Part shown: piece after piece, positions 1-64,000 of the stretch | How positions within the stretch are numbered: the stretch's first letter is position 1 | How the letters are laid out: every line of letters starts with the position of its first letter | Source of the DNA: Nonomuraea aurantiaca | GTDB taxonomy: Bacteria > Actinomycetota > Actinomycetes > Streptosporangiales > Streptosporangiaceae | Direction of reading: 5' to 3' | Assembly: GCF_020215705.1 (NCBI RefSeq) | Contig: NZ_JAIWNB010000027.1 | Location: 1-64,000, forward strand | DNA: 64,000 nt | Position numbers and translations under genes: made by a program | The notes under the pieces: model-generated | Database searches by the model: none | What the model was told of the DNA's origin: nothing | Seen by the model: the letters and a program-made list of their open reading frames with translations, nothing else

Positions 1-149
1 ACCCGGCCAAGGTGACGCGCTCGGCGCTGCAGAACGCCGCTTCCATCGCGGCGCTCTTCCTCACCACCGAGGCGGTCATCGCCGAGAAGCCCGAGAAGAC
101 CCCTGCCGCCCCCGCCGGTATGCCCGGTGGCGGAGACATGGACTTCTAG
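1..149 (+). CDS. groL: Chaperonin GroEL, C-terminal end (partial)
   Basis: Only the last 48 codons are inside the window; the reading frame starts at base 3. The peptide carries the GroEL end signature [20 protein letters not shown] followed by a Gly/Met-rich tail ending [10 protein letters not shown], the flexible C-terminus that lines the floor of the folding cavity. GroEL is the ATP-driven 60-kDa ring chaperonin of the cytoplasm. The GGM-type tail marks it as the housekeeping-like form rather than the His-rich actinobacterial GroEL1 form. A strong hairpin follows at 185-227, so transcription probably ends here. Identification is near certain even though the body of the gene is outside the window. 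Confidence 0.97.
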
Positions 150-184
150 GTCTCCTCACCAGAGACTTCCAGGTCTCTTCTCAC

Positions 185-227
185 CAGACCGGCTCGGACG
201 CACGTTGTCCGGGCCGGTCTGTTTTCT
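185..227 (+). terminator. Rho-independent terminator after groL
   Basis: A 14-base arm (185-198, CAGACCGGCTCGGA) pairs with 208-221 (TCCGGGCCGGTCTG) with one mismatch around a 9-base loop and is followed by TTTTCT. This is a canonical intrinsic terminator 35 bases after the groL stop. The minus-strand GNAT gene ends at 251, so the hairpin may serve both directions, but the T-run is on the groL side. Confidence 0.85.
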
Positions 228-250
228 GTGGTGAAGAGCCGTACATATGA

Positions 251-694
251 TCATTTAAGCGGTTTGACCCAACGCGACCACATGGGCTGGAGCGCGTAGC
301 CGGCGGCGGACCACGCTCCGTGGGCGGAGAGGTTGTCGTCCAGCACCATGGCGTCGGCGCGGAAGGCGCCGAAGGCGGCGAAGCGGGACTCGGCCGCGGC
401 CAGGAGCGTGGTGGCGATGCCCTTGCGGCGGTGGGACGGGTGGACGGCGAGGCGATAGAGATGCGCTCGCCAGCCGTCCCAGCCCGCGATGAGCGTGCCC
501 ACCAGCTCCCCATCGAGCTCGGCGATGAGCAGGGCCTCCGGGTCGCGCTCGATCAGCGCCATCACCTTGTCGGGCGAGTCGCGCCGGTCGGTGCCCTCGG
601 CGGCCAGGAGCCAGAAGTCGAGCACGGCGGGCACGTCGTCGAACCCCCCATGCCGTATCTTCACCCCCGAAGCGGCCCCTGAGTCGGCCGCCAT
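251..694 (-). CDS. GNAT family N-acetyltransferase
   Basis: A 147-residue protein of typical single-domain GNAT length. Residues about 12-140 form the fold: the beta4 strand and acetyl-CoA loop read LYRLAVHPSHRRKGIATTLL, matching motif A (R/Q-x-x-G-x-G/A) with RRKGIA as pyrophosphate loop, followed by the late AGYALQPMWSRWVK strand. It should transfer an acyl group from acyl-CoA to an amine; the substrate cannot be read from sequence. The start ATG overlaps the stop of the upstream PEBP gene by one base (TGATG), so the two are probably translationally coupled in one minus-strand operon behind helD. Confidence 0.88.
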   Translation of the reverse strand: MAADSGAASGVKIRHGGFDDVPAVLDFWLLAAEGTDRRDSPDKVMALIERDPEALLIAELDGELVGTLIAGWDGWRAHLYRLAVHPSHRRKGIATTLLAAAESRFAAFGAFRADAMVLDDNLSAHGAWSAAGYALQPMWSRWVKPLK

Positions 695-1224
695 CAGACG
701 CCGAAGTGGGCGACCACGTGGCCGCGTGCGAGCGTGTTGGCGGTGATGTTGAAGCCGACCACCGCCGGGCTGGCGTCACTGTCGACGCCCAGCTCGGCCA
801 CGCCCAGCGCGTGCACCGTGAAGACGTAGCGGTGCGGGTCGCCGGGCGGGGGAGCGGCGCCGCCGTAGTCCTTGCTGTTGTAGTCGTTGCGCGCGTGCGT
901 GGCCCCCGCGGGCAGGCCCTTGAACTCGGGCGCGGTGCCGGCGCCCGTGGGCAGCTCGGTGACGGAGGCCGGGAGGTCGAAGAGCACCCAGTGCCAGAAC
1001 CCGCTGCCGGTGGGCGCGTCGGGGTCGTAGCAGGTCACGGCGTAGCTCTGCGTCTCGGCCGGGGCGCCGGACCACTGGAGGTGGGGTGACAGGTTCTGGC
1101 CGGTCATGCCCCAGTCGTTGAAGACGTGGAGGTCACCCAGCCTCTCCCCGTCCGCGATGTCGTCGCTCTGGACCGTGAGTGCGGGGACCGACGGCAGGTG
1201 TTCGTGTGGCAGCGGTGCGGGCAC
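694..1224 (-). CDS. YbhB/YbcL-type phosphatidylethanolamine-binding (Raf kinase inhibitor-like) protein
   Basis: PEBP-fold protein. The ligand-site motif appears as [20 protein letters not shown] followed later by [13 protein letters not shown], the two conserved regions CBR1 and CBR2 of the family. I chose the GTG at 1224 because AAGGAGG lies five bases upstream; this gives 176 residues, the usual length for actinobacterial members. An in-frame ATG at 1263 lacks a ribosome binding site. It is a cytosolic small-ligand binding protein of unclear physiological role. It lies 57-100 bases downstream of helD on the same strand and is coupled to the GNAT gene. Confidence 0.88.
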
Positions 1225-1320
1225 GGCGTCCTCCTTGTAGAGATCCTCCACTACTCCAGCCATCCTAGGAGTGCGTCCGTCTCGGGAGGCGACGTGCCCG
1301 CTCGTGGGTCCCTCGGGTGG

Positions 1321-3321
1321 TCAGGCGGACAGCTGGGCGGGCAGGGCCTTTCCGTGTAGGACGGTGAGCGAGGTGACCGCACGGGTGAGCACCACGTACA
1401 GCCTGGCCAGGCCGCGGGGCTCGGCCGCCACGATGTCGGCCGGCTCGACGACGATCACGTGGTCGTACTCCAGGCCCTTGGCCAGCGTCGCCGGGACGAT
1501 CAGCAGCCGGTGCTCCTTGGTCGTGTCGGGGTCGAGCACGGCGTGGGCCAGCCCGTCGAGCTGCCGTGACACCTCCGCCACCAGCGCGTCGGGCACGATC
1601 ACGCCGATCGAGCCCTCCCGGGACATGGCCTCGCGCGCGGCGTCGGCGACCGCGCCGCCGGGGCGTACGCTCAGCGAGCCCACGCCGGGGCGCAGCGACC
1701 GCGGCGGGGCCAGCGTCGGGGCGATCGACGGCAGCAGCCGGGCGGCGTAGTCGAGCACCTCGCGTGGCACGCGGAAGCCCAGCGTCAGCTCGGTGACCTC
1801 GCCCGCGTCCTGGCCCAGGTGCTTGAGCACGGTCCCCCACGAGCTGGTGGACCACGGGGTGGTGCCCTGGGCGAGGTCGCCGAGGACGGTGGCCGAGCCG
1901 TTGCGGCAGCGCCGGCCGAGCGCGCGCAGCTGCATCTCCGACAGGTCCTGCGCCTCGTCGACGACCAGGTGGCCGAGCGAGGGCGTGCGTTCGATCAGGT
2001 CGCCGAGCTCGTCGAGGAGCGCGGCGTCGGCCGCCGACCACTTCGCCGACTTCCAGCCTCGGTACGGTTTCTGCCATAGCAACATTTGCTGCTCGTCGGG
2101 CGACAAATCGGTTTTGGCGGCTTTTGCCAGGAATTCTGGGTCCGAGAGGAGCTTGAAGAGGACCTGCTGCGGCACCAGTTTGGGCCAGACCGCGTCGACG
2201 AGCTGCTTGACCGGCTTGGACCTGGCCACGGCGTCCTGCACCCGGTCGTCGGGCGACTCCCCGCGCTGCTCCATGCGTACCAGCACCATGTGCGCGAGCC
2301 GCTGCGCCAGCGCCGCCCGGCCGGGCCCGTAGCGGGTGGTGCCGCGCAGCGAGGCGACGATCTCGCGTACCTCGTAGTCGGCCACCCGGAAGCGGTAGGC
2401 GCCCTTGCTGTAGACGACGCCCTCCTCCGGCTTCACGATGTGCAGCCACAGCGCCCGCTCCAGCACGGCGGCCATGCGGGCGTCGCCCTTCAGCGCCGAC
2501 ACCATCGGATCCTCCGGCGTGGCGTGTTCGCCGAGCAGGCCCGCCACCGTGGTCTGGTCGACCTTGACCTCGCCGAGCGCGGGCAGCACGGAGGAGATGT
2601 AGGACAGGAAGGCGCGGTTGGGGCCGACGATCATGACGCCCGACCTGGCCAGCCGCTCGCGGTGGGTGAACAGCAGGTACGCCGCCCGGTGCAGGCCGAC
2701 GGCGGTCTTCCCGGTGCCCGGCGCGCCCTGGACGCAGACGGTCTGGGTGAGCGTGGCGCGGACGATCTCGTCCTGGTCCGGCTGGATCGTGGCGACGATG
2801 TCGCGCATCGGGCCGGTGCGCGGGCGCTCGATCTCCTCGGTCAGGATCTTCGACGGACCGATGTCGCCGCCCTCACCGAGCGGCTCGTCCTCGAACGCGG
2901 TCAGCATGCCGCCGTGATAGCCGAACCGGCGCCGCCGCGCGACGCTCATCGGATCGGCGGGGCTGGCCTGGTAGAACGCCCGGGACACCGGCGCGCGCCA
3001 GTCGATCACCAGCGGGCGGCTGCTGCCGTCGTGCACGTGGCGGCGGCCGACGTAGATCGTAGAGGGCAGGTCGTCGTCCGCCGAGCGGTCGAGGCGGCCG
3101 AAGAACAGCGGGGTGTCGGGATGGTCGGCCAGCGCCGCCACCCGCTTGTCGAGCAGCGACTGCAGGATCTGCTGGGACACCCAGTCGCCGGCCGCGTCGG
3201 CCGACAGCGATTGGGCGTGCAGCCGCATCGCCTGGAGCGCGGCCCTCGACTCGGCCAGATGGGACTGCTCGGCCGCGAGCACGTCGGCGGGTATGTCGGG
3301 GGCCAGCTGGTGTGCGGGCAT
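1321..3321 (-). CDS. helD: HelD-like RNA polymerase-associated ATPase/helicase
   Basis: Superfamily 1 UvrD/Rep-type ATPase that in actinobacteria and firmicutes binds stalled RNA polymerase, prises it open and recycles it; some actinobacterial relatives (HelR) give rifampicin tolerance. N-terminal about 60 residues look like a coiled arm (AEQSHLAESRAALQAMRLHA), followed by the HelD signature VIDWRAPVSRAFYQA (106-120). Walker A is GAPGTGKT at 199-206, and the Walker B region reads LVVDEAQDLSEMQLRALGR. Start chosen at 3321 because AGGGAGG lies nine bases upstream; an upstream in-frame start at 3411 has no such signal. Product 666 residues, in the expected range. First gene of a minus-strand group with PEBP and GNAT. 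Confidence 0.92.
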   Translation of the reverse strand: MPAHQLAPDIPADVLAAEQSHLAESRAALQAMRLHAQSLSADAAGDWVSQQILQSLLDKRVAALADHPDTPLFFGRLDRSADDDLPSTIYVGRRHVHDGSSRPLVIDWRAPVSRAFYQASPADPMSVARRRRFGYHGGMLTAFEDEPLGEGGDIGPSKILTEEIERPRTGPMRDIVATIQPDQDEIVRATLTQTVCVQGAPGTGKTAVGLHRAAYLLFTHRERLARSGVMIVGPNRAFLSYISSVLPALGEVKVDQTTVAGLLGEHATPEDPMVSALKGDARMAAVLERALWLHIVKPEEGVVYSKGAYRFRVADYEVREIVASLRGTTRYGPGRAALAQRLAHMVLVRMEQRGESPDDRVQDAVARSKPVKQLVDAVWPKLVPQQVLFKLLSDPEFLAKAAKTDLSPDEQQMLLWQKPYRGWKSAKWSAADAALLDELGDLIERTPSLGHLVVDEAQDLSEMQLRALGRRCRNGSATVLGDLAQGTTPWSTSSWGTVLKHLGQDAGEVTELTLGFRVPREVLDYAARLLPSIAPTLAPPRSLRPGVGSLSVRPGGAVADAAREAMSREGSIGVIVPDALVAEVSRQLDGLAHAVLDPDTTKEHRLLIVPATLAKGLEYDHVIVVEPADIVAAEPRGLARLYVVLTRAVTSLTVLHGKALPAQLSA

Positions 3322-3433
3322 GCGAAAGTGCCTCCCTGGTCGAAGTAACGGAGGTGGTGTAGGCAGCGAATCGACCAGTTTAGTGGGGCGTCCGGCACGC
3401 TTCCAAAGCATTTAGCCGGGGTAGAGAGGGACC

Positions 3434-3769
3434 GTGGCCCGCGTACGGTTTGTTTTCTCCCCGATCATCCCGACAGTGGCGAGTTTCCTGCTGGCGGCGT
3501 TGTGGGCGTTGTCGGTGTTCGCGGGATGGGGGCTGGAGGCGTTCTGCGCGGGAGGCGAGTCCGCGGCGGGCTGCTCGCAGCGGCTCGGCACGGTCTCGGC
3601 GATGTCGGGGCTGTTCGCCGTGGCCGCCGCCTGCTGTACGGCCGGTGCCTGGCTGGTCCCTTCCGCCAGGAACGATCCACGCGTGTTCAGCCGGTTCATG
3701 GGCGTGGGTGTGGCCGCCTGGATCGTCGCCGAAGGGGTGCTCTTCCTGGGCGGCCTGCTGGCCAGATAA
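3434..3769 (+). CDS. Small three-helix membrane protein, unknown function
   Basis: A 111-residue protein with GTG start preceded by AGAGGG. Three hydrophobic segments are visible: about 10-32 (PTVASFLLAALWALSVFAGWG), 52-75 and 89-109. Between helix one and two lies a short outside loop with Cys residues (EAFCAGGESAAGCS), possibly a disulfide. It is transcribed divergently from helD and faces the xpb helicase gene tail to tail. I do not recognise a family; compositional bias and codon usage agree with a real gene. Confidence 0.7.
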   Translation: MARVRFVFSPIIPTVASFLLAALWALSVFAGWGLEAFCAGGESAAGCSQRLGTVSAMSGLFAVAAACCTAGAWLVPSARNDPRVFSRFMGVGVAAWIVAEGVLFLGGLLAR

Positions 3770-3936
3770 CGACAACCTGCCAATAACCGAGAATTCGGGC
3801 ATATCAGGTGGATTTGCCGGATCATGGGGGTATGTCGCTGGCTGATTGAGGCGCGCAGCGGCGTAGCACGCTGGTGAGGGGGGTGGTTCGATTGTCGACA
3901 GCCCGCGGAGTCTCGTGGACGTAATCGACGTCGAAG

Positions 3937-3965
3937 CCTGGCCGCTCGGAGGGTGAGCGGCCGGG
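3937..3965. terminator. Possible hairpin between convergent genes
   Basis: In the 220-base gap between the small membrane protein and the converging xpb gene, GGCCGCTC (3940-3947) pairs with GAGCGGCC (3955-3962) around a 7-base loop, extended by three weaker pairs. There is no T-run on either side, so it is only a candidate factor-assisted terminator. Nothing else is evident in the gap. Confidence 0.4.
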
Positions 3966-3989
3966 CCTCGCTCGGTCTTGAACGTGGCG

Positions 3990-5642
3990 CTACACGCCGC
4001 CGTGCACGTCGTCGGCGTCGATGATCTGGTAAGCGTAACCCTGCTCGGCCAGGAACCGCTGGCGGTGCGCCGCGAACTCCTGGTCGACCGTGTCCCTGCT
4101 GACCACCGTGTAGAACCGGGCGCCGCCGCCGTCGGCCTTGGGCCGCAGCACCCGCCCGAGCCGCTGCGCCTCCTCCTGACGCGACCCGAACGTGCCGGAC
4201 ACCTGGATGGCCACGGCCGCCTCGGGCAGGTCGATGGAGAAGTTCGCCACCTTGGACACGACCAGGACCTGGATCTCCTTGTCGCGGAAGGCCTGGTAGA
4301 GCCGCTCGCGCTCCTTGACCCTGGTCTCGCCCTTGATCACCGGAGCGTTCAGGTGCTCGCCCAGCTCGTCCAGCTGGTCGATGTACTGGCCGATGACCAG
4401 CACCTGCTCGCCCAGATGCCGGCGGACCAGCGCCTCGGTCACGTGGGTCTTGGACGGCGTGGTGGCGCAGAAGCGGTAACGCTCCTCGGACTCGGCCATC
4501 GCGTACGCCAGCCGCTCCTCGTCCGTCAGCGTGACCCGGACCTCCACGCAGTCGGCGGGGGCGATCCAGCCCTGGTTCTCCATCTCCTTCCAGGGCGCGT
4601 CGTAGCGCTTGGGGCCGATCAGCGAGAACACGTCGCCCTCGCGGCCGTCCTCGCGCACCAGCGTCGCGGTCAGCCCGACGCGCCTGCGGGCCTGCAGGTC
4701 GGCGGTCATCCGGAAGATCGGCGCGGGCAGCAGGTGCACCTCGTCGTAGACGACCAGACCCCAGTCACGCGCGTCGAACAGCTCCAGGTGGCTGTAGACG
4801 CCCTTCCGCCGGGTGGTCATCACCTGGTAGGTGGCGATGGTGACCGGACGGATCTCCTTCTTGCTGCCGGAGTATTCGCCGATCTCGTCCTCGGTCAGCG
4901 TGGTGCGCTTGAGCAGCTCCTGCTTCCACTGATGCGCGCTCACCGTGTTGGTGACCAGGATCAGCGTGGTGGCCTGGGCGTGTGCCATCGCGGCCGCGCC
5001 GACGATGGTCTTGCCGGCCCCGCAGGGCAGCACGACCACGCCGGAGCCGCCGTGCCAGAAGGCGTCGGCCGCGTCCTGCTGGTAGGGCCGCAGGCTCCAG
5101 CCGTCCTGCAGCAGCTCGATCTTGTGGTGCTCGCCGTCGACGTAGCCCGCGAGGTCCTCGGCGGGCCAGCCCAGCTTGAGCAGCGCCTGCTTGACGTTGC
5201 CGCGGTCGCTCGGGTGCACGGCCACGGAGTCGCCGCTGAGCCGTTCGCCCAGCATGGGCTGGATCTTCTTGGACCGCAGCACCTCTTCGAGCACGGCCCG
5301 GTCGGTGGAGGTCAGGATCAGCCCGTTGGCCGGGTCTTTCTCCAGCTTGAGCCGGCCGTATCTGGCCATGGTCTCGGCGATGTCCACGAGCAGCGCGTGG
5401 GGCACCGGATAGCGGCTGAAACTGATCAGCGCGTCGATGACCTGCTCGGCGTCGTGCCCGGCCGCGCGCGCGTTCCACAGCGCCAGCGGGGTGACGCGGT
5501 AGGTGTGCACGTGTTCGGGGGCGCGCTCGAGCTCGGCGAACGGCGCGATGGCCTTGCGGCACTCGCCTGCCTTCTCGTGATCGACCTCGAGGAGCAGCGT
5601 CTTGTCCGACTGGACGATGAGCGGGCCGTCGTTCACGGACAT
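3990..5642 (-). CDS. XPB/Ssl2-type DNA repair helicase
   Basis: Superfamily 2 3'-5' DNA helicase of the bacterial XPB group (ErcC3 type). A damage-recognition-like N-terminus (1-170) precedes the motor. Walker A is CGAGKT (207-212), motif II is DEVH (300-303), motif III GLTATLVRED, and motif VI QRLGRVLRPK. The ThM-like linker and RED residues (GLTATLVREDGRE) are visible. Product 550 residues, normal for the family. The ATG at 5642 directly abuts GAAGGG, whereas the GTG two codons later (5636) would have ideal spacing from it, so the true start may be 5636. The actinobacterial partner gene usually next to it is here 3.5 kb upstream (9152-11590). Confidence 0.93.
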   Translation of the reverse strand: MSVNDGPLIVQSDKTLLLEVDHEKAGECRKAIAPFAELERAPEHVHTYRVTPLALWNARAAGHDAEQVIDALISFSRYPVPHALLVDIAETMARYGRLKLEKDPANGLILTSTDRAVLEEVLRSKKIQPMLGERLSGDSVAVHPSDRGNVKQALLKLGWPAEDLAGYVDGEHHKIELLQDGWSLRPYQQDAADAFWHGGSGVVVLPCGAGKTIVGAAAMAHAQATTLILVTNTVSAHQWKQELLKRTTLTEDEIGEYSGSKKEIRPVTIATYQVMTTRRKGVYSHLELFDARDWGLVVYDEVHLLPAPIFRMTADLQARRRVGLTATLVREDGREGDVFSLIGPKRYDAPWKEMENQGWIAPADCVEVRVTLTDEERLAYAMAESEERYRFCATTPSKTHVTEALVRRHLGEQVLVIGQYIDQLDELGEHLNAPVIKGETRVKERERLYQAFRDKEIQVLVVSKVANFSIDLPEAAVAIQVSGTFGSRQEEAQRLGRVLRPKADGGGARFYTVVSRDTVDQEFAAHRQRFLAEQGYAYQIIDADDVHGGV

Positions 5643-5704
5643 CCCTTCTACGGTTGACGCCTATCCAACACATCAGACGGCAAGAACAGTCCCCGAACAG
5701 GTAA

Positions 5705-6073
5705 TCAGTCGTCGAGGTAGCCGTTGAGGCCGAGGAAGAGGAAGATGCCGAGATTGAGTGCGAGGCCCACCCCGAGCAGTGTCCAGCACCAGACGAGCAG
5801 GCCCTTGGCGCTGGCCGGCTGCGTGCTCGACCGGCCGAGCGCCATGCCCGCGAGGATGGCGCCGGGGATCGCGAAGATGTTGCAACAGCCGACGATCGAG
5901 AGCAGATTGAGCACCAGCGCGACGATGGCGGTGGCCCTCGGCCCCTCGGGCGGCCTAGGGGGCGGGGGATAGCCGTAGCCATAGCCATAACCGTGCTGTG
6001 GCGGCGGCTGCTGGCCGTATGGTGCGCCGTAGGGCTGGTACGGATATTCGCCCGATGGACCTTCTTGGCTCAT
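5705..6073 (-). CDS. DUF4190-type small membrane protein with Tyr/Pro-rich N-terminus
   Basis: A 122-residue protein. Residues 1-45 are cytoplasmic and low-complexity, with tandem GY pairs (HGYGYGYGYPPPP) and many Pro/Gln. Two membrane segments follow, about 48-72 (ATAIVALVLNLLSIVGC) and 92-115, separated by AGMALGRSSTQPASAKG, the conserved DUF4190 core. Start set at 6073 because AGGAGG sits four to five bases upstream; a longer reading to 6103 lacks a site. Function is unknown; such proteins often sit near septation or envelope genes in actinomycetes. It lies 62 bases upstream of xpb on the same strand and diverges from the sigma factor gene. Confidence 0.8.
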   Translation of the reverse strand: MSQEGPSGEYPYQPYGAPYGQQPPPQHGYGYGYGYPPPPRPPEGPRATAIVALVLNLLSIVGCCNIFAIPGAILAGMALGRSSTQPASAKGLLVWCWTLLGVGLALNLGIFLFLGLNGYLDD

Positions 6074-6199
6074 GCCACCTCCTGACAGGTCAACATTTAT
6101 CACGGAATGGCCACGCGCCCTGCCAGGTCTGCTGTCTCGCCATAGATCTGGACTCTCTCACACGTCTTCAGAGATCGAGACCCAGAGCAGGGAGGCGAG

Positions 6200-6700
6200 T
6201 TGCACCAGGACGACCTACGAGTCTTCACGGCGTTCGTCACGACGCGATCGGACAGCCTCATGCGCCTGGCGTACGTGCTCACCGGCGACCAGCACGCCGC
6301 GGAGGATCTGCTCCAGAGCGCGCTGGCCAGAACCGCGGACCGATGGCGGAGCATCAGGGGCGATCCGGAGGCGTACGTCCGCCAGGTCATGTACCACGAG
6401 CAGGTCGGCCGGTGGCGCAGCCCGCGCTGGGGGCGCGAGCGCGTGGTCGAGACCCTGCCCGAGCGGATCGCGGGCGACGGCACCGCGCGGGTCGACGACC
6501 GGCTCACGCTCGAACAGGCCCTGCGCCGGCTGCCCGCGAAGAAGCGGGCCGTGCTGGTCCTGCGCTACTTCGAGGATCTGCCGGAGTCGGACGTCGCCAG
6601 GATCATGGGGTGCTCGATCGGCACCGTACGCAGCCAGACCCACCAGGCCGTGAAGCGGCTGCGCGACCTGGTGGGCGAGACCGTCAATCTGGAGGCCTGA
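6200..6700 (+). CDS. SigE-family ECF RNA polymerase sigma factor
   Basis: A 166-residue group IV sigma factor. Region 2 (about 10-75) includes SLMRLAYVLTGDQHAAEDLLQ, the core-binding and -10 reading helices; region 4 (about 108-158) includes LPAKKRAVLVLRYFEDLPESDVARIMGCS, a helix-turn-helix for the -35 element. The SigE-like actinobacterial subgroup is recognised from FVTTRSDSLMRLAYVLTGD. Start is TTG at 6200, with GGGAGG four bases upstream. The next gene begins one base after the stop and encodes a one-helix membrane protein, its likely regulator. No ECF-type autoregulatory promoter was identified with confidence. Confidence 0.9.
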   Translation: MHQDDLRVFTAFVTTRSDSLMRLAYVLTGDQHAAEDLLQSALARTADRWRSIRGDPEAYVRQVMYHEQVGRWRSPRWGRERVVETLPERIAGDGTARVDDRLTLEQALRRLPAKKRAVLVLRYFEDLPESDVARIMGCSIGTVRSQTHQAVKRLRDLVGETVNLEA

Positions 6701-6701
6701 G

Positions 6702-7634
6702 ATGACAGTCGACGAACGCGCGGTCACCGAGGCCCTGAGCAGGCTGGCCGACCGGGCGCGGCCCGTGGATCCCGAGCTGCTTCTGTCACGTGCCCTACGG
6801 AGGCGGGCACGGATGAAGTGGCCGAGATGGGGGCTGGCCCTGGCGGCGGCGGCCTGTGTGGTGGCCATCGGGGTGGTGGCGCTGCGGGCGCATGAGCAGC
6901 TGTCGGTCTCGCCCGCGAGCCCGCCGACGACGAGCACAGGACCCACCGCGAGCACAGAACCCACGGCGCGGGCGACGGCGACGGCCCCGCCCGCCACCGC
7001 GTACGTCCGGGACATCCCCGGCCTGCCGCGGAACACCATCGCGCAGTTCGCGAAGGTGGAGGACTGCATGCCCAAGGGCAGCCCGGTGCACAGCATGGAC
7101 GGCGAGCGGCTGCTGCCCCAGTACGGGACCGTCAAGGATTACCGCTGGCTCGTGGAGGCCAAGGACAAACTGGGCGTGACGCGGCTGGTCGGCAGCCGCA
7201 AGGGGTTCGTGCTGTGCACGCCGGCCATCCGGCTGGTCAGCTACCCGACGGACCCGGTCTTCTCCTACTGGGGCGGGGACCCGCCTGGCAAGCCGGCCCT
7301 GCGCGGCGCGCTCAGCGTCGACGTCTACAGCATCGAGACGCAGTCGGAGATCAACCCGGGCCGGGACGGCGACCCGTCCTTCCTGGTGGTGGCCGGCCGG
7401 GTCGCTCCCCAGGCGACTCGGGTGGAGGTCGAGTGGGCGGACGGGCGGAAGATGACGGCCAGCGTACGGGACGGCTTCTACATCGGCCGATCGCGGGTGT
7501 ACGCCGACAAGAAGGGTTCCATCCGCCCGGTCCTGCTGAGCAAGGTGACCGCCTATGACTCCGGCGGCCAGGCGCTGGGCGAGCTCAAGAACGTCAAGTG
7601 GAGGTCCGAGGGAGCCATTGACGCGGACGACTAG
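6702..7634 (+). CDS. Single-pass membrane protein, probable partner of the adjacent sigma factor
   Basis: A 310-residue protein starting one base after the sigma factor stop. The N-terminal 38 residues are cytoplasmic and charged (TEALSRLADRARPVDPELLLSRALRRRARM), a membrane helix spans about 43-62, then a Thr/Ala/Pro-rich linker leads to an extracellular domain of about 220 residues with two cysteines. This layout, with a sigma-interacting tail and an external sensor, suits a membrane-bound regulator of the sigma factor, but I see no zinc-binding HxxxCxxC motif, so an anti-sigma role is inference from position. The stop codon overlaps the converging ligase stop within CTAG. Confidence 0.75.
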   Translation: MTVDERAVTEALSRLADRARPVDPELLLSRALRRRARMKWPRWGLALAAAACVVAIGVVALRAHEQLSVSPASPPTTSTGPTASTEPTARATATAPPATAYVRDIPGLPRNTIAQFAKVEDCMPKGSPVHSMDGERLLPQYGTVKDYRWLVEAKDKLGVTRLVGSRKGFVLCTPAIRLVSYPTDPVFSYWGGDPPGKPALRGALSVDVYSIETQSEINPGRDGDPSFLVVAGRVAPQATRVEVEWADGRKMTASVRDGFYIGRSRVYADKKGSIRPVLLSKVTAYDSGGQALGELKNVKWRSEGAIDADD

Positions 7635-9109
7635 CCGAGCCTCGACCGCAGCGCCTTGCGGTCGAGCTTGAGCACGCTCGTGACCGGGATCGAGTCGACG
7701 AACCGCACTTCCCGGGGATACTTCACCCGGCCGACCCGGTCACGAGCCCAGGTCATCAGCTCCTCGGCGGTGGCCGTGCCGCCCGCCTTGAGCTGGACGA
7801 AGGCCACGACCTCCTCGCCCAGGCGCGGGTCCGGGCGGCCCACGACGCCGGACATCACCACGTCGGGGTGCTCGTTGAGGGCGTCCTCGACGTCGCGCGG
7901 GAACACGTTGAACCCGCCGCGGATGATGAGGTCCTTCTTCCGGTCGACGATGTACAGGTAGCCGTCGTCGTCCACGCAGCCGATGTCGCCGGTCCGCAGC
8001 TCGCCCTCGACCAGCGCGGTGCCGGTGGAGTCCGCAGGGTGCTCGCCCCAGTAGCCGAGCATCAGCGAGTCGCCGCTGACGCAGATCTCCCCGACGTCGC
8101 CCGCCTCGGCCTGGTCGCCGGAGGAGTCGCGGATCGTGATCGTGTAGCCGGGCAGCGGCAGGCCCACGCTGCCGATCCGGCGCCGCCCCGGCGGGTTGAA
8201 GGTGGTCACGGCGCTGGTCTCGGTCATCCCGTAGCCTTCGAGGACCTGCACGCCGGGCATCCGGCGCTCGAACTCCGCCAGCGTCTCCCGGCCGAGCGGC
8301 GCCGCGCCGCAGGTGAGGAAGGCCAGGTCGGGCAGGGGGTGGGACTCCAGCGGCTCGGCCAGGAGCATCTGGAGCATGGCGGGCACGACCGTTCCGTACT
8401 GGGCGCGCTGCGCGGCGGCCAGCTCGAGGAAGGCCTTCGGGTCGAACCAGCGCATCAGCACCGCCTGCTGCGGCTCCGTGGCGTGCATCCCGGCGACCGT
8501 GATGATCAGCCCGTACGAGTGGGAGAGGGGCACCGGCACTATTGCGCGATTTTTCCCCTCTTGGTGGGACATTTCGTAGGCGTCCTTGGCCACCTGCCAG
8601 AGCCCGCGATGGCTCAGCATGACGCCCTTGGCCATGCCGGTCGTGCCTCCGGTGTACATGAGAGCCGCCAGATCGGTGGCGTCCCGCTCGACGGGCCCCC
8701 GCTCGGCCGCCCGCTCCAGCTCCCCCGTGTCCACAAATATCGGGATTTGGGGCTCGGCGGCCTGGACCGTCTCCATCAGTTCGGGCGAGGTGACGAGGGC
8801 GGTGGCGCCGCTGTCGGCCAGGATGTGCCGCAACTCCGCCGGTCCGACCAGGAACACCACGGGCGTCACCACCGCACCGGCCGCCCAGATCGCCTCGTAG
8901 ATCAGGCCGACCTCGGGGGAGTTCGCCATCATCACCACGATCCGGTCGCCGGGGCGTACCCCCGCCTCGACCAGCCCGCCGCAGACCTTGCGGGCCCGCT
9001 CGGCCAGCGCGTGGCCGCGGTGCCAGACCCCTTCGTAGTAGACCGCGTCGAAGTCGTCGAACCTGCTCCAAGACTCCTCGGCCAACCGGCCCAACGTCAG
9101 CTCGCTCAC
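7631..9109 (-). CDS. Class I adenylate-forming acyl-CoA ligase
   Basis: A 492-residue ANL superfamily enzyme that activates a carboxylic acid as acyl-AMP and transfers it to CoA. The P-loop is [18 protein letters not shown] near residue 150; the A5 motif is [10 protein letters not shown]7 is [23 protein letters not shown], with hinge and [13 protein letters not shown]; the catalytic A10 lysine lies in [11 protein letters not shown] near the end. Length and motifs fit FadD-type medium- or long-chain ligases; the substrate is unassigned. GTG start with AGGTTGGGA upstream. It stands alone between the sigma operon and the helicase-associated gene. Confidence 0.9.
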
Positions 9110-9151
9110 CGTCCCAACCTCGCCTGATCACCGCCGGGCGTCAAGCTGACG

Positions 9152-11590
9152 TCAAGACAGGTCGGCCACCCCGGTGATGCGATGGAGCGCGAAGCGGTGC
9201 ACGGCGGCCCTGGTCTCGTCGTACGCCGTGAGGTAGCCGCCCTCCATCCGCGCGGGCTCCAGGATGCGCGAGGTGGCGTTGCCCTGGGAGTCGAGGTAGC
9301 CGATCCACACGCGTACGCCCTGCCTGATGGCATCCTGCAACGCGGAGATCGTGGCGGTCGCCGGGCCGCGCGGGATCTGGCCGCTGGGGGCGTCGGCGGG
9401 CTCGCGCCGCGTCAGGTGGGCCGCGTCGCCCGCCCGCAGCGCGCGTACGGCGGCGGCCGTGACCTCGGCGTCGAGGCCGTTGGGCGAGGGCACGGACCGG
9501 GCCGGCGGCAGGCCCTCGGTGCGCTTCCTGTCGAGCTCGGAGATGATCACGTCGCCGTCGAGCGACTCGGCCACCGGGGCGTACCCCATCGCACGCAGCG
9601 CGTCGACCAGCGCGGCCCGCGAGGAGCGGGAGGCGATGACCGTGGGCGCCAGCCTGCGCAGGCGCAGCGCGGCCGAGCGCCGGTCGGCGGTGATCTGGTC
9701 GAGCAGGGCCGGGTCGTCGCAGCGGATGTAGGCACTGGCGGTGCCGACCCTGATGCGCCCGTGCCGGCGGGCCACGTCGGCGATCAAGTAGGACAGCGCC
9801 TGCGGGACCGGCGTCGCCGAGTGGCGCTCCAGCATGGCCAGCAGCTCCTCGGCCCCCTGGCCCGCGTCGAGCGCGCGGCGGACCGAGCCCTCGCCGAACC
9901 GGTAGACGGTCGCGCCGCCCTTGGACTCGACATCGGCGGCCAGCGTCATCCAGCGGCTCAGCTCGCTGGTGAGCGGTCCTGGCGCGACGGCGGTCAGGTC
10001 GGCCTGGAGCAGCACATGATCGACCGGCTCGGGCAGCAGCGGGGCCAGCACCGAGGCGGGGTCCTCGCCGGACAGCAGCGCCCGGCCGTGTCCCGACAGC
10101 ACGCCGAGCCCGGTGACGCCGATCTGCTCGGCCTCCCGCAGCGCGAACTCCGTCAGCTGCTCGCGCAGCGGCCCGCGGCGGCGCGGCTGCTCCCACGCCA
10201 GCCGGTCGAACACCGACTCGCGCGTGGGCGCCAGGCCGGGCGCCGACGCGAGCACGCCCAGCGCCGCCGACCGCACACCCGGCGCGGACGAGCGGCGCAG
10301 CTCGGTGTGCAGCGCGTTGAGCGGCCGGTCCCGGTCGTCACGCTCGCCGACCAGGCCGGGGACGCGGTCGGTGTGCAGCCAGGTGACCGCCAGCGCCGCC
10401 CACCGGTCGGCGGTCGGCCGGACCCGCCACAGGTCGTAGCCGGTGGTCGGCAGCCACTCGCCGTCGACGTTGCCGCCCGCCGCGATCAGCCCGGCCGCGT
10501 GCGCGACCTCCACGATCAGCGCGGCGGCCCACTCGGGCACGTCCAGCTCGGTCGCGGTGCGCTTCAGATCCCGTACGCCCAGCCCGCCGGTACGCAGCAC
10601 GCCCGGCGGTTCGGCGCTCCACCGCTCGCACAGGTCCTCGACCGTCCGCACGAACGTGAACGCCTGCCCCGCCGCCGTCCGGTCGGCCAGCCTCTGGTCC
10701 CGCGCGGCGCCCTCCAGGGCGGGAGGTACGGCGTACAGATCCCGGTGTACGAGGCCGTTACGCAGGTAGAGGCCGACCTCCCGAGGCAGGGCCACGCTCT
10801 CCTCACCCGTCGCCGCCAGCAGGCCGCGGGCGAGCAGCTGGTCGATGGGCGAGCGGGCGGAGGCGACCCGCACCTCACGTCTGGCGTTGGGCACCCGGCC
10901 CGTCGGCGGCCCCCAGGTGAGTTGGTCCAGCGCCGCCCTAGCCTCGGGCGAGACCTCCTCGATCAGCTTCCCGGGCCGGGTCAGGGCGGCGGCCAGGCGT
11001 TCCTTGCCCGAGCCCGCAGTGCCCGGCGCGATGTCGTCGGCCATCTCCGCCAGCTGCTCGGGCGCGTGGTGCCGGAACGCCTCCACCGCCGGGGGGCCGA
11101 GCCCCGCCGGATCGTCGAGCACCTTCCGCACGCCGGGGGCCAGGGCTAGCGCGGAGTCGGGGCCGTAGACGAGGGCCAGGTCGCGCAGGTGGTCGAGCGC
11201 CGCCGACAGCGCGGGCTCCGGCTTGCCCGCCGCGAGCGCCCCGCCGACGAGCGCGCGCAGGGCCGCCTTCGTGACGGGCCCCGGTCGTACGTCCGGCTTC
11301 TCGACCCGCTTCTCGGCCTGCGCTCCGGCGGCGGGGCGCGTTTCGCCGACGGCGCGCGTTTCGCCGGCGGCCGGTGTCTCGACGACGGCCAGCGTTTCGA
11401 GCACGGCGAGCGTGAAGCGGTTGAGCCGGTCGAGCGCCCGGCCGATCGCCGAAGGGCTGCCCGCGCGTACGGCGAGGCCCTCCAGATGTGCGGGCACCGG
11501 AGTGATCAGCTCGGGGCGCGCGGAGACGAGCGCCCGCAGCTGTTCGTCGGTGCGCCCCCTGATCCACTCCGTGAACTCCATCGTTGCCAT
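9152..11590 (-). CDS. Helicase-associated (XPB/Ssl2 N-terminal-like) protein with WYL-like C-terminus
   Basis: An 812-residue protein of a conserved actinobacterial family that normally sits directly beside the XPB helicase gene. The body (about 300-640) carries the Helicase_C_3/XPB N-terminal-like region (for example PLLPEPVDHVLLQADLTAVA). The C-terminal 65 residues (VRVWIGYLDSQGNATSRILE onward to HRFALHRITGV) resemble a WYL ligand-binding domain. No Walker motifs are present, so it is not itself an ATPase. Start at 11590 has GGGGGGAC seven bases upstream. A role with XPB in repair or in regulation is inferred from conserved association. Shadow frames in this GC-rich stretch are long and were discarded. 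Confidence 0.85.
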   Translation of the reverse strand: MATMEFTEWIRGRTDEQLRALVSARPELITPVPAHLEGLAVRAGSPSAIGRALDRLNRFTLAVLETLAVVETPAAGETRAVGETRPAAGAQAEKRVEKPDVRPGPVTKAALRALVGGALAAGKPEPALSAALDHLRDLALVYGPDSALALAPGVRKVLDDPAGLGPPAVEAFRHHAPEQLAEMADDIAPGTAGSGKERLAAALTRPGKLIEEVSPEARAALDQLTWGPPTGRVPNARREVRVASARSPIDQLLARGLLAATGEESVALPREVGLYLRNGLVHRDLYAVPPALEGAARDQRLADRTAAGQAFTFVRTVEDLCERWSAEPPGVLRTGGLGVRDLKRTATELDVPEWAAALIVEVAHAAGLIAAGGNVDGEWLPTTGYDLWRVRPTADRWAALAVTWLHTDRVPGLVGERDDRDRPLNALHTELRRSSAPGVRSAALGVLASAPGLAPTRESVFDRLAWEQPRRRGPLREQLTEFALREAEQIGVTGLGVLSGHGRALLSGEDPASVLAPLLPEPVDHVLLQADLTAVAPGPLTSELSRWMTLAADVESKGGATVYRFGEGSVRRALDAGQGAEELLAMLERHSATPVPQALSYLIADVARRHGRIRVGTASAYIRCDDPALLDQITADRRSAALRLRRLAPTVIASRSSRAALVDALRAMGYAPVAESLDGDVIISELDRKRTEGLPPARSVPSPNGLDAEVTAAAVRALRAGDAAHLTRREPADAPSGQIPRGPATATISALQDAIRQGVRVWIGYLDSQGNATSRILEPARMEGGYLTAYDETRAAVHRFALHRITGVADLS

Positions 11591-11616
11591 GGTATGTCCC
11601 CCCTGATTGGGGCAGC

Positions 11617-12537
11617 ATGGCTCACGTGATTGAGCGAGCGGACCAGCTCATCCTCAACTACGTCAGCGCAGCCGCCGACGCGGCTCATGGCGTGCTCAGA
11701 TCCGACCAGCGGCTCGACTTCGCCAAGCGGTTACGGGCCAGGATCGAGGTCGAACGGCAGGGCAGCCAGAACCCACGGCAGGTGGTCAAGGTGCTCGCCC
11801 GGTTCGGCGACCCGGTGGCGCTGGTCGAACGCGAGGCCCGCAGGCTGGCCGAGGCGGGGCCGGGCGGCGCGCCCGGCGCCCCGTCCGGAACCCGGCCGGG
11901 AACGGCGCCCACGGCCGCGCCCGGGGCCGCGCGGGGAACCGTGACGCCGGGTGCCGTGGCCAAGGCGGAACGGGTCGCGGGGGCTGGTGGGGCGACGCCG
12001 TTCTTCCCCAAGATCGTCGACGACGTGGCGCCCCCGGGAGCCCAGCTGGGCCGGCGGCTCGCGGAGGACCATCTGGCCCCGCGGCCCCTGCGGGGCATGC
12101 CGTTCGCGCGGCTGCGGCAGGTGGCCATGTCCGGGGGGAACCCGATGACCACCCGTGGACGGGACGCCGGCACCATCGTCAAGGAGTACCCGCGCGAGAC
12201 GGCGGCGATGGTGGTCCTGGTGCTGGCCGCGCTGCTGGTCCCGTTCGGCCTGCCGGCCGTCGCGATCTTCCGGGTGCCGGTGCTGGTGTGGGGGTTGGGG
12301 GCGCTGCTGGTGGCGTTCTCGGAGGGCTGGGTGCTGCGCGACCGGCTGATCGGGATCGGTGCGCCCCTGGTCGGCTACACGCTCGGCGGGGCGCTCGTCG
12401 GCGGTCTGCGGGTGGGCGCGGAGCCGGGGGTGCAGGCGTTCGTGGTGCAGTTCTTCGACGTCAGCGGGGTGATGTTCATGATCGGCACGGCTCTGGGCGT
12501 GGGCTGGCTGGCTTACCGGCTGGTGGAGGTCAACTGA
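11617..12537 (+). CDS. Multi-pass membrane protein with HAAS-like N-terminal region
   Basis: About 306 residues from ATG 11617; a GTG at 11626 is an alternative and neither has a strong ribosome site. Residues 1-70 (VIERADQLILNYVSAAADAA onward, ending ARFGDPVALVEREA) resemble the HAAS/DUF1700 helical module, whose typical ending is LGDPxxxA. A disordered Ala/Pro/Gly linker of about 90 residues follows, then four hydrophobic helices from about 200 to the end (MVVLVLAALLVPFGLPAVAI, VLVWGLGALLVAF and later). Divergent from the helicase-associated gene with only 26 bases between starts. Function unknown. Confidence 0.72.
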   Translation: MAHVIERADQLILNYVSAAADAAHGVLRSDQRLDFAKRLRARIEVERQGSQNPRQVVKVLARFGDPVALVEREARRLAEAGPGGAPGAPSGTRPGTAPTAAPGAARGTVTPGAVAKAERVAGAGGATPFFPKIVDDVAPPGAQLGRRLAEDHLAPRPLRGMPFARLRQVAMSGGNPMTTRGRDAGTIVKEYPRETAAMVVLVLAALLVPFGLPAVAIFRVPVLVWGLGALLVAFSEGWVLRDRLIGIGAPLVGYTLGGALVGGLRVGAEPGVQAFVVQFFDVSGVMFMIGTALGVGWLAYRLVEVN

Positions 12538-12555
12538 CCGAGGCGGGGCTCGGGG

Positions 12556-13173
12556 TCAGCTGACGGGTGCGGGGCTCGGCAGGAGGCCCACGGCCAGGCG
12601 TACCCAGGCGGTGACGAACTGGTCTTTCTCCGCGTGTCCCGGCGACTCGCCGACCGTCTCCTGGAACAGCCGGTAGTGCACCACGGAGCCGCCGAGCACC
12701 GCCGCGATCCCGTTCCAGTCGACCTTGGCGTCCTCGTATTCGGGCTGGGCGCGGAACCAGGTCGTGATGGCGTCGAACATGGGCTGCAGCAGCCCTTCGC
12801 GCACCACCGCCACCAGCTCCGGGAACTGGCTCAGGTCCCGGAAGAACACCCGGGTCAGTTCCGACTCCTCCCGCACCTTGGCCAGCCCGGCGCGGCACAG
12901 GTGCGAGAGCCGCATCTCCAGGTCGGCCGAGGTCTCCATGTCGCCCAGCTGAGCCAGGCTCTCGGCCACCTGCGTGCGGGTACGGGCGGCATGCTCGTTG
13001 ATCGCCGCGGCGAGCACCTCGTACTTCGACTTGAAGTGCCGGTAGAGCCCTCCGGCGCCCGGGGAGAGCCCTGAGGCGGCCTCGATCTCGGCCACCGAGG
13101 TGGCGGAGTAGCCCCGCTCCGCGAAGAGCCGCAGGGCCTCGTCGATGATCCGCTCACGCGTCGATCTGGTCAT
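12556..13173 (-). CDS. TetR/AcrR family transcriptional regulator
   Basis: A 205-residue regulator. The N-terminal DNA-binding domain spans about 1-55: RERIIDEALRLFAERGYSAT, helix-turn-helix SVAEIEAASGLSPGAGGLYRHF, then KSKYEVLAAAI, typical of TetR. The rest is an all-helical ligand-binding and dimerisation domain with no diagnostic residues. Neighbours are a membrane protein gene on the opposite strand ending 19 bases away and a small membrane protein upstream on the same strand, which may be its target. No clear palindromic operator was found in the 35-base gap upstream. Confidence 0.9.
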   Translation of the reverse strand: MTRSTRERIIDEALRLFAERGYSATSVAEIEAASGLSPGAGGLYRHFKSKYEVLAAAINEHAARTRTQVAESLAQLGDMETSADLEMRLSHLCRAGLAKVREESELTRVFFRDLSQFPELVAVVREGLLQPMFDAITTWFRAQPEYEDAKVDWNGIAAVLGGSVVHYRLFQETVGESPGHAEKDQFVTAWVRLAVGLLPSPAPVS

Positions 13174-13207
13174 TCTTTCCTGATACCTCCGTGATGGAGC
13201 GTAGCCG

Positions 13208-13654
13208 TCACGGCGCGGCTCGCCGTATCAACCCCGCGACGACCGAGCCGACGATCAGCCACACCAGCGCCGCGAGCCCGTAGTTGACCAGCGTCGTCCA
13301 CCGTACGTCGGCGAGCTGGAACAGGTTGGCCAGGCCCACCGACAGCGGCGAGGCGAGCGATTCGACGAACTGGTACCAAATGTTGGCCGGGTTGGCCCGG
13401 AACACCGTGAAGATCGCGTACAGCACCAGGATCAGCGCGGCCAGCCTGGACGCCAGCCGGACGGCGGCGGCCAGGAACGCCACCACTCCCCGCCACACCC
13501 TGACCGGTCCGGTCACCTGCCGGGGCAGCGCGGGCCGGTGCGGCCGCGGCCCGCTGAGGGAGAGGTCCCGGGTGGGCTGTTCGGGCGGGCTGGGGCGGTT
13601 GGCGGCGGCGACCAGCCGATCTCCCGCTTCCGGCGGTTTGGGGGGCTCGGTCAC
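13208..13654 (-). CDS. Membrane protein with Pro-rich N-terminus, unknown function
   Basis: About 148 residues from GTG 13654, which has GGAGG seven bases upstream; a longer in-frame reading to 13744 has no site. The first 50 residues are Pro/Arg-rich and probably cytoplasmic. Two long hydrophobic segments follow, about 55-80 (GVVAFLAAAVRLASRLAALI) and 118-142 (TLVNYGLAALVWLIVGSVVA), with an amphipathic stretch between (ANIWYQFVESLASPLSVGLA) vaguely like YggT. Family not recognised with confidence. It is 34 bases upstream of the TetR gene on the same strand. Confidence 0.7.
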   Translation of the reverse strand: MTEPPKPPEAGDRLVAAANRPSPPEQPTRDLSLSGPRPHRPALPRQVTGPVRVWRGVVAFLAAAVRLASRLAALILVLYAIFTVFRANPANIWYQFVESLASPLSVGLANLFQLADVRWTTLVNYGLAALVWLIVGSVVAGLIRRAAP

Positions 13655-13754
13655 GGCCACTCCTCCCGATAAGTAATTCCTTTCTTCCCACTCCCACGGT
13701 CCCACAACAAGGGCCGTTACCCGTAATGCGGACGCGTTTGGCATCCTTCACCTT

Positions 13755-14375
13755 GTGCGGACATCGGTGGGTTTCGACCTGGACATGACATTGGCGGACA
13801 CACGGTCGGGCATCGCGGCCGTCTACGACGAGCTTTCGACGCGCCTCGGCGTGGTCATCGACAGCAAGGCGATCATCACCAGGCTCGGCCCGCCACTCGA
13901 ACAGGAGTTGGCGAACTGGCTGCCGCTGGAGGCGATCCCGGAAGCCGTGATCCTGTTCAGGGAGATCTATCCGGAGTTGGGCGTGCCCGTGCACACGGCC
14001 ATGGCCGGAGCGGCGGAGGCCGTCGAGGCCGTACGCGCGCAAGGGGGCAGGATCATCGTCGTGACCGGCAAGAACCCGCGCGACGCGACCAGCACCGTGA
14101 AGGCGCTCGGGCTCGCCGTGGACGAGGTGGTCGGGTCGGTCTTCGGGGCGGCCAAGGGTGCGGCCCTCGAGCGCTTCGGCGCCGGAGCCTATGTCGGCGA
14201 CCATGTGGCGGACATCGAGGCCGCGCGGGCCGGGGGAGCCGTCAGCGTGACGGTCGCGACCGGCCCTTACACGCTGGACGAACTCCGTGATCACGGAGCC
14301 GATGTGGCGCTTGGCGACCTGACGGAATTCGCCGACTGGTTCGCCGGATGGCGTTCGAGTGGGCAACTCCGGTAA
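13755..14375 (+). CDS. HAD-superfamily hydrolase, phosphoglycolate phosphatase-like
   Basis: A 206-residue HAD phosphatase. Motif I is GFDLDMTLADT with the nucleophile and acid Asp pair; motif II is IIVVTGKN; motif III has a Lys in GAAKGAALERFG; motif IV is GDHVADIEAA. A helical cap (about 20-80) marks subfamily C1, as in phosphoglycolate phosphatase and related enzymes. Start is GTG 13755. Its substrate cannot be fixed from sequence. It precedes the cold-shock gene by about 90 bases on the same strand. Confidence 0.87.
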   Translation: MRTSVGFDLDMTLADTRSGIAAVYDELSTRLGVVIDSKAIITRLGPPLEQELANWLPLEAIPEAVILFREIYPELGVPVHTAMAGAAEAVEAVRAQGGRIIVVTGKNPRDATSTVKALGLAVDEVVGSVFGAAKGAALERFGAGAYVGDHVADIEAARAGGAVSVTVATGPYTLDELRDHGADVALGDLTEFADWFAGWRSSGQLR

Positions 14376-14466
14376 ATGCCGGGAATTTTCCTGGTCGCTA
14401 CGGAGCCTCGCGGGGCATAACCTACATCCATTCGCCTTTTACGACTGTTTGAACGAGGTTCCTCCT

Positions 14467-14862
14467 GTGCCGAGTGGCAAGGTCAAGTGGTACGACGCCG
14501 ACAAGGGTTTCGGCTTCCTCACCCGCGACGACGGTGGTGAGGTCTTCGTGCATTCCTCCGCGCTACCCACAGGTGCCGGCCCGCTCAAGCCCGGCCAGAA
14601 GGTCGAGTTCGGCGTGGCCGAGGGACGGCGCGGCCAGCAGGCCCTGTCGGTGCGGATCCTCGAGCAGCCGCCGACGCTGGCCAAGCCCAAGCCCAAGGCC
14701 AAGCGCAAGAAGCCGGACGAGCTGGTCGTCATCGTGGAGGATCTGATCAAGCTCCTCGACGACGTCTCGACCTCCTACCAGCGGGGCAAGCACCCTGACG
14801 CGGCGCACGCGAAGAAGATCGCGCAGGTGCTCAGGGCGGTGGCGGACGACCTCGACGCCTAG
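14467..14862 (+). CDS. Cold-shock domain protein with C-terminal extension
   Basis: 131 residues from a GTG preceded by GAGG at eight bases. Residues 1-65 are the nucleic-acid-binding CSD: RNP1 is KGFGFL and RNP2 is VFVHSSAL, in the usual GKVKWYDADKGFGFLTRD context. After the beta-barrel a Pro/Lys-rich hinge (LAKPKPKAKRKK) leads to a helical tail of about 55 residues that is typical of one actinobacterial CspB-like family but absent from 67-residue Csps. It should bind single-stranded RNA or DNA. A 5' leader of roughly 60-90 bases precedes it. Its stop shares CTAG with the converging MFS gene. Confidence 0.93.
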   Translation: MPSGKVKWYDADKGFGFLTRDDGGEVFVHSSALPTGAGPLKPGQKVEFGVAEGRRGQQALSVRILEQPPTLAKPKPKAKRKKPDELVVIVEDLIKLLDDVSTSYQRGKHPDAAHAKKIAQVLRAVADDLDA

Positions 14863-16457
14863 CCGTTGGGGTTCGTCAGCGGCTTGGTCGAGTCGAGGGT
14901 GTCGACGCGCTGATCCCGCCGGTCGGCGCGTCGATCCTCCGCGTCCCACGCACCTTGATCCGTTTGGTCTTCCTGGTCCGTTTGGGCCGCGGCTTCGGGG
15001 CCCCGTGTGGCGGCGCGGATCCGCTTGCGGCGGCGCACGATCAGCCAGCCGAACGTGCCCGTCAGCGCCACGGCCAGCGTGACCAGCCCCGCCGCGCTGC
15101 TCTCGGCCAGTGACAGCAGCAGCCCGATCAGCCCGCCGAACACCCAGGCGAGCTGCAACACCGCCTCGACCACCCCGAACGTGGACGAGCGCACCTCCTC
15201 GCCGATCTCCCGCTGCACGATCGCGTCGAGGGCGAGCTTGCCGAGCTCCTGCGCGAACGCGGTGACGAGCGAGATCGCGGCCGCGGTCCAGAGGCCGAAG
15301 AACACCGCGGTGGCGATCGTGGTCGCGCCGGTCACGGCCAGCGTCAGCAGCGTGATGAGATGCGGCGAGTGGTTGCGGGTCCAGTTCGCGACCACGGCGC
15401 CGACCAGGCCGCCCAGCCCCGCCGCGGCCGCGAGCAGCGCGATCGTCTTCGGGATGTCGAAGAACGGGTCGGGTGTGGCCAGCCACGGCACACCCTTGTC
15501 CTGCACCAGGAACAGCAGGAAGAACAGCAGGAACCCGGAGAACAGGCGGATGGCCACGTTCGCCCAGACCGCCTCGGCCACCGCCGGGCCCACGTTCAGG
15601 AGGGTCCGCCAGCGGAGCGGCCTGCCCTCCTCCTCTTCCAGCTCGGGCGAGTCGACGTGTCGCGGCAGCCGTACGGCCAGGACGCCGATCAGGAGGAAGG
15701 CGACCATCGCCGTACGCAGGACCGCGGCGCTGCCCAGCCACGCGGTCAGGCCCGCGGCGACCGGCACCATCACGCCCGCCGAGATCAGCGAGAACAGCGC
15801 CACCCTGGCGTTGGCCGAGACCAGCGTGATGTCGGCGGGCAGCACGCTCGGCATGATCGCCGCGCGGGACACGTTGTACGCCTTCGACAGCACCAGCACG
15901 CCCAGCGCCCCGACGAACAGCGTCGGCAGGTCGCCGGGCCCCACGGCGGCGGCCATCGCGAAGCACAGCAGGCCGCGGCCGAACAGCGTGCCCGCCATGA
16001 CATAACGGCGGCCCGACCTGAACCGGTCGAGGATCGGCCCCACGAACGGCGCCAGCAGGGCGAACGGCAGCATCGTGATGACCAGGTAGAGCGCCACGGG
16101 CCCGCGGGCCTCGCCGACGGGCACACCGAAGAAGACGGTGCTCGCCAGCGCGACCGTGACGAGTGCGTCGCCGCCGCTGTGACCGGCGGTGAGCTCGATC
16201 AGACGGCCCAGCCCGGTGCGGTCGGCGCCGTTGGCGTGGGTGAGGCGCCGGGTCGCCTTCCCGACCTTCTGCGCCCCCCTGCCGACCTTCTGCGCGCCCC
16301 TGGCCGTGGCCTTGCCCGCCCGCGCGGTGCCGCCGGCGGTCGCCTTCCCGGCCCGCAGGGTGGCCCGGCCGGCGCGCGCGGTGGCGCGCCCCGCGTCGGC
16401 GACGCCTCGCCCCACGCGCCGCGTGACCTCGCGAGCCGTGTCCCAGCCTCCTTGCAC
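14859..16457 (-). CDS. MFS transporter with lysine/arginine-rich N-terminal repeats
   Basis: About 532 residues from GTG 16457. Residues 8-72 are a basic, alanine-rich cytoplasmic extension with repeated AGRAT, AGKAT and AQKVG units. Twelve hydrophobic segments follow from about 85, with MFS loop signatures (PFVGPILDRFRSGRRYVMAG) and a large cytoplasmic loop at the middle. The C-terminus is a charged tail of about 55 residues. This actinobacterial MFS family is conserved beside the cold-shock gene; its substrate is unknown. An upstream reading to 16676 adds a low-complexity stretch without a ribosome site, so I prefer the shorter form. Confidence 0.83.
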   Translation of the reverse strand: MQGGWDTAREVTRRVGRGVADAGRATARAGRATLRAGKATAGGTARAGKATARGAQKVGRGAQKVGKATRRLTHANGADRTGLGRLIELTAGHSGGDALVTVALASTVFFGVPVGEARGPVALYLVITMLPFALLAPFVGPILDRFRSGRRYVMAGTLFGRGLLCFAMAAAVGPGDLPTLFVGALGVLVLSKAYNVSRAAIMPSVLPADITLVSANARVALFSLISAGVMVPVAAGLTAWLGSAAVLRTAMVAFLLIGVLAVRLPRHVDSPELEEEEGRPLRWRTLLNVGPAVAEAVWANVAIRLFSGFLLFFLLFLVQDKGVPWLATPDPFFDIPKTIALLAAAAGLGGLVGAVVANWTRNHSPHLITLLTLAVTGATTIATAVFFGLWTAAAISLVTAFAQELGKLALDAIVQREIGEEVRSSTFGVVEAVLQLAWVFGGLIGLLLSLAESSAAGLVTLAVALTGTFGWLIVRRRKRIRAATRGPEAAAQTDQEDQTDQGAWDAEDRRADRRDQRVDTLDSTKPLTNPNG

Positions 16458-16520
16458 GCTTACCAGTCTTACCCGATCGCCGCTCGCAAACGGCGACGGA
16501 TCGCCCGGGGACAGGCCCAC

Positions 16521-16687
16521 CGATGTGCCGCCAGTTGATCCGGGATCGGCGGTGTCGGCACCTTGGGGTCCGCTGCCCGTCCTACCTCGATGGTCGCCCG
16601 CCCACGGCGGCGGGATTGCTGGGGGTCGGGGGTGCTGATGTGTCGTGAGTGGGTCCGGGATGGGCGGTGTCGGCACCTTCAGGTCCG
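16521..16687. repeat. Pair of 52-bp direct repeats in a divergent intergenic region
   Basis: Copy one is 16521-16572 and copy two 16636-16687; 43 of 52 positions agree by eye. The shared core GGCGGTGTCGGCACCTT is identical and holds a small inverted repeat, GGTG-TCGG-CACC. The repeats lie in the 285-base gap between the divergent MFS and DUF3027 genes, the second ending 55 bases before the DUF3027 start. They could be paired binding sites or a local duplication. Confidence 0.7.
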
Positions 16688-16742
16688 GTCATGGGTGAGA
16701 ATGAAGTGTGAGCGAACAGCACCTTGCGGCGGAGGCGGACAG

Positions 16743-17543
16743 ATGACCCGCACCCGGACCCGCGTCTCCCCGCCCGACCAGGCGTGCGTCGCCGCGGTGG
16801 ACCTGGCGCGCGCCGCCGCGGAGGAGCTCGCGCGGCCGGGCGAGCCGGGTGAGCACCTCGGTTATGAGGGCGAGGGCGACCGCATCGTCACCCATTACTT
16901 CGCCTGTCTCGACCGGGCCTACCGCGGTTGGCGCTGGGCCGTCACCGTGACCCGCGCCTCGCGGGCGAAGAACGTCACCGTGAGCGAAGCCGTCCTGCTG
17001 CCCGGCTCGGGAGCGTTGCTCGCGCCCGAGTGGCTGCCCTGGAGCGAGCGTCTGCGCCCCGGTGACCTGGGCGTCGGCGATCTGCTGCCGACCTCGGAGG
17101 ACGACGACCGCCTGGAGCCAGGTTTCGTCAAGACCGACGACGAGACCGACCATCAGACGATTTTCGAGTACGGCCTGGGCCGGGCCCGTGTGCTCTCGGC
17201 CATCGGCAAGGACCGCGCTGCCAGACGTTGGCACTCGGGCGAGCACGGGCCGCATACGCCGATCGCACACGCCGCTCCCGCGCAGTGCTCCACCTGTGGT
17301 TTCTACTGGCCGCTCGCGGGTGGGCTCCGGCAGGTGTTCGGGGTCTGCGCCAATGAGTACGCCCCCGACGACGGCAAGGTGGTCGCCGCCGACCACGGCT
17401 GCGGGGCCCACTCGGAGGCAGCGGTCATGCCGCCGTCCGTCGAGCAGGCCATGCCCATCCTCGACGACATGGGCTTCGACCTGATGGAAGAGGAGGCCGG
17501 ATCCGTCGACGGATCGGCCACCGAGGAGCTCGGCCACTCCTGA
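16743..17543 (+). CDS. DUF3027 family protein
   Basis: A 266-residue cytosolic protein of an actinobacteria-specific family. The start ATG has GGAGG seven bases upstream. Residues about 55-110 contain RGWRWAVTVTRASRAKNVTV and LLAPEWLPWSERLRPGDLGV, the family core. The C-terminal half holds CSTCGFYWPLAGGLRQVFGV, then CANEYAPDDG and HGCGAHSE, whose cysteine and histidine spacing suggests a metal site. No enzymatic activity is known to me. It sits between an MFS gene and the sacsin-like ATPase, a common actinobacterial arrangement. Confidence 0.85.
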   Translation: MTRTRTRVSPPDQACVAAVDLARAAAEELARPGEPGEHLGYEGEGDRIVTHYFACLDRAYRGWRWAVTVTRASRAKNVTVSEAVLLPGSGALLAPEWLPWSERLRPGDLGVGDLLPTSEDDDRLEPGFVKTDDETDHQTIFEYGLGRARVLSAIGKDRAARRWHSGEHGPHTPIAHAAPAQCSTCGFYWPLAGGLRQVFGVCANEYAPDDGKVVAADHGCGAHSEAAVMPPSVEQAMPILDDMGFDLMEEEAGSVDGSATEELGHS

Positions 17544-17644
17544 CCGCGAATGTCGGTGAGGGCCGCTAGCCTACGGTGGCCCCCCATCGGCGGACCCCGG
17601 ACACGTGCCGGAGCCCGCCCCACCAGCGACCAGGATCGTGACAG

Positions 17645-20600
17645 ATGACCGACACCTTTGGCACCGACCGGACGCGGGCCGCCGTGCTCGCCGCGTGGAC
17701 GGCCTCGACCGCCCGATTCCGCGAGGACGCCAACGCCGAGGAGGACTTCGCCCTCGGCGGCTACCGCGACCGGCTCATCGTGGAGCTCGCCCAGAACGCC
17801 GCCGACGCGGCGCTGCGCGCGGGCGTGCCAGGGGTGCTCCGGCTGACGTTGCGCGACGACGTCCTGACCGCCGCCAACACCGGCGTCCCGCTCGACGCGA
17901 CCGGCGTCGAGGGTCTGTCGACGCTGCGTGTCTCCGGCAAGCGGGACGAAGCGGGCGCCGCCGGCCGGTTCGGCGTCGGGTTCGCCGCGGTGGTGTCGGT
18001 CTGCGATGAGCCGTCGATCTGCTCGCGCGAGACGGGCGCCGTCCGCTGGTCGCGCGCGGAGACGGCCGCCGTGGTGGCCTCGGTGCCGGAGCTGGCCGCC
18101 GAGCTCGGCTCGCGCGGCGGCCACGTACCGCTGCTGCGCCTGCCGTTCGAGGCCGAGCCGCTCGACGTGCCGCAGGGCTTCGACACGCTCGTACGCCTGC
18201 CGCTGCGCGACGCCGCGTCGGTCGCGGCGGTCCGCCGCATGCTGGCCGAGACCAGCCCGGCGCTGCTGCTCGGCATGCCCGCGCTGACGAGCATCGAGAT
18301 CGACCTCGACGGCTCGGAGCGCCGGGTGTCGGCCGACGGGTGGCACCTGGTGTCGGAGTCGGGGGAGTTCGCTCCCGACGAGGTGGCGGCCCTGTTCGCC
18401 GACCGGCCCACCGAAGAGCGCGCCCGCCCCTACTGGTCACTCCGCTGGGCCGTGCCCGTCGCCGACACGGAGCCCGCCCCGCTGCCCGCCGGGGTGCCGC
18501 CGGTGGTGCACGCGCCGACGCCCAGCGACGAGCCGCTCGACCTGCCGGCCCTGCTCATCGCCTCGTTCCCGATGGCCACCGACCGGCGGCACGTGGCCAA
18601 GGGGCCGCTGACCGACTTCCTGGTCGAGCGGGCCGCCGACGCCTACGTCAGACTGCTCGGCGAGCTGCCGCGCACCCCCAAGCTCCTCGATCTCGTCCCC
18701 TCTCTGATGGGCAAGGGCGAGCTCGACGCCCGGATCCGGCGGGCCATCCTGCTGCGCCTGCCCGCCACCCCGCTGCTCCCGGCCCTGTCCGCGCCCGCTC
18801 CGGCCGTGCAGACGCCGTCGTTCGCCGAGGCCGAGGTCTACGAGCCCGACGCCGAGTGGCAGGTCGAGCACCCGGCCAGGGAGCCGCACGAGGACGGCTG
18901 GATCGTCGCCGGCCAGGAGGCGGCCGTGGTCGCCGGGTCGAGTGACCTGCTGGCGGCGATCGCCGACTTCGTCCCCGGCCTGCTGCCCGCCGGGTGGCCC
19001 GCCCGGCACCCGGCGATGGGCTCGCTCGGCGTGCGCCGGGTCGAGCTGGCCGAGGTCGTCGACCTGCTGTCCGGTGAGGCGGTCGAGGCGCGGGAGCCGT
19101 CCTGGTGGCGCTCGCTCTACGAGGTGCTGCCGGCCGACGACCCCGAGTCGCTGGGCGCGCTGCCGGTGCCGCTGGCCGACGGCCGCCTGGTCCGTGGGCC
19201 GCGCGGCACCCTCATCCTCGACCTGGGCGGCACCCGCCTGGCCTCGGCCCGCGACGGGCTCGACCTGACGCCTCTGGGGCTGCGGATCGTGCACCCGGAG
19301 GCGGCGCACGCGGCGCTGCTGCGGCTCGGCGCCGCCGAGGCCACGCCACGGACGATCCTCGAAGACCCCATCACCAAGGCCGCCGTCGCCCAGTCCCTCG
19401 ACAGCGCCGACTCCGAGCCCGTGGCGCGGGCCGTGCTCTCCCTGGTGGAGGCCGCCTCGCTGGTGCCGGGCGAGGCGCCGTGGCTGGCCGAGCTGGCGCT
19501 GCGCGGCAGCGACGGCGACCTCTACGCGGCGGGCGAGCTGATGCTGGCCGACGGCGCGCTGACCCGACTGCTGGAGCCCGACACGCACCTCGGGGTGGTC
19601 GCGCCGGAGCTGGTGGAGACCTACGGCTCCCGGGTGCTCGAAGCCGTGGGCGTGCTCGACGGGTTCGCCGTGGCGCACGACTCCGACGTGCTGCTCGACC
19701 ACGACGACTGCGACCACGACCTCGACGGTGAGGACGACTGGCTCGACCACGTGCTCGACCTGCTGCCTGAGCTGGACCTGCCGCCCGTGGTGCCGGACTT
19801 CGCCGCGGTGCGCGACCTGGAGCTGGTCGCCGACTGGCCCGCCGCGCTGGCGCTGCTGACCAGACCGCCGCTGCGTGCCGCGCTGCACCCGCTGCGGGTG
19901 GAGGGCGTCGAGGTGCCGTCCTACACGGCGTGGTGGCTGGCCAACCACCCCGTGCTCGACGGGCGACGGCCACGGGAGCTGCGGCTGCCCGGCGCCGACC
20001 CGCTGCTCCAGGGTCTCTATGGTGACGCGCCCGGCGGGCTCGACCCGGTGGCGCTGGGGATGCTCGGCGTACGCACCACGCTGGCCGAGCTGCTCGCCGG
20101 CCACGGCGGTCCCGAAGAGCTGCTCGACCTGATGGCCGACGAGTCCATCGAGGTCGACCGGGCCCAGTTGCGGGCCCTGTGGATCGCGCTGGCGGCCGTC
20201 GAGCCCGCGCGGGTGGCGCCGCCCGCCCGGGTGCGCGCCGTGCTCGGTGGCGACATCGTGGTGGCCGCGGCCGACGACGCCGTCGTGGTGGAGGCCCCCG
20301 ACCTGCTCCAGCTCGTCACCGACCGGCCTCTGGTGCTGGCCCCCTACGACCTGGCCGAGTCGCTGTCGGAGCTGCTCGACCTGCCGCTGGCCGGCGAGCT
20401 GGCCCAGGGCGAGGTCACGTCCGAGGGTGAGACCCGGAGCGTGCCGGCAGAGGTGCGCTCCCTGCTGCCGACGGCTCCCGAGACCTACGTCGAGCACGAG
20501 AAGCTGCTGGTCGACGGCGTCGCCTGCACGTGGCGCTTCTTCGAGGGCTCCGTGCACTGCACCGGGCTCGACGGCCTGGCGCGCGGCCTGGCCTGGGCGA

Positions 20601-20692
20601 CGGGCCAGTGGAACGACCGGCTCGCGGTGGCCGCGCTGCTGCACGACCCCACGGCCGTGCCGCTCCTGCTGGCCGAGGCCGACCTGTCGTAG
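17645..20692 (+). CDS. Large sacsin-like ATP-binding protein (GHKL ATPase N-terminus)
   Basis: A 1015-residue protein. The N-terminal 190 residues show a GHKL/HATPase fold as in Hsp90 and sacsin: RLIVELAQNAADAALRAGV holds the N-box Asn and Asp, GLSTLRVSGKRDEAGAAGRF and FGVGFAAVVSVCD give the glycine-rich lid. The remainder has no motifs I recognise; it is leucine/alanine rich with an acidic stretch near 680 (DHDDCDHDLDGEDDWLDHVL). Chaperone-like action is inferred only from fold. The start ATG 17645 follows a short spacer after DUF3027. The last codons lie in a tandem repeat. Confidence 0.85.
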   Translation: MTDTFGTDRTRAAVLAAWTASTARFREDANAEEDFALGGYRDRLIVELAQNAADAALRAGVPGVLRLTLRDDVLTAANTGVPLDATGVEGLSTLRVSGKRDEAGAAGRFGVGFAAVVSVCDEPSICSRETGAVRWSRAETAAVVASVPELAAELGSRGGHVPLLRLPFEAEPLDVPQGFDTLVRLPLRDAASVAAVRRMLAETSPALLLGMPALTSIEIDLDGSERRVSADGWHLVSESGEFAPDEVAALFADRPTEERARPYWSLRWAVPVADTEPAPLPAGVPPVVHAPTPSDEPLDLPALLIASFPMATDRRHVAKGPLTDFLVERAADAYVRLLGELPRTPKLLDLVPSLMGKGELDARIRRAILLRLPATPLLPALSAPAPAVQTPSFAEAEVYEPDAEWQVEHPAREPHEDGWIVAGQEAAVVAGSSDLLAAIADFVPGLLPAGWPARHPAMGSLGVRRVELAEVVDLLSGEAVEAREPSWWRSLYEVLPADDPESLGALPVPLADGRLVRGPRGTLILDLGGTRLASARDGLDLTPLGLRIVHPEAAHAALLRLGAAEATPRTILEDPITKAAVAQSLDSADSEPVARAVLSLVEAASLVPGEAPWLAELALRGSDGDLYAAGELMLADGALTRLLEPDTHLGVVAPELVETYGSRVLEAVGVLDGFAVAHDSDVLLDHDDCDHDLDGEDDWLDHVLDLLPELDLPPVVPDFAAVRDLELVADWPAALALLTRPPLRAALHPLRVEGVEVPSYTAWWLANHPVLDGRRPRELRLPGADPLLQGLYGDAPGGLDPVALGMLGVRTTLAELLAGHGGPEELLDLMADESIEVDRAQLRALWIALAAVEPARVAPPARVRAVLGGDIVVAAADDAVVVEAPDLLQLVTDRPLVLAPYDLAESLSELLDLPLAGELAQGEVTSEGETRSVPAEVRSLLPTAPETYVEHEKLLVDGVACTWRFFEGSVHCTGLDGLARGLAWATGQWNDRLAVAALLHDPTAVPLLLAEADLS

Positions 20693-20774
20693 AGCCGACG
20701 GGCCCGTAGCGCCGACCTGTCTGCAGAGCCGACCGGGCCCGTAGCGCTGACCGGCCAGCGCCGACCTGCCCGTA
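20678..20774 (+). repeat. Imperfect tandem repeat spanning the stop of the sacsin-like gene
   Basis: Unit one (20678-20710) and unit two (20711-20745) both read GCCGACCTGTC, then AGAGCCGAC, then GGGCCCGTAGC, with small indels between; a third, partial unit (GCCGACCTGCCCGTAG) ends at 20774. The stop codon of the preceding gene lies in unit one. The array fills the gap before the converging hydrolase gene, and the GGGCCC cores could fold back on each other. Confidence 0.75.
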
Positions 20775-20787
20775 GTGTCGTGAGGGT

Positions 20788-22302
20788 TCACGCCGCCGGG
20801 CAGGTGGCGTTCGCGTCAGGGGTCTTGCCGGTGAGGAAGTAGGCGTCGACCAGGCGGCTGACGCAGGAGCTGCCGCTCAGGTAGGCGCCGTGCCCCTCGC
20901 CCTCGTACGTGACCAGGACCCCGGTCTTGAGCTGGGCGGCGAGCTTGGGCGCCCACGCGTACGGCGTGGCGGGATCGCCCTTGCCGCCGATCACGAGGAT
21001 GGGGGCGGAGCCGGTGGCGTCGATCTTCTTGGACTCGTCGCTGCCGGGCGCCGGCCAGTGCGCGCAGAGCGAGCCGAGACCCCCGGAGCGCATGAGCGGG
21101 AAGATCTTGGCGGTCTCGCGTTCGACCTGGTCGATCTCGGCGGGGCTCGGCCGTTCGGCGCTGTCCACGCAGTCGATCGCCACGACGCTGGTCATCAGCG
21201 TCGAGTACGTCCCGTCGGCCTTGCGGCCGTTGTAGGAGTCGGCCAGGGCGAGCAGCCGCGTGCCGTCCCCCTTGGTCGCGGCGGCGGTCGCCTGCTCCAG
21301 CATCGGCCAGCTGAGCTTGGAGTAGAGAGCGGCCAGGACGCCGGTGCTCGCCAGGCCCTTGGTGAGCTCCCGGCCGGCCACCTTGAGCGGCTTGTCCCGC
21401 AGGCCGTACAACAGCGTCTCGACGTTCTTGCGCACGGCCGCGGGGTCGGCGCCGAGGTCGCAGCCCTGCTTCACGCAGTCGGCGGCGAACGCCTCGAACG
21501 CCTGCCTGAAGCCGGCCGTCTGCGTCTTCGCGCGCTCGGCGAAGCTGACAGTCGGGTCGAGGGCGCCGTCGAGCACGAACCGGCCGACCTTCTTCGGGTA
21601 CTGAGTGGCGTACACGGCGCCGAGGTGGGTGCCGTACGAGAAGCCGAAGTAGTTGAGCCGCTCGTCGCCCAGGGCGGCGCGGATGCGGTCGAGGTCGCGC
21701 GCGGCGTTCACGGTGCCGACGTGGGGCAGGAGCTTGCCGGAGGTCTTGGCGCAGGAGGCCGCGAACTCCTTGGTGGCCTCGTCCATCTCGTCGCTCGCGG
21801 GGTCCAGGGAGATCCACTTCTCGACGCTGCCGCACTTGACGGGCGCGCTGCGCTCGACGCCGCGCGGGTCGAAGCTGACCAGGTCATAGCTCGCGCCCAC
21901 GCCGGCGAAGATCTTGGCGGTCATGGGCAGCAGATCGACCCCCGAGCCGCCGGGGCCGCCGAAGTTGAACACCAGCGAGCCGAGCCGGTCGCCGGAGGCC
22001 TTGACGCGGATCAGCGCCAGGTCGATCTGCTCGCCGTCCTGCTTGGCGTAGTCGAGCGGCACCGCGAGCTTGCCGCACTCGACGGCGGGCTCGGGCGCGG
22101 CGGGCTTGCCGTCGGGGCCGGTCAGGCCGGTGCACGGGCTCCAGGCGACGGTGCCGGCGCCCGTCGCCGTCTGGGCGGGCTTCGTCGCGGCGGTGCTCGC
22201 CGCCGACCCGCTGTTGGGCTTGGCGGTGGACCCGCAGCCCGTGAGGGTGGCGCTCGCGAGGGTCACCGCGCACAGGAGCGAGGGGAATGACGTCTTCTTC
22301 AT
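20788..22302 (-). CDS. Secreted lipoprotein alpha/beta hydrolase, TAP-like peptidase
   Basis: A 504-residue hydrolase with a lipoprotein signal: KK, hydrophobic core, lipobox LTGC with Cys23. The oxyanion region is FNFGGPGGSG (113-122), the nucleophile elbow GFSYGT with Ser222, and the C-terminal TAP-like domain supplies Asp in GGKGDPATPYAWA and His in YEGEGHGAYL, followed by SSCVSRLVDAYFLTG with the disulfide cysteine. This matches tripeptidyl aminopeptidase/SlpD-type actinomycete exopeptidases acting outside the membrane. It is 92 bases downstream of DUF2530 on the same strand and converges with the sacsin-like gene. Confidence 0.92.
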   Translation of the reverse strand: MKKTSFPSLLCAVTLASATLTGCGSTAKPNSGSAASTAATKPAQTATGAGTVAWSPCTGLTGPDGKPAAPEPAVECGKLAVPLDYAKQDGEQIDLALIRVKASGDRLGSLVFNFGGPGGSGVDLLPMTAKIFAGVGASYDLVSFDPRGVERSAPVKCGSVEKWISLDPASDEMDEATKEFAASCAKTSGKLLPHVGTVNAARDLDRIRAALGDERLNYFGFSYGTHLGAVYATQYPKKVGRFVLDGALDPTVSFAERAKTQTAGFRQAFEAFAADCVKQGCDLGADPAAVRKNVETLLYGLRDKPLKVAGRELTKGLASTGVLAALYSKLSWPMLEQATAAATKGDGTRLLALADSYNGRKADGTYSTLMTSVVAIDCVDSAERPSPAEIDQVERETAKIFPLMRSGGLGSLCAHWPAPGSDESKKIDATGSAPILVIGGKGDPATPYAWAPKLAAQLKTGVLVTYEGEGHGAYLSGSSCVSRLVDAYFLTGKTPDANATCPAA

Positions 22303-22393
22303 GCCTCCAGCATGATCAGCCGGCTTTTTCCCAGGTAGTGGGGTAAAACAGCACTTTCCAGTGACTTCGGGGATCGGCCGGAGGTGACGAATG

Positions 22394-22630
22394 TCAGCTC
22401 CGGGACGCCCGCCTGTGCACGTACCAGAGGCCGAGGAGCCCGAGGCCGACCCCGGCGACGCAGGTCCAGATCCACCACGACTGCTCGGCGGCCGGGCGGA
22501 AGATCAGTAGCGCGACCAGCGCGAGCGCCCACGCGACCGTGCCCACGGCGACCGCCGCGACGTCGTTGGTCTCGATCGGCTCCGGGTCGGGACGCCATTC
22601 CTGCTTCACAGGATCCAGCCTAGCTTCCAA
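22394..22630 (-). CDS. DUF2530 family small membrane protein
   Basis: A 78-residue protein with a short cytoplasmic head (WRPDPEPIETND) and two hydrophobic helices (VAVGTVAWALALVALLIF and WIWTCVAGVGLGLLGLWYV) joined by a short acidic turn, ending in a basic tail HRRASRS. The PEPIxTND-VAVGT pattern identifies DUF2530, an actinobacterial family of unknown function. It diverges from the purine permease gene 61 bases away, an arrangement I recall in other actinomycetes. Confidence 0.82.
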   Translation of the reverse strand: MEARLDPVKQEWRPDPEPIETNDVAAVAVGTVAWALALVALLIFRPAAEQSWWIWTCVAGVGLGLLGLWYVHRRASRS

Positions 22631-22665
22631 TCGGGTCTCGATCCGATCACCGCCACTTTTCGCAG

Positions 22666-22695
22666 ATGACGCAAACTGTCACTGTTCGCCCGTGA
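22666..22695 (+). other. Nine-codon reading frame overlapping the permease start
   Basis: ATG at 22666 opens a frame reading MTQTVTVRP and stopping at TGA 22693-22695, which overlaps the proposed GTG start (22692) of the permease. There is no good ribosome site before it, so it may be chance, but the exact stop/start overlap would allow coupled translation of a gene that itself lacks a Shine-Dalgarno sequence. Confidence 0.25.
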
Positions 22696-24134
22696 GTGAC
22701 ACAAGTAGTGGTATCGACAGGTTCTTCGCAATCTCCGCACGCGGCTCGACGATCTCCCGTGAGATCCGCGGCGGGCTGGCCACGTTCTTCACGATGGCCT
22801 ACATCGTCGTGCTGAACCCGATCATCATCGCCAACGGCAAGGATGTCCAGGAGCAGTTCATCGGCGACGGCTCCTCGCCCAACCTGCCCCTCGTGGCGGC
22901 GGGCACGGCGTTCGTGGCGGGCGTGCTGACCATCCTCATGGGGGTGATCGGCCGGGTGCCCTTCGCCATGGCGGCCGGGTTGGGGCTCAACGCCTTCGTG
23001 ACCTTCAACATCGCCTCGGTGATGAGCTGGGAGGAGGCCATGGGGCTGGTCTTCCTGGAGGGCGTCATCATCGGCATCCTGGTGTTGACCGGTTTCCGGG
23101 TGGCGGTGTTCAACGCCATCCCGGCCCAGCTCAAGACCGCCATCAGCGTCGGCATCGGGTTGTTCATCGCGCTGATCGGCTTCGTGGACGCCGGCTTCGT
23201 GCGCCGGGTGCCCGTGGGGCCACCGCTGGAGATGGGCATCCACAACACCCTGACCTCCTGGCCGATCTTCGTCTTCGTCGTCGGGCTGCTCGCGACGGCG
23301 GCGCTGGTGGCCCGCAAGGCCAAAGGCGCGATCCTGATCGGCATCGTCGGCACCACCGTGCTGGCGATCATCGTGGAGTCGATCGCGAAGGCCGGCCAGG
23401 CCTCCGACAAGAACCCCGGCGGCTGGATGCTGAACGTGCCCACCCTGCCGGAGCAGATCATCGGCTTCCACAACCCCCTGGTGCTGTTCAAGGAGTTCGA
23501 CCCGTTCGGCGCGTTCAGCCGGGTCTCGGTGATCCTGGCCGTGCTGTTCGTCTTCACGCTGCTCATCACCGACTTCTTCGACACGATGGGCACCGTCGTC
23601 GGGGTCGGCCGTCAGGCCGGTCTGGTGGACGCCGATGGGATGCTGCCGCGTACCCGGGAGATCCTGCTCGTCGACTCGCTCGGCGCGGCGGCCGGCGGCG
23701 CGGGCTCGGTCTCATCGAACACCACCTACATCGAGTCGGCCGCGGGGGTCGGCGAGGGCGCGCGGACCGGCCTGGCCAGCGTGGTGACCGGCCTGCTCTT
23801 CCTGGTGGCGATCTTCTTCGCGCCGCTGGTCACGGTCGTGCCCTATGAGGCGGCCGCGCCCGCGCTGGTCGTGGTGGGCTTCCTGATGATGACCTCGATC
23901 CGTGAGATCGACTTCACCGACTACGAGATCGCCATCCCGGCGTTCCTCACGATCGTGGTCATGCCGTTCACGTACTCGATCTCGAACGGCATCGGCGCCG
24001 GCTTCATCAGCTACGTGCTGATCAAGATCGTTCGTGGCAAGGTACGGGAGATCCACCCTCTGCTGTGGGTAGTGATGGGCCTGTTCGTGATCTACTTCGC
24101 GCTCGGCCCGATCAGGGTACTTTTCGGGGTCTGA
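22692..24134 (+). CDS. NCS2 family (AzgA-like) purine permease
   Basis: A 480-residue permease. The start region ISREIRGGLATFFTMAYIVV and LNPIIIANG, the GLGLNAFVTFNI motif and LITDFFDTMGTVVGVGRQAG, then SVSSNTTYIESAAGVGEGAR are hallmarks of the AzgA branch of NCS2, proton symporters for adenine, guanine and hypoxanthine. About 12-14 membrane segments are visible. Start GTG 22692 gives the standard N-terminus (SDTSSGIDRFFAISARGSTI) but has no Shine-Dalgarno sequence; initiation may be leaderless or coupled to the small upstream frame. A terminator hairpin follows at 24143. Confidence 0.93.
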   Translation: MSDTSSGIDRFFAISARGSTISREIRGGLATFFTMAYIVVLNPIIIANGKDVQEQFIGDGSSPNLPLVAAGTAFVAGVLTILMGVIGRVPFAMAAGLGLNAFVTFNIASVMSWEEAMGLVFLEGVIIGILVLTGFRVAVFNAIPAQLKTAISVGIGLFIALIGFVDAGFVRRVPVGPPLEMGIHNTLTSWPIFVFVVGLLATAALVARKAKGAILIGIVGTTVLAIIVESIAKAGQASDKNPGGWMLNVPTLPEQIIGFHNPLVLFKEFDPFGAFSRVSVILAVLFVFTLLITDFFDTMGTVVGVGRQAGLVDADGMLPRTREILLVDSLGAAAGGAGSVSSNTTYIESAAGVGEGARTGLASVVTGLLFLVAIFFAPLVTVVPYEAAAPALVVVGFLMMTSIREIDFTDYEIAIPAFLTIVVMPFTYSISNGIGAGFISYVLIKIVRGKVREIHPLLWVVMGLFVIYFALGPIRVLFGV

Positions 24135-24142
24135 TGCCTGGT

Positions 24143-24171
24143 GAGGCCGTCTTCGCATGGGAGGCGGCCTC
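24143..24171 (+). terminator. Terminator hairpin after the purine permease
   Basis: GAGGCCG (24143-24149) pairs with CGGCCTC (24165-24171), and five inner pairs including two G-T wobbles extend the stem to 12 pairs around a 5-base loop. It starts eight bases after the permease stop. No T-run follows, as is common for actinobacterial terminators. Confidence 0.65.
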
Positions 24172-24225
24172 GGGGTATCAAAGAGTGAGACGAGAAATGA
24201 GGTAGGGAAATATCGTGGAGTGCCC

Positions 24226-24257
24226 TATAGTTAGCAAAGGTAATGACTCATGCTAAC
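24226..24257 (+). promoter_or_regulatory. Promoter -10 and inverted repeat over the MarR start, probable autoregulatory operator
   Basis: GTTAGCA (24230-24236) and TGCTAAC (24251-24257) form a perfect 7-bp inverted repeat with 14 bases between. The right arm includes the MarR ATG (24250-24252). TATAGT at 24226-24231 is a good -10 element overlapping the left arm. A repressor bound here would block both polymerase and ribosome. Binding of the encoded MarR is inferred from position. Confidence 0.6.
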
Positions 24258-24702
24258 CAAGAACCAGTCCCAGATAAACCTGCGCAGCGACGCAGGCCTG
24301 GCCACAGCCCTGCGCGTGTCGCTGGCGCGGCTGACCAGGCGGCTACGACGACAAGCGGCGGCGCACTCGCTGACTCCCACGCAGTTCGCGACGCTCGCCG
24401 CGGTGGAACGGCATTCCGCGATAACCCCCGGCGAATTGGCCGAGCTCGAGAAGGTGCAACCCCCCTCGATGACTCGCGTGATCGCCGCGCTAGAGGAACG
24501 CGGTCTGGTGTCGCGCACACCGCACCCGACCGACCGGCGACAGGTGACCGTGACCGTGACCGAGGCCGCCCAGAAACTGCTGAAGGAGGAACGACGTCTC
24601 AAGGAAGCCTGGCTGAGCCAGCGCTTGAGGGAGCTGACCGCGGAGGAGCGGTCGATCCTCAGGCAGGCGGCGCCGATTCTGGAGAAACTCAGCAGGATCT
24701 AG
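24250..24702 (+). CDS. MarR family transcriptional regulator
   Basis: A 150-residue winged-helix regulator. Residues about 40-100 hold LTPTQFATLAAVERHSAITP, the recognition region VQPPSMTRVIAALEERGLVS and the wing RTPHPTDRRQVTVTVT with the conserved DRR. Flanking helices form the dimer interface. It lies in front of an MFS exporter (start 24726) on the same strand, so a classical local repressor of efflux is likely. An inverted repeat overlaps its start codon. The first base of its frame lies inside a longer alternative frame that I regard as a shadow. Confidence 0.92.
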   Translation: MLTKNQSQINLRSDAGLATALRVSLARLTRRLRRQAAAHSLTPTQFATLAAVERHSAITPGELAELEKVQPPSMTRVIAALEERGLVSRTPHPTDRRQVTVTVTEAAQKLLKEERRLKEAWLSQRLRELTAEERSILRQAAPILEKLSRI

Positions 24703-24725
24703 AGCCTGAAGAACCCAAGACCGGG

Positions 24726-25952
24726 ATGTTCCGGTCACTCCAGGTACGTAACTACCGCATGTTCGCAGCCGGTGGCGCGGTGTCCAACGTCGGCGGCTGG
24801 CTGCAACGCACCGCCCAAGACTGGCTGGTGCTCGATCTGACCCATGGCAGCGCGGCGGCCCTCGGCACGGCGACCGCGCTGCAGTTCCTGCCGATGCTGC
24901 TGTTCGGGCTCTTCGGCGGCGTGCTGGCCGACCGCTACCCCAAGCGGCCGATCCTCATCGTGGCGCAGTCGCTCATGGCCGTGCTCGCCCTGGCCATCGG
25001 CGTGCTGACGATGACGGGCAGTGCCCAGGTGTGGCACGTCTACGTGATGGCGTTCACGCTGGGTGTGATCTCCTGTGTCGAGGTGCCGACCAGGCAGGCG
25101 TTCGTGGTCGAGATGGTGGGCCGGCGGGATCTGTCCAACGCGATCGCGCTCAACAGCTCCATCTTCAACCTGGCCCGCGTCGTCGGACCGGCGATCGCCG
25201 GTGTGCTGATCTTCCTGTTCGGGGGCACGGGACCGCTCTTCCTGATCAACGCGGTCACGTTCGCCGCCGTGATCTCCAGCCTGATCTTCATGCGGAAGTC
25301 GGAGCTGAACCTCGCCGTACCGGTGCCCAGAGCCAAGGGCCAGCTCCGCGAAGGGCTGCGCTATGTGCTGCATCGCGAAGAGCTGCTGATGCCGGTGCTG
25401 CTGATCGGGTTCGTGTCGATGTTCTCGCAGTCGTTCTCGATGTCGATCGCGCTCATGGCCCGCGAGGTCTTCAAGGCCGGCGCCTCGTCGTTCGGCCTGG
25501 CCTCCAGCATGTTCGCCGTCGGCGCGCTGGGCGGGGCGCTGCTCGCCGCCCGCCGGGCCCGCCCGTCACGCCGCATGCTGATCGCCGGGGCCATCGGGTT
25601 CGGGCTGTTCCAGATCGCCACCGGGCTGGCCCCGGTCTACCCGGTGTACCTGCTGCTGCTCATCCCCACCGGCATCGCGCTGATCACGATCAACACGGCC
25701 GCGAACGCGAGCGTCCAGCTCGCCACCGCGCCGGCCATGCGCGGCCGCGTCATGGGCATCTACATGCTCGTCTTCACCGGTGGCGCGCCCATCGGCGCCC
25801 CGCTGGTCGGCTGGCTGTCGGAGCTGGGCGGACCCAGGACGGGCGTCATGCTCTCCGGGCTGCTGGTGCTGGTCGGCACGGGCGTCGCGGTGATGCTGAC
25901 GAGGCTGATCAGCGCCCGTGTTGAGGGCGAGCCGGTGCTGGCGATCGCCTGA
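24726..25952 (+). CDS. MFS exporter, DHA3/enterobactin-exporter-like
   Basis: About 408 residues from ATG 24726, starting MFRSLQVRNYRMFAAGGAVS. The family signature NVGGWLQRTAQDWLVLDLTH and the loop FGLFGGVLADRYPKRPILIV identify the EntS/DHA3-like branch of the MFS. Twelve membrane helices are visible, with a central loop after residue 190. Natural substrates are unknown; linkage to a MarR regulator 23 bases upstream suggests drug or metabolite efflux under ligand control. No ideal ribosome site precedes the ATG, so translation may depend on readthrough from marR. Confidence 0.88.
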   Translation: MFRSLQVRNYRMFAAGGAVSNVGGWLQRTAQDWLVLDLTHGSAAALGTATALQFLPMLLFGLFGGVLADRYPKRPILIVAQSLMAVLALAIGVLTMTGSAQVWHVYVMAFTLGVISCVEVPTRQAFVVEMVGRRDLSNAIALNSSIFNLARVVGPAIAGVLIFLFGGTGPLFLINAVTFAAVISSLIFMRKSELNLAVPVPRAKGQLREGLRYVLHREELLMPVLLIGFVSMFSQSFSMSIALMAREVFKAGASSFGLASSMFAVGALGGALLAARRARPSRRMLIAGAIGFGLFQIATGLAPVYPVYLLLLIPTGIALITINTAANASVQLATAPAMRGRVMGIYMLVFTGGAPIGAPLVGWLSELGGPRTGVMLSGLLVLVGTGVAVMLTRLISARVEGEPVLAIA

Positions 25953-25974
25953 GTACGTTGCAGAATCGGGTGGC

Positions 25975-26532
25975 ATGAGGTTATTCGCGGCACTGATGCC
26001 GCCCGAAGGGGTGCTCGACGAGATCGAGCGCGCCATCGCGCCGCACGTCGGGCAGGTGCCGGGCCTGCGCTGGCCGGACCGCGCCACCTGGCACATCACG
26101 CTGGGCTTCTTCGGCGAGGTGCCCGAGCACGTCCTGCCGGAGCTGCAGGTGCGGCTGGCCCGTGCCGTGGGCCGGCATGCCAGCCTGGACCTGGCCTTCT
26201 CCGGGTTCGGGGCGTTCTCGTCCGCCCGCCGGGCCAGGGTGTTCTGGGCCGGGCTCTCCGGTGACTCGATGGTCCGGCTGTCGGAGTCGGTCAGAGCGGG
26301 CGCCCGCCGGGCGGGGGCCGTACAGACCGACGACAAGCACTTCCACCCGCATCTGACGCTCGCGCGGGCGAAGGCGGAGATGGACCTCCGCCCGCTCGTC
26401 GAGTCGCTGTCGGAATTCAGCGGCTCGACATGGCGGGCGAAAGCCGTCCATCTCGTACGGAGCCATCAGGAGGGGCAGGTGAGGTACGAGTCACTCGCAC
26501 AATGGGATCTGGCACCCATCGGGCGCGATTAG
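25975..26532 (+). CDS. thpR: RNA 2',3'-cyclic phosphodiesterase (2'-5' RNA ligase family)
   Basis: A 185-residue 2H phosphoesterase. The two catalytic HxTx motifs are HITLGFFG (about residue 42) and HLTLARAK (about residue 126), and the N-terminus MRLFAALMPP matches ThpR/LigT proteins. These enzymes open 2',3'-cyclic phosphates and can join tRNA halves in vitro. Start ATG 25975 lies 22 bases after the MFS stop, so it may be the last member of the marR-mfs transcript. Both motifs are intact. Confidence 0.9.
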   Translation: MRLFAALMPPEGVLDEIERAIAPHVGQVPGLRWPDRATWHITLGFFGEVPEHVLPELQVRLARAVGRHASLDLAFSGFGAFSSARRARVFWAGLSGDSMVRLSESVRAGARRAGAVQTDDKHFHPHLTLARAKAEMDLRPLVESLSEFSGSTWRAKAVHLVRSHQEGQVRYESLAQWDLAPIGRD

Positions 26533-26542
26533 GCTCCAGAAC

Positions 26543-26626
26543 GTGGACCGTCCTCGCCCTTGGCTGCTGCCCCTCGTGCTCGGCCTCCTGCTGCTGATCG
26601 TCGTGATCGGCGCCCTGCTGGCCTGA
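26543..26626 (+). CDS. Possible 27-residue single-helix membrane peptide
   Basis: A GTG at 26543 opens a 27-codon frame ending TGA at 26624. The peptide starts DRPRPWLLPLVLGLL and is otherwise one hydrophobic helix ending GALLA: a basic head plus one membrane span. It lies ten bases after thpR and one base before the stop of the converging aldo/keto reductase. No clear Shine-Dalgarno sequence. Small membrane peptides of this form are common but chance is possible in such DNA. Confidence 0.45.
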   Translation: MDRPRPWLLPLVLGLLLLIVVIGALLA

Positions 26627-26627
26627 G

Positions 26628-27596
26628 CTACCAGGCGTAGTCCTCCGGCGCCGGACGGTGCCCGGGGAAGATCTCGTCGAGGCGGGCCAGCGCCTGCTCG
26701 TCCAGCTCGATCTCCAGCGTGCGCAGGCTGCCGTCGAGCTGCTCCTGCGTGCGCGGGCCGATGATCGGCGCGGTGACCGCGGGCTGCTTCAGGAGCCAGG
26801 CCAGCGCCACGTGCGCGGGGTCCTCGCCGAGTTCGTCACAGAACTTCTCGTACTGCTCGATCTTGTCGCGGTGCTTCTCGAGCTCCGTGACCATGCGGTC
26901 GGCGGCCGACCGGCCCTTGTCGATCTTGCGCAGCACGCCGCCCAGCAGGCCGCCGGCCAGCGGGCTCCACGGGATCACGCCGAGGCCGTAGTCCTGGCAG
27001 GCGGGCAGCACCTCCAGCTCGACCGCGCGGGTGAGCAGGTTGTAGTGGCTCTGCTCGCTCACGAGCCCGATCGAGTTGCGCCGGGCCGCGGACTCCTGGG
27101 CCTTGGCGATGTGCCAGCCCGCGAAGTTGGACGATCCCACGTAGAGGATCTTGCCCTGCTGCTTCAGGACGTCCATGGCCTCCCAGAACTCGTCGAACGG
27201 CGTGTTCCGGTCGACGTGGTGGGCCTGGTAGATGTCGATGTAGTCGGTCTGCATGCGCTTGAGCGAGGCGTCGCAGGCCCGGCGGATGTTCAGCGCGGAC
27301 AGCAGGTTCTCGTTGGGCCAGTCGCCCATCGAGCCGTAGAGCTTGGTCGCGATGACCGTCTTCTCCCGGCGACCCTCGCCCTTGGCGAACCAACGGCCGA
27401 CGATCTGCTCGGTGATCCCCTCGCCCTGCTTCCAGCCGTACACGTTGGCCGTGTCGAAGAAGTTGATGCCCAGCTCATGAGCCCTGTCCATGATCGCGAA
27501 GGAGTCTTCCTCCGTGGTCAGCGGGCCGAAGTTCATGGTGCCGAGGCAGAGTGGACTGACCCGGAGGCCACTGCGTCCGAGGTTCACATAATCCAT
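26628..27596 (-). CDS. Aldo/keto reductase
   Basis: A 322-residue NADPH-dependent AKR of the YajO/Tas-like group. The fold begins MDYVNLGRSGLRVSPLCLGT. Catalytic residues are visible: Asp and Tyr in FFDTANVYGW, Lys in VIATKLYG, His in YQAHHVD. The cofactor segment is PIIGPRTQEQLDGSL. Start 27596 has GGTGGAG four bases upstream. A perfect 18-bp palindrome (27614-27631) sits just upstream and probably controls it. Frames extending further upstream overlap the divergent MATE relic and were rejected. Confidence 0.92.
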   Translation of the reverse strand: MDYVNLGRSGLRVSPLCLGTMNFGPLTTEEDSFAIMDRAHELGINFFDTANVYGWKQGEGITEQIVGRWFAKGEGRREKTVIATKLYGSMGDWPNENLLSALNIRRACDASLKRMQTDYIDIYQAHHVDRNTPFDEFWEAMDVLKQQGKILYVGSSNFAGWHIAKAQESAARRNSIGLVSEQSHYNLLTRAVELEVLPACQDYGLGVIPWSPLAGGLLGGVLRKIDKGRSAADRMVTELEKHRDKIEQYEKFCDELGEDPAHVALAWLLKQPAVTAPIIGPRTQEQLDGSLRTLEIELDEQALARLDEIFPGHRPAPEDYAW

Positions 27597-27613
27597 GTAC
27601 TCCACCCTAAATA

Positions 27614-27631
27614 CCTGGAGTGCACTCCAGG
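27614..27631. promoter_or_regulatory. Perfect 18-bp palindrome, MerR-type operator candidate
   Basis: CCTGGAGTGCACTCCAGG is a perfect palindrome 18 bases upstream of the aldo/keto reductase start and 18 bases before the MATE-relic start on the other strand. The core GGAGTGCACTCC is, from memory, typical of MerR-family operators in front of actinobacterial aldo/keto reductases. On the reductase strand it is followed directly by TATTTA, a possible -10. No merR gene lies in the window nearby. Confidence 0.7.
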
Positions 27632-27648
27632 CTAGTAGGGTCGGCCGG

Positions 27649-28699
27649 GTGAGCTCGGGCCTCCTTCGTGCGGCGGTGCCCCTGTTCCTCTCCATGGTCA
27701 CCACTACGCTCGGCACGCTGGTGGTCACTTCCGTGCTCGGCAGGCACGCCACCGTCACGCTGGCCGCCTTCGCGGTCATGTCGGCCGTGCTGAACCCCGC
27801 CTCCGCCGCTGTCGTGGGCGCTCTGCGCGGGCTCGCGCCCTTCGTCGCGCCGTACAAGGACACGCCCGCGGCGGCCGTGCCGATCCTGCGTGACGCGCGC
27901 TGGCTCACCCTGCTGGTGGGTACGGCCGGCGCGCTCGCGGTGCTGTGCGTGCCCCTGCTCGCCCGCGCCACCGGGGCGCCCGCCGAGGTCGTGGCCGAGC
28001 TGGGGCCGCTGCCCTGGCTCCTGTCGCTCTATCTGCTGGTGTTCGCCTCGGGTGGTGGGGCCAACACCGTGCTCGTGGCACTCGGCCGCAGCCGCCAGGT
28101 CCTCTGGTCCAGCCTGGCGGCCGGCGCCGCGATGATCGGCGGCACGGTCGCCCTGGTGCCGCCGCTCGGCCTGACCGGCGTGGGCGTCGCATGGCTGCTG
28201 TCGGGCGTCGCGGGCGTGGTCGTCTCGAACCTCTGCCTGCGCCGCGCCCTCGGGACGCGCGTCGGCCAGGGCCGGCCGCGGATCGGGGAGATCGTCCGGC
28301 TCGGGCGGGTGAGCATCCCGCTGGCCGGGACGGTCCTGATCAAGTTCGGCGGCCTCGGGGTCGTCACCTTCGCCGCGAGCACGACCGGCACCCGTGACGT
28401 GGCCGCCCACGCGGTGCTGAGCACGCTCACCGGGTTCATCATGCTGGCCTCGACTGCCGACGGGGCAGGCGGTACAGGGCATCGGGCTCATCGCGCTCAA
28501 GCGGTCGGGGGCGAGCCTGATCTACTTCGCCGTCGGGTACGGGGCGATGGTGGCCGTGGCCGCACCCGTGGCCGCCGCCTGGGGGCTCGTCGGGCTGTGG
28601 TGGCTCATGGCGGTGACCAACGGGGTGCTGGTCGTGCTGCAGGGCGCCGGATTTCACCGGCACAGCGCTACCGTGGGCGCGGCGTCCGTTGGGGCATGA
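27649..28699 (+). pseudogene. MATE family efflux protein, internally deleted and frameshifted
   Basis: From GTG 27649 a normal MATE exporter reads for about 268 residues (for example LRAAVPLFLSMVTTTLGTLV, and late VLSTLTGFIMLAS). At about 28450-28465 the frame breaks: the continuation GQAVQGIGLIALKRSGASLI, the usual C-terminal MATE segment, lies in another frame and runs to TGA 28697-28699. Two pieces total about 347 residues against some 420 expected, so roughly 60-80 codons are missing at the junction as well as the frame being shifted. Without the missing helices a working transporter is unlikely. The unshifted frame runs on to 28722 with meaningless sequence. Confidence 0.82.
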
Positions 28700-28718
28700 T
28701 GGCGGGGTGGGGGATGTT

Positions 28719-29717
28719 GTGATTCGTACGGCCGCCGGGGTTATCGCGGTCTTCGTCGTGTTCGTTCAAGGAAGCCCGGCCTTCGCCGATGATGGCGACA
28801 AGAAGCTGTTCACGTTCAAGGACGCGCGGATCACCGAGTCGAGCGGGCTGGCCGTGTCGCCGACGCGGGACGGCGTCTTCTACACGCACAACGACAGCTC
28901 GGCGGCGCCGACGTTCTACGCGGTGGGTTCCGATGGGCGGACCCGGGCGACGTACCGGCTCCAGGGGGCGCAGGCTCGTGACTGGGAGGCGATGGCCGCG
29001 AGCAAGGACCCCGCCACCGGGCGTGGGGTGCTGTGGTTCGCCGACATCGGCGACAACCTGGACGGGGCCTGGCCGGATGTCTCCGTCTACAAGGTCATGG
29101 AGCCGGAGACACTGCGGGACGCCACCCTTCCGGCGGTCCGCTACCGGTTCCGCTACGCGGACGGCGCCAGGAACGCCGAGGGCATCATGGTCAACCCGGT
29201 GACCGGGCGGCTCTTCGTGGTGTCGAAGGAGTTCTCCGGGTCGGTGTACCAGGCGCCCAAGAAGCTCAGGAGCGACCGGGTCAACGTGCTGCGCAAGGTG
29301 GGCACGGCCCCGATCATGGCGACGGACGCCGCGTACGCGCCCGACGGCAGCTCGTACGTGATCCGTACGTACTTCTCGGCTACGGTCTTCCGCCCCTCGG
29401 GGGAGTCGATCGGCAGGGTGTCGATGCCGGAGCTGAAACAGGCCGAGTCCATCGCCTACACCCGCGACGGCAAGAACCTGCTGACCGGCTCGGAGGGTGT
29501 GCGCAGCCCGGTCTATCAGGTGGCGCTGCCCGCGGCCGCGTTACCGGCCGCCGGCCCGTCCAGCTCGCCGACCCACCGATCGAAGGCGACCGTGTCGCCG
29601 TCCGCCCGGCCGGTGGCGGCGGCCAAGGGGCTCAGCGCGCGTGACGTCCTGATCTGGCTGGCCGCCGCCGCGGGCGCCAGCGGCATCATCGCGGCGATCG
29701 CCCGCCGCACCCGGTAG
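28719..29717 (+). CDS. Secreted, C-terminally anchored beta-propeller-like protein
   Basis: About 332 residues from GTG 28719 (GTG 28707 is possible). A signal peptide runs to GSPAFA. The exported domain has repeated blade-like strands, beginning ARITESSGLAVSPTRDGVFY and THNDSSAAPTFYAV, then WFADIGDN, EGIMVNPVTGRLFVVSKE and ESIAYTRDGKNLLTGSEG, similar to actinobacterial proteins annotated as lipoprotein-like or phytase-like propellers. A Ser/Ala/Pro linker and one hydrophobic helix (VLIWLAAAAGASGIIAAIA) with RRTR end the protein, giving membrane anchoring. Function unknown. It begins just after the MATE relic. Confidence 0.78.
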   Translation: MIRTAAGVIAVFVVFVQGSPAFADDGDKKLFTFKDARITESSGLAVSPTRDGVFYTHNDSSAAPTFYAVGSDGRTRATYRLQGAQARDWEAMAASKDPATGRGVLWFADIGDNLDGAWPDVSVYKVMEPETLRDATLPAVRYRFRYADGARNAEGIMVNPVTGRLFVVSKEFSGSVYQAPKKLRSDRVNVLRKVGTAPIMATDAAYAPDGSSYVIRTYFSATVFRPSGESIGRVSMPELKQAESIAYTRDGKNLLTGSEGVRSPVYQVALPAAALPAAGPSSSPTHRSKATVSPSARPVAAAKGLSARDVLIWLAAAAGASGIIAAIARRTR

Positions 29718-29732
29718 ATACGCCCAGCATGG

Positions 29733-30104
29733 TCATGGGTGGCGCATCGTGGCCGTGAAGAGGTCGCCGCGGAGGGCGCGTTCGACCACCGCGATCGAGC
29801 GGGACAGGCGCACGAGCCGGGGCCCCTCCTCGCGGTAGGCGTCCAGGACCGCCTCGATCGCGTGCGGCGGCAGGTGGCCCTTGAGGTCGACCGCGGCGCC
29901 CCGGTAGCCGGCGCGGGCCGCCTCGATCGCCGCGCCGACGTGGTGGCCGGCCATCCTGGCCAGCGCGATCGGGTGGCGGCGGAGCACCTCGTAGGCGCGG
30001 TAGTCGGGCGGCACCGCGTCGAGCAGCCAGGCCGCCGCCGAGGTCTCCCAATCGGGGACGCTGGGCGGGCGGACCTCGGGTGGCCACTCGGGCGGGAGAT
30101 ACAT
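29733..30104 (-). CDS. Conserved actinobacterial protein of unknown function
   Basis: A 123-residue soluble protein with a Pro-rich start (MYLPPEWPPEVRPPSVPDWE) and a helical body (AAWLLDAVPPDYRAYEVLRR, HPIALARMAGHHVGAAIEAA, VVERALRGDLF). I recall the pattern DWExxAxxWLLDxxPPDYRAYxVLRRHP from many actinomycete genomes, without a known role. It converges with the propeller gene, leaving 15 bases between stops. Long shadow frames overlap it on the same strand, but only this one shows the conserved pattern. Confidence 0.75.
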   Translation of the reverse strand: MYLPPEWPPEVRPPSVPDWETSAAAWLLDAVPPDYRAYEVLRRHPIALARMAGHHVGAAIEAARAGYRGAAVDLKGHLPPHAIEAVLDAYREEGPRLVRLSRSIAVVERALRGDLFTATMRHP

Positions 30105-30190
30105 GACGCCATCGTACTCACGTTCGATTTGTCGGTGAAGAGGTGGCTTTACCTGGGGTAACGCCGCAGCGACAGGAAGGAGATCGGCCG

Positions 30191-31096
30191 ATGGTCGCCA
30201 GCAACCTTGTTCTCATCGCGGGGGTCGGTGGAGTGGGCCGCACGGTTCTCGAGCAACTGCGCGCGCAGGATGTACCGGTGCGGGCGATGGTGCGTCACGA
30301 CGACGATCGGGCGGCCGAGCTGCGTGCGCTCGGCGCGGAGGTGGTCGTCGGCGATCTGACCCGGCCCGAGAGCGTCGCGGCCGCGCTGGAGAGTGTCGGA
30401 GGGATGTACTTCGGGATGCCCGTGTCGCCGGACCATCTGCTGGCCGCGACGGTGGTGGCCACCGTGGCGCGGGAGTACGGGGACCTGACCGGCCTGGTCG
30501 ACATGTCACAGATGACGGTGTCGCAGATGACCGCCATCAGCACCAGCGAGTCGCACCAGCAGCGGCTGCACTGGCTGGCGGAGCAGGTGCTGAACTGGTC
30601 GGGCCTGCCGGTGGTGCACATCCGGCCGACGGTGTTCCTGGACAATCCGCTGTTCACCACGCTGGCGGCGCGTTCGATCCGGGAGAACGGCACGATCGAA
30701 CTGCCGTTCGGCAGCGGGCGTACGTCGCCGGTCGCCGTGGACGACGTCGCCCGGGTGGTCGCCACCGTGCTCCGCGACCCGGCTCCGCATGTCGGGCACG
30801 TCTACGAGCTGACCGGGCCACGTACGGTCGACATGACGGAGCTGGCGGCGGAGTTCTCACGGGCGTTGGGCCGTCCGGTCTCCTATGTGGACGTGCCTCT
30901 GGACCGGTGGCGGGCCGAGGTGCTGGCGAAGGCGGGCCTGCCGCCGCACACCGAGGAGCACATCGCCACCATGGCCCGGCTGCACCGCGAGAACCGCTAC
31001 GACCGCGCGTCCGACGACGTGGAACGCGTCACGGGCGTACCCGCCCAGACGATCGAGGCGTTCGTAGCCGCGCGCAGAGATCTCTACCTGGGCTGA
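30191..31096 (+). CDS. NmrA-like NAD(P)-binding protein (atypical SDR)
   Basis: 301 residues. A Rossmann fold opens with LVLIAGVGGVGRTVLEQL (GxGGxG cofactor loop), then VRAMVRHDDDRAAELRALGA and VVVGDLTRPESVAAALE, as in NmrA and quinone-reductase-like proteins. The active-site Tyr-Lys pair of classical SDRs is absent, so it may be a redox sensor or a reductase of the QOR2 type. AAGGAGA lies eight bases upstream of ATG 30191. It stands alone between the converging unknown gene and the VOC gene; about 175 bases downstream contain only a small GC hairpin at 31232-31247. Confidence 0.85.
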   Translation: MVASNLVLIAGVGGVGRTVLEQLRAQDVPVRAMVRHDDDRAAELRALGAEVVVGDLTRPESVAAALESVGGMYFGMPVSPDHLLAATVVATVAREYGDLTGLVDMSQMTVSQMTAISTSESHQQRLHWLAEQVLNWSGLPVVHIRPTVFLDNPLFTTLAARSIRENGTIELPFGSGRTSPVAVDDVARVVATVLRDPAPHVGHVYELTGPRTVDMTELAAEFSRALGRPVSYVDVPLDRWRAEVLAKAGLPPHTEEHIATMARLHRENRYDRASDDVERVTGVPAQTIEAFVAARRDLYLG

Positions 31097-31271
31097 ACCG
31101 CTCCGAACGGGCCAGAAGCAACCACCAGGACGTGGCCAAAAGCCTGCCGATCGTTGAAGCCGCCGCTCCTGGACTTCGCCGCTGACGTGCGCGAATGTGG
31201 AGAGAACGTCCCCCCATGCCGTAGACAGCAGCCCCGGGCCACCGGGGGTCGAACGGGGAGGATCCGCCGCT

Positions 31272-31715
31272 GTGGACATGAAGCTCGAGGTCGTGGTGGT
31301 GCCGGTCGCCGATGTCGACCGGGCCAAGGACTTCTACAAGGCGCTCGGGTGGCGGGAGGACGCCGACGTCGCCGTCGGCGCGGACTTCCGGGTGGTGCAG
31401 CTGACCCCGCCCGGCTCGCCGTGCTCGATCATCTTCGGCAGCGGGGTCACCTCGGCCGCGCCGGGCTCGACGCAGGGCCTGCACCTGATCGTTGACGACA
31501 TCGAGGCGGCACGGGCCGAGCTCGCCGAGCGCGGGGTCGAGGTGGGTGAGGTGTTCCACGACGCGAGCGGGGTGTTCCACCGCGCCGGGACCGAGGGGCG
31601 GGTGGCGGGCCCGGAACCGGCCCGCCAGAGCTACGGCTCCTACACCTCCTTCAGCGACCCTGACGGCAACGGCTGGATACTCCAGGAAGTCACCACCCGC
31701 CTTCCGGGCCGCTGA
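31272..31715 (+). CDS. VOC superfamily (glyoxalase-like) protein
   Basis: 147 residues from GTG 31272, which has GGGGAGG upstream; ATG 31278 is an alternative. Two beta-alpha-beta-beta-beta modules are visible: VVVVPVADVDRAKDFYKALG to SIIFGSG, then GLHLIVDDIEAARAELAERG to FSDPDGNGWILQEV. The metal-ligand positions of the family can be placed at the ends of these strands, but His is replaced at the first, so activity is uncertain. Related proteins include glyoxalases, dioxygenases and antibiotic-binding proteins. A 55-residue gene follows at 36 bases. Confidence 0.88.
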   Translation: MDMKLEVVVVPVADVDRAKDFYKALGWREDADVAVGADFRVVQLTPPGSPCSIIFGSGVTSAAPGSTQGLHLIVDDIEAARAELAERGVEVGEVFHDASGVFHRAGTEGRVAGPEPARQSYGSYTSFSDPDGNGWILQEVTTRLPGR

Positions 31716-31751
31716 GCCCGGATGGCCGGCCTCACGGAAGGAGGCAGCAAG

Positions 31752-31919
31752 ATGCAGGTGACGTATAGCTCGGTGGCCGAGGTGGCCGATGCCCTGCGCC
31801 GTGCGGAGGCCGCGCACGGCCGGTACGAGCAGGAGCTCGGGCACGCCGACCCCGACTGGCCGGCCTGGTATGCCCAGTACATGGCCGACGAGCAGGCCAG
31901 GGACGCCGCCGCCCGTTGA
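31752..31919 (+). CDS. Small conserved protein linked to the VOC gene
   Basis: 55 residues; AAGGAGG lies seven bases before ATG 31752, so translation is well supported. The peptide MQVTYSSVAEVADALRRAEA is helical and ends DPDWPAWYAQYMADEQARDA. I recall similar short proteins beside VOC genes in actinomycetes, with the WPxWYAxYM pattern, but no function is known. It probably shares the VOC transcript. Confidence 0.75.
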   Translation: MQVTYSSVAEVADALRRAEAAHGRYEQELGHADPDWPAWYAQYMADEQARDAAAR

Positions 31920-31941
31920 CCAGAAGGTTGATGGATCACCC

Positions 31942-31957
31942 AAGTAAGCGCTAGCTT
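31942..31957. promoter_or_regulatory. TetR-like operator candidate before the epimerase operon
   Basis: AAGTAAGC-GCTAGCTT is a 16-bp dyad with six of eight positions symmetric, seven bases upstream of ATG 31965. The form AAGnAAGCGCTTnCTT is typical of TetR-family operators. Its position over the start region suits repression of the plus-strand operon. No adjacent tetR gene is present. Confidence 0.45.
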
Positions 31958-31964
31958 CCATAGC

Positions 31965-32954
31965 ATGCGCGTCCTGGTCAGCGGTGGCTCGGGGTTCGTC
32001 GGCTCGCACGCGGTCGCGGCCCTGATCGCGGCCGGTCATGAGCCATGCCTTCTGGCGAGAAATCCGGAAAAAGTGCGTCGGGTGCTGGGTTCCGGGGACT
32101 GGGTGATCCGCCAGGGGGACATCCGTGACGCGCCGGCCGTACGCGCCGCTCTGGAGGGGTGTGACGCGGTGCTGCACGCCGCCGCCGACATGGGGGTCAC
32201 CGGGCACGGGGCGGACCTGCGCGGGTCCAACGTCGTCGGGCTGCGTAACGTGCTCGGGCAGGCCGCCGAGCTGGGGCTGGATCCGATCGTGCACGTCTCC
32301 ACGATCGCGGTGTTCGTGCCGCCCGCCGGGCCGCTCATCACCGCCGACAGCCCGCTGGCCAGCCCCAGGAACGCCTACGGCCGGTCCAAGGTCGAGGGCG
32401 AGCGGTACGCCAGGGAGCTGGGCGGCGTGACCATCGTCTATCCGGGCGGCATCAGCGGGCCGGGCCAGCCGACGCTCGACGCGCTCAACGAGGGGCTCCG
32501 CGCGGGCCTGCGGTTGGGCTGGCCGATCGTGCCGGGCGGGGTGGGCGTGCTGGACGTCCGGGACCTGGCCGTCGCGCTGGCCCGCTGTTTCACGCCCGGC
32601 CGACGGGACCGCCGCTACCTGCTCGGGGGACATTTCCTGACCTGGAGGCAGCTGGCGGACATATGCGCGGAGGTGACGGGACGGGCGGGACGGACCTACC
32701 GGATGCCCGGCGGCCTGCTGCGCGGGATGGCCGCGACACTCGACGGGCTCAAGCGGCTGGCGCCCATCGACTACCCGCTCACCCGTGACGCGGCCGACTT
32801 CATGCTCACTCTGGTCCCCACCGACGACGGCCCCGCGCTCAAGGACCTCGGCCTCACCCTGCGCCCGGTGGAAGACACCGTTTCGGCTACATTGCGGTGG
32901 TTGGCCGCCGAAGGCCACCTGAATCCGGCCAGAATCGGCAAACTGGCGCTGTGA
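31965..32954 (+). CDS. NAD-dependent epimerase/dehydratase (extended SDR)
   Basis: 329 residues. The cofactor motif is SGGSGFVGSHAVAAL at the N-terminus (GxxGxxG), followed by VIRQGDIRD; the active site YxxxK is YGRSKVEGE near residue 140, with upstream VSTIAVF supplying the Ser. The C-terminus (RPVEDTVSATLRWLA) is typical of 3-beta-HSD/dihydroflavonol-reductase-like actinobacterial members. Substrate unknown. It opens a plus-strand run of coupled genes; its stop overlaps the lhgO start (GTGA). A TetR-like dyad lies just upstream. Confidence 0.87.
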   Translation: MRVLVSGGSGFVGSHAVAALIAAGHEPCLLARNPEKVRRVLGSGDWVIRQGDIRDAPAVRAALEGCDAVLHAAADMGVTGHGADLRGSNVVGLRNVLGQAAELGLDPIVHVSTIAVFVPPAGPLITADSPLASPRNAYGRSKVEGERYARELGGVTIVYPGGISGPGQPTLDALNEGLRAGLRLGWPIVPGGVGVLDVRDLAVALARCFTPGRRDRRYLLGGHFLTWRQLADICAEVTGRAGRTYRMPGGLLRGMAATLDGLKRLAPIDYPLTRDAADFMLTLVPTDDGPALKDLGLTLRPVEDTVSATLRWLAAEGHLNPARIGKLAL

Positions 32955-34141
32955 CAGAGAAGATCGGTGTCATCGGGGCCGGCATCGTCGGCCTGGCGGT
33001 CGCCCGCGAGCTCGCCACCACGCGAGGCGCCGAGGTGACGGTCCTCGAGAAGGAGGACCGCGTCGGCGCGCACCAGACCGGGCACAACAGCGGCGTCGTC
33101 CACGCGGGCATCTACTACCCGCCGGGCTCGCTCAAGGCCCGGCTCTGCCGTGAGGGCGTGGCGCTGCTCAAGGAGTACTGCGCCCAGCACCGCCTGCCGT
33201 ACGAGGAGGTCGGGAAGCTGGTCGTGGCCTCTACCAGCGCGGAGCGGCCGCGGCTCGCGGCGCTGGCGGAGCGGGCCAGGGCGAACGGCGTGCCCGGCAT
33301 CACCGAGCTGGACGCGCTCGGCCTGCGCGAGATCGAGCCGCACGCCGTCGGCGTCGGCGCGGTCCACTCGCCGCACACCGCGATCGCCGACTTCCCCGCC
33401 GTCGCGCGCCGGCTGGCGCTCGACGTGGCCGAGCTGGGCGGCTCGGTACGGCTGGCACACCCGGTCAGGGCGATCAGGGAGACCGCAGGGAGCGTCGAGG
33501 TGCTGGCCGCCGGGCGGCGCTTCGCCTTCGACCGGCTGGTGATCTGCGCCGGACTGGGCACCGACGCGGCGGCCCGGATGGCGGGACGGCCGGGCGACAT
33601 CAGGATCGTGCCGTTCAGAGGCGAGTACTACGCGCTCGACGGAGCGGCCAGGGACCTGGTGCGCGGCCTGATCTACCCGGTGCCCGACCCCCGCTACCCG
33701 TTCCTCGGCGTCCACCTGACCAGGCACATCGACGGCGAGGTGCTGGTCGGGCCGAACGCGGTGCTCGCGCTCGCCTATGAGGGCTACCGGGGATACAACC
33801 TCCGTAATTCCTGGCAGATTCTGCGCTGGCCGGGCACGCTGCGCATGGCCCGGCAGCACTGGCGCACCGGGCTCAAGGAGGTCCACGGCTCGCTGGTCAA
33901 GGGGGCCTTCGTCCGGGCCGCGCGCCGCTACGTGCCCGAGCTCACCGCCTCCGACCTGCGGCGAACCGAGGGCGGGGTACGCGCCCAGGCCGTGGCGAAG
34001 GACGGCCGGCTGGTCGACGACTTCGCCGTGGACGTGGAAGGCAGGGTCGTTCTGGTGCGCAACGCGCCGTCCCCCGCGGCGACCTCCAGCCTGGCGATTG
34101 CTCGGCACATCTCCGGAATTGTCCCAGCACTCGTTCGGTGA
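32951..34141 (+). CDS. lhgO: L-2-hydroxyglutarate oxidase (FAD-dependent)
   Basis: 396 residues from GTG 32951. The FAD-binding motif is IGVIGAGIVGLAVARELATT, then HQTGHNSGVVHAGIYYPPGS, the LhgO/L2HGDH signature; late motifs VGPNAVLALAYEGY and RTEGGVRAQAV are family-specific. The enzyme oxidises L-2-hydroxyglutarate to 2-oxoglutarate at the membrane or with oxygen. Length is as expected. It overlaps the upstream epimerase by four bases, and its TGA overlaps a GTG at 34138 that could start the next gene, implying translational coupling into a two-component system. Confidence 0.92.
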   Translation: MTEKIGVIGAGIVGLAVARELATTRGAEVTVLEKEDRVGAHQTGHNSGVVHAGIYYPPGSLKARLCREGVALLKEYCAQHRLPYEEVGKLVVASTSAERPRLAALAERARANGVPGITELDALGLREIEPHAVGVGAVHSPHTAIADFPAVARRLALDVAELGGSVRLAHPVRAIRETAGSVEVLAAGRRFAFDRLVICAGLGTDAAARMAGRPGDIRIVPFRGEYYALDGAARDLVRGLIYPVPDPRYPFLGVHLTRHIDGEVLVGPNAVLALAYEGYRGYNLRNSWQILRWPGTLRMARQHWRTGLKEVHGSLVKGAFVRAARRYVPELTASDLRRTEGGVRAQAVAKDGRLVDDFAVDVEGRVVLVRNAPSPAATSSLAIARHISGIVPALVR

Positions 34142-34155
34142 GGGCATCCTTGGAG

Positions 34156-34851
34156 ATGATGGAAGCGCGACTGCTGATCGTCGAGGACGACCCCAACATC
34201 CTCGAACTCCTCGCCGCGAGCCTGAGGTTCGCGGGTTTCGACGTGTCCACGGCCAAGAGTGGCCTCGACGCCGTTACCGCCGTCCAACGGCACCGTCCTG
34301 ACCTGGTCGTCCTTGACGTCATGCTGCCCGACCTCGACGGCTTCGAGATCGTCCGGCGGCTGCGCGGCGGGGGTGTGCACGTGCCCGTGGTCTTCCTGAC
34401 CGCGCGCGACGAGACCGAGGACAAGATCCGCGGGCTGACGATCGGCGGCGACGACTACGTCACCAAGCCGTTCAGCCTCGAAGAGGTGGTCGCCAGGATC
34501 CACGCGGTGCTCCGCCGTACCAGTGGGGAGTCGCAGGCGCCGCCGCCCCGGCTGACGTTCGCCGACATCGAGCTGGACGAGGAGAGCCACGAGGTGTGGC
34601 GCGGCGGCAACGCCGTGTCGCTGTCGCCGACCGAGTTCAAGCTGCTGCGCTACTTCATGACGAACGCGGGCCGGGTCCTGTCGAAGCCGCAGATCCTTGA
34701 CCACGTCTGGGACTACGACTTCAGGGGCGAGGTCGGGATCGTCGAGTCCTACGTGTCGGTGCTCCGCCGAAAGATCGACAACCGCAACCCGCGGCTCATT
34801 CACACGCTGCGCGGTGTCGGATACGTGCTGCGGCTGCCGCCGAGTCCGTGA
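34156..34851 (+). CDS. OmpR-family response regulator
   Basis: 231 residues from the first of two ATGs (34156/34159); a GTG at 34138 overlapping the lhgO stop is an alternative. The receiver domain (5-120) has the acidic pair ED-D, phosphoacceptor Asp54 in LVVLDVMLPDLDGF, Thr in VVFLTARDE and Lys in YVTKPFSLEEV. The C-terminal winged helix (about 140-231) reads LSPTEFKLLRYFMTNAGRVL and SVLRRKIDNRNPRLIHTLRG. It resembles TcrX/PrrA-type actinobacterial regulators. Its stop overlaps the kinase start. Confidence 0.92.
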   Translation: MMEARLLIVEDDPNILELLAASLRFAGFDVSTAKSGLDAVTAVQRHRPDLVVLDVMLPDLDGFEIVRRLRGGGVHVPVVFLTARDETEDKIRGLTIGGDDYVTKPFSLEEVVARIHAVLRRTSGESQAPPPRLTFADIELDEESHEVWRGGNAVSLSPTEFKLLRYFMTNAGRVLSKPQILDHVWDYDFRGEVGIVESYVSVLRRKIDNRNPRLIHTLRGVGYVLRLPPSP

Positions 34852-36272
34852 TGCGCGGCCTGCCGCTCAGGATCAAGCTCATCGCCGCGATGCTGGCGCT
34901 GCTCGGCGTCGGGCTGACCTTCATCGGCGTGGTGAGCGTCTCCGTGCTGCACGGCTACCTGATGAACCGGGTCGACAGCCAGATCCAGCTCCTGGCCGTA
35001 CGGGTGGAGAACAAGCTCAGGCACGACCAGGAGAAGCGCAACCGGGGCAAAGAGACCAACGACAAGATGGCGCTGATCGAGTCCGACACGATCGTGCTGG
35101 TGAAGCCGCCGGGCGGGGCGCTCACGCCGGTGTTCGGCGACCGCGACGTCGACGCGCGGCCCAGGCCGCTGCTGTCGCCCACGCCCGGAGCGAACCTCTA
35201 CACGACGCGGGCGGTCAGTGGCGACGGCGAGTGGCGGGTGCTGCAGACCTCGACGGTGGTGGGCGACTACGTGATCGCCGCGGACCTGGAGGAGGTCAGG
35301 GACATCACCCGGCGGCTCGGCCTCATCGAACTGCTGGGCGGCGGCGGCATCCTGCTCATCCTCGCCGTCGTGGGCGTCGCGATGGTCCGGCGGAGCATGC
35401 GTCCGCTGGCCGAGATCGAGAGCACGGCCGAGGCCATCGCCGGGGGCGAGCTCGGCCGCCGGGTGCCGGCCGGCGACCCGCGTACGGAGGTGGGCCGCCT
35501 GGCCCTGTCGCTCAACGGGATGCTCGCGCAGATCGAGGCCGCGTTCACCGCCCGGTCCGCGTCCGAGGCGGCGGCCCGCCGCTCCGAGGACCGGATGCGC
35601 CAGTTCATCGGCGACGCCTCACACGAGCTGCGCACCCCGCTCACCTCGATCCGCGGCTTCGCCGAGTACGCCAGGCAGAACCAGAAGGCCGATGCCGCCG
35701 AGCTGATGCAGCGCGTGGAGAAGGCCGCGGGCAGGATGAGCCTGCTCGTCGACGACCTGCTGCTGCTCGCCCGCGTCGACCAGCAGCGGCCGCTGCGCAT
35801 GCGGCCGGTCGACATGCTGGCGCTGGCCGCCGACGCGGTGCACGACGCGCGCATCCTGGCGCCCGACCGGGAGATCGGCCTGGACGTCGTCGGCGGCGCG
35901 GCCCTGATCGTCTCCGGCGACGAGGTACGGCTGCGCCAGGTGGTCACCAACCTCATGACCAACGCCCTGACCCACACCGAGCCGGGCACTCCGGTGGCGG
36001 TGCGAGTGGGGGCAGGGGCCGACAAGGCGTTCCTGGAAGTGAGCGACAAGGGGCCCGGTCTCACGCCCGAGCAGGTCGAGCGGGTGTTCGAGCGGTTCTA
36101 CCGAGCCGACTCGGCCAGATCGCGCCACCGCTCGGGCGAGGACCGGGGCAGCGGGCTCGGCCTGGCCATCGTGCAGGCGCTGGTGCAGGCGCATGGCGGC
36201 ACGGTGCTGCTGGACAGCGCGCCGGGCTCGGGCTCCACCTTCCGGGTCGAACTCCCACTCGCCTTGGAGTGA
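34848..36272 (+). CDS. Sensor histidine kinase
   Basis: 474 residues. Membrane helix one spans about 9-33, an extracytoplasmic domain of about 125 residues follows, and helix two spans about 162-180. HAMP is 181-233, the DHp domain has the phosphoacceptor His259 in GDASHELRTPLTSIRG, and the catalytic ATPase has N-box VVTNLMTNALTHTEPGTPV, G1 VSDKGPGLTP, F-box FERFYRADSAR and G2 GEDRGSGLGLAIVQAL. All kinase motifs are intact. It overlaps the upstream regulator by four bases (GTGA), marking them as a cognate pair. A second, paralogous regulator follows 41 bases downstream. Confidence 0.93.
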   Translation: MMRGLPLRIKLIAAMLALLGVGLTFIGVVSVSVLHGYLMNRVDSQIQLLAVRVENKLRHDQEKRNRGKETNDKMALIESDTIVLVKPPGGALTPVFGDRDVDARPRPLLSPTPGANLYTTRAVSGDGEWRVLQTSTVVGDYVIAADLEEVRDITRRLGLIELLGGGGILLILAVVGVAMVRRSMRPLAEIESTAEAIAGGELGRRVPAGDPRTEVGRLALSLNGMLAQIEAAFTARSASEAAARRSEDRMRQFIGDASHELRTPLTSIRGFAEYARQNQKADAAELMQRVEKAAGRMSLLVDDLLLLARVDQQRPLRMRPVDMLALAADAVHDARILAPDREIGLDVVGGAALIVSGDEVRLRQVVTNLMTNALTHTEPGTPVAVRVGAGADKAFLEVSDKGPGLTPEQVERVFERFYRADSARSRHRSGEDRGSGLGLAIVQALVQAHGGTVLLDSAPGSGSTFRVELPLALE

Positions 36273-36313
36273 GCGTTCAGCTATTCCTCAGCCTCCTGAG
36301 TCACTCTGAGTAG

Positions 36314-36994
36314 GTGACTAGACCCGAGGCGCTGATCATGGTGGTGGACGACGAGCCCAGCATCCGAGACCTGCTGTCCGCGAGTCTGCGCTTCTCCGGC
36401 TTCGAGGTGCTGACCGCCGCCGACGGCTACGAGGCCGTGGAGGTGGCCGAGCGGACCAATCCGGACCTGGTGGTGCTGGACGTCATGCTGCCCGACCTCG
36501 ACGGGTTCGAGGTGGCCAGGCGGATCGGCGTACCAGTGCTGTTCCTGACCGCCCGCGACAACACCGAGGACAAGATCGTCGGGCTGGGCGTGGGCGACGA
36601 CTACGTGACCAAGCCGTTCAGCCTGGAGGAGGTCCAGGCCAGGATCCGCGCGGTGCTCCGCCGTACCCGGGGGGAGAACACCCCCGCGAGCCGCCTGCGG
36701 GTCGCCGACCTGGAGCTGGACGAGGAGGCCCGCGAGGTCTGGCGCAACGGGCGGCAGGTACGGCTCTCGCCGACCGAGTACAAGCTGCTGCACTACTTCA
36801 TGTCCAACGCCGGGCGGGTGCTGTCCAAGGCGCAGATCCTCGACCACGTGTGGAACTACGACTTCGGCGGCGACGCCGGCGTGGTCGAGTCATACGTCTC
36901 CTACCTGCGGCGCAAGGTCGACGACGTCGAGCCGAGGCTCATCCACACGCTGCGCAGCGTCGGATATGTGCTGCGGGAGCCCCCGGCGGGCTAG
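36314..36994 (+). CDS. Second OmpR-family response regulator, paralogue of 34156-34851
   Basis: 226 residues from GTG 36314. It is strikingly similar to the first regulator along its full length: LVVLDVMLPDLDGFEVARRI with Asp56, then VLFLTARDNTEDKIVGL, YVTKPFSLEEVQARIRAVLR and LSPTEYKLLHYFMSNAGRVL. Compared with the paralogue it lacks about three to four residues after the ARRI helix and one Gly before DDYV. The catalytic Asp, Thr and Lys are kept, so it is probably functional. A tandem duplication around the kinase is the simplest origin. It has no kinase of its own and is followed nine bases later by the dynamin-like pair. Confidence 0.9.
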   Translation: MTRPEALIMVVDDEPSIRDLLSASLRFSGFEVLTAADGYEAVEVAERTNPDLVVLDVMLPDLDGFEVARRIGVPVLFLTARDNTEDKIVGLGVGDDYVTKPFSLEEVQARIRAVLRRTRGENTPASRLRVADLELDEEAREVWRNGRQVRLSPTEYKLLHYFMSNAGRVLSKAQILDHVWNYDFGGDAGVVESYVSYLRRKVDDVEPRLIHTLRSVGYVLREPPAG

Positions 36995-37003
36995 CGTGGT
37001 GCC

Positions 37004-38743
37004 ATGGATCTGCTGGGCGCGTTGGAGGGGTTGCGTCACCGGCTCGATGGCGAGCTGTTCCCGCTCGAGATCGGTGCGGTCGCCGACGACCGTCGCGCGC
37101 TCAAGGAGCTGACCGGCCAGCTCGACGACTACCTGCTGCCCAGGCTGCGGGCCATCGACGCGCCGCTGCTTGCCGTGGTCGGCGGCTCGACCGGGGCGGG
37201 CAAGTCGACCCTGGTCAACTCGCTGGTCGGGGCCGACGTCGCCGAGCCGGGCGTGCTGCGGCCCACCACGCTGGTGCCGACGCTGGTGGTGAGCCGGGCC
37301 GACCGCGACTGGTTCATGGGCCAGAACGTGCTCCCCGGCCTGTCCCGCGCCACCGGTTCCGCCGCAGGGGCGCTGCGCGTGGTCACCTCTTCGTCGCTCG
37401 GCGCCGGGCTGGCCCTGCTCGACGCGCCCGACATCGACTCGGTGGTGACCGCGAACCGCGAGCTGGCCGCCCAGCTGCTGGCCGCCGCCGACCTGTGGCT
37501 GTTCGTCACCACCGCCGCCCGCTACGCCGACGAGGTGCCGTGGAGCTTCCTGCGCTCCGCCCGCGAACGCAGCACGGCGCTGGCCCTCGTGCTCGACCGC
37601 GTGCCCGCCGAGGCCGTCGAACCCGTCACCCGCGACCTCGAACGCCTGCTGGTCGAGAACGGCCTCGACGGCACCCGGCTGTTCACCGTGCCCGAGGCGG
37701 CGCTGCCGTCGGAGAAGGCCCGGCTGCCCGCCGAGCTGGTCGCGCCGATCTCCGCCTGGCTGTCCGAGCTGGCCGCCGACGCGGCCGAACGGTCCCGGGT
37801 CGTCCGGCAGACGCTGTCCGGGGCGCTCGACAGCCTGGTCACGCGGGTGCCGCTGCTGGCCGACGCCGTCACCCGGCAGCAGGCCGGATTCGACGGGCTG
37901 CGGTCCATCGTGTCGGGGGCCTACGCGGGCGGGCTGGCCGACTTCGACGAGGGCATGCGCGACGGGTCGCTGCTGCGCGGCGAGGTGCTGGCCCGCTGGC
38001 AGGACTTCATCGGCACCGGCGACCTGATGCGGTCGCTGGAGAGCCGGGTCGGCCGGCTGCGTGACCGGATCGCCGGGTTCTTCACCGGGCGGCCGCCCGC
38101 CGCGTCGCTGCGGGACGCGCTGGAGAGCGGCGTCGAGACGCTGATCAGAGGTGCCGCCGACGGGGCCGCCGAACGCAGCCTGGAAGCCTGGTCGGCCGCT
38201 CCCGGCGGGCCCGGGATCATCGCCCGCGTCGGTGCGGTGGACGCGGCCCGGCTCGGCCGGACCTCGCCCGACCTGGGCAAGCGGGCCGCGGCGGCGGTGC
38301 GGGGGTGGCAGGAGTACGTTCTCGATCTCGTACGCCAGGAGGGCGCCGAGAAGCGGACCACGGCCAGGATCGCCTCCTTCGGCGTGAACGGGGCCGGCCT
38401 GCTGTTGATGCTGGCCGTTTTCGCCTCCACCGGCGGGTTGACGGGGATCGAGGTGGGGATCGCGGGCGGCACGAGCCTGCTGTCGCAGAAGCTGCTGGAG
38501 GCGGTGTTCGGCGATCAGGCGGTGCGGACGCTGACCATGCAGGCGCGGGACGATCTGCGGGAGCGGGTGCGGGTGCTGCTGGAGGAGGAGGCGGGGCGGT
38601 TCACCGCGCTGCTGGCGGAGGTCGAGCCACCGGCCGGAGCGGCGGACGCCCTGCGGCAGGCCGCTCAATCGGTCCGTGCCCATCGCACCGAGCTGCCGTC
38701 GGGGCCGGCTTCGAGCGACGTCGGTGAAGGTGAGGGGTCGTGA
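37004..38743 (+). CDS. Dynamin-like GTPase, DynA-like
   Basis: 579 residues. The G1 loop is GSTGAGKST (61-69), G2 lies in LRPTTLVPTLVV, and G3 is the atypical LLDAPDIDSV in place of DxxG. Long helical regions follow, and a hydrophobic segment near 465-500 (GVNGAGLLLMLAVFASTGGL) would insert in the membrane. The tandem with a second GTPase resembles the DynA-DynB pair that stabilises FtsZ rings during Streptomyces sporulation septation; that role here is inference. No N/TKxD is evident; VLDRVP may stand in for G4. ATG 37004 lacks a strong ribosome site. Confidence 0.85.
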   Translation: MDLLGALEGLRHRLDGELFPLEIGAVADDRRALKELTGQLDDYLLPRLRAIDAPLLAVVGGSTGAGKSTLVNSLVGADVAEPGVLRPTTLVPTLVVSRADRDWFMGQNVLPGLSRATGSAAGALRVVTSSSLGAGLALLDAPDIDSVVTANRELAAQLLAAADLWLFVTTAARYADEVPWSFLRSARERSTALALVLDRVPAEAVEPVTRDLERLLVENGLDGTRLFTVPEAALPSEKARLPAELVAPISAWLSELAADAAERSRVVRQTLSGALDSLVTRVPLLADAVTRQQAGFDGLRSIVSGAYAGGLADFDEGMRDGSLLRGEVLARWQDFIGTGDLMRSLESRVGRLRDRIAGFFTGRPPAASLRDALESGVETLIRGAADGAAERSLEAWSAAPGGPGIIARVGAVDAARLGRTSPDLGKRAAAAVRGWQEYVLDLVRQEGAEKRTTARIASFGVNGAGLLLMLAVFASTGGLTGIEVGIAGGTSLLSQKLLEAVFGDQAVRTLTMQARDDLRERVRVLLEEEAGRFTALLAEVEPPAGAADALRQAAQSVRAHRTELPSGPASSDVGEGEGS

Positions 38744-40410
38744 AGCTGCTGCGCCGTAAGGAGGGGCCTTCGCTGGACTCCCGGCTGGCCGCGCTGCTGG
38801 AGGCGGCCGAACTGGCCGAGGGACGGCTGCCGGCCGACGTGGTGGCCGCCGCGCGGGCGGTGGCGGAGCGGGCCGGGACCCGCCGGAGCCTGTCGGTCGA
38901 CCACACCGTGGCGGCGCTGGCCGGGGCCACGGGGAGCGGGAAGTCGTCGCTGTTCAACGCGCTGGCCGGGGATGAGCTCGCGGCCGTGGGCGTCACCCGG
39001 CCGACCACCTCGACCGCGCAGGCGGCGCTGTGGGACGGGACGGGCGCGGGTCCGCTGCTCGACTGGCTGGAGATCCCCCAACGGCACACCCCACAGACCA
39101 CAGTCGAGCCCGCCCAGCCCGCCGATTTTTCCGGACTTATCCTGCTAGACCTCCCCGACCATGACTCCATCAGGCTGGCGCACCGCCTGGAGGTCGACCG
39201 GCTGGTGGAGCTCGTGGATCTGCTGGTGTGGGTGCTGGACCCGCAGAAGTACGCCGACGCGGCCGTGCACGAGCGCTACCTGCGCCCGCTGTCCGGGCAC
39301 AGGGACGTGATGGTGGTGGTCCTCAACCAGATCGACCGCCTGCCGCCCCACGCCGTGGACCGGTGCCTGCGCGACCTGCGCCGCCTCCTGGACGACGACG
39401 GGCTGACGGGAGTGCCCATCCTCGGCGTCTCCGCGCGCACGGGCACGGGTCTGGCCGACCTGCGTGAGCTGCTGGCGAAGCGGGTGGCCGAGCGCCGCTC
39501 CTGGTCCGCCCGCCTGTCCGCCGACGTCTCCGCCGCCGCCGACCGGCTGGCCGACCCGTCCCCTGGCCCCGGTACGCCGGGTGGCGCGGTGGCAGGTGGC
39601 TCCGGTACGCCGGGTGGCGCCGTCGCGGGTCTGGGGAAGCCGCTCACCGACGCGTTGTCCGAGGCCGCCGGGGTGCCGCTGGTCGTGGCGGCCGTCAGCA
39701 AGGGGCACCGGCATCGGGCCGTGGTCGCCACCGGCTGGCCCGTCACCAAGTGGGTCCGGCGCTTCCGGCCCGATCCGTTGCGCAGGCTGCGCATCGGTAC
39801 GAGCACCGCGGTCAAGCCTGCCGACCGGGAGATCGTCGGCCGCACGTCCGTACCGGCCGCTTCGGCCGTACAGAAGGCTCAGGTCGAGACCGCTCTCAGG
39901 GACGTCGGCGAGGCGGCGGCGAGTGACCTGGCGGGGGTGTGGGCGGCGGCGGTGCGGCAGGCGGCGCGGTCGCGGGCCGGGGACCTGGCCGACGCCGTGG
40001 ACCGGGCGGTGGCGACGACCTCGCTCGGGGCGACCCGGCGGCCGAGGTGGTGGCGGGCGGTGGGGATGCTGCAGTGGCTGGTGTTCGCCGTCATGGTGGC
40101 CGGTGGGCTCTGGCTCGGGGGGCTGTTCGGCATGGACTACCTGCGCCTGCCCCAGCCGCCCCTGCCGACGGTGGGTGTGGCGCCGTGGCCCACCGTGCTG
40201 CTGGGCGGGGGCGCGCTGGCGGGCGTGGCGATCGCGCTGCTGTCCCGGCTGGCGGCCTGGGCGGGTGGGCACCGCCGGGCGCGGCGCGTCGCGAAGGCCC
40301 TGCGGTCGGCCATCGCCCAGGTGGGCGCCGACTACGTACTCGATCCGGTGGAGGGCGAACTGGCCAGGCACGCCCGCTTCACCGAGGCGATCGCCCGCGC
40401 CCGCGCCTGA
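38740..40410 (+). CDS. Dynamin-like GTPase, DynB-like
   Basis: 556 residues from GTG 38740 overlapping the upstream stop (GTGA). G1 is GATGSGKSS (62-70), G2 in VGVTRPTTSTAQAAL, G3 is LLDLPDHDSI, G4 is VVLNQIDRLP and G5-like SARTG. A short tandem GTPGGAVAG repeat lies near 280. Two membrane helices near the C-terminus (MLQWLVFAVMVAGGLWLGGL and TVLLGGGALAGVAIALLSRL) anchor it. Coupled expression with the DynA-like protein suggests a heteromeric membrane complex, as known for Streptomyces dynamins. G4 and G5 are better conserved than in its partner. Confidence 0.87.
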   Translation: MKLLRRKEGPSLDSRLAALLEAAELAEGRLPADVVAAARAVAERAGTRRSLSVDHTVAALAGATGSGKSSLFNALAGDELAAVGVTRPTTSTAQAALWDGTGAGPLLDWLEIPQRHTPQTTVEPAQPADFSGLILLDLPDHDSIRLAHRLEVDRLVELVDLLVWVLDPQKYADAAVHERYLRPLSGHRDVMVVVLNQIDRLPPHAVDRCLRDLRRLLDDDGLTGVPILGVSARTGTGLADLRELLAKRVAERRSWSARLSADVSAAADRLADPSPGPGTPGGAVAGGSGTPGGAVAGLGKPLTDALSEAAGVPLVVAAVSKGHRHRAVVATGWPVTKWVRRFRPDPLRRLRIGTSTAVKPADREIVGRTSVPAASAVQKAQVETALRDVGEAAASDLAGVWAAAVRQAARSRAGDLADAVDRAVATTSLGATRRPRWWRAVGMLQWLVFAVMVAGGLWLGGLFGMDYLRLPQPPLPTVGVAPWPTVLLGGGALAGVAIALLSRLAAWAGGHRRARRVAKALRSAIAQVGADYVLDPVEGELARHARFTEAIARARA

Positions 40411-40435
40411 CGGCCCCATACGTGCTCAGAACCGG

Positions 40436-41608
40436 TCAGGGGCGGCCGATGGGCCCGAGGAGGAGGCTCGACAGGATCGCGGCCAGGCCGGCGAAACCGG
40501 CGGCCACCAGGAACGGCAACGACGGCCCGAACTGCTGTGCCACCACCCCCGCCACCCCCGCACCCGCCGCGGCCCCCATGCTCGCCGCCGTCGACACCCA
40601 CCCGAACGCCTCCGCCTGCGCCCCCGGCGCGAACTCGTCCACCAGCAGCGATGCGGTCGTCAACGCGGGGTTGAGCATGAGCCCCCCGGCGAAGAGCACC
40701 ACCCAGAACACCGGCAGCGAGGACACCAGCACCAGCGGCGCCAACGCGAGACCGAAGACCAGGACCAGCCCGCTCAGCCTGCGGGCGGGCGCGGTGGTCC
40801 ACCGGCGGGCGCCGTAGACGGCCGCTCCGGCGACGCCGCCCAGCGCCAGCGCCGCCACCAGCAGGCCCGTCGCGGCCGGAACCCCCCGGGCCACCGCGAG
40901 AGCGGGAACCCCGACGTCCAGCGCGCCTATGGCCCCGCCGAGCAGGACGACCACGCCGAGCAGCAGCCGCATGCCGACATGCCGGAACACCCTGCCCCGG
41001 CCCGCCGACAGCGAGGGACCGGTGACCCGCAGCACCCGCGAGAAGGCCAGCGTGCCCGCACCCGCGGCGGCGGCCACCACGCCCAGCCCCACTGACGCCG
41101 ACACCAGCGCGATCAGCAGCCCGAACAGCAGCGGGCCGATGAGGATGGCCAGCTCCTGCACCAGGTACACCAGGCTGTAGGCGGCGGTACGTCCCTCCGC
41201 GGCCATCCGGGCGCCCCACTCGATGCGCATGGACACTGAGATCGGCGGCAGTCCGGCCCCGGCCGTCCAGGCCAGCGCCACGATCGTCCACCCCGGCCAG
41301 CCGGACCCGGCGCCGAGCACCAGTGCGATCAGGGCCGTGACGTGCGCTGCCGCGCTGACCGCCAGCACGCCACGCGGCCCCCGCCGATCGATGAGGCGCC
41401 CCTGGACCGGCCGGGCCATCCCCGCGCCGATGCCTAACGCCGCCGCGGCCAGCCCCGCCAGTACGAGCGAGCCGCTCGACGCCTGCACCACCAGCACGAT
41501 CCCCACCGGCGCCACCTGCTGGGTGAGCTGGGCCAGGAACCCGAGCACGGCCTGCGCCGTCACCCCCGGCAGGCCGAATAACTTCTGGTACGGCACGCCT
41601 GATCCCAT
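40436..41608 (-). CDS. MFS transporter
   Basis: 390 residues with twelve hydrophobic helices. Family loop A between helices two and three reads GMARPVQGRLIDRRGPRGVL. The middle loop carries SAGRGRVFRHVGMRLLLGVV. Substrate unknown; the closest feel is to actinomycete arabinose-efflux-type exporters. It starts nine bases after the LysR stop on the same strand, so the LysR regulator probably reads through into it. It converges with the dynamin pair, with 25 bases between stops. Confidence 0.86.
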   Translation of the reverse strand: MGSGVPYQKLFGLPGVTAQAVLGFLAQLTQQVAPVGIVLVVQASSGSLVLAGLAAAALGIGAGMARPVQGRLIDRRGPRGVLAVSAAAHVTALIALVLGAGSGWPGWTIVALAWTAGAGLPPISVSMRIEWGARMAAEGRTAAYSLVYLVQELAILIGPLLFGLLIALVSASVGLGVVAAAAGAGTLAFSRVLRVTGPSLSAGRGRVFRHVGMRLLLGVVVLLGGAIGALDVGVPALAVARGVPAATGLLVAALALGGVAGAAVYGARRWTTAPARRLSGLVLVFGLALAPLVLVSSLPVFWVVLFAGGLMLNPALTTASLLVDEFAPGAQAEAFGWVSTAASMGAAAGAGVAGVVAQQFGPSLPFLVAAGFAGLAAILSSLLLGPIGRP

Positions 41609-41617
41609 ATGCCAGTG

Positions 41618-42541
41618 TCACCCGCTTCCGAGGGAGCCGAGGGAGCCGGCGATCGTGTGCAGGGTGTCGAGCAAGGGCCGGAGGAGAGGGTGGGTCTCGG
41701 CGCCACGGCGTACGGCCGCGAAGACGCGTCGTTCGGGACCCGGCGTACGGCGTACCGCCACCCCGGGCAGCACCATGTCACGCAGCGCCAGCCTGGGCAC
41801 CAGCGCCACCCCCGCACCGGCGCCGACCAGCGCCACCACGGCGCGGAAGTCGTCGGAGCAGTGCGCGAAGTCCGGCGAGAAGCCGGCCTGCTCGCAGGCG
41901 AACGTGATCACGTCGTGGACCGGATTGCCGGGATAGGGGCCGATCCACGTCTCGCCGGTGAGATCGCCGAGCCGGAGCGAGGGGGCGTCGGAGCGCGCCA
42001 GGGGGTGGTCCTGGGGGAGGACCAGGTCGAACGGCTCCGCGTACAGGGCGGACCGGTGCAGGCGGGGGTCGGCCGCGTCGGGGGCGCCTCGGTACTCGAC
42101 CGCGATGGCCAGGTCGGCCCGGTCGTCGAGCAGCATGGACAGGCTGTGGTCGCCCTCGGCGTCGAGCACCCGTACGCGCAGCCCCGGGGAGCCGGTGCGG
42201 AGAGCCGTGATGGCGGGGGAGAGCACGGCGCTGATCGCGGTGGCGAAGCAGGCGACCGTCACCTCGCCCGCCGCGCCCGTGGTGTAGGCGGCGACCTCGG
42301 CCTCGGCGCGTTCGAGCTGGGCGAGCACCTCGTTGGCGTGGGCCAGCATGATCTGGCCGACGGCGGTCAGGCGCACGCCACGCGCGTCGCGGGTGAACAG
42401 CCGGTGGCCCACCTCGTGCTCCAGCGCCAGGAGCTGCTGGGACACGGCCGACGGGGTGAGGTGCAGGGCGGCGGCCGCGGCGGTGACCGTGCCGTGGTCG
42501 GCCACCGCGCGCAGCGTACGCAGCCGCCGCGTGTCTATCAC
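41618..42541 (-). CDS. LysR family transcriptional regulator
   Basis: 307 residues from GTG 42541. The N-terminal helix-turn-helix is RRLRTLRAVADHGTVTAAAA and ALHLTPSAVSQQLLALEHEV, and the rest is the periplasmic-binding-like effector domain (VTVACFATAISAVLSP, then ETWIGPYPGNPVHDVITFAC). It follows kbl by 20 bases and precedes an MFS gene by 9, all on the minus strand. It is therefore a downstream member of the tdh-kbl transcript, not the usual divergent arrangement. Frames extending over kbl were rejected. Confidence 0.91.
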   Translation of the reverse strand: MIDTRRLRTLRAVADHGTVTAAAAALHLTPSAVSQQLLALEHEVGHRLFTRDARGVRLTAVGQIMLAHANEVLAQLERAEAEVAAYTTGAAGEVTVACFATAISAVLSPAITALRTGSPGLRVRVLDAEGDHSLSMLLDDRADLAIAVEYRGAPDAADPRLHRSALYAEPFDLVLPQDHPLARSDAPSLRLGDLTGETWIGPYPGNPVHDVITFACEQAGFSPDFAHCSDDFRAVVALVGAGAGVALVPRLALRDMVLPGVAVRRTPGPERRVFAAVRRGAETHPLLRPLLDTLHTIAGSLGSLGSG

Positions 42542-42561
42542 GCAGCGAGAATACTCAGCGC

Positions 42562-43742
<1,181 letters not shown>

Positions 43743-43743
<1 letters not shown>

Positions 43744-44771
43744 CAAGCGCTCCAATCCAGGATGACCTTGCCCGTGCGGCCGCTGGCGGCCGTGTCGAAG
43801 GCGGCGTCGAACTCGCCGTACGGGTAGCGGTCGGTGATCACCGGGGACAGGTCGAGGCCCTTCTCCAGCAGCACCGACATGTTGTACCAGGTCTCGAACA
43901 TCTCGCGGCCGTAGATGCCCTTGATGGTGAGCATCGAGGTCACCACCGTGGCCCAGTCGATGGCGAACTCCTCGGCGGGCAGCCCGAGCATCGCGATCTT
44001 GCCGCCGTGCGTCATGTTCGCGATCATGTCGCGGACGGCCCGCGGGTTGCCGGACATCTCCAGCCCGACGTCGAAGCCCTCGCGCATGCCGAGCCGCGTG
44101 ATGCCGTCGGCGATCGAGGTCCGCGCGACGTTCAGGGCCAGCGAGACGCCGACCTTGCCGGCCAGGTTCAGGCGTTCCTCGCTGACGTCGGTGATCACCA
44201 CGTTGCGCGCGCCGACGTGCGTGGCCACCGCCGCCGCCATCAGCCCGATCGGGCCCGCGCCCGTGATCAGCACGTCCTCGCCCACCAGCGGAAACGACAG
44301 CGCGGTGTGTACGGCGTTGCCGAACGGATCGAAGATGGCCGCCACGTCGGGATGGACCGGCACCCGGTGCACCCACACGTTGGAGGCGGGCAGCGTGAGG
44401 TATTCGGCGAAGGCGCCGTCCCGGTTGACGCCGAGCCCGATGGTGTTGCGGCACAGATGGCGGCGCCCGGCCATGCAGTTGCGGCACTTGCCGCAGACGA
44501 TGTGTCCCTCGCCGCTCACCAGGTCGCCGACGGAGATGTCCTCGACGCCGGGTGCGACCTCGACGACGTGCCCGGAGAACTCATGCCCCACGATCAGCGG
44601 AAGCTTAAGAGTTTGCCGCGCCCAATCGTCATATTTCCGGATGTGGAGGTCGGTGCCGCAGATGCCGGTACGCAGCACCCGGATCAGCACCTCACCCGGA
44701 CCCGGAGTGGGCTCCGGCACGTCGGCCAGCCGCAATCCGGGCTCGGCTCGATCCTTGACCAGCGCTTTCAT
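43743..44771 (-). CDS. tdh: L-threonine 3-dehydrogenase
   Basis: 342 residues, zinc MDR family. Catalytic zinc ligands are Cys38 in [13 protein letters not shown] and the His-Glu pair in VGHEFSGHV; the structural zinc loop is [15 protein letters not shown]. The NAD site is [20 protein letters not shown], and NPFG-like [12 protein letters not shown] is specific to Tdh. It oxidises threonine to 2-amino-3-ketobutyrate for Kbl. The upstream region is unusual: a long stem-loop ends six bases before the ATG, no Shine-Dalgarno sequence is visible, and a tnpB gene diverges from there. Confidence 0.96.
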
Positions 44772-44777
44772 CTGAAT

Positions 44778-44823
44778 GGTGGCGCGAAGACCCGATCCTT
44801 CAGGGTCAGGAGGGAGCGCCACC
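44778..44823. repeat. Long imperfect stem-loop between tdh and tnpB
   Basis: Outer arms GGTGGCGC (44778-44785) and GCGCCACC (44816-44823) are perfect complements; an inner pair GACCC (44789-44793) and GGGTC (44803-44807) forms a second stem. The structure starts six bases from the tdh ATG. Stem-loops of this kind mark ends of IS200/IS605-type elements or omega-RNA scaffolds, and here it is likely the tdh-proximal end of the TnpB element. It could also block or attenuate tdh expression. Confidence 0.6.
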
Positions 44824-44908
44824 CCTCCTTTCGAAAACAGTATGGAAAGACTCGGTCACGTTCGGTAATGTGTGCGGTGGGTGAGAACACTGTGACAGGA
44901 GGTGCGCG

Positions 44909-45982
44909 ATGGCGACCCGCCGCTCCGCCGCCAAACGCCACGGCCTGCCCTCGATCGTGCAACTGCGGCTCACACCCGCCCCGGCCCAGGCCCACGCGCT
45001 GGCCGCAGCGGTGCTGTTGTGCAATCAGGCGGCCACTGTCGTCTCCCGCCTGGCGTGGCAGCACCGGGTCTTCGCGGTGGTGGAGTTGCATCGGCTGGCC
45101 TACTACGAGGTGCGCGGGCAGGTGGCCGGGCTGGGCGCGCAAGCGGCCGTGCGGGCGATCGCCCGGGTCGCCGGCGCCTACGCCAACCGGCGTTCCACCA
45201 AGAAACGCGCGCACATCTTCCGCCCGCACGTCTACCGGCGCGGGGTGTGGCTGCTGCACGTCGCGCTCACCCTGCCCGCACCGGCGGTACGCGAGCCGGT
45301 CGGCGGCTTCGTCGGGATGGATCAAGAGGTGGCCAACCTGGCGGTCACCTCCGACGGCGCGGTGCTGCCCGGCCCCGTCCTGGCCGGGCCGGTGGGCGGT
45401 AACGGCCACGTCCGCACCCTGCGGGAGCGACGCCACCGCCAACGCCGACGCCTGCAGAAGAAGGGCACTTCTGCGGCGCGGCGGGTGCTGCGCCGCCTGT
45501 CCGGGCGTGAGCGCCGGATGATGACCGACCTCAACCACCAAATCTCGACGTTCGTGGTGCGTGAAGCCGAACGCACCGGCCGTGGTGTCGCCCTGGAGGA
45601 TCTGCAGGGTATCCGCGGCCGGGTAAGGGCTCATCGGTTCCAGCGGCGCACCTTGCACAGCTGGGCGTTCGCCCGGCAGATCGCGTTCACCCGCTACAAG
45701 GCCGCTCGCGCCGCGATCGCCTTCGTGTTGGTCGACCCCGCGTATACGTCGCAGGCGTGTCCGGAGCGCGGGCATATCAGCAGGGCGAGCCGGCCGGCGC
45801 GGGGCCGGTTCGTCTGCACCAGGTGTGGCCTCGCTGGGCACGCCGACCACATCGCGGCCCGCAACATCGCCACACGCGGCGTCGCGGGCTGGGCTGCTGT
45901 CAACCAGCCACACGCTACCGACCTCCCCTCAGCCAGACGGGACCGTGAGAGCAAACCACCGGCTTCACCTGGCGGTAGTTGA
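44909..45982 (+). mobile_element. tnpB: Orphan TnpB (IS1341-type RNA-guided nuclease gene)
   Basis: 357 residues; ATG 44909 with GGAGG at six bases. The RuvC triad is complete: Asp138 in GMDQEVANLAVTSDG, Glu230 in GVALEDLQGIRGR and Asp313 in GHADHIAARNIA. The zinc ribbon has CTRCG (303-306) but the first pair reads CPERG (Cys284, Arg287) where CPECG is expected, so one ligand is lost. No tnpA (Y1 transposase) is nearby, so it cannot move by itself. TnpB proteins cut DNA guided by an RNA made from the 3' end of their own gene. Insertion lies between tdh and an oxidoreductase gene. Confidence 0.9.
45956..45975 (+). ncRNA. Hairpin at the tnpB 3' end, candidate omega-RNA scaffold
   Basis: CCACCGG (45956-45962) pairs with CTGGCGG (45969-45975) with one mismatch and one wobble around CTTCAC, just before the tnpB stop (45980-45982). 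In known systems the omega RNA overlaps the end of tnpB and its guide follows the right end. The exact 3' boundary and guide are not determined; only the hairpin is seen. Confidence 0.4.
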
Positions 45983-46171
45983 TGACTCCAACTCTCCCCT
46001 GCCCCGAACCTAACGCACTGTGCCTGCTCGCTTAGGGACGTGTCCATCGAGGGATTCTTAAGTGCCCCCACAGCTCCCCTTCACGCCCGCCGTCACCTCT
46101 TCAAGGGGCATGCCCGATCTCGCACCATTCACGGTGGTTATTTGCATAAACGAGCGCTAGCCTCTCAAGAC

Positions 46172-47365
46172 GTGGACATCGTCACTGGAGTGGAAGACCT
46201 GCGCATCGGAGTCATCGGCCTCGGCATGCGCGCGGACCTGGCCCGCTACGCCCATCGACCGGGCCAGGGCTCGGTCGTGACCGCGCTCTGCGACACCGAC
46301 CCGGCGGTGCTGAAGAGTCAGGCCGGGCGGTTCGAGGCGGAGTTCCTCACCGAGGACTACCGCCGGCTGCTCGACCGCGACGACCTCGACGCGGTCATCG
46401 TCGTCACCCCCGACGACACGCACGAGCGCGTCGCGATCGACTGCCTGGAGGCCGGTAAGGCCGTCTATCTGGAGAAGCCGCTGGCCATCACCGTGGAGGG
46501 CTGCGACAACGTCCTGCGCGCGGCCAGGCGTACCGGGACCCGGCTGTACGTCGGGCACAACATGCGCCACATGGGCGTGGTCCGGCTGATGCGCGACATC
46601 ATCCAGCAGGGCGTCATCGGCGAGCCGAAGACGGTCTGGGTGCGCCACTTCGTGTCCTACGGCGGCGACTTCTACTTCAAGGACTGGCACGCCGACCGCA
46701 CCCGGACCACGGGCCTGCTCCTGCAGAAGGCCGCGCACGACCTCGACGTGATCCACTGGCTGGCCGGCGGCTACACGACCAGGGTGAACGCCCTCGGCGA
46801 CCTCATGCTCTACGGCGACCTGCCGCGCCGCGAGCCGGGCACGCCCCGGCCGGAGAGCTGGCTGCGCGAGTACGAGTGGCCGCCCACCAGCCGCGCCGAC
46901 CTCAACCACGTCGTCGACGTCGAGGACGTGTCGGTGATGAACATGCGCCTCGACAACGGCGTCATCGCCGCCTACCAGCAGTGCCACTTCACCCCCGACT
47001 ACGTGCGCAACTACACGGTCATCGGCACGGAGGGCCGGCTGGAGAACTTCGGTGACGGCCCCGGCGACACGGTCAAGGTCTGGAACACCGGACCGTCGGG
47101 CTACCGGGGGGACGGCGACATCGCGTACCGGGTGCCCGACGCCAACGGCTCGCACGGCGGCGCCGACACGGACATCATGCGAGAGTTCTTGGGGTTCGTC
47201 CGGGACGGCGGGGTCACCGACACCTCTCCGGTGGCCGCGCGGATGAGCGTCGCCGCCGGTTACATGGCCACGATGTCACTGCGCGACGGTGGCATGCCGT
47301 ACGACGTCCCGCCGCTCGACCCGGACCTGGCGGCCTACTTCGACCGGGGACAGCTGGAACTCTGA
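46172..47365 (+). CDS. Gfo/Idh/MocA family oxidoreductase
   Basis: About 397 residues from GTG 46172; GTG 46190 is an alternative and neither has a clear ribosome site. The Rossmann N-terminus reads LRIGVIGLGMRADLARYAHR, then DLDAVIVVTPDDTHERVAID and the catalytic EKP in AVYLEKPLAIT. The C-terminal alpha/beta domain carries GLLLQKAAHDLDVIHWLAGG, including the HDxD pair. These enzymes oxidise or epimerise sugars and inositols with NAD(P). The 189-base region between tnpB and this gene holds no gene. A reading up to 46040 adds 44 low-quality residues. Confidence 0.9.
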   Translation: MDIVTGVEDLRIGVIGLGMRADLARYAHRPGQGSVVTALCDTDPAVLKSQAGRFEAEFLTEDYRRLLDRDDLDAVIVVTPDDTHERVAIDCLEAGKAVYLEKPLAITVEGCDNVLRAARRTGTRLYVGHNMRHMGVVRLMRDIIQQGVIGEPKTVWVRHFVSYGGDFYFKDWHADRTRTTGLLLQKAAHDLDVIHWLAGGYTTRVNALGDLMLYGDLPRREPGTPRPESWLREYEWPPTSRADLNHVVDVEDVSVMNMRLDNGVIAAYQQCHFTPDYVRNYTVIGTEGRLENFGDGPGDTVKVWNTGPSGYRGDGDIAYRVPDANGSHGGADTDIMREFLGFVRDGGVTDTSPVAARMSVAAGYMATMSLRDGGMPYDVPPLDPDLAAYFDRGQLEL

Positions 47366-47389
47366 CGCGCGGCCGGACAGTCCCTCTAT

Positions 47390-47577
47390 GTGGATATGTC
47401 GACACGTGCCCTGATACGCGCCGGGGAAAAGGCGGCCTTCGCAGCTCTTCGACGACTACGCGAAGGCCGTGTACAACCATGGTGGCGGTCGTGGCGGGCA
47501 TCTGGGCGCGCGTCGCCGAGGGCCCGGTCGCCGACTGCACGCTGGTCGACACGACGGACGCGCCGCTGTCGCACTGA
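47390..47577 (+). pseudogene. Relic of an ECF sigma factor N-terminus
   Basis: A frame from GTG 47390 encodes GEKAAFAAL, and one base out of frame at 47445-47480 lies LFDDYAKAVYNH, together the classical region 2 start of sigma-70 factors (AFxxLFDxYAxAVYNH). After His the similarity ends; ATG 47479 opens an unrelated 32-codon frame to 47577. I read this as a frameshifted, truncated sigma gene fused to a remnant of something else. It fills the 269-base gap between two converging genes. Confidence 0.55.
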
Positions 47578-47634
47578 GCACACGGGGGCGCCGGCCGTAC
47601 GCGGTCAGCCGGGGTAGGCAGTTCGGGTGAGCGG

Positions 47635-48465
47635 TCATTCGGGGTAGGCGGTGCTGAGGGTCAGCTCCTTCCACCCGTCGAAGTCGCTGCGGAGTCTGTC
47701 GAGCTTGGCGTTCGCGACGTTCAGGGCGTCCCCACCCAGAAGCAGGCGCAGCGGCGGGTTCTCCGAACGCACCACGGTGAGAATGGCCTCGGCGGCGCGC
47801 TTCGGGTCGCCGGGCTGGCTCCCGTACGTCCCCAGGGTGGCCTCCCGGCGCCGGCCGGCGGTCTCGGAGTAGTCGTCGATGCGGGTCTCCGACTGCCGCA
47901 TCGAGGGCCCCGACCAGTTCGTACGGAACCCGCCGGGTTCGACGATGGTCACCTTTATGCCGAGCGGCGCCACCTCCGCCGCGAGCGACTCCGACAGTCC
48001 CTCGACCGCGAACTTGGTGGCGTGGTAGTAACCGGTGGCCCCGAAAGCGGCAAGACCGCCGACCGAGGACACGTTGAGGATGTGGCCGTGCCGCCTGGCC
48101 CGCATGCCGGGCAGCACCGCCTTGGTGAGGGACACGAGCCCGAAGACGTTGGCTTCGAACAGCTCGCGTACCTGCCCGTCCTCGCCCTCCTCGATCGCCG
48201 CCAGGTAGCCGTAGCCCGCGTTGTTGACCAGCACGTCGATGCGGCCGAAGACCTCCTCGGCCCGCTGGACGGCCGCCGCGACCTGCGCGGGCTCGGTGAC
48301 GTCCAGGGCCAGGGCGAGGGCTCGGTCGCCGTGCCCGGCCACGATGTCGGCGACCTGGTCCGGGTCGCGGGCGGTCACCACGGCCCGCTCGCCCCGGTCG
48401 AGGACGAGCGTGGCCAGTTCCCGGCCGAAGCCGGTGGAGCATCCGGTGATGAACCAGACAGACAT
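47635..48465 (-). CDS. Short-chain dehydrogenase/reductase
   Basis: 276 residues, classical SDR. Cofactor loop TGCSTGFGRELA, NNAG motif VLVNNAGYGYLAA, catalytic Ser in ILNVSSVGGLAAF and YxxxK in YYHATKFAVEGL. The pattern VWFITGCSTGFGRELA is that of a large actinobacterial oxidoreductase group of unknown substrate. The start ATG 48465 has AGGAAAAG upstream, and a two-base gap separates it from the XRE regulator stop, making a regulator-enzyme operon. Confidence 0.92.
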   Translation of the reverse strand: MSVWFITGCSTGFGRELATLVLDRGERAVVTARDPDQVADIVAGHGDRALALALDVTEPAQVAAAVQRAEEVFGRIDVLVNNAGYGYLAAIEEGEDGQVRELFEANVFGLVSLTKAVLPGMRARRHGHILNVSSVGGLAAFGATGYYHATKFAVEGLSESLAAEVAPLGIKVTIVEPGGFRTNWSGPSMRQSETRIDDYSETAGRRREATLGTYGSQPGDPKRAAEAILTVVRSENPPLRLLLGGDALNVANAKLDRLRSDFDGWKELTLSTAYPE

Positions 48466-48467
48466 GA

Positions 48468-49325
48468 TTACTTTTCCTGTTCGGTCATAGTGATGTCGCG
48501 CATCACGGGTGTGGCGGTGATGCTGCCCAGCAGGGACAGCGCCTGCTCGGAGGGGCTGCCGGGCTCGGCCTGATAGACGACGAGCTGCTGGCCGGGGGCA
48601 CTGTTGACGGTCAGGGCCTCGTAGCTGAGATCCAGCTCGCCGACCACCGGATGGCGCAACCGCTTGAACTCCGCCGTCTTGCCGCGTACGTCGTGGCGTG
48701 CCCACAGGCGGGCGAAGTCGGCGCTCTTGAGCGACAGCTCACCGACCAGGTCGGTCAGGCGGGGATCGTCCAGATCCGCGCCGGCGGTGGCCCGCAGGGA
48801 CGCGACGCAGTCCCGCGTGACCTTCGGCCAGTCGCGGTAGAAGTCACGGGCCTGCGGATCGAGGAACACCGTCCGGACCAGGCTGCGGTCGCCCAGCCAG
48901 CCGAACAGCGCCGCGCCGAGCGCGTTGCCGGCCAGTACGTCCATGTAGCGCCCGAGTACCAGAGCCGGGGTGTCCGGCCAGCGCTCCATCAGCCGGACCA
49001 GACCCGGACTGACCCGCTCGGGGCGCCCGGCCCGCCGCCTGCGCCGCGGCTCCGGTCGGGCCAGCTCGTGCAGGTGCGCGACGGCGTCCTCCTCCAGGAT
49101 CAGCGCGGTCGCCAGCGCCTCGAGCACCTGCGCCGACGGATGCTTGTCGCGGCCCTGCTCCAGGCGGATGTAGTAGTCAGTGCTGACGCCGGCCAGCATC
49201 GCGACCTCTTCCCGGCGCATCCCGGGCGTACGGCGGAGCCCGGCGGCGGGCATCCCGTGCGATTCGGGCCGGGCCAGCTCCCGTCGCGCTCGCAGGAACT
49301 CACCCAGACGATTGGCACTGTCCAT
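48468..49325 (-). CDS. XRE family regulator with MmyB-like ligand domain
   Basis: 285 residues. N-terminal helix-turn-helix: LGEFLRARRELARPESHGMP then RREEVAMLAGVSTDYYIRLE, and QGRDKHPSAQVLEALATALI. C-terminal MmyB-like PAS domain: DTPALVLGRYMDVLAGNALG, then DPRLTDLVGELSLKSADFAR and LRHPVVGELDLSYEALTVNS, as in lipid-binding actinobacterial regulators that control a neighbouring SDR. Upstream, CCTGG-AGA-CCAGG at 49346-49358 is a small dyad that could be its operator. Coupled to the SDR gene. Confidence 0.92.
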   Translation of the reverse strand: MDSANRLGEFLRARRELARPESHGMPAAGLRRTPGMRREEVAMLAGVSTDYYIRLEQGRDKHPSAQVLEALATALILEEDAVAHLHELARPEPRRRRRAGRPERVSPGLVRLMERWPDTPALVLGRYMDVLAGNALGAALFGWLGDRSLVRTVFLDPQARDFYRDWPKVTRDCVASLRATAGADLDDPRLTDLVGELSLKSADFARLWARHDVRGKTAEFKRLRHPVVGELDLSYEALTVNSAPGQQLVVYQAEPGSPSEQALSLLGSITATPVMRDITMTEQEK

Positions 49326-49419
49326 ATTTCGAGGTTAGGCGCCGGCCTGGAGACCAGGGTGGACCTGCCACTCCCAGGCTGTGTGGTGCGGAGCTGGGGT
49401 ACCTGGCTTGGAAAAGCCG

Positions 49420-49452
49420 TTCTAACTGTGCAACACTGTTGCACAGTTAGAA
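49420..49452. promoter_or_regulatory. 33-bp near-perfect palindrome immediately before a HicA-like gene
   Basis: TTCTAACTGTGCAACA (49420-49435) and TGTTGCACAGTTAGAA (49437-49452) are exact reverse complements around a single C. The right end is one base from ATG 49454. The size and symmetry fit an operator for a dimeric or tetrameric regulator, most simply the DNA-binding protein encoded at 49704. As RNA it would form a very stable hairpin touching the start codon. Local base composition is much lower in GC than the neighbourhood. Confidence 0.85.
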
Positions 49453-49453
49453 C

Positions 49454-49707
49454 ATGGTTGGGCGAGGAAGACATCAGCACAACGAGATCAACGCGGTGCT
49501 CAAGGCAATCCGCAAGATCAATAGCGCTCTCACCGTCGAGGAGGACCACAACGGGCATCGCTGGGGCTGGAGCACCTGCCAATGCGGAGAAAACCGTTCA
49601 CGATCAACTGCACGCCCCGGAATCCAGGTGTCCATGCCAAGCAGATCCGCCAATGGCTCACTCGGCACCTCGAGTGCAAAAGCGACGATCAAGAGGGGAC
49701 ATCATGA
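49454..49707 (+). pseudogene. HicA-like toxin-type gene, interrupted by a frameshift
   Basis: The frame from ATG 49454 gives INAVLKAIRKINSALTVEED, HNGHRWGWSTCQCGE, like the first half of small HicA-type proteins (GHRWG then CxC). The expected second half, TINCTPRNPGVHAKQIRQW, lies in another frame (codons from 49582, ATGCGG) and ends at TGA 49705-49707, overlapping the next ATG (ATGA). The break is near GAAAAC at 49589-49594 and needs a -1 shift. Either a mutation, a base-call error or programmed slippage explains it. HicA proteins are RNA-binding mRNA interferases. Confidence 0.6.
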
Positions 49708-50294
49708 CTAGCTGGGATTTCCAGGTCATGCTCAACCGCGAGCCGGACGCTGCCGAGTTCGACCGGCTCCACGAGGCGGGCATGGATGACTGCGCGCTGG
49801 TCGGGGGCGCACAGCCTTACTTCATGTGTGATCGTGAGGCGGACAGCCTGTTGGAGGCCATCATGTCCGTGTTCATCCAGATGAGCACGGTCGACAAGCT
49901 GTGGGCCGTTGGCGTGGGGCACGATGACGCGGTGACGCTCGGAGACGCGGCCAGGCGGCACGGTGGCCGCACGCAGGCCAGCTTCCGCCAGCTGGCGAGC
50001 GGGCAGCGCGGGCCCGGCGGCTTCCCGGCTCCGCTCATTGAGGCCGACAACGTCAGCGTCTACTCCTGGGCGGAGATCTCCGAGTGGCTACGCACCGAGC
50101 TGGGCGACGATGTCCCGCAGGCGAACGGGGACGTCATCCTGGCCGACGCCACAGTCAAGCTGGCCTGCCGGGCAAATTCCCTGCATCGCATGTCCCAGAT
50201 GCGGGACCTGCTGGAAGTGGCGTGCCGTCCCTTTCCGACCGAACCCAAGTCCGAACCCAGGTCTGAGGCCAAGTCCGAGGCGAGAGTCGCCTGA
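49704..50294 (+). CDS. Putative DNA-binding partner protein (antitoxin-like)
   Basis: 196 residues; GAGGGG lies upstream of ATG 49704. The middle has a likely helix-turn-helix: LGDAARRHGGRTQASFRQLA, SGQRGPGGFPAP, then VYSWAEISEWLRTELG. The N-terminal part (FQVMLNREPDAAEFDRLHEA, DREADSLLEAIMSVF) resembles proteins found next to HicA-like genes in actinomycetes. The C-terminal tail has a KSEPRSE/AKSEA repeat of charged residues. Its start overlaps the corrected stop of the preceding gene, as in toxin-antitoxin operons. Assignment as antitoxin or autorepressor is inference. Confidence 0.7.
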   Translation: MTSWDFQVMLNREPDAAEFDRLHEAGMDDCALVGGAQPYFMCDREADSLLEAIMSVFIQMSTVDKLWAVGVGHDDAVTLGDAARRHGGRTQASFRQLASGQRGPGGFPAPLIEADNVSVYSWAEISEWLRTELGDDVPQANGDVILADATVKLACRANSLHRMSQMRDLLEVACRPFPTEPKSEPRSEAKSEARVA

Positions 50295-50296
50295 CC

Positions 50297-50327
50297 GGTG
50301 CCCGTCGGCGTGAGCGTGGCGGGCACC
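50297..50327 (+). terminator. Terminator hairpin after the HicA-like pair
   Basis: GGTGCCCG (50297-50304) pairs with CGGGCACC (50320-50327) around a 15-base loop that itself can pair partly (GCGTGAGCGT). It lies two bases after the stop of the gene at 49704. Only two T follow. Confidence 0.65.
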
Positions 50328-50352
50328 TTGGTCGGCGGGCGTCCTGACCGCC

Positions 50353-50374
50353 ACGCCCCACACCAGCGGGGCGT
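50353..50374 (-). terminator. Terminator hairpin after the SPFH gene
   Basis: ACGCCCC (50353-50359) and GGGGCGT (50368-50374) form a perfect 7-bp stem with an 8-base loop, 11 bases beyond the SPFH stop on the minus strand. No T-run follows. It converges with the hairpin at 50297. Confidence 0.6.
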
Positions 50375-50384
50375 CTCGGCCCGG

Positions 50385-51464
50385 TCAGCGCTCCTGATGC
50401 TCCTTCTCCAGGTCCGTGAGCGCGACCGACGGGTCCTCCACCCCTTGCGTGAGCTGGCGCGGCCCGTTGGGGCTCTCGGCTTCCTGGGCGTCGGCCACGG
50501 CCTCCGCCGCCGCCTCCGATGCCCTGGCGACCTCCTCGTCCGCCGCCGAGCTGCCCGGCGTCTCGTCCCGCGTCGCCGCCGACCTGGGCAGCGCCTCCGT
50601 GAACGCCTTGGACACGCCCTGCAGCGCTGAGGTGACCTCGCTGGGAATCACCCAGAACGTGTTGCCGGGGCTCTGCGCGAGCTGCGGCAGCATCTGCAGA
50701 TACTGGTAGGCGAGCAGCTGGGGGTCGGGGTCGTTGCGGTGGACCGCCTGGAAGACCTGGTCGATGGCCCGCGACTGGCCCTCGGCCTGCAGGATGGCGG
50801 CGGTGCGCTGGCCTTCGGCACGCAGGATGGCGCTCTGCTTGTCGCCCTCGGCGGTGAGGATCTGCGACTGGCGCTGGCCCTCGGCGTTGAGGACGGCCGC
50901 CCGCTTGTCCCGCTCGGCCCGCATCTGCTTCTCCATCGCGTCCTTGATGGTCTTCGGCGGGTCGATCGCCTTGACCTCCACGCGGTTGACGCGGATGCCC
51001 CACTTGCCGGTGGCCTCGTCGAGCACGCCGCGCAGCTGGCTGTTGATGGTGTCGCGGGAGGTGAGCGTCTTCTCCAGGTCCATGGCGCCGATGACGTTAC
51101 GCATGGTGGTGACGGTGAGCTGTTCTATCGCCTGAAGGTAGTTGGCGATCTCGTAGGCCGCCGCCCGGGGATCGGTGACCTGGAAGTAGAGGACGTTGTC
51201 GATCTCGACGACCAGGTTGTCCTCGGTGATGACCGGTTGCGGGCGGAAGGTCACGACCTGCTCGCGCAGGTCGATCATCGGGTAGACGCGGTCGATGTAC
51301 GGGATGACGAAGTTGAGTCCGGGCTTGAGCGTACGGTTGTAGCGGCCGAGGCGCTCGACGTTGCGGGCGCGTGCCTGGGGCACGATCCGCACGGCCTTGA
51401 GCACCGTGAACACCGCGAAGAGTATGACGAGCAGTCCGACGACCAACAGCGGATCCATGGTCAC
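50385..51464 (-). CDS. SPFH/Band 7 (stomatin-like) membrane protein
   Basis: 359 residues. One N-terminal membrane helix (LLVVGLLVILFAVFTVLKAV), the Band 7 domain at about 25-190 (RNVERLGRYNRTLKPGLNFV, then VVTFRPQPVITEDNLVVEID), and a helical region with tandem AEG repeats (AEGQRQSQILTAEGDKQSAI) that drives oligomerisation. The C-terminal 60 residues are acidic and disordered. SPFH proteins form membrane cages and partner with NfeD proteins; here the NfeD gene overlaps upstream by four bases (GTGA). ATG 51458 is an alternative start. Confidence 0.93.
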   Translation of the reverse strand: MTMDPLLVVGLLVILFAVFTVLKAVRIVPQARARNVERLGRYNRTLKPGLNFVIPYIDRVYPMIDLREQVVTFRPQPVITEDNLVVEIDNVLYFQVTDPRAAAYEIANYLQAIEQLTVTTMRNVIGAMDLEKTLTSRDTINSQLRGVLDEATGKWGIRVNRVEVKAIDPPKTIKDAMEKQMRAERDKRAAVLNAEGQRQSQILTAEGDKQSAILRAEGQRTAAILQAEGQSRAIDQVFQAVHRNDPDPQLLAYQYLQMLPQLAQSPGNTFWVIPSEVTSALQGVSKAFTEALPRSAATRDETPGSSAADEEVARASEAAAEAVADAQEAESPNGPRQLTQGVEDPSVALTDLEKEHQER

Positions 51465-51892
51465 TCCCGGGGATATACGAGGGCCGTGGCGCCCTCGATC
51501 TCGATGACATCGACGGTCGCCCCCGTGGGGATCACCAGGGTCTCGTCATAGGCGCGCGCGGACCACTCCTCGCCGCCGATGCGTACTCTGCCGTCCCTGC
51601 CGGTGACCTCCGACACTACGTACGCCTGCTTGCCGAGCAGTGCTTCCACGCCGAAGCGCTGCAGCTGTGGCTGCCGGATGTGGCGCATGGCGATCGGCCG
51701 GATCACGATCAGACCGGCCGTGGAAGACAGGGCGAAGACCAGCAGTTGCAGGGGGACGGGCAGCCCGATGGCGGCGGTCGCCGCAGTGAGGAGAGCGGCC
51801 GCGCCGAGCAGCCCGAGCGCCGCGGTGACGGTGAAGATCTCCGCCACGCCGAGGACGACTGCCAGGATTATCCAGATGATCCATTCATCCAT
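51461..51892 (-). CDS. NfeD family membrane protein
   Basis: 143 residues. A short helix, then two or three hydrophobic helices (IIWIILAVVLGVAEIFTVTA, ALLTAATAAIGLPVPLQLLV), and a C-terminal OB-fold (ALLGKQAYVVSEVTGRDGRV, RIGGEEWSARAYDE, GATVDVIEIEGATALV). This is the short NfeD1b form that pairs with SPFH proteins and lacks the serine protease domain. Leads the nfeD-SPFH operon on the minus strand. Confidence 0.93.
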   Translation of the reverse strand: MDEWIIWIILAVVLGVAEIFTVTAALGLLGAAALLTAATAAIGLPVPLQLLVFALSSTAGLIVIRPIAMRHIRQPQLQRFGVEALLGKQAYVVSEVTGRDGRVRIGGEEWSARAYDETLVIPTGATVDVIEIEGATALVYPRE

Positions 51893-51964
51893 GCTCCGGC
51901 CCTCCTGATGGCATAACGGGCCTGTGTGCTCGCCTGGTTCCCCCCTCCTACCGTAATGCCGGAA

Positions 51965-53122
51965 TCATTGCTGTGGCAGGGCCGCAGGGTTGTACAAAGC
52001 GCTGCCCTGGCGCCACTTGTCCCACGGCAGTTGCCAGAACCCCCAGCCGTTGTCCCACGCGAGCTCGCGGGAGGTGCCGGTGATCGTCACCGGGTCGCCG
52101 CGCAGCGAGTGGGCGAAGAACCAGGCCGCCTGGTCGGGGCGGGCGTTGACGCAGCCGTGGCTGACGTTCGCGTGGCCCTGTGCCCAGAGGTTGTTCTTGG
52201 CGTGGACGTATTCGCCGCTGTTGGAGATGCGCACGGCATGGTCGATCAGCACGTCGTAGAAGCCGGGCTCGCCCTTCTTGCGGCCGGGCGAGATCATGCG
52301 GACCGGGTCGCCCTTGTCCATGGTCAGGTGGACGCCGCTGGTCGTGGTGTATTCGCGGGTGGTGGCCATGCCCGCGCTGATGGCCATGCGCTGCGCGACC
52401 CGGTCGTCGCGCCTGACGACCATCTGGTGGGTCCGGGTGTCGATCGAGGTCGTCTGCTCGCGGCCCACCTTGAAGGCGAACGTGCGGTCGCTCAGGCCGT
52501 AGACGCCCGGCGCCATGCGTACGCCGGTCAGGTGGGCCGTGACCGTGACCTGCTGCTCCGGCGCCCAGAACGCGCGGGTGCGGTAGATCGCCCGGGTGTC
52601 GCTCACCCAGCGCCACGCGCCCTCGACGGCCGGCTTGATCTCCAGCGCCCGCTCCACGGCCGCCTTGTCCCGCACCGGGGTGTCGAAGTCCATGATGATC
52701 GGCATGCCGACGCCGACGGTCTCGCCGGGCAGCGGGGTGATGGAGGCGATCTGGAACGTACGGTTGGCGGCGCGGGTGCGGAAGCGGCCCATGGCCACCG
52801 TCGACGGGCCGGCCGAGCCCGCCGCGGTGGCGGTCACCGTGTATTCGGCCCCGGGGGCCAGTGTCCAGGAGGAGCGCCAGGTCGTGCGCGACGCGTCCAG
52901 CTTGCCCGGCACCAGCGCACCCGCCACGTAGGCGATCACCTGGCTGAGTCTGCCGCCCCGCGCCTGCACGACCAGCCCGTGGTCCGTCCGGGCGCGCCGG
53001 GTGTCGAAGGCGGGGGAGACCTGGACGACGGGCGGCGTGGGCGCCGGGCGGTCGGCGGTCACCGGGCAGCAGCCCGCGGTCAGGAGTAGGGCCATGAGAA
53101 AGATGGCTGCGGCGCGCCGCAT
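51965..53122 (-). CDS. L,D-transpeptidase lipoprotein with Ig-like domains
   Basis: 385 residues. The lipobox is LLTAGC at residues about 13-18, followed by a Pro linker. Two Ig-like domains precede the YkuD catalytic domain: RRDDRVAQRMAISAGMATTR then GVHLTMDKGDPVRM, and the active site HAKNNLWAQGHANVSHGCVN with catalytic Cys and the His-Ser-His-Gly frame. The C-terminal WGFWQLPWDKWRQG tail is typical. It forms 3-3 crosslinks in peptidoglycan, as LdtMt2 does. GC-rich shadow frames oppose it throughout. Confidence 0.94.
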   Translation of the reverse strand: MRRAAAIFLMALLLTAGCCPVTADRPAPTPPVVQVSPAFDTRRARTDHGLVVQARGGRLSQVIAYVAGALVPGKLDASRTTWRSSWTLAPGAEYTVTATAAGSAGPSTVAMGRFRTRAANRTFQIASITPLPGETVGVGMPIIMDFDTPVRDKAAVERALEIKPAVEGAWRWVSDTRAIYRTRAFWAPEQQVTVTAHLTGVRMAPGVYGLSDRTFAFKVGREQTTSIDTRTHQMVVRRDDRVAQRMAISAGMATTREYTTTSGVHLTMDKGDPVRMISPGRKKGEPGFYDVLIDHAVRISNSGEYVHAKNNLWAQGHANVSHGCVNARPDQAAWFFAHSLRGDPVTITGTSRELAWDNGWGFWQLPWDKWRQGSALYNPAALPQQ

Positions 53123-53192
53123 CTCAATCCTGCTTTCCGGGAAGGGGATATCCAGGTTAGCGGGGAGTCACTGAATGAGCACGCCGAGTCAC

Positions 53193-54296
53193 CTATCGGA
53201 TTGTTCCGGAAACCTCCCCCAATGACCGGCCGCCGGCCGTGGCTCGGATCGTCACCGTGTCGCCGTCCTCCAGGAATGTCCTGGTCTCGCCGCCGGCGAG
53301 CTTGATCGGATCGCTGCCGTTCCAGGTCAGTTCGATGAGTGAGCCGCGTTCCTCGCGCTGTTCGCCGGAGATCGTGCCGCTCGCGAACAGGTCGCCGGTC
53401 CGCAGGGACGCGCCGTTCGCCGTCATGTGGGCGAGCATCTGGTCCGGCGTCCAGTACATGCCCGAGTACGGCGGGCGGGACACGACCTCGCCGTTGAGCG
53501 ACACCTCGACCGAGACGTCCAGCCCCCAGTCGTCCCTCCTGCGCAGGTAGTCGAGCGGTTCGGGATCCTGTACGCGCCCGGCCAGCCGGGGCAGCGCCTC
53601 CAGCGGCGTGATCCACGGCGAGATCGAGGTGGCGAACGACTTGCCCAGGAACGGCCCGAGTGGCACGTACTCCCACGCCTGGATGTCGCGCGCGCTCCAG
53701 TCGTTGACCAGCGTCACCCCGAACACGTGATCCTCGAAGGCCCCGGCGGGCGAGCCCAGCTCGGACGGCACGCCGATCACGAAGCCCAGCTCGGCCTCCA
53801 GGTCGAGCTTGGCGGACGGCCCGAACCGCCCGGCCCCGAGCTGGCCGTGCGGCCGGTTGATCGGGGTGCCCGAGACCACCACCGTGCCCGACCTGCCGTG
53901 GTAGCCGACCGGCAGGTGCCGCCAGTTGGGCAGCAGCCCCTCGGTGCCGGGCCGGAACATCCTGCCCAGGTTGGTGGCGTGCTCCAGCGAGCAGTAGAAG
54001 TCGACGTAGTCGGCCACCTCGAACGGCATGTGCAGCCGCACCTGGTCGAGCGGGATCAGGTGCGGCTCGGTGATCGCGAGGTCGGAGGTGAGCTTGTTGG
54101 CGATCAGCGTCCTGGTGTCGTGCCAGGCGGTGCGGCCCCTGGCCATGAAGGGGTTCAGGGTGGGCGCCGCGAACACCTCGTCGTGCAGCGCGGCGGCCAG
54201 GTCGAGCACCCGGTCGCCGTAGCGCACGCCGACGCGTGGCCGCTCGCCGCGCCGGGAGAACACCCCATAGGGCAGGTTGTCGATTCCCCAGCTCAC
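53193..54296 (-). CDS. fahA: Fumarylacetoacetase
   Basis: 367 residues from GTG 54296 (GAGGAGG six bases upstream; overlap GTGA with the preceding gene). The catalytic domain contains VDFYCSLEHATNLGRMFRPG, NWRHLPVGYHGRSGTVVVSG, LDLEAELGFVIGVPSELGSP and VTLVNDWSARDIQAWEYVPL with the metal ligands Asp and Glu. The enzyme splits fumarylacetoacetate into fumarate and acetoacetate, the last step of tyrosine/homogentisate degradation. Last gene of the iclR-hmgA operon. Confidence 0.95.
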   Translation of the reverse strand: MSWGIDNLPYGVFSRRGERPRVGVRYGDRVLDLAAALHDEVFAAPTLNPFMARGRTAWHDTRTLIANKLTSDLAITEPHLIPLDQVRLHMPFEVADYVDFYCSLEHATNLGRMFRPGTEGLLPNWRHLPVGYHGRSGTVVVSGTPINRPHGQLGAGRFGPSAKLDLEAELGFVIGVPSELGSPAGAFEDHVFGVTLVNDWSARDIQAWEYVPLGPFLGKSFATSISPWITPLEALPRLAGRVQDPEPLDYLRRRDDWGLDVSVEVSLNGEVVSRPPYSGMYWTPDQMLAHMTANGASLRTGDLFASGTISGEQREERGSLIELTWNGSDPIKLAGGETRTFLEDGDTVTIRATAGGRSLGEVSGTIR

Positions 54297-55048
54297 GCGT
54301 CCTCCTCGATCAGTCCCAGTGCGCGCAGGTCGTCCAGCGGGGCGCTGGTGCTGCACGAGCCGTAGCTCATCAGCAGCGCCCTGGCCCGCTTCGCCGTCTC
54401 CTCGGACACGGCGCGGGCCAGCCGTACGAGATGGCCCACGTCGGTGGTGCGCAGCACGGGCGCGGGGTCGCGCTGGTCCACCGCCTCGCAGACGGCCAGC
54501 AGCAGGTTGAGGAAGCCGTGCCGGTCGACGCCGAGCGTGGGGTCGAAATGGCGTACGGCGTGGTGCAGCCCGGCGGTGGCCTTGAACGGGAGGTCGTGCT
54601 CCGCGCAGAACCGGATGAACGCCGCGAGATGTTCGACCGACGGGAAGGCGTCGGCGGTCAGGCCGCCGCAGCGCACTTTGAGCGCGGCGCCCTTGGGCAC
54701 ATCGGCGACGTACTTCCCGGCGGGCACCTCGACGAACAGCCGCACGCCCGGTGGCAGGCCGCCGTCGGGCAGCCGGCCGAGCGCGTCCGCGCGCAGCTCG
54801 ACCGAGTCCACGGGCAGGTCGTCGAACGGCGGGATCTCCGGCGTGTCGACGATCAGCCCGATCCGGCGGGGCGGGGCCTCCTCGCGGCGCAGCCCGTCGA
54901 GGCGGCTGGCGGGGCAGAGGAAGCGGTGGGTGAGCACCTGGGAGGCCCGCTCCTGGTCGCGCTGGTGGCGGGCCAGCGCCTCCGACATGCGCAGGGAGGT
55001 CGGCGGGAACAGGCCCGCGTCGTCGACCAGCGCGAGGTAGAGGTTCAT
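54293..55048 (-). CDS. Conserved protein of the homogentisate operon, unknown function
   Basis: 251 residues, overlapping both hmgA (ATGA) and fahA (GTGA). It has a barrel-like alternation: LYLALVDDAGLFPPTSLRMS, RIGLIVDTPEIPPF, KVRCGGLTADAFPSVEHLAA, LPFKATAGLHHAVRH, then SYGSCSTSAPLDDLRALGL. Conserved Lys, Arg and His residues (KVRCGG, KATAGLHH) suggest a catalytic TIM-barrel, yet I do not recognise an enzyme. Maleylacetoacetate isomerase, the missing step between HmgA and FahA, has not been seen in this operon, so it is a candidate for that role; this is speculation. A reading beyond the ATG is not supported. Confidence 0.85.
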   Translation of the reverse strand: MNLYLALVDDAGLFPPTSLRMSEALARHQRDQERASQVLTHRFLCPASRLDGLRREEAPPRRIGLIVDTPEIPPFDDLPVDSVELRADALGRLPDGGLPPGVRLFVEVPAGKYVADVPKGAALKVRCGGLTADAFPSVEHLAAFIRFCAEHDLPFKATAGLHHAVRHFDPTLGVDRHGFLNLLLAVCEAVDQRDPAPVLRTTDVGHLVRLARAVSEETAKRARALLMSYGSCSTSAPLDDLRALGLIEEDA

Positions 55049-56217
55049 CGGGCCCAGGTCCAGGCGTAGCCGGGGTCCTCGCAGGTCAGTGCGGCCTGGC
55101 CGAGGTCGAGCGGGCGGAAGGTGTCGATCATCACGGCCATCTCGCTGGTGGTCGTGATGCCGCGACTGACCGCGTCGATGACCGCCTCCACCGCCCCGGG
55201 CTGCGGGCCGTGCGTGAAGCCGGCCGGGTGCAGCGAGATCGAGCCGACGTCGATGCCGGAGCCCTTGCGGGCCGAGTAGTCGCCGCCCACGTAGAACATG
55301 AACTCGTCGGAGTCGACGTTGTGGTGGTTGTAGGGGATCGGTACGGACTCGGGGTGGAAGTCCAGCGGCCGAGGGCAGAACGAGCAGATCACGAATCCCG
55401 GCCCCTCGAACGTCTGGTGGACCGGCGGCGGCGCGTGCGTCTTCTTCACGATCGGCTCGAAGTCATTGATGTTGAACGCGAACGGGTAGAGGTAGCCGTC
55501 CCAGCCGACCACGTCGAACGGGTGGTTGCGGTAGACCAGCCGGGTCAGCCCGCCCCGCGTGCGGACCAGCACCGGGACCTCCTCGCCCTCGACGACGAAC
55601 GGCTCCGCCGGGCTGCGCAGGTCGCGCTCGCAGTAGGGCGCGTGCTCCAGGAACTGCCCGTACTGCGACAGGTAGCGCTTGGGCGGCCTGATGTGCCCGG
55701 ACGCCTCGATGGCCAGCACGTTGACCGGCCCGTCGGGCACCCAGCGGTGGATCGTGCCGGTCGGGATGACGATGTAGTCGCCCGCGCCGGCTTCGATGAC
55801 GCCGTACGTGGACTCGAAGCGGACGCGGCCGGCCTGGACGTACACGCACTCGTCGCCCATGGAGTTGCGGTAGAGGTCGCTGGGCCGGTCACTGGTGGCG
55901 TACGACAATCGGACGTCGGCGTTGCCCGCCAGCTGCATCCGGCCGGTCACCAGGTCGCCCGCGCCGCGCAGGTCCTGGGTGCGGAAGTGGCGCGGCGACA
56001 GCGGCAGGTTCGGCTCCAGGCGCGTGTCGGCGGGCGGCGTGACGGCCTCGGCCTTGACGATCGCGGTCGGCAGATAGCGGTGGTAGAGCAGCGAGGAGTC
56101 CGACGAGAAGCCTTCCTCGCCCATCAGCTCCTCGGCGTAGAGGCCGCCGTCGGGCCGCCTGAACTGCGTGTGCCGCTTACGGGGCACCTCGCCAACGACG
56201 CGGTAGTAAGGCATCAT
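55045..56217 (-). CDS. hmgA: Homogentisate 1,2-dioxygenase
   Basis: 390 residues. The cupin fold carries iron ligands in the C-terminal half: EFMFYVGGDYSARKGSG, HPAGFTHGPQPGA and earlier IPYNHHNVDSDEF. N-terminal PRKRHTQFRRPDGGLYAEEL is the family start. It opens the ring of homogentisate to maleylacetoacetate. GGAGGCG precedes two consecutive ATGs (56217 and 56214). A 17-bp palindrome and a TATAGA -10 lie upstream, and the iclR gene ends 75 bases before it. Confidence 0.96.
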   Translation of the reverse strand: MMPYYRVVGEVPRKRHTQFRRPDGGLYAEELMGEEGFSSDSSLLYHRYLPTAIVKAEAVTPPADTRLEPNLPLSPRHFRTQDLRGAGDLVTGRMQLAGNADVRLSYATSDRPSDLYRNSMGDECVYVQAGRVRFESTYGVIEAGAGDYIVIPTGTIHRWVPDGPVNVLAIEASGHIRPPKRYLSQYGQFLEHAPYCERDLRSPAEPFVVEGEEVPVLVRTRGGLTRLVYRNHPFDVVGWDGYLYPFAFNINDFEPIVKKTHAPPPVHQTFEGPGFVICSFCPRPLDFHPESVPIPYNHHNVDSDEFMFYVGGDYSARKGSGIDVGSISLHPAGFTHGPQPGAVEAVIDAVSRGITTTSEMAVMIDTFRPLDLGQAALTCEDPGYAWTWAR

Positions 56218-56228
56218 CGCCTCCAGGG

Positions 56229-56245
56229 CGTCCGACTATCGGACG
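56229..56245. promoter_or_regulatory. 17-bp palindrome upstream of hmgA, IclR operator candidate
   Basis: CGTCCGA (56229-56235) and TCGGACG (56239-56245) are perfect complements around three bases. TCTATA at 56255-56260 (TATAGA on the minus strand) is a plausible -10 element just upstream, so the dyad lies near the transcription start. The half-site GATAGTCGG resembles GATAATCGG found at the iclR start, suggesting the same regulator acts at both. Confidence 0.6.
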
Positions 56246-56292
56246 TGTGTGTCCTCTATACGCAACTACCGTCCGCCATCGGCTAGGCGATG

Positions 56293-56922
56293 TCAACCCA
56301 GCGCGCCGGACAGCTCGGCGGCCGCCTCGACCACGCGCGGCCCGGCCGACTCGCTGAGCGGCCCGAACGTCACCACCCCGACCGACGCCTCCAGCCACGG
56401 CAGCCCGGACACGGGCGCGGCGATCCCCCGCGCGCCCTCCTGCAACTGCCCCTCCGTCACCAGGTAGTCGGCCCGACCTTCGCGCAGCGCCAGGATCGCC
56501 CGCCCGGCGGCGCCCAGCAGCAGGGAGTGGCGCGACCCCTCCCGGTAGGCCACGTGCATGTCCGTCCACGACGGCTCCACCACCGCCACGGCCAGGCCGT
56601 CGTCGCCCTCCGCCACGGTCAGGTGCGCGGTCGCGCCGACGTCCTCGGCCAGCCGCCGCAGCGTGGGCAGCGCGGCCGCCCGCAGCAGCGGTTGTACGGC
56701 CTGGGCCAGCACGAGCACGCCGAACCCGAGGTGCACCCGCCCCTCGGCGTCACGGCGGACGAACCCCTCGCTCAGCAGTGTGGTCACCAGCCGGTAGACC
56801 ACCGGGCGGGACAGCGACAGCTCGGTGCTCAGTTCGGTGGGCGTCCGCCCGCCCTTGCCGTCGGCGAGCAGCCTGAGCAGGCGGAGCCCGCGTTCCAAGG
56901 TCTGGGCGGATTCAGCGGCCAT
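56293..56922 (-). CDS. IclR family transcriptional regulator
   Basis: 209 residues from ATG 56922. The N-terminal winged helix is TLERGLRLLRLLADGKGGRT, then ELSLSRPVVYRLVTTLLSEG, FVRRDAEGRVHLG; the C-terminal effector domain follows (DVGATAHLTVAEGDDGLAVA, LLGAAGRAILALREGRADYL). IclR proteins commonly control aromatic catabolism; here it heads the hmgA-unknown-fahA genes on the same strand. The mRNA is probably leaderless because a GATAAT box lies six bases before the ATG and no ribosome site is present. Confidence 0.92.
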   Translation of the reverse strand: MAAESAQTLERGLRLLRLLADGKGGRTPTELSTELSLSRPVVYRLVTTLLSEGFVRRDAEGRVHLGFGVLVLAQAVQPLLRAAALPTLRRLAEDVGATAHLTVAEGDDGLAVAVVEPSWTDMHVAYREGSRHSLLLGAAGRAILALREGRADYLVTEGQLQEGARGIAAPVSGLPWLEASVGVVTFGPLSESAGPRVVEAAAELSGALG

Positions 56923-56927
56923 GAACC

Positions 56928-56933
56928 GATTAT
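56928..56933 (-). promoter_or_regulatory. -10 box giving a leaderless iclR transcript
   Basis: On the minus strand GATAAT (plus ATTATC, 56928-56933) stands six bases before ATG 56922, putting the start of transcription at or near the A of ATG. Leaderless genes are common in actinomycetes. The -35 region is not clear (GCGTTA at 17 bases). Confidence 0.55.
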
Positions 56934-57002
56934 CTATGCGTGAGCCAGGAGTAACGCTACGCGCTGGTGGGGTACGTATCGGGGAGACGAACAGGGGGTG
57001 GG

Positions 57003-57638
57003 ATGCGGCAAACATGGGCATTTGTCGTTGCCGGGTTGAGTCTGTGCGCGTTGCTCCCCACGCTGCCCTCGGCCGACTTCCACCCCGTTGCCATGTCGAG
57101 GGACCTGCCCGCCCAGCACGTGGATCCCCCGACCAAGCGGCTCGTCGAGGACGTCTTCTACGTCACACAGGGCATCGAGGTGACCAATCGCCTGCTGCCG
57201 TTCCAGGACGGTCTGACCATCCGCGGCGGCGCCCTGGCACCGGGCGTGACCCTGGACGACGCGGGCCGGCTGCACGGCGTGCCCCAGCGTCCCGGCACCT
57301 TCGCCACGCCCGTCCGCCTGTGCCGTGGCCAGGACTGCGTCGATCAGCAGGTCACAGTGGTCGTGCTGCGGAACGTACCCTGGCAGCCGAGTGGGCTGGT
57401 CTTCCCCGGCAAGGTGGGCAACCGCTACGACGGCCAGATCGGGATCTCGGGCGGGCCCACCGGCGTGCCGCCCACGTTCTCGGTGACCGACCACGGCAAG
57501 CTGCCGGCGGGCGTCACGATCGGCCCAGACGGGCACATCGGCGGCATCCCGGAGGCCGCGGGGGTGTCCGAGGTGCCCGTCCGCATCTGCGTGGCGGGCA
57601 ACTGCGCGGGCGTCGTGGTGACGCTGATCGTCATCTGA
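57003..57638 (+). CDS. Secreted protein with two Ig-like (He_PIG-type) repeats
   Basis: 211 residues with GGGGGTGGG before ATG 57003. A signal peptide runs to about residue 26 (FVVAGLSLCALLPTLPSADF). Two similar modules follow: LTIRGGALAPGVTLDDAGRL, HGVPQRPGTFATPVRLCRGQ and later LPAGVTIGPDGHIGGIPEAA, GVSEVPVRICVAGNC; the LPxGVxxxxxGxxxGxP pattern is that of putative Ig domains. Each module ends with a Cys-x4-5-Cys pair that probably forms a disulfide. It may bind the cell surface. It diverges from iclR. Confidence 0.82.
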   Translation: MRQTWAFVVAGLSLCALLPTLPSADFHPVAMSRDLPAQHVDPPTKRLVEDVFYVTQGIEVTNRLLPFQDGLTIRGGALAPGVTLDDAGRLHGVPQRPGTFATPVRLCRGQDCVDQQVTVVVLRNVPWQPSGLVFPGKVGNRYDGQIGISGGPTGVPPTFSVTDHGKLPAGVTIGPDGHIGGIPEAAGVSEVPVRICVAGNCAGVVVTLIVI

Positions 57639-57647
57639 ACGCGCTTT

Positions 57648-58898
57648 TCAGCTGGTGACGCTCTCGGCGACCGGATCGGGAGCGCGTAGTTGCCGCACCC
57701 CGGGAGACAGCAGCGCGGCGAGCGTGGACAGCACGACGAGCGCCGCGCAGCCCAGCAGCGCCGTCCGGGTGCCGACCAGGCTCGCCGCCGGTCCGGCCAG
57801 CATGAGCCCGATCGGGCCGAACATCAGCGAGCCCAGCGCGTCGTACGAGCTGACCCGCGACAGCGACTCCGGCGGCACCTCGCGCTGCATGGTCGTCTGC
57901 CACAGCACACCGAACACGTCGAAGCAGACGCCCAGCACGAACGCGCCCCCCACGATCGCCCACAGCGGCGCGCCGGTGCCCAGCAGTACGTACGGCAGCG
58001 CGGTCGGCAGGCAGAGCAGCGTCCCGACCAGGATCGGCCGCCTCGGCCGGACGCGCAGGGAGACGATCACCCCCACGATCGTGCCGGCCGCCTCGCCGGC
58101 CAGGAACGCCGACCAGGCCGCGGGCCCGCCCAGGCTCTCCTTGGCGATCAGCGGCCCGAGCACCCCGTGACCCGCCTGGAGCCCCATCACGAGCACGGAG
58201 AACTGCGCGACCACCACCCAGATCCACTGCCGGGTGCTGAACTCGCGCCACCCGTCACGCAGGTCGGCCAGCATCGAATGCTCGGCCGCCGCGCCGCGCT
58301 CGGCGGGCGTGAGCCGCAGCGCCGCGATCAGCACCCCGGCCACCGTGAACATCAGCCCGCTCACCGCCAGCGCCCACCCGCTGCCGAACAGCACGACCGC
58401 GCCGCCGCCCAGCACCGCGCCCACCACCCGCGAGCTGTTGGCGCCCAGGCCGAGCAGCGCGTTGCCGGTCTGCAGCCGGTCGGCGGGCACGACCTCGGGG
58501 ATGATGCCGGTCAGCGAGGGGAACAGCATCGCTATCGCCACCCCGCTGGCCGCCGCGGCGGTCGCCATCGCGGGCAGCGGGGTCCAGCCCGACAGCATCA
58601 TCGCGGCCAGGGCGAAGAAGGCCAGCGCGCTCATGAACTCGCTGACCATCATCACCCGGTGCCTGGGGAACCGGTCCGCGATCACCCCGGCGAACAGCAT
58701 GAACACGATCATCGGCAGCGCTTCGGCGGTGAGCACCACGGACAGCGTGGTGGCGTCCGCGCCGGGCAGGGCGAGGATGCCGAAGGCGAGCGCCACGGGG
58801 GCGAAGGAGGTGCCGAGCACCGAGATGGTCCGCGCGGTCAGCAGCAGCGTGAACCGCCGATCCCGGAGCAGCCCGAGATCGTGAAGATAGCCGTGCAC
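57648..58898 (-). CDS. MFS exporter, DHA3-like
   Basis: 416 residues with twelve helices. Typical loop: MLFAGVIADRFPRHRVMMVS after helix two; late loop LWQTTMQREVPPESLSRVSS is characteristic of DHA3-type macrolide or siderophore exporters. The substrate is unknown. It converges with the Ig-like protein gene and diverges from the FAAL operon over a 190-base region that contains a 20-bp inverted repeat. Confidence 0.88.
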   Translation of the reverse strand: MHGYLHDLGLLRDRRFTLLLTARTISVLGTSFAPVALAFGILALPGADATTLSVVLTAEALPMIVFMLFAGVIADRFPRHRVMMVSEFMSALAFFALAAMMLSGWTPLPAMATAAAASGVAIAMLFPSLTGIIPEVVPADRLQTGNALLGLGANSSRVVGAVLGGGAVVLFGSGWALAVSGLMFTVAGVLIAALRLTPAERGAAAEHSMLADLRDGWREFSTRQWIWVVVAQFSVLVMGLQAGHGVLGPLIAKESLGGPAAWSAFLAGEAAGTIVGVIVSLRVRPRRPILVGTLLCLPTALPYVLLGTGAPLWAIVGGAFVLGVCFDVFGVLWQTTMQREVPPESLSRVSSYDALGSLMFGPIGLMLAGPAASLVGTRTALLGCAALVVLSTLAALLSPGVRQLRAPDPVAESVTS

Positions 58899-58976
58899 GT
58901 GGTAATCCCCCTAATAGCCCAAACGCTCACTATTGTGATGGTTCACCGCCTCTGCTGTCGTCTGGATATCTCCGTG

Positions 58977-58996
58977 CTTGTCACGCTGCTGACAAG
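58977..58996. promoter_or_regulatory. Inverted repeat in the divergent MFS/FAAL intergenic region
   Basis: CTTGTCA (58977-58983) and TGACAAG (58990-58996) are perfect complements with six bases between. It lies 93 bases before the FAAL start and 79 bases from the MFS start. TTGTCA could also serve as a -35 element. A repressor or activator of the FAAL-MmpL operon could bind here; no candidate regulator gene is adjacent. Confidence 0.45.
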
Positions 58997-59088
58997 ACCG
59001 GAAGCGGAATGTGCAGGCGTTTGGCAAGAATCGAAGCTCTTTCTGCCGTAATTTTCTAGGTCCCTGTAGTCGGCGAGGGGACCCGCGC

Positions 59089-60762
59089 ATGCCCGAGGCA
59101 CTGATCGAGCGCGTGGCGCGATGGGCGCGGGAGATCCCGGACGCGCCCGCCTACACCTTCGTCGATTACCTGGGTGACGGCTCCCGCGAGACCTTGACCT
59201 GGGCTCGGGCGGACCTCAAAGCGCGGGCGCTGGCCGTACGGCTGCGCGAGATCGCGGGTCCCGGGGACCGGGTGGCGATCCTCGCTCCCCAAGGGCTGCC
59301 GTACGTGGTGGCGATGCTCGGCGCCCTGTACGCCGGGGTCGTGGCGGTGCCGTTGTTCGCGCCCGATCTGCCGGGGCACGCCGAGCGACTGACCCGCGCC
59401 TACTCCGATGCCGATCCGGTCGCCGTGCTCACGACCACGGCCGCGCTGCCCGGCGTGCGGGCCTTCGCCGCTGAGGTTCCGGTGATCACCGTCGACACGG
59501 TCTCGGACCTGCTCGCCGACGAGTGGGAGCCCGTACCAAGCGGGCCCGGCGACCTCGCCTACCTGCAGTACACCTCCGGCTCCACCCGGGCGCCCGCCGG
59601 TGTGGAGATCACGCACGGCAACCTTGAGGCCAACGCCGCGCAGCTGTGGGAGCTGTTCCGGGCCAAGCCGCGTACCTCGGTCGCGGCTCTGTGGCTGCCG
59701 CTCTTCCACGACATGGGGCTGGTGGCGACGATCGCGCTGCCGATGGTGGCGGGCAACCAGGTGGCGTTCATGGATCCGGTGGCGTTCGTCATGCATCCGG
59801 TGCGCTGGCTGCGGCTGCTCAGCGAGTTCGACGACGTCTACACCGGCGGGCCCAACTTCGCCTACGAGTACACGGCGGCCAGGGTCGGCGCGGCCGACAA
59901 GGAAGGGCTGGACCTGTCCGGGGTGCGGGTCATGCTGAACGGCGCGGAGCCGGTACGGCCCGGCACCGTCGAGGCGTTCCACGCCGCGTTCGGCGGGTGC
60001 GGGCTGCGGCCGGAGGCGCACACGCCGGCGTACGGGCTGGCCGAGGCCACGGTCTTCGTCTCCGCCATGGGACCCGGTGAGGCGGTGGTGGCCACGGACT
60101 TCGACCGCGACGCCCTGCGCGACGGCCGTGCCGTGCCGTACGGCGGGCCGGGGGCGGGGGAGGTGACCACGCTGGTGGCGTGTGGACGGCCTGGTGGTCA
60201 GCGGGTGCGCGTCGTCGGCTCGGGCGGGCAGGAGTTGCCGGACGGTCGCGTGGGGGAGATCTGGGTCCAGGGCCCGAACGTGGCCCGCGCCTACTGGCGC
60301 GATCCGCTACGCACGGCAGAGGTGTTCGGCGCGGTGCTGGACGGCGCGGACGGCGCCTGGCTGCGTACGGGCGACCTCGGGGTGGTGTACGGCGGGCTGC
60401 TGTACGTCACCGGGCGGATCAAGGACCTGATCATCGTCGACGGCCGCAACCACTATCCCCAGGACATCGAGGTCACCGTCCAGGAGGCGCACCGGGCCGT
60501 GCGCCGCGACCACGTGGCGGCCTTCTCCGTGCCGGGGGAGGAGACCGAGCGGCTCGTGGTGGTGGCCGAGCGGTCGCGCGGTGGCGCTTCGGCCGATCCG
60601 GCCGAGGTGGCGGCCCGGGTACGGGCAGCGGTCCGGAAATTTCACGATTTATCCGTGCACGACTTCGTGCTGACGGGCACCGGAGCCGTACCCCGGACGA
60701 CCAGCGGCAAGATCGCCCGGCGGGCCTGCCTGCGGGCGTACCTGGAGGGCGCCCTTGTTTGA
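59089..60762 (+). CDS. Fatty-acyl-AMP ligase (FAAL-type)
   Basis: 557 residues from ATG 59089 (GAGGGG ten bases upstream). The ANL motifs are LQYTSGSTRAPAGVEITHGN (P-loop), LPLFHDMGLVATIALPMVAG, GGPNFAYEYTAARVG, VMLNGAEPVRPGTVEAFHAA and PAYGLAEATVFVS, then WLRTGDLGVVYGGLLYVTGR and RNHYPQDIEVTVQ. FHDMGL and GGPNFAYE are typical of FAALs, which make acyl-AMP for transfer to an acyl carrier protein rather than CoA. No ACP or PKS is seen here. Its stop overlaps the TTG start of the MmpL gene. Confidence 0.92.
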   Translation: MPEALIERVARWAREIPDAPAYTFVDYLGDGSRETLTWARADLKARALAVRLREIAGPGDRVAILAPQGLPYVVAMLGALYAGVVAVPLFAPDLPGHAERLTRAYSDADPVAVLTTTAALPGVRAFAAEVPVITVDTVSDLLADEWEPVPSGPGDLAYLQYTSGSTRAPAGVEITHGNLEANAAQLWELFRAKPRTSVAALWLPLFHDMGLVATIALPMVAGNQVAFMDPVAFVMHPVRWLRLLSEFDDVYTGGPNFAYEYTAARVGAADKEGLDLSGVRVMLNGAEPVRPGTVEAFHAAFGGCGLRPEAHTPAYGLAEATVFVSAMGPGEAVVATDFDRDALRDGRAVPYGGPGAGEVTTLVACGRPGGQRVRVVGSGGQELPDGRVGEIWVQGPNVARAYWRDPLRTAEVFGAVLDGADGAWLRTGDLGVVYGGLLYVTGRIKDLIIVDGRNHYPQDIEVTVQEAHRAVRRDHVAAFSVPGEETERLVVVAERSRGGASADPAEVAARVRAAVRKFHDLSVHDFVLTGTGAVPRTTSGKIARRACLRAYLEGALV

Positions 60763-63700
60763 GTCGGCGGGGCGCCTGATCCACCGCGGCCGGTGGACGC
60801 TGCTGGTCCTGAGCCTGGTGGCGGCCGTCCTGGTCGCGCCCTTCGGGCTGCAGCTGTTCGGCCGGATGGCCGACGGCGGCTTCGCCGACCCGGCCGCCGA
60901 CTCGACCACCGCCGCCCGCTGGAACGACGCCTGGTACAGCGGCAACGCGCCCGACGTGGTCGTCCTCTACCGGCACCCGCAGGTCAAGGTGCGCGACGCG
61001 CGCTTCAAGAAGGCCGTACACGACTCCCTGCGCGCCCTGCCCGCCCAGTACGTCCGCAAGCTGGCCACCTACTGGACCACCGGCGCCAAGGAGCTGATGT
61101 CCACCGATGAACACGCCACCTACGCCCTGATCACCCTGAAGGGCGCCAAGCAGGCGGCATACGCCGCGATCAAGGACCGGCTGCCCGTCGCGAACCTCCA
61201 GGTCCAGGTGGGCGGCTCGGTGCCGCTCCTGAAGGAGCTGAACGATCAGACGGCCGCCGACCTGGCGCGCGCCGAGGCGATCTCGATGCCGGTGCTGCTG
61301 GTGCTGCTCGTGGTGGTGTTCGGCAGCGTGGTGGCCGCCGGGCTCCCGCTGCTCGTCGGGCTCTTCGCGGTGCTCGGCGCGCTCGTGCTGCTCAGGCTGC
61401 TCACCGAGGTGACCGAGGTCTCGGTCTTCTCGCTGAACGTGGTCACCATGCTCGGTCTCGGGCTGGCCGTCGACTACTCGCTCTTCGTGCTGAACGCCTT
61501 CCGCGAGCAGATCAGGATCGGCGCCCCGACCCGGGAGGCCGTGGTGCACACCATGGCGACCGCCGGGCGTACCGTCGCGTTCTCCGGTTTGACGGTGGCG
61601 ACCTCGCTGCTGGGGCTGCTGCTGTTCCCGCAGATGTTCCTGCGCTCGATCGGGCTGGGCGCGGCGGCCGTGGTGCTGGTGGCCATGGCCGCGGCCCTGG
61701 TCGTCCTGCCCGCCGCGCTGTCCATCCTCGGCCCCCGCGTGGACGCCATCCGCATCACCCCCGACTTCGGCTCGGCCCGCGTGGGTTCCGGCCTGTGGCA
61801 CGCGATCGCCTCCAGCGTCATGAAGCGGCCGGTGCTCTACCTGATCGCGGTCACCTCCGTACTGCTCGCGCTGGCCGGGCCCTTCGCCCACGCACGGTTC
61901 GGCAACGTCGACCACCGCGTCCTGCCCGCCGCCGCCGAGAGCCGCCGCGTCGCCGAGACCGTCGACCGCGACTTCGCCAGGAACTCGATGGCCACGATCG
62001 ACGTCCACGCCCTCATCGAACGCTCCTTCACCACCCGACCCGCCGCCGTCGGTCCCCTCGGCCAGGGCTACACCCCCATCAGCGCCGTCACCGCGATCGA
62101 CCCCACCGACGCCAAGCCCCTCGCCGACCGCCTGCGCAAGCTGCCCGGGGTCACGGGCGTCGACCTGGCCGGCCTCTCCCAGCCCAACGGTGCGGTACGG
62201 CTGGCGGTCCGCTACTCCTACGACCCCATGTCGGCCCAGGCCCAGAACCTGGTGACCTTGATCAGATCCATGACCCCGGAGCCGAACATCCGGCGGATCG
62301 TCGTGGGCGGCCCGACGGCGGCCCAGATGGACCTCCTGTCGAGCCTGCTGTCCAGGCTGCCGTGGATGGCGCTGGTGGTGGGCGGGGTGACGTTCCTGCT
62401 CCTGTTCGCCGCCTTCGGCTCCGTGGTGCTGCCGCTCAAGGCCCTGCTCATGAACGTCCTGTCGATCGGGGCCTCGTTCGGCGTGATCGTCTGGGCCTTC
62501 CAGGACGGCCACCTGGCGCCTTGGCTGCACTTCACGTCCACGGGGACCATCGAGGCCACGGTGACGGTACTGATCCTCGCGGTGGTGTTCGGGCTGTCGA
62601 TGGACTACGAGCTGTTCCTGCTGTCGCGCGTGCGGGCGGAGTGGCTGCGTACGGGGGACAACACGGCCGCGGTGGCGACGGGTCTGCAGCGGACCGGCGG
62701 CGTCATCACCAGTGCGGCGCTGTTGCTGCTGGTGGTGATCGGGGCCTTCTCGACGGCCGGGATCACGATCGTGAAGCTGCTCGGGGTGGGCATGTTCGTG
62801 GCGATCGTGGTGGACGCGACGCTGGTGCGGGCATTGCTGGTGCCGGCGACGATGCGGCTGTTGGGCGGAGCCAACTGGTGGCTGCCGGGGGTGCTACGGG
62901 GGGTCCATCGACGGCTCGAGTTCCGCGAGGGGCCACCGCCTGCGGAGGGGCGGCATTCGGGGCGGTCGTTGGCTGAGCGGCCACTTGTCGAACGGTCGCT
63001 TGCTGAACGGTCGTCCGCTGAGCAGCGGGCTGCTGAGCGGCCGCGTCCCGGTTCCGGGGAAGTGATTTCGCCGCCGGCACGGTCTTCACCGCCGTCATCC
63101 CAAGGCGCCGCGTCGGCGAGTACGGACGTCGGCGGGGCTCGGCGCCCCGAGACGGCGAGCGGCCCGCGTCCCGGGCGGGTGATCAAGCCCAATCCGGACG
63201 GCCCCGGCTGGTGCTGGGCGGAGGACGGCCCTGGTGCGGCGGCGGTGACCGTCAACGGCCGTCCGGTGATCTTCGGCGTGGACACCGACCCCATGCCGGT
63301 ATCCGCCGAACACGACCCCCCTGCCGCACCCCCCACCCCGGGCTCTGCCGCCCTCGCCACACCGCGTCCTGCCGCACCCCCCACCCCGCCCCCCGCCGCG
63401 CTCCCCACGTCGCGTCCTGCCGCGCTCCCCACGCCGCGCCCCGCCGCGCCCCTCGTCAGGAAGCGTCCCTACAGCACTGCCGAGCCCGCGGGCTCCAAAC
63501 GACCACCGGTCACCGCCCGTCCGACCACCAATAGCCCGACCGGCGCCGATGCCGGCACCGATCTGGATGCCCTGCCTGGACCCAATGCCCCCGCAGGCTC
63601 CGATGGCCCGGCAGGTCCTGGCATGGCGTCCGGTTCCGGCACCGCGTCCGTTCCCGACGATCCGGGCGCCCCTGGTTCCGGGCGTGCTGCTGGTACGCGG

Positions 63701-63796
63701 CGGCCAACCTGGGAGAAGGTCACCGCCGGTCGTACCAGGGTCGTCAGGGCGAACCCCGACGGCCCCGGCTGGACCTGGGCGGAGGTGGACATGTGA
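60755..63796 (+). CDS. MmpL/RND-type lipid transporter with long low-complexity tail
   Basis: 1013 residues from TTG 60755, with GGAGGG seven bases upstream and an eight-base overlap with the FAAL stop. Twelve membrane helices are arranged as two RND halves; the MmpL signature VVTMLGLGLAVDYSLFVLNA and the second LILAVVFGLSMDYELFLLSR hold the proton-relay Asp-Tyr pairs. From about residue 720 a cytoplasmic extension of about 290 residues begins, with AER/VER repeats, PAAPPTP repeats, and two copies of NPDGPGWxWAE (813-823 and 1000-1010), the second at the extreme C-terminus. Lipid export coupled to FAAL is the likely role. Confidence 0.93.
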   Translation: MFESAGRLIHRGRWTLLVLSLVAAVLVAPFGLQLFGRMADGGFADPAADSTTAARWNDAWYSGNAPDVVVLYRHPQVKVRDARFKKAVHDSLRALPAQYVRKLATYWTTGAKELMSTDEHATYALITLKGAKQAAYAAIKDRLPVANLQVQVGGSVPLLKELNDQTAADLARAEAISMPVLLVLLVVVFGSVVAAGLPLLVGLFAVLGALVLLRLLTEVTEVSVFSLNVVTMLGLGLAVDYSLFVLNAFREQIRIGAPTREAVVHTMATAGRTVAFSGLTVATSLLGLLLFPQMFLRSIGLGAAAVVLVAMAAALVVLPAALSILGPRVDAIRITPDFGSARVGSGLWHAIASSVMKRPVLYLIAVTSVLLALAGPFAHARFGNVDHRVLPAAAESRRVAETVDRDFARNSMATIDVHALIERSFTTRPAAVGPLGQGYTPISAVTAIDPTDAKPLADRLRKLPGVTGVDLAGLSQPNGAVRLAVRYSYDPMSAQAQNLVTLIRSMTPEPNIRRIVVGGPTAAQMDLLSSLLSRLPWMALVVGGVTFLLLFAAFGSVVLPLKALLMNVLSIGASFGVIVWAFQDGHLAPWLHFTSTGTIEATVTVLILAVVFGLSMDYELFLLSRVRAEWLRTGDNTAAVATGLQRTGGVITSAALLLLVVIGAFSTAGITIVKLLGVGMFVAIVVDATLVRALLVPATMRLLGGANWWLPGVLRGVHRRLEFREGPPPAEGRHSGRSLAERPLVERSLAERSSAEQRAAERPRPGSGEVISPPARSSPPSSQGAASASTDVGGARRPETASGPRPGRVIKPNPDGPGWCWAEDGPGAAAVTVNGRPVIFGVDTDPMPVSAEHDPPAAPPTPGSAALATPRPAAPPTPPPAALPTSRPAALPTPRPAAPLVRKRPYSTAEPAGSKRPPVTARPTTNSPTGADAGTDLDALPGPNAPAGSDGPAGPGMASGSGTASVPDDPGAPGSGRAAGTRRPTWEKVTAGRTRVVRANPDGPGWTWAEVDM

Positions 63797-64000
63797 CCTT
63801 GGCCGTCGCCCCTGTCCAGCCCACCACCCGATCCTGGCCGCTCCTGACGGTTGTCGGCCTGGCCGGGTTCGTGACGACGCTGGACAACACCGTGGTCACC
63901 GTCGCCCTGCCCAGCATCCAGCGCGATCTCCACACCCGCCTGAGCGCGCTCGAATGGGTCGCCACCGGATACATCCTGACGTTCGCCGGCCTCATGATCG
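63793..64000 (+). CDS. DHA2-type MFS transporter, N-terminal part (runs off the window)
   Basis: 69 codons from GTG 63793, which overlaps the MmpL stop (GTGA). The visible start is a DHA2/EmrB-type first helix: LTVVGLAGFVTTLDNTVVTV and ALPSIQRDLHTRLSALEWVA, TGYILTFAGLMI, the classical D1 motif LDxTVVNVALP with a variant Asn/Thr. Coupled to FAAL and MmpL, it may export the same product. The rest lies beyond the window. Confidence 0.9.
   Translation, partial: MTLAVAPVQPTTRSWPLLTVVGLAGFVTTLDNTVVTVALPSIQRDLHTRLSALEWVATGYILTFAGLMI

Follow-up and report, generated by a model that had tools for sequence, protein, structure and literature searches.

Toxin-first HicAB systems and the two-gene unit of Nonomuraea aurantiaca

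HicAB systems in which the toxin gene comes first (Classes 3 and 4 of Gerdes 2024; E. coli hicAB, Y. pestis hicA3B3, and B. pseudomallei hicAB) combine a short first gene with a DNA-binding second gene and inverted repeats in the promoter, and the pair of genes described here has the same features, DNA binding of its second gene product and the promoter being predicted. In Y. pestis hicA3B3, HicB3 binds the main operator, which overlaps with the −10 box, and excess toxin has been reported to loosen the repression of hicAB (PMC11594946 and PMC10865869, as excerpted). By the outline given in the excerpt of PMC10865869, Class 3, in which HicB has a C-terminal HTH, comes closest to our pair. As for transcription, TAnnnT-type signals some 12 bp upstream of the start codon mark leaderless genes, which are frequent in Actinobacteria (PMC3160421, as excerpted); in M. 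tuberculosis, TANNNT is found 7 to 12 bp upstream of start sites, and leaderless messages predominate among the toxin-antitoxin pairs, with 32 of 37 (PMC3898074, as excerpted).

The pair lies in a 64,000-nucleotide stretch of the N. aurantiaca genome, called the window in the following. Gene 1 (49454 to 49711, forward strand) as read is an open reading frame of 85 amino acids and homologous to an 81-amino-acid protein of relatives. Gene 2 (49704 to 50294, forward strand) encodes 196 amino acids and is the proposed repressor and possible antitoxin; its domains are taken from the model of a relative, P0008. Homology to gene 1 follows the frame of the open reading frame as far as about 49597-49600, and from about 49588-49591 on it is found in another frame, towards the start of gene 2, which places a frame change at about 49590-49600. 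Since the second part of gene 1 is still conserved, this frame change is recent or an assembly error. The 14 other Nonomuraea genomes with gene 1 have open copies, most Nonomuraea copies contain the family residues GHRWG and STPRNPGNHA, and the palindrome of the window is perfect despite gene 1 being out of frame. In three related loci (L002, L003, and L004) gene 2 overlaps gene 1 by ATGA, and the reading frame of the window that carries the homology to the end of gene 1 joins gene 2 in the same manner.

The first-pass annotation had called gene 1 HicA-like, and this stands for the predicted order of the structural elements only: the AlphaFold2 model of a gene-1 homologue (pLDDT 75) has the order helix-strand-strand-strand-helix, which is shared with HicA. 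A Foldseek search with this model gave no significant match, and the best HicA, HicA3 (4p78), was found at rank 22 with an E value of 2.8. A search of 14 members of the gene-1 family against Pfam did not retrieve HicA, the best E value being 0.0056, to unrelated families; the six proteins scanned against Pfam and NCBIfam matched neither HicA nor HicB (for HicA: P0002, P0004, and P0006), and sequence searches of the PDB gave nothing useful. The model of P0008, the gene-2 homologue of Nonomuraea glycinis (pLDDT 84), predicts a ferredoxin-like domain at the N terminus, not the partial RNase H fold that HicB has, and a winged HTH at the C terminus. The best Foldseek matches of the N-terminal domain are PII-like (E value, 0.008; none below 0.001), and residues 15 to 134 of P0008, the homologue that was scanned, match phrog_2620, "excisionase and transcriptional regulator" (E value, 4.3e-14). 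Matches resembling gene 2 were present in 265 plasmid records. Membership of the pair in HicAB is disfavored by the family models (Pfam and NCBIfam) and by the fold search (Foldseek).

A homologous pair that bears these names is carried by Escherichia phage Cyrano, where it is annotated as HicA/HicB (CYRAN_51/50; phrog_5923/phrog_2620); in the excerpt of PMC9928086, the names have the standing of an annotation. The order of the two genes is the same as in our pair, the second gene is homologous over 99% of its length with an identity of 31.7%, and the first gene can be aligned with an identity of 28%.

A perfect palindrome at the start codon of gene 1

Directly upstream of gene 1 lies a perfect palindrome of 35 bp (49419 to 49453), listed, like its core and its two units described below, without a strand. 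Its arms (GTTCTAACTGTGCAACA and TGTTGCACAGTTAGAAC) are 17 bp long each, 100% complementary, and separated by one nucleotide, C49436. The first-pass annotation had described 33 bp with two 16-base arms around a C, ending one base before ATG 49454; the palindrome and its center are real, but the arms are one base longer, and the palindrome therefore touches the start codon, its last base (49453) abutting the ATG. That such a symmetry is rare and richer in A+T than its surroundings was borne out: with the composition of the window, 6.7e-4 perfect 17-bp arms with loops of 0 to 10 nt are expected per 64 kb, the longest arms in 60 first-order Markov sequences were 9 to 13 bp compared to the 17 bp observed, and the G+C content is 43% versus 71% for the whole window. 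The exact palindrome is present in a single copy in the whole genome of 11.85 Mb, and its 15-bp core, TGCAACACTGTTGCA (49429 to 49443), has no further copy with one or two mismatches in this genome. With three mismatches, 17 forward and 14 reverse matches were found, and a reversed-pattern control gave more (38 and 37). A single site with no copies at one or two mismatches points to a local autoregulator rather than to a regulon, and a wide regulon is disfavored. In the literature searched, no occurrence of the core 15-mer was found.

The palindrome goes along with the gene pair, as had been proposed from the window. To see whether it also occurs at unrelated loci, 98 genomes were searched for the 33-mer with up to three mismatches; it was found in 4 of them, namely, N. 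aurantiaca itself and three congeners, and in all four it precedes gene 1. Gene 1 was found in 11 named Nonomuraea records and is present in 15 of 54 Nonomuraea genomes searched, and the exact core, TGCAACANTGTTGCA, occurs at 14 places in 13 of the 54, all 13 of which have gene 1. The two other genomes with gene 1 (G046 and G010) have the core with one change, and a search for exact matches in the 39 genomes that lack gene 1 did not find the core in any of them. A hypergeometric calculation for the 13 exact-core genomes gives 9.5e-11, which is no true probability, since the genomes are related. This comparison supports the proposed operator and compact module. The exact core is otherwise found with gene 1, but one extra site exists among the 54 genomes: the 14th place (TGCAACATTGTTGCA) is located on contig 15 of G018 (L037, about 1501-1515) before a gene unrelated to the pair, which we take by eye to be an acetyltransferase.

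We aligned 16 genomes (the window, 11 named, and 4 further ones), all of which have a related sequence in the same place, at the start codon. Fourteen of the 15 core positions are invariant, the other one being C in 14 genomes and T in 2. Invariant are also G49419-T49420, A49424, T49447-T49448, and A49452-C49453; the outer arms drift in parts while the core stays nearly unchanged, and by column counts, positions 49444 to 49446 are among the most variable ones of the right arm. A conserved box, CC(A/T)G(G/T)-N-(T/C)TGGA(A/T) (49402 to 49413, forward strand), precedes the palindrome by 5 bp in the 16 Nonomuraea genomes. It lies too far upstream to be the −35 element of the promoter proposed below and is possibly a second protein site.

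Gene 2 was matched in 17 of the 54 Nonomuraea genomes, that is, in the 15 genomes with gene 1 and in G038 and G021, which seem to hold decaying copies. In G038 (L101), the frame of gene 2 is open, but gene 1 was recognized by eye as no more than a short stub; the core, TGCCACCCTGTTGCA, has two changes in its left half, and the right half and the CAnnnT before the ATG are kept. For G021, the search matched gene 2 in a C-terminal remnant only, and inspection by eye of the stretch read revealed no palindrome.

Within the right arm, the hexamer CACAGT (49442 to 49447, forward strand; −12 to −7 of the ATG) is our candidate for a −10 element. It has the form CAnnnT in 16 of 16 genomes, with A49443 and T49447 (−11 and −7 of the start codon) being invariant and the three bases between them variable, as in the TAnnnT promoters of leaderless actinobacterial genes. 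It differs from these in that the hexamer begins with C and in that the whole promoter would be one palindrome in this genome. A consensus scan for a promoter of the sigma-70 type found none. If the invariant A and T are those of a TAnnnT-type −10 element, gene 1 probably has a leaderless mRNA, and the palindrome extends from −35 to −1.

An alternative is an RNA hairpin, as the first-pass annotation had considered: once transcribed, the palindrome may form a stem of 16 bp adjoining the AUG and limit translation of gene 1 or serve as a processing site. The predicted RNA fold of the region has a free energy of −35.4 kcal/mol (z score, −6.4), 87.1% of the cells of the alignment pair in the stem across the 16 genomes compared to at most 41.8% in slid controls, and arm pairing exceeds 498 of 500 column shuffles, as would be expected from a hairpin as well. 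The covariation score was reached by only 1 of 500 shuffles, with three pairs changed on both sides, but matched changes are equally explained by a dyad in the DNA. Furthermore, only 3 of 16 genomes keep the pair that adjoins the core (49428-49444), the pairs 49422-49450 and 49426-49446 are kept in 9 and 8 of 16, three further ones of the 17 pairs are broken in 1, 2, and 4 genomes, and the only Rfam match is a microRNA family far below the gathering score. The conserved −10-like bases would put the transcription start at the ATG, which would leave the palindrome untranscribed and makes the hairpin less likely. Overall, we regard it as improbable.

A DNA operator, which we prefer, might also belong to a regulator other than gene 2. 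A candidate is the divergent gene at 48468-49325, by eye presumably an XRE-type regulator, which starts 93 bp upstream of the palindrome; a protein encoded elsewhere in the genome may control the promoter as well, and the extra exact core before another gene in G018 fits such a regulator. The divergent gene is, however, not a constant neighbor, since by eye the upstream sequence in G018 (L002) is a gene on the same strand. Neither is the core found exactly in the 39 genomes without gene 1, nor does N. aurantiaca itself have extra copies below three mismatches. Control by another regulator is therefore unlikely, though less so than the hairpin.

The affiliation of phrog_2620 with integration and excision, together with the occurrence of relatives of the pair on phage and plasmid records, brings up the question of whether the palindrome has been left by a mobile element or serves recombination instead of regulation. 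However, the pair has a fixed address: in 13 of the 15 genomes with gene 1, it lies within 2 kb of one same gene, and in the other two (G019 and G002), the pair and this neighbor are on different contigs. The neighbor, which we take to be of the SPFH type by the look of the protein, is present in 54 of 54 genomes. The constant position suggests that the pair is an old resident of one site that was lost in many species. With the palindrome being at the start codon in all genomes aligned, a mobile-element footprint is very improbable, the least probable of the alternatives considered here.

GTTG-N8-CAAC units in wider relatives

Homologues of gene 1 also exist outside the genus, in at least 10 of the 395 other genomes sampled from the phylum and in at least 18 genomes outside Nonomuraea in a class sample of 394, both being lower bounds with 14 candidates scored per genome. 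Of 21 wider genomes tested, 20 have gene 2 next to gene 1; in two of these 20 (G297 and G408), only the N-terminal part of gene 2 was matched. In G575, the two genes are not neighbors.

We compared 22 upstream regions, deriving from 20 wider genomes, phage Cyrano, and a Streptomyces plasmid, with start codons picked by eye. The inverted repeat CAACA-N0-5-TGTTG, with one mismatch at most, is present in 5 of the 22 (L050, L051, L055, L062, and L063), whereas shuffles contain it at a rate of 1.5% per region (binomial, 1.9e-5); the best dyads of the same five loci are 37 to 39 bp long and end at the start codon. Only three of the 22 regions (L050, L051, and L063) have dyads with a p of ≤0.05 against shuffles of their own region; in L070, too, a dyad rich in G+C ends at the start. 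The common unit, GTTG-N8-CAAC, has 11 exact sites, which are spread over 8 of the 22 regions (mean of 0.04 and maximum of 1 in 500 shuffle sets), a count that is post hoc because the motif was framed after reading these regions and that is explained in part by the overlap of GTTGACA with the general −35 consensus. All other spacers from 0 to 15 gave exact matches in 0 to 2 loci each. With one mismatch allowed, the contrast is weaker, with 9 loci compared to a shuffle mean of 0.62 and a maximum of 4; of the other spacers, 1 then occurs in 6 loci and 11 in 4.

The palindrome of the window consists of two such units in mirrored orientation with one mismatch each, the left one being GTTC-N8-CAAC (49419 to 49434) and the right one, which touches the start codon, GTTG-N8-GAAC (49438 to 49453); they are 3 bp apart (16 + 3 + 16). 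In L050, L051, and L055, two exact units are 5 bp apart (16 + 5 + 16). L062, which comes from another family of the class, has two GTTG-N9-CAAC units (1460 to 1496; 37 bp in total) 1 nt before a GTG start, with the core CAACAGTGTTG, and L063 has one unit with a mismatch. In phage Cyrano, the motif is shared as GTTGACAGATGTCAAC, placed over the −35 element of a TTGACA-17-TAGAAT sequence, but there a single unit lies 31 nt before the start codon, whereas the window has two mirrored units in contact with it.

A pattern search for GTTG-N8-CAAC in 104 loci, including 33 wider ones, detected the exact unit in 17 of the 33, in other actinobacteria and in three enterobacterial phage or plasmid records. 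In 11 of the 33 it lies before gene 1; these include L079, L103, and L104, which are outside the set that defined the motif, with L103 and L104 resembling Cyrano, which helped define it. In a subgroup of six loci, the unit follows the gene-1 match and precedes gene 2, as if gene 2 alone were controlled (L065, L070, and L071, read directly; L067, L069, and L073, where the position was deduced from coordinates). By the pattern search, no exact unit lies elsewhere within the 17 loci. The exact unit is absent from the other 16 wider loci, L048, L049, L054, L056, L057, L060, L062, L063, L072, L074 to L078, L080, and L082, of which L057, L074 to L078, L080, and L082 were checked by the pattern search alone. 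In L054 and L056, neither with an exact unit, the gene-2 relatives were matched in the N-terminal domain only. A motif common to distant homologous pairs argues against an operator for another regulator, and since the motif-bearing relatives conserve the sequence GTTG-N8-CAAC, often as one short unit from which no strong hairpin would form, it argues against an RNA hairpin as well.

A model of autorepression by the gene-2 product

In sum, we consider it likely that the palindrome is the operator of an autorepressed, toxin-antitoxin-like two-gene unit and is bound by the predicted winged-HTH product of gene 2. In our model, the palindrome would be the operator and, at once, the promoter of the unit that starts at 49454. 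The right operator unit contains the proposed −10 element and ends at the start codon, and the mRNA would therefore start at or next to the ATG. The gene-2 product, alone or together with the gene-1 protein, would bind the two mirrored units as two dimers or as a tetramer and, when bound, would block RNA polymerase and thereby repress its own operon. By analogy to hicAB, excess gene-1 protein would loosen the repression. Gene 1 may be the toxin and gene 2 the antitoxin. The observations behind this model are the palindrome, its conservation, its occurrence together with the gene pair, and the presence of the motif in some of the distant homologues.

As such, the element is of a known general kind, an autorepressed two-gene unit with a palindrome in its promoter, and its family is not named by the Pfam and NCBIfam scans made. 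More tentatively, and with somewhat less than even confidence, we propose that the pair represents a toxin-antitoxin-like family distinct from HicAB, with a HicA-like first protein and a second protein that joins a ferredoxin-like sensor to a winged HTH, common to actinobacteria and enterobacterial phage and plasmid records, with an operator code of its own, GTTG-N8-CAAC. The Nonomuraea promoter would then be built of two mirrored units that span −35 to −1 of a leaderless message, repressor and polymerase would compete for one and the same stretch of 35 bp, and release would be set either by the ferredoxin-like domain or by the gene-1 protein.

The analysis leads from an isolated palindrome to a putative operator code, GTTG-N8-CAAC, which can be tested in a two-gene family left unnamed by the Pfam and NCBIfam scans, and for the members that bear the unit, the code supplies DNA probes. 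It also suggests a route by which a leaderless toxin-antitoxin-like operon may be shut off, with a promoter that would be operator in its entirety.
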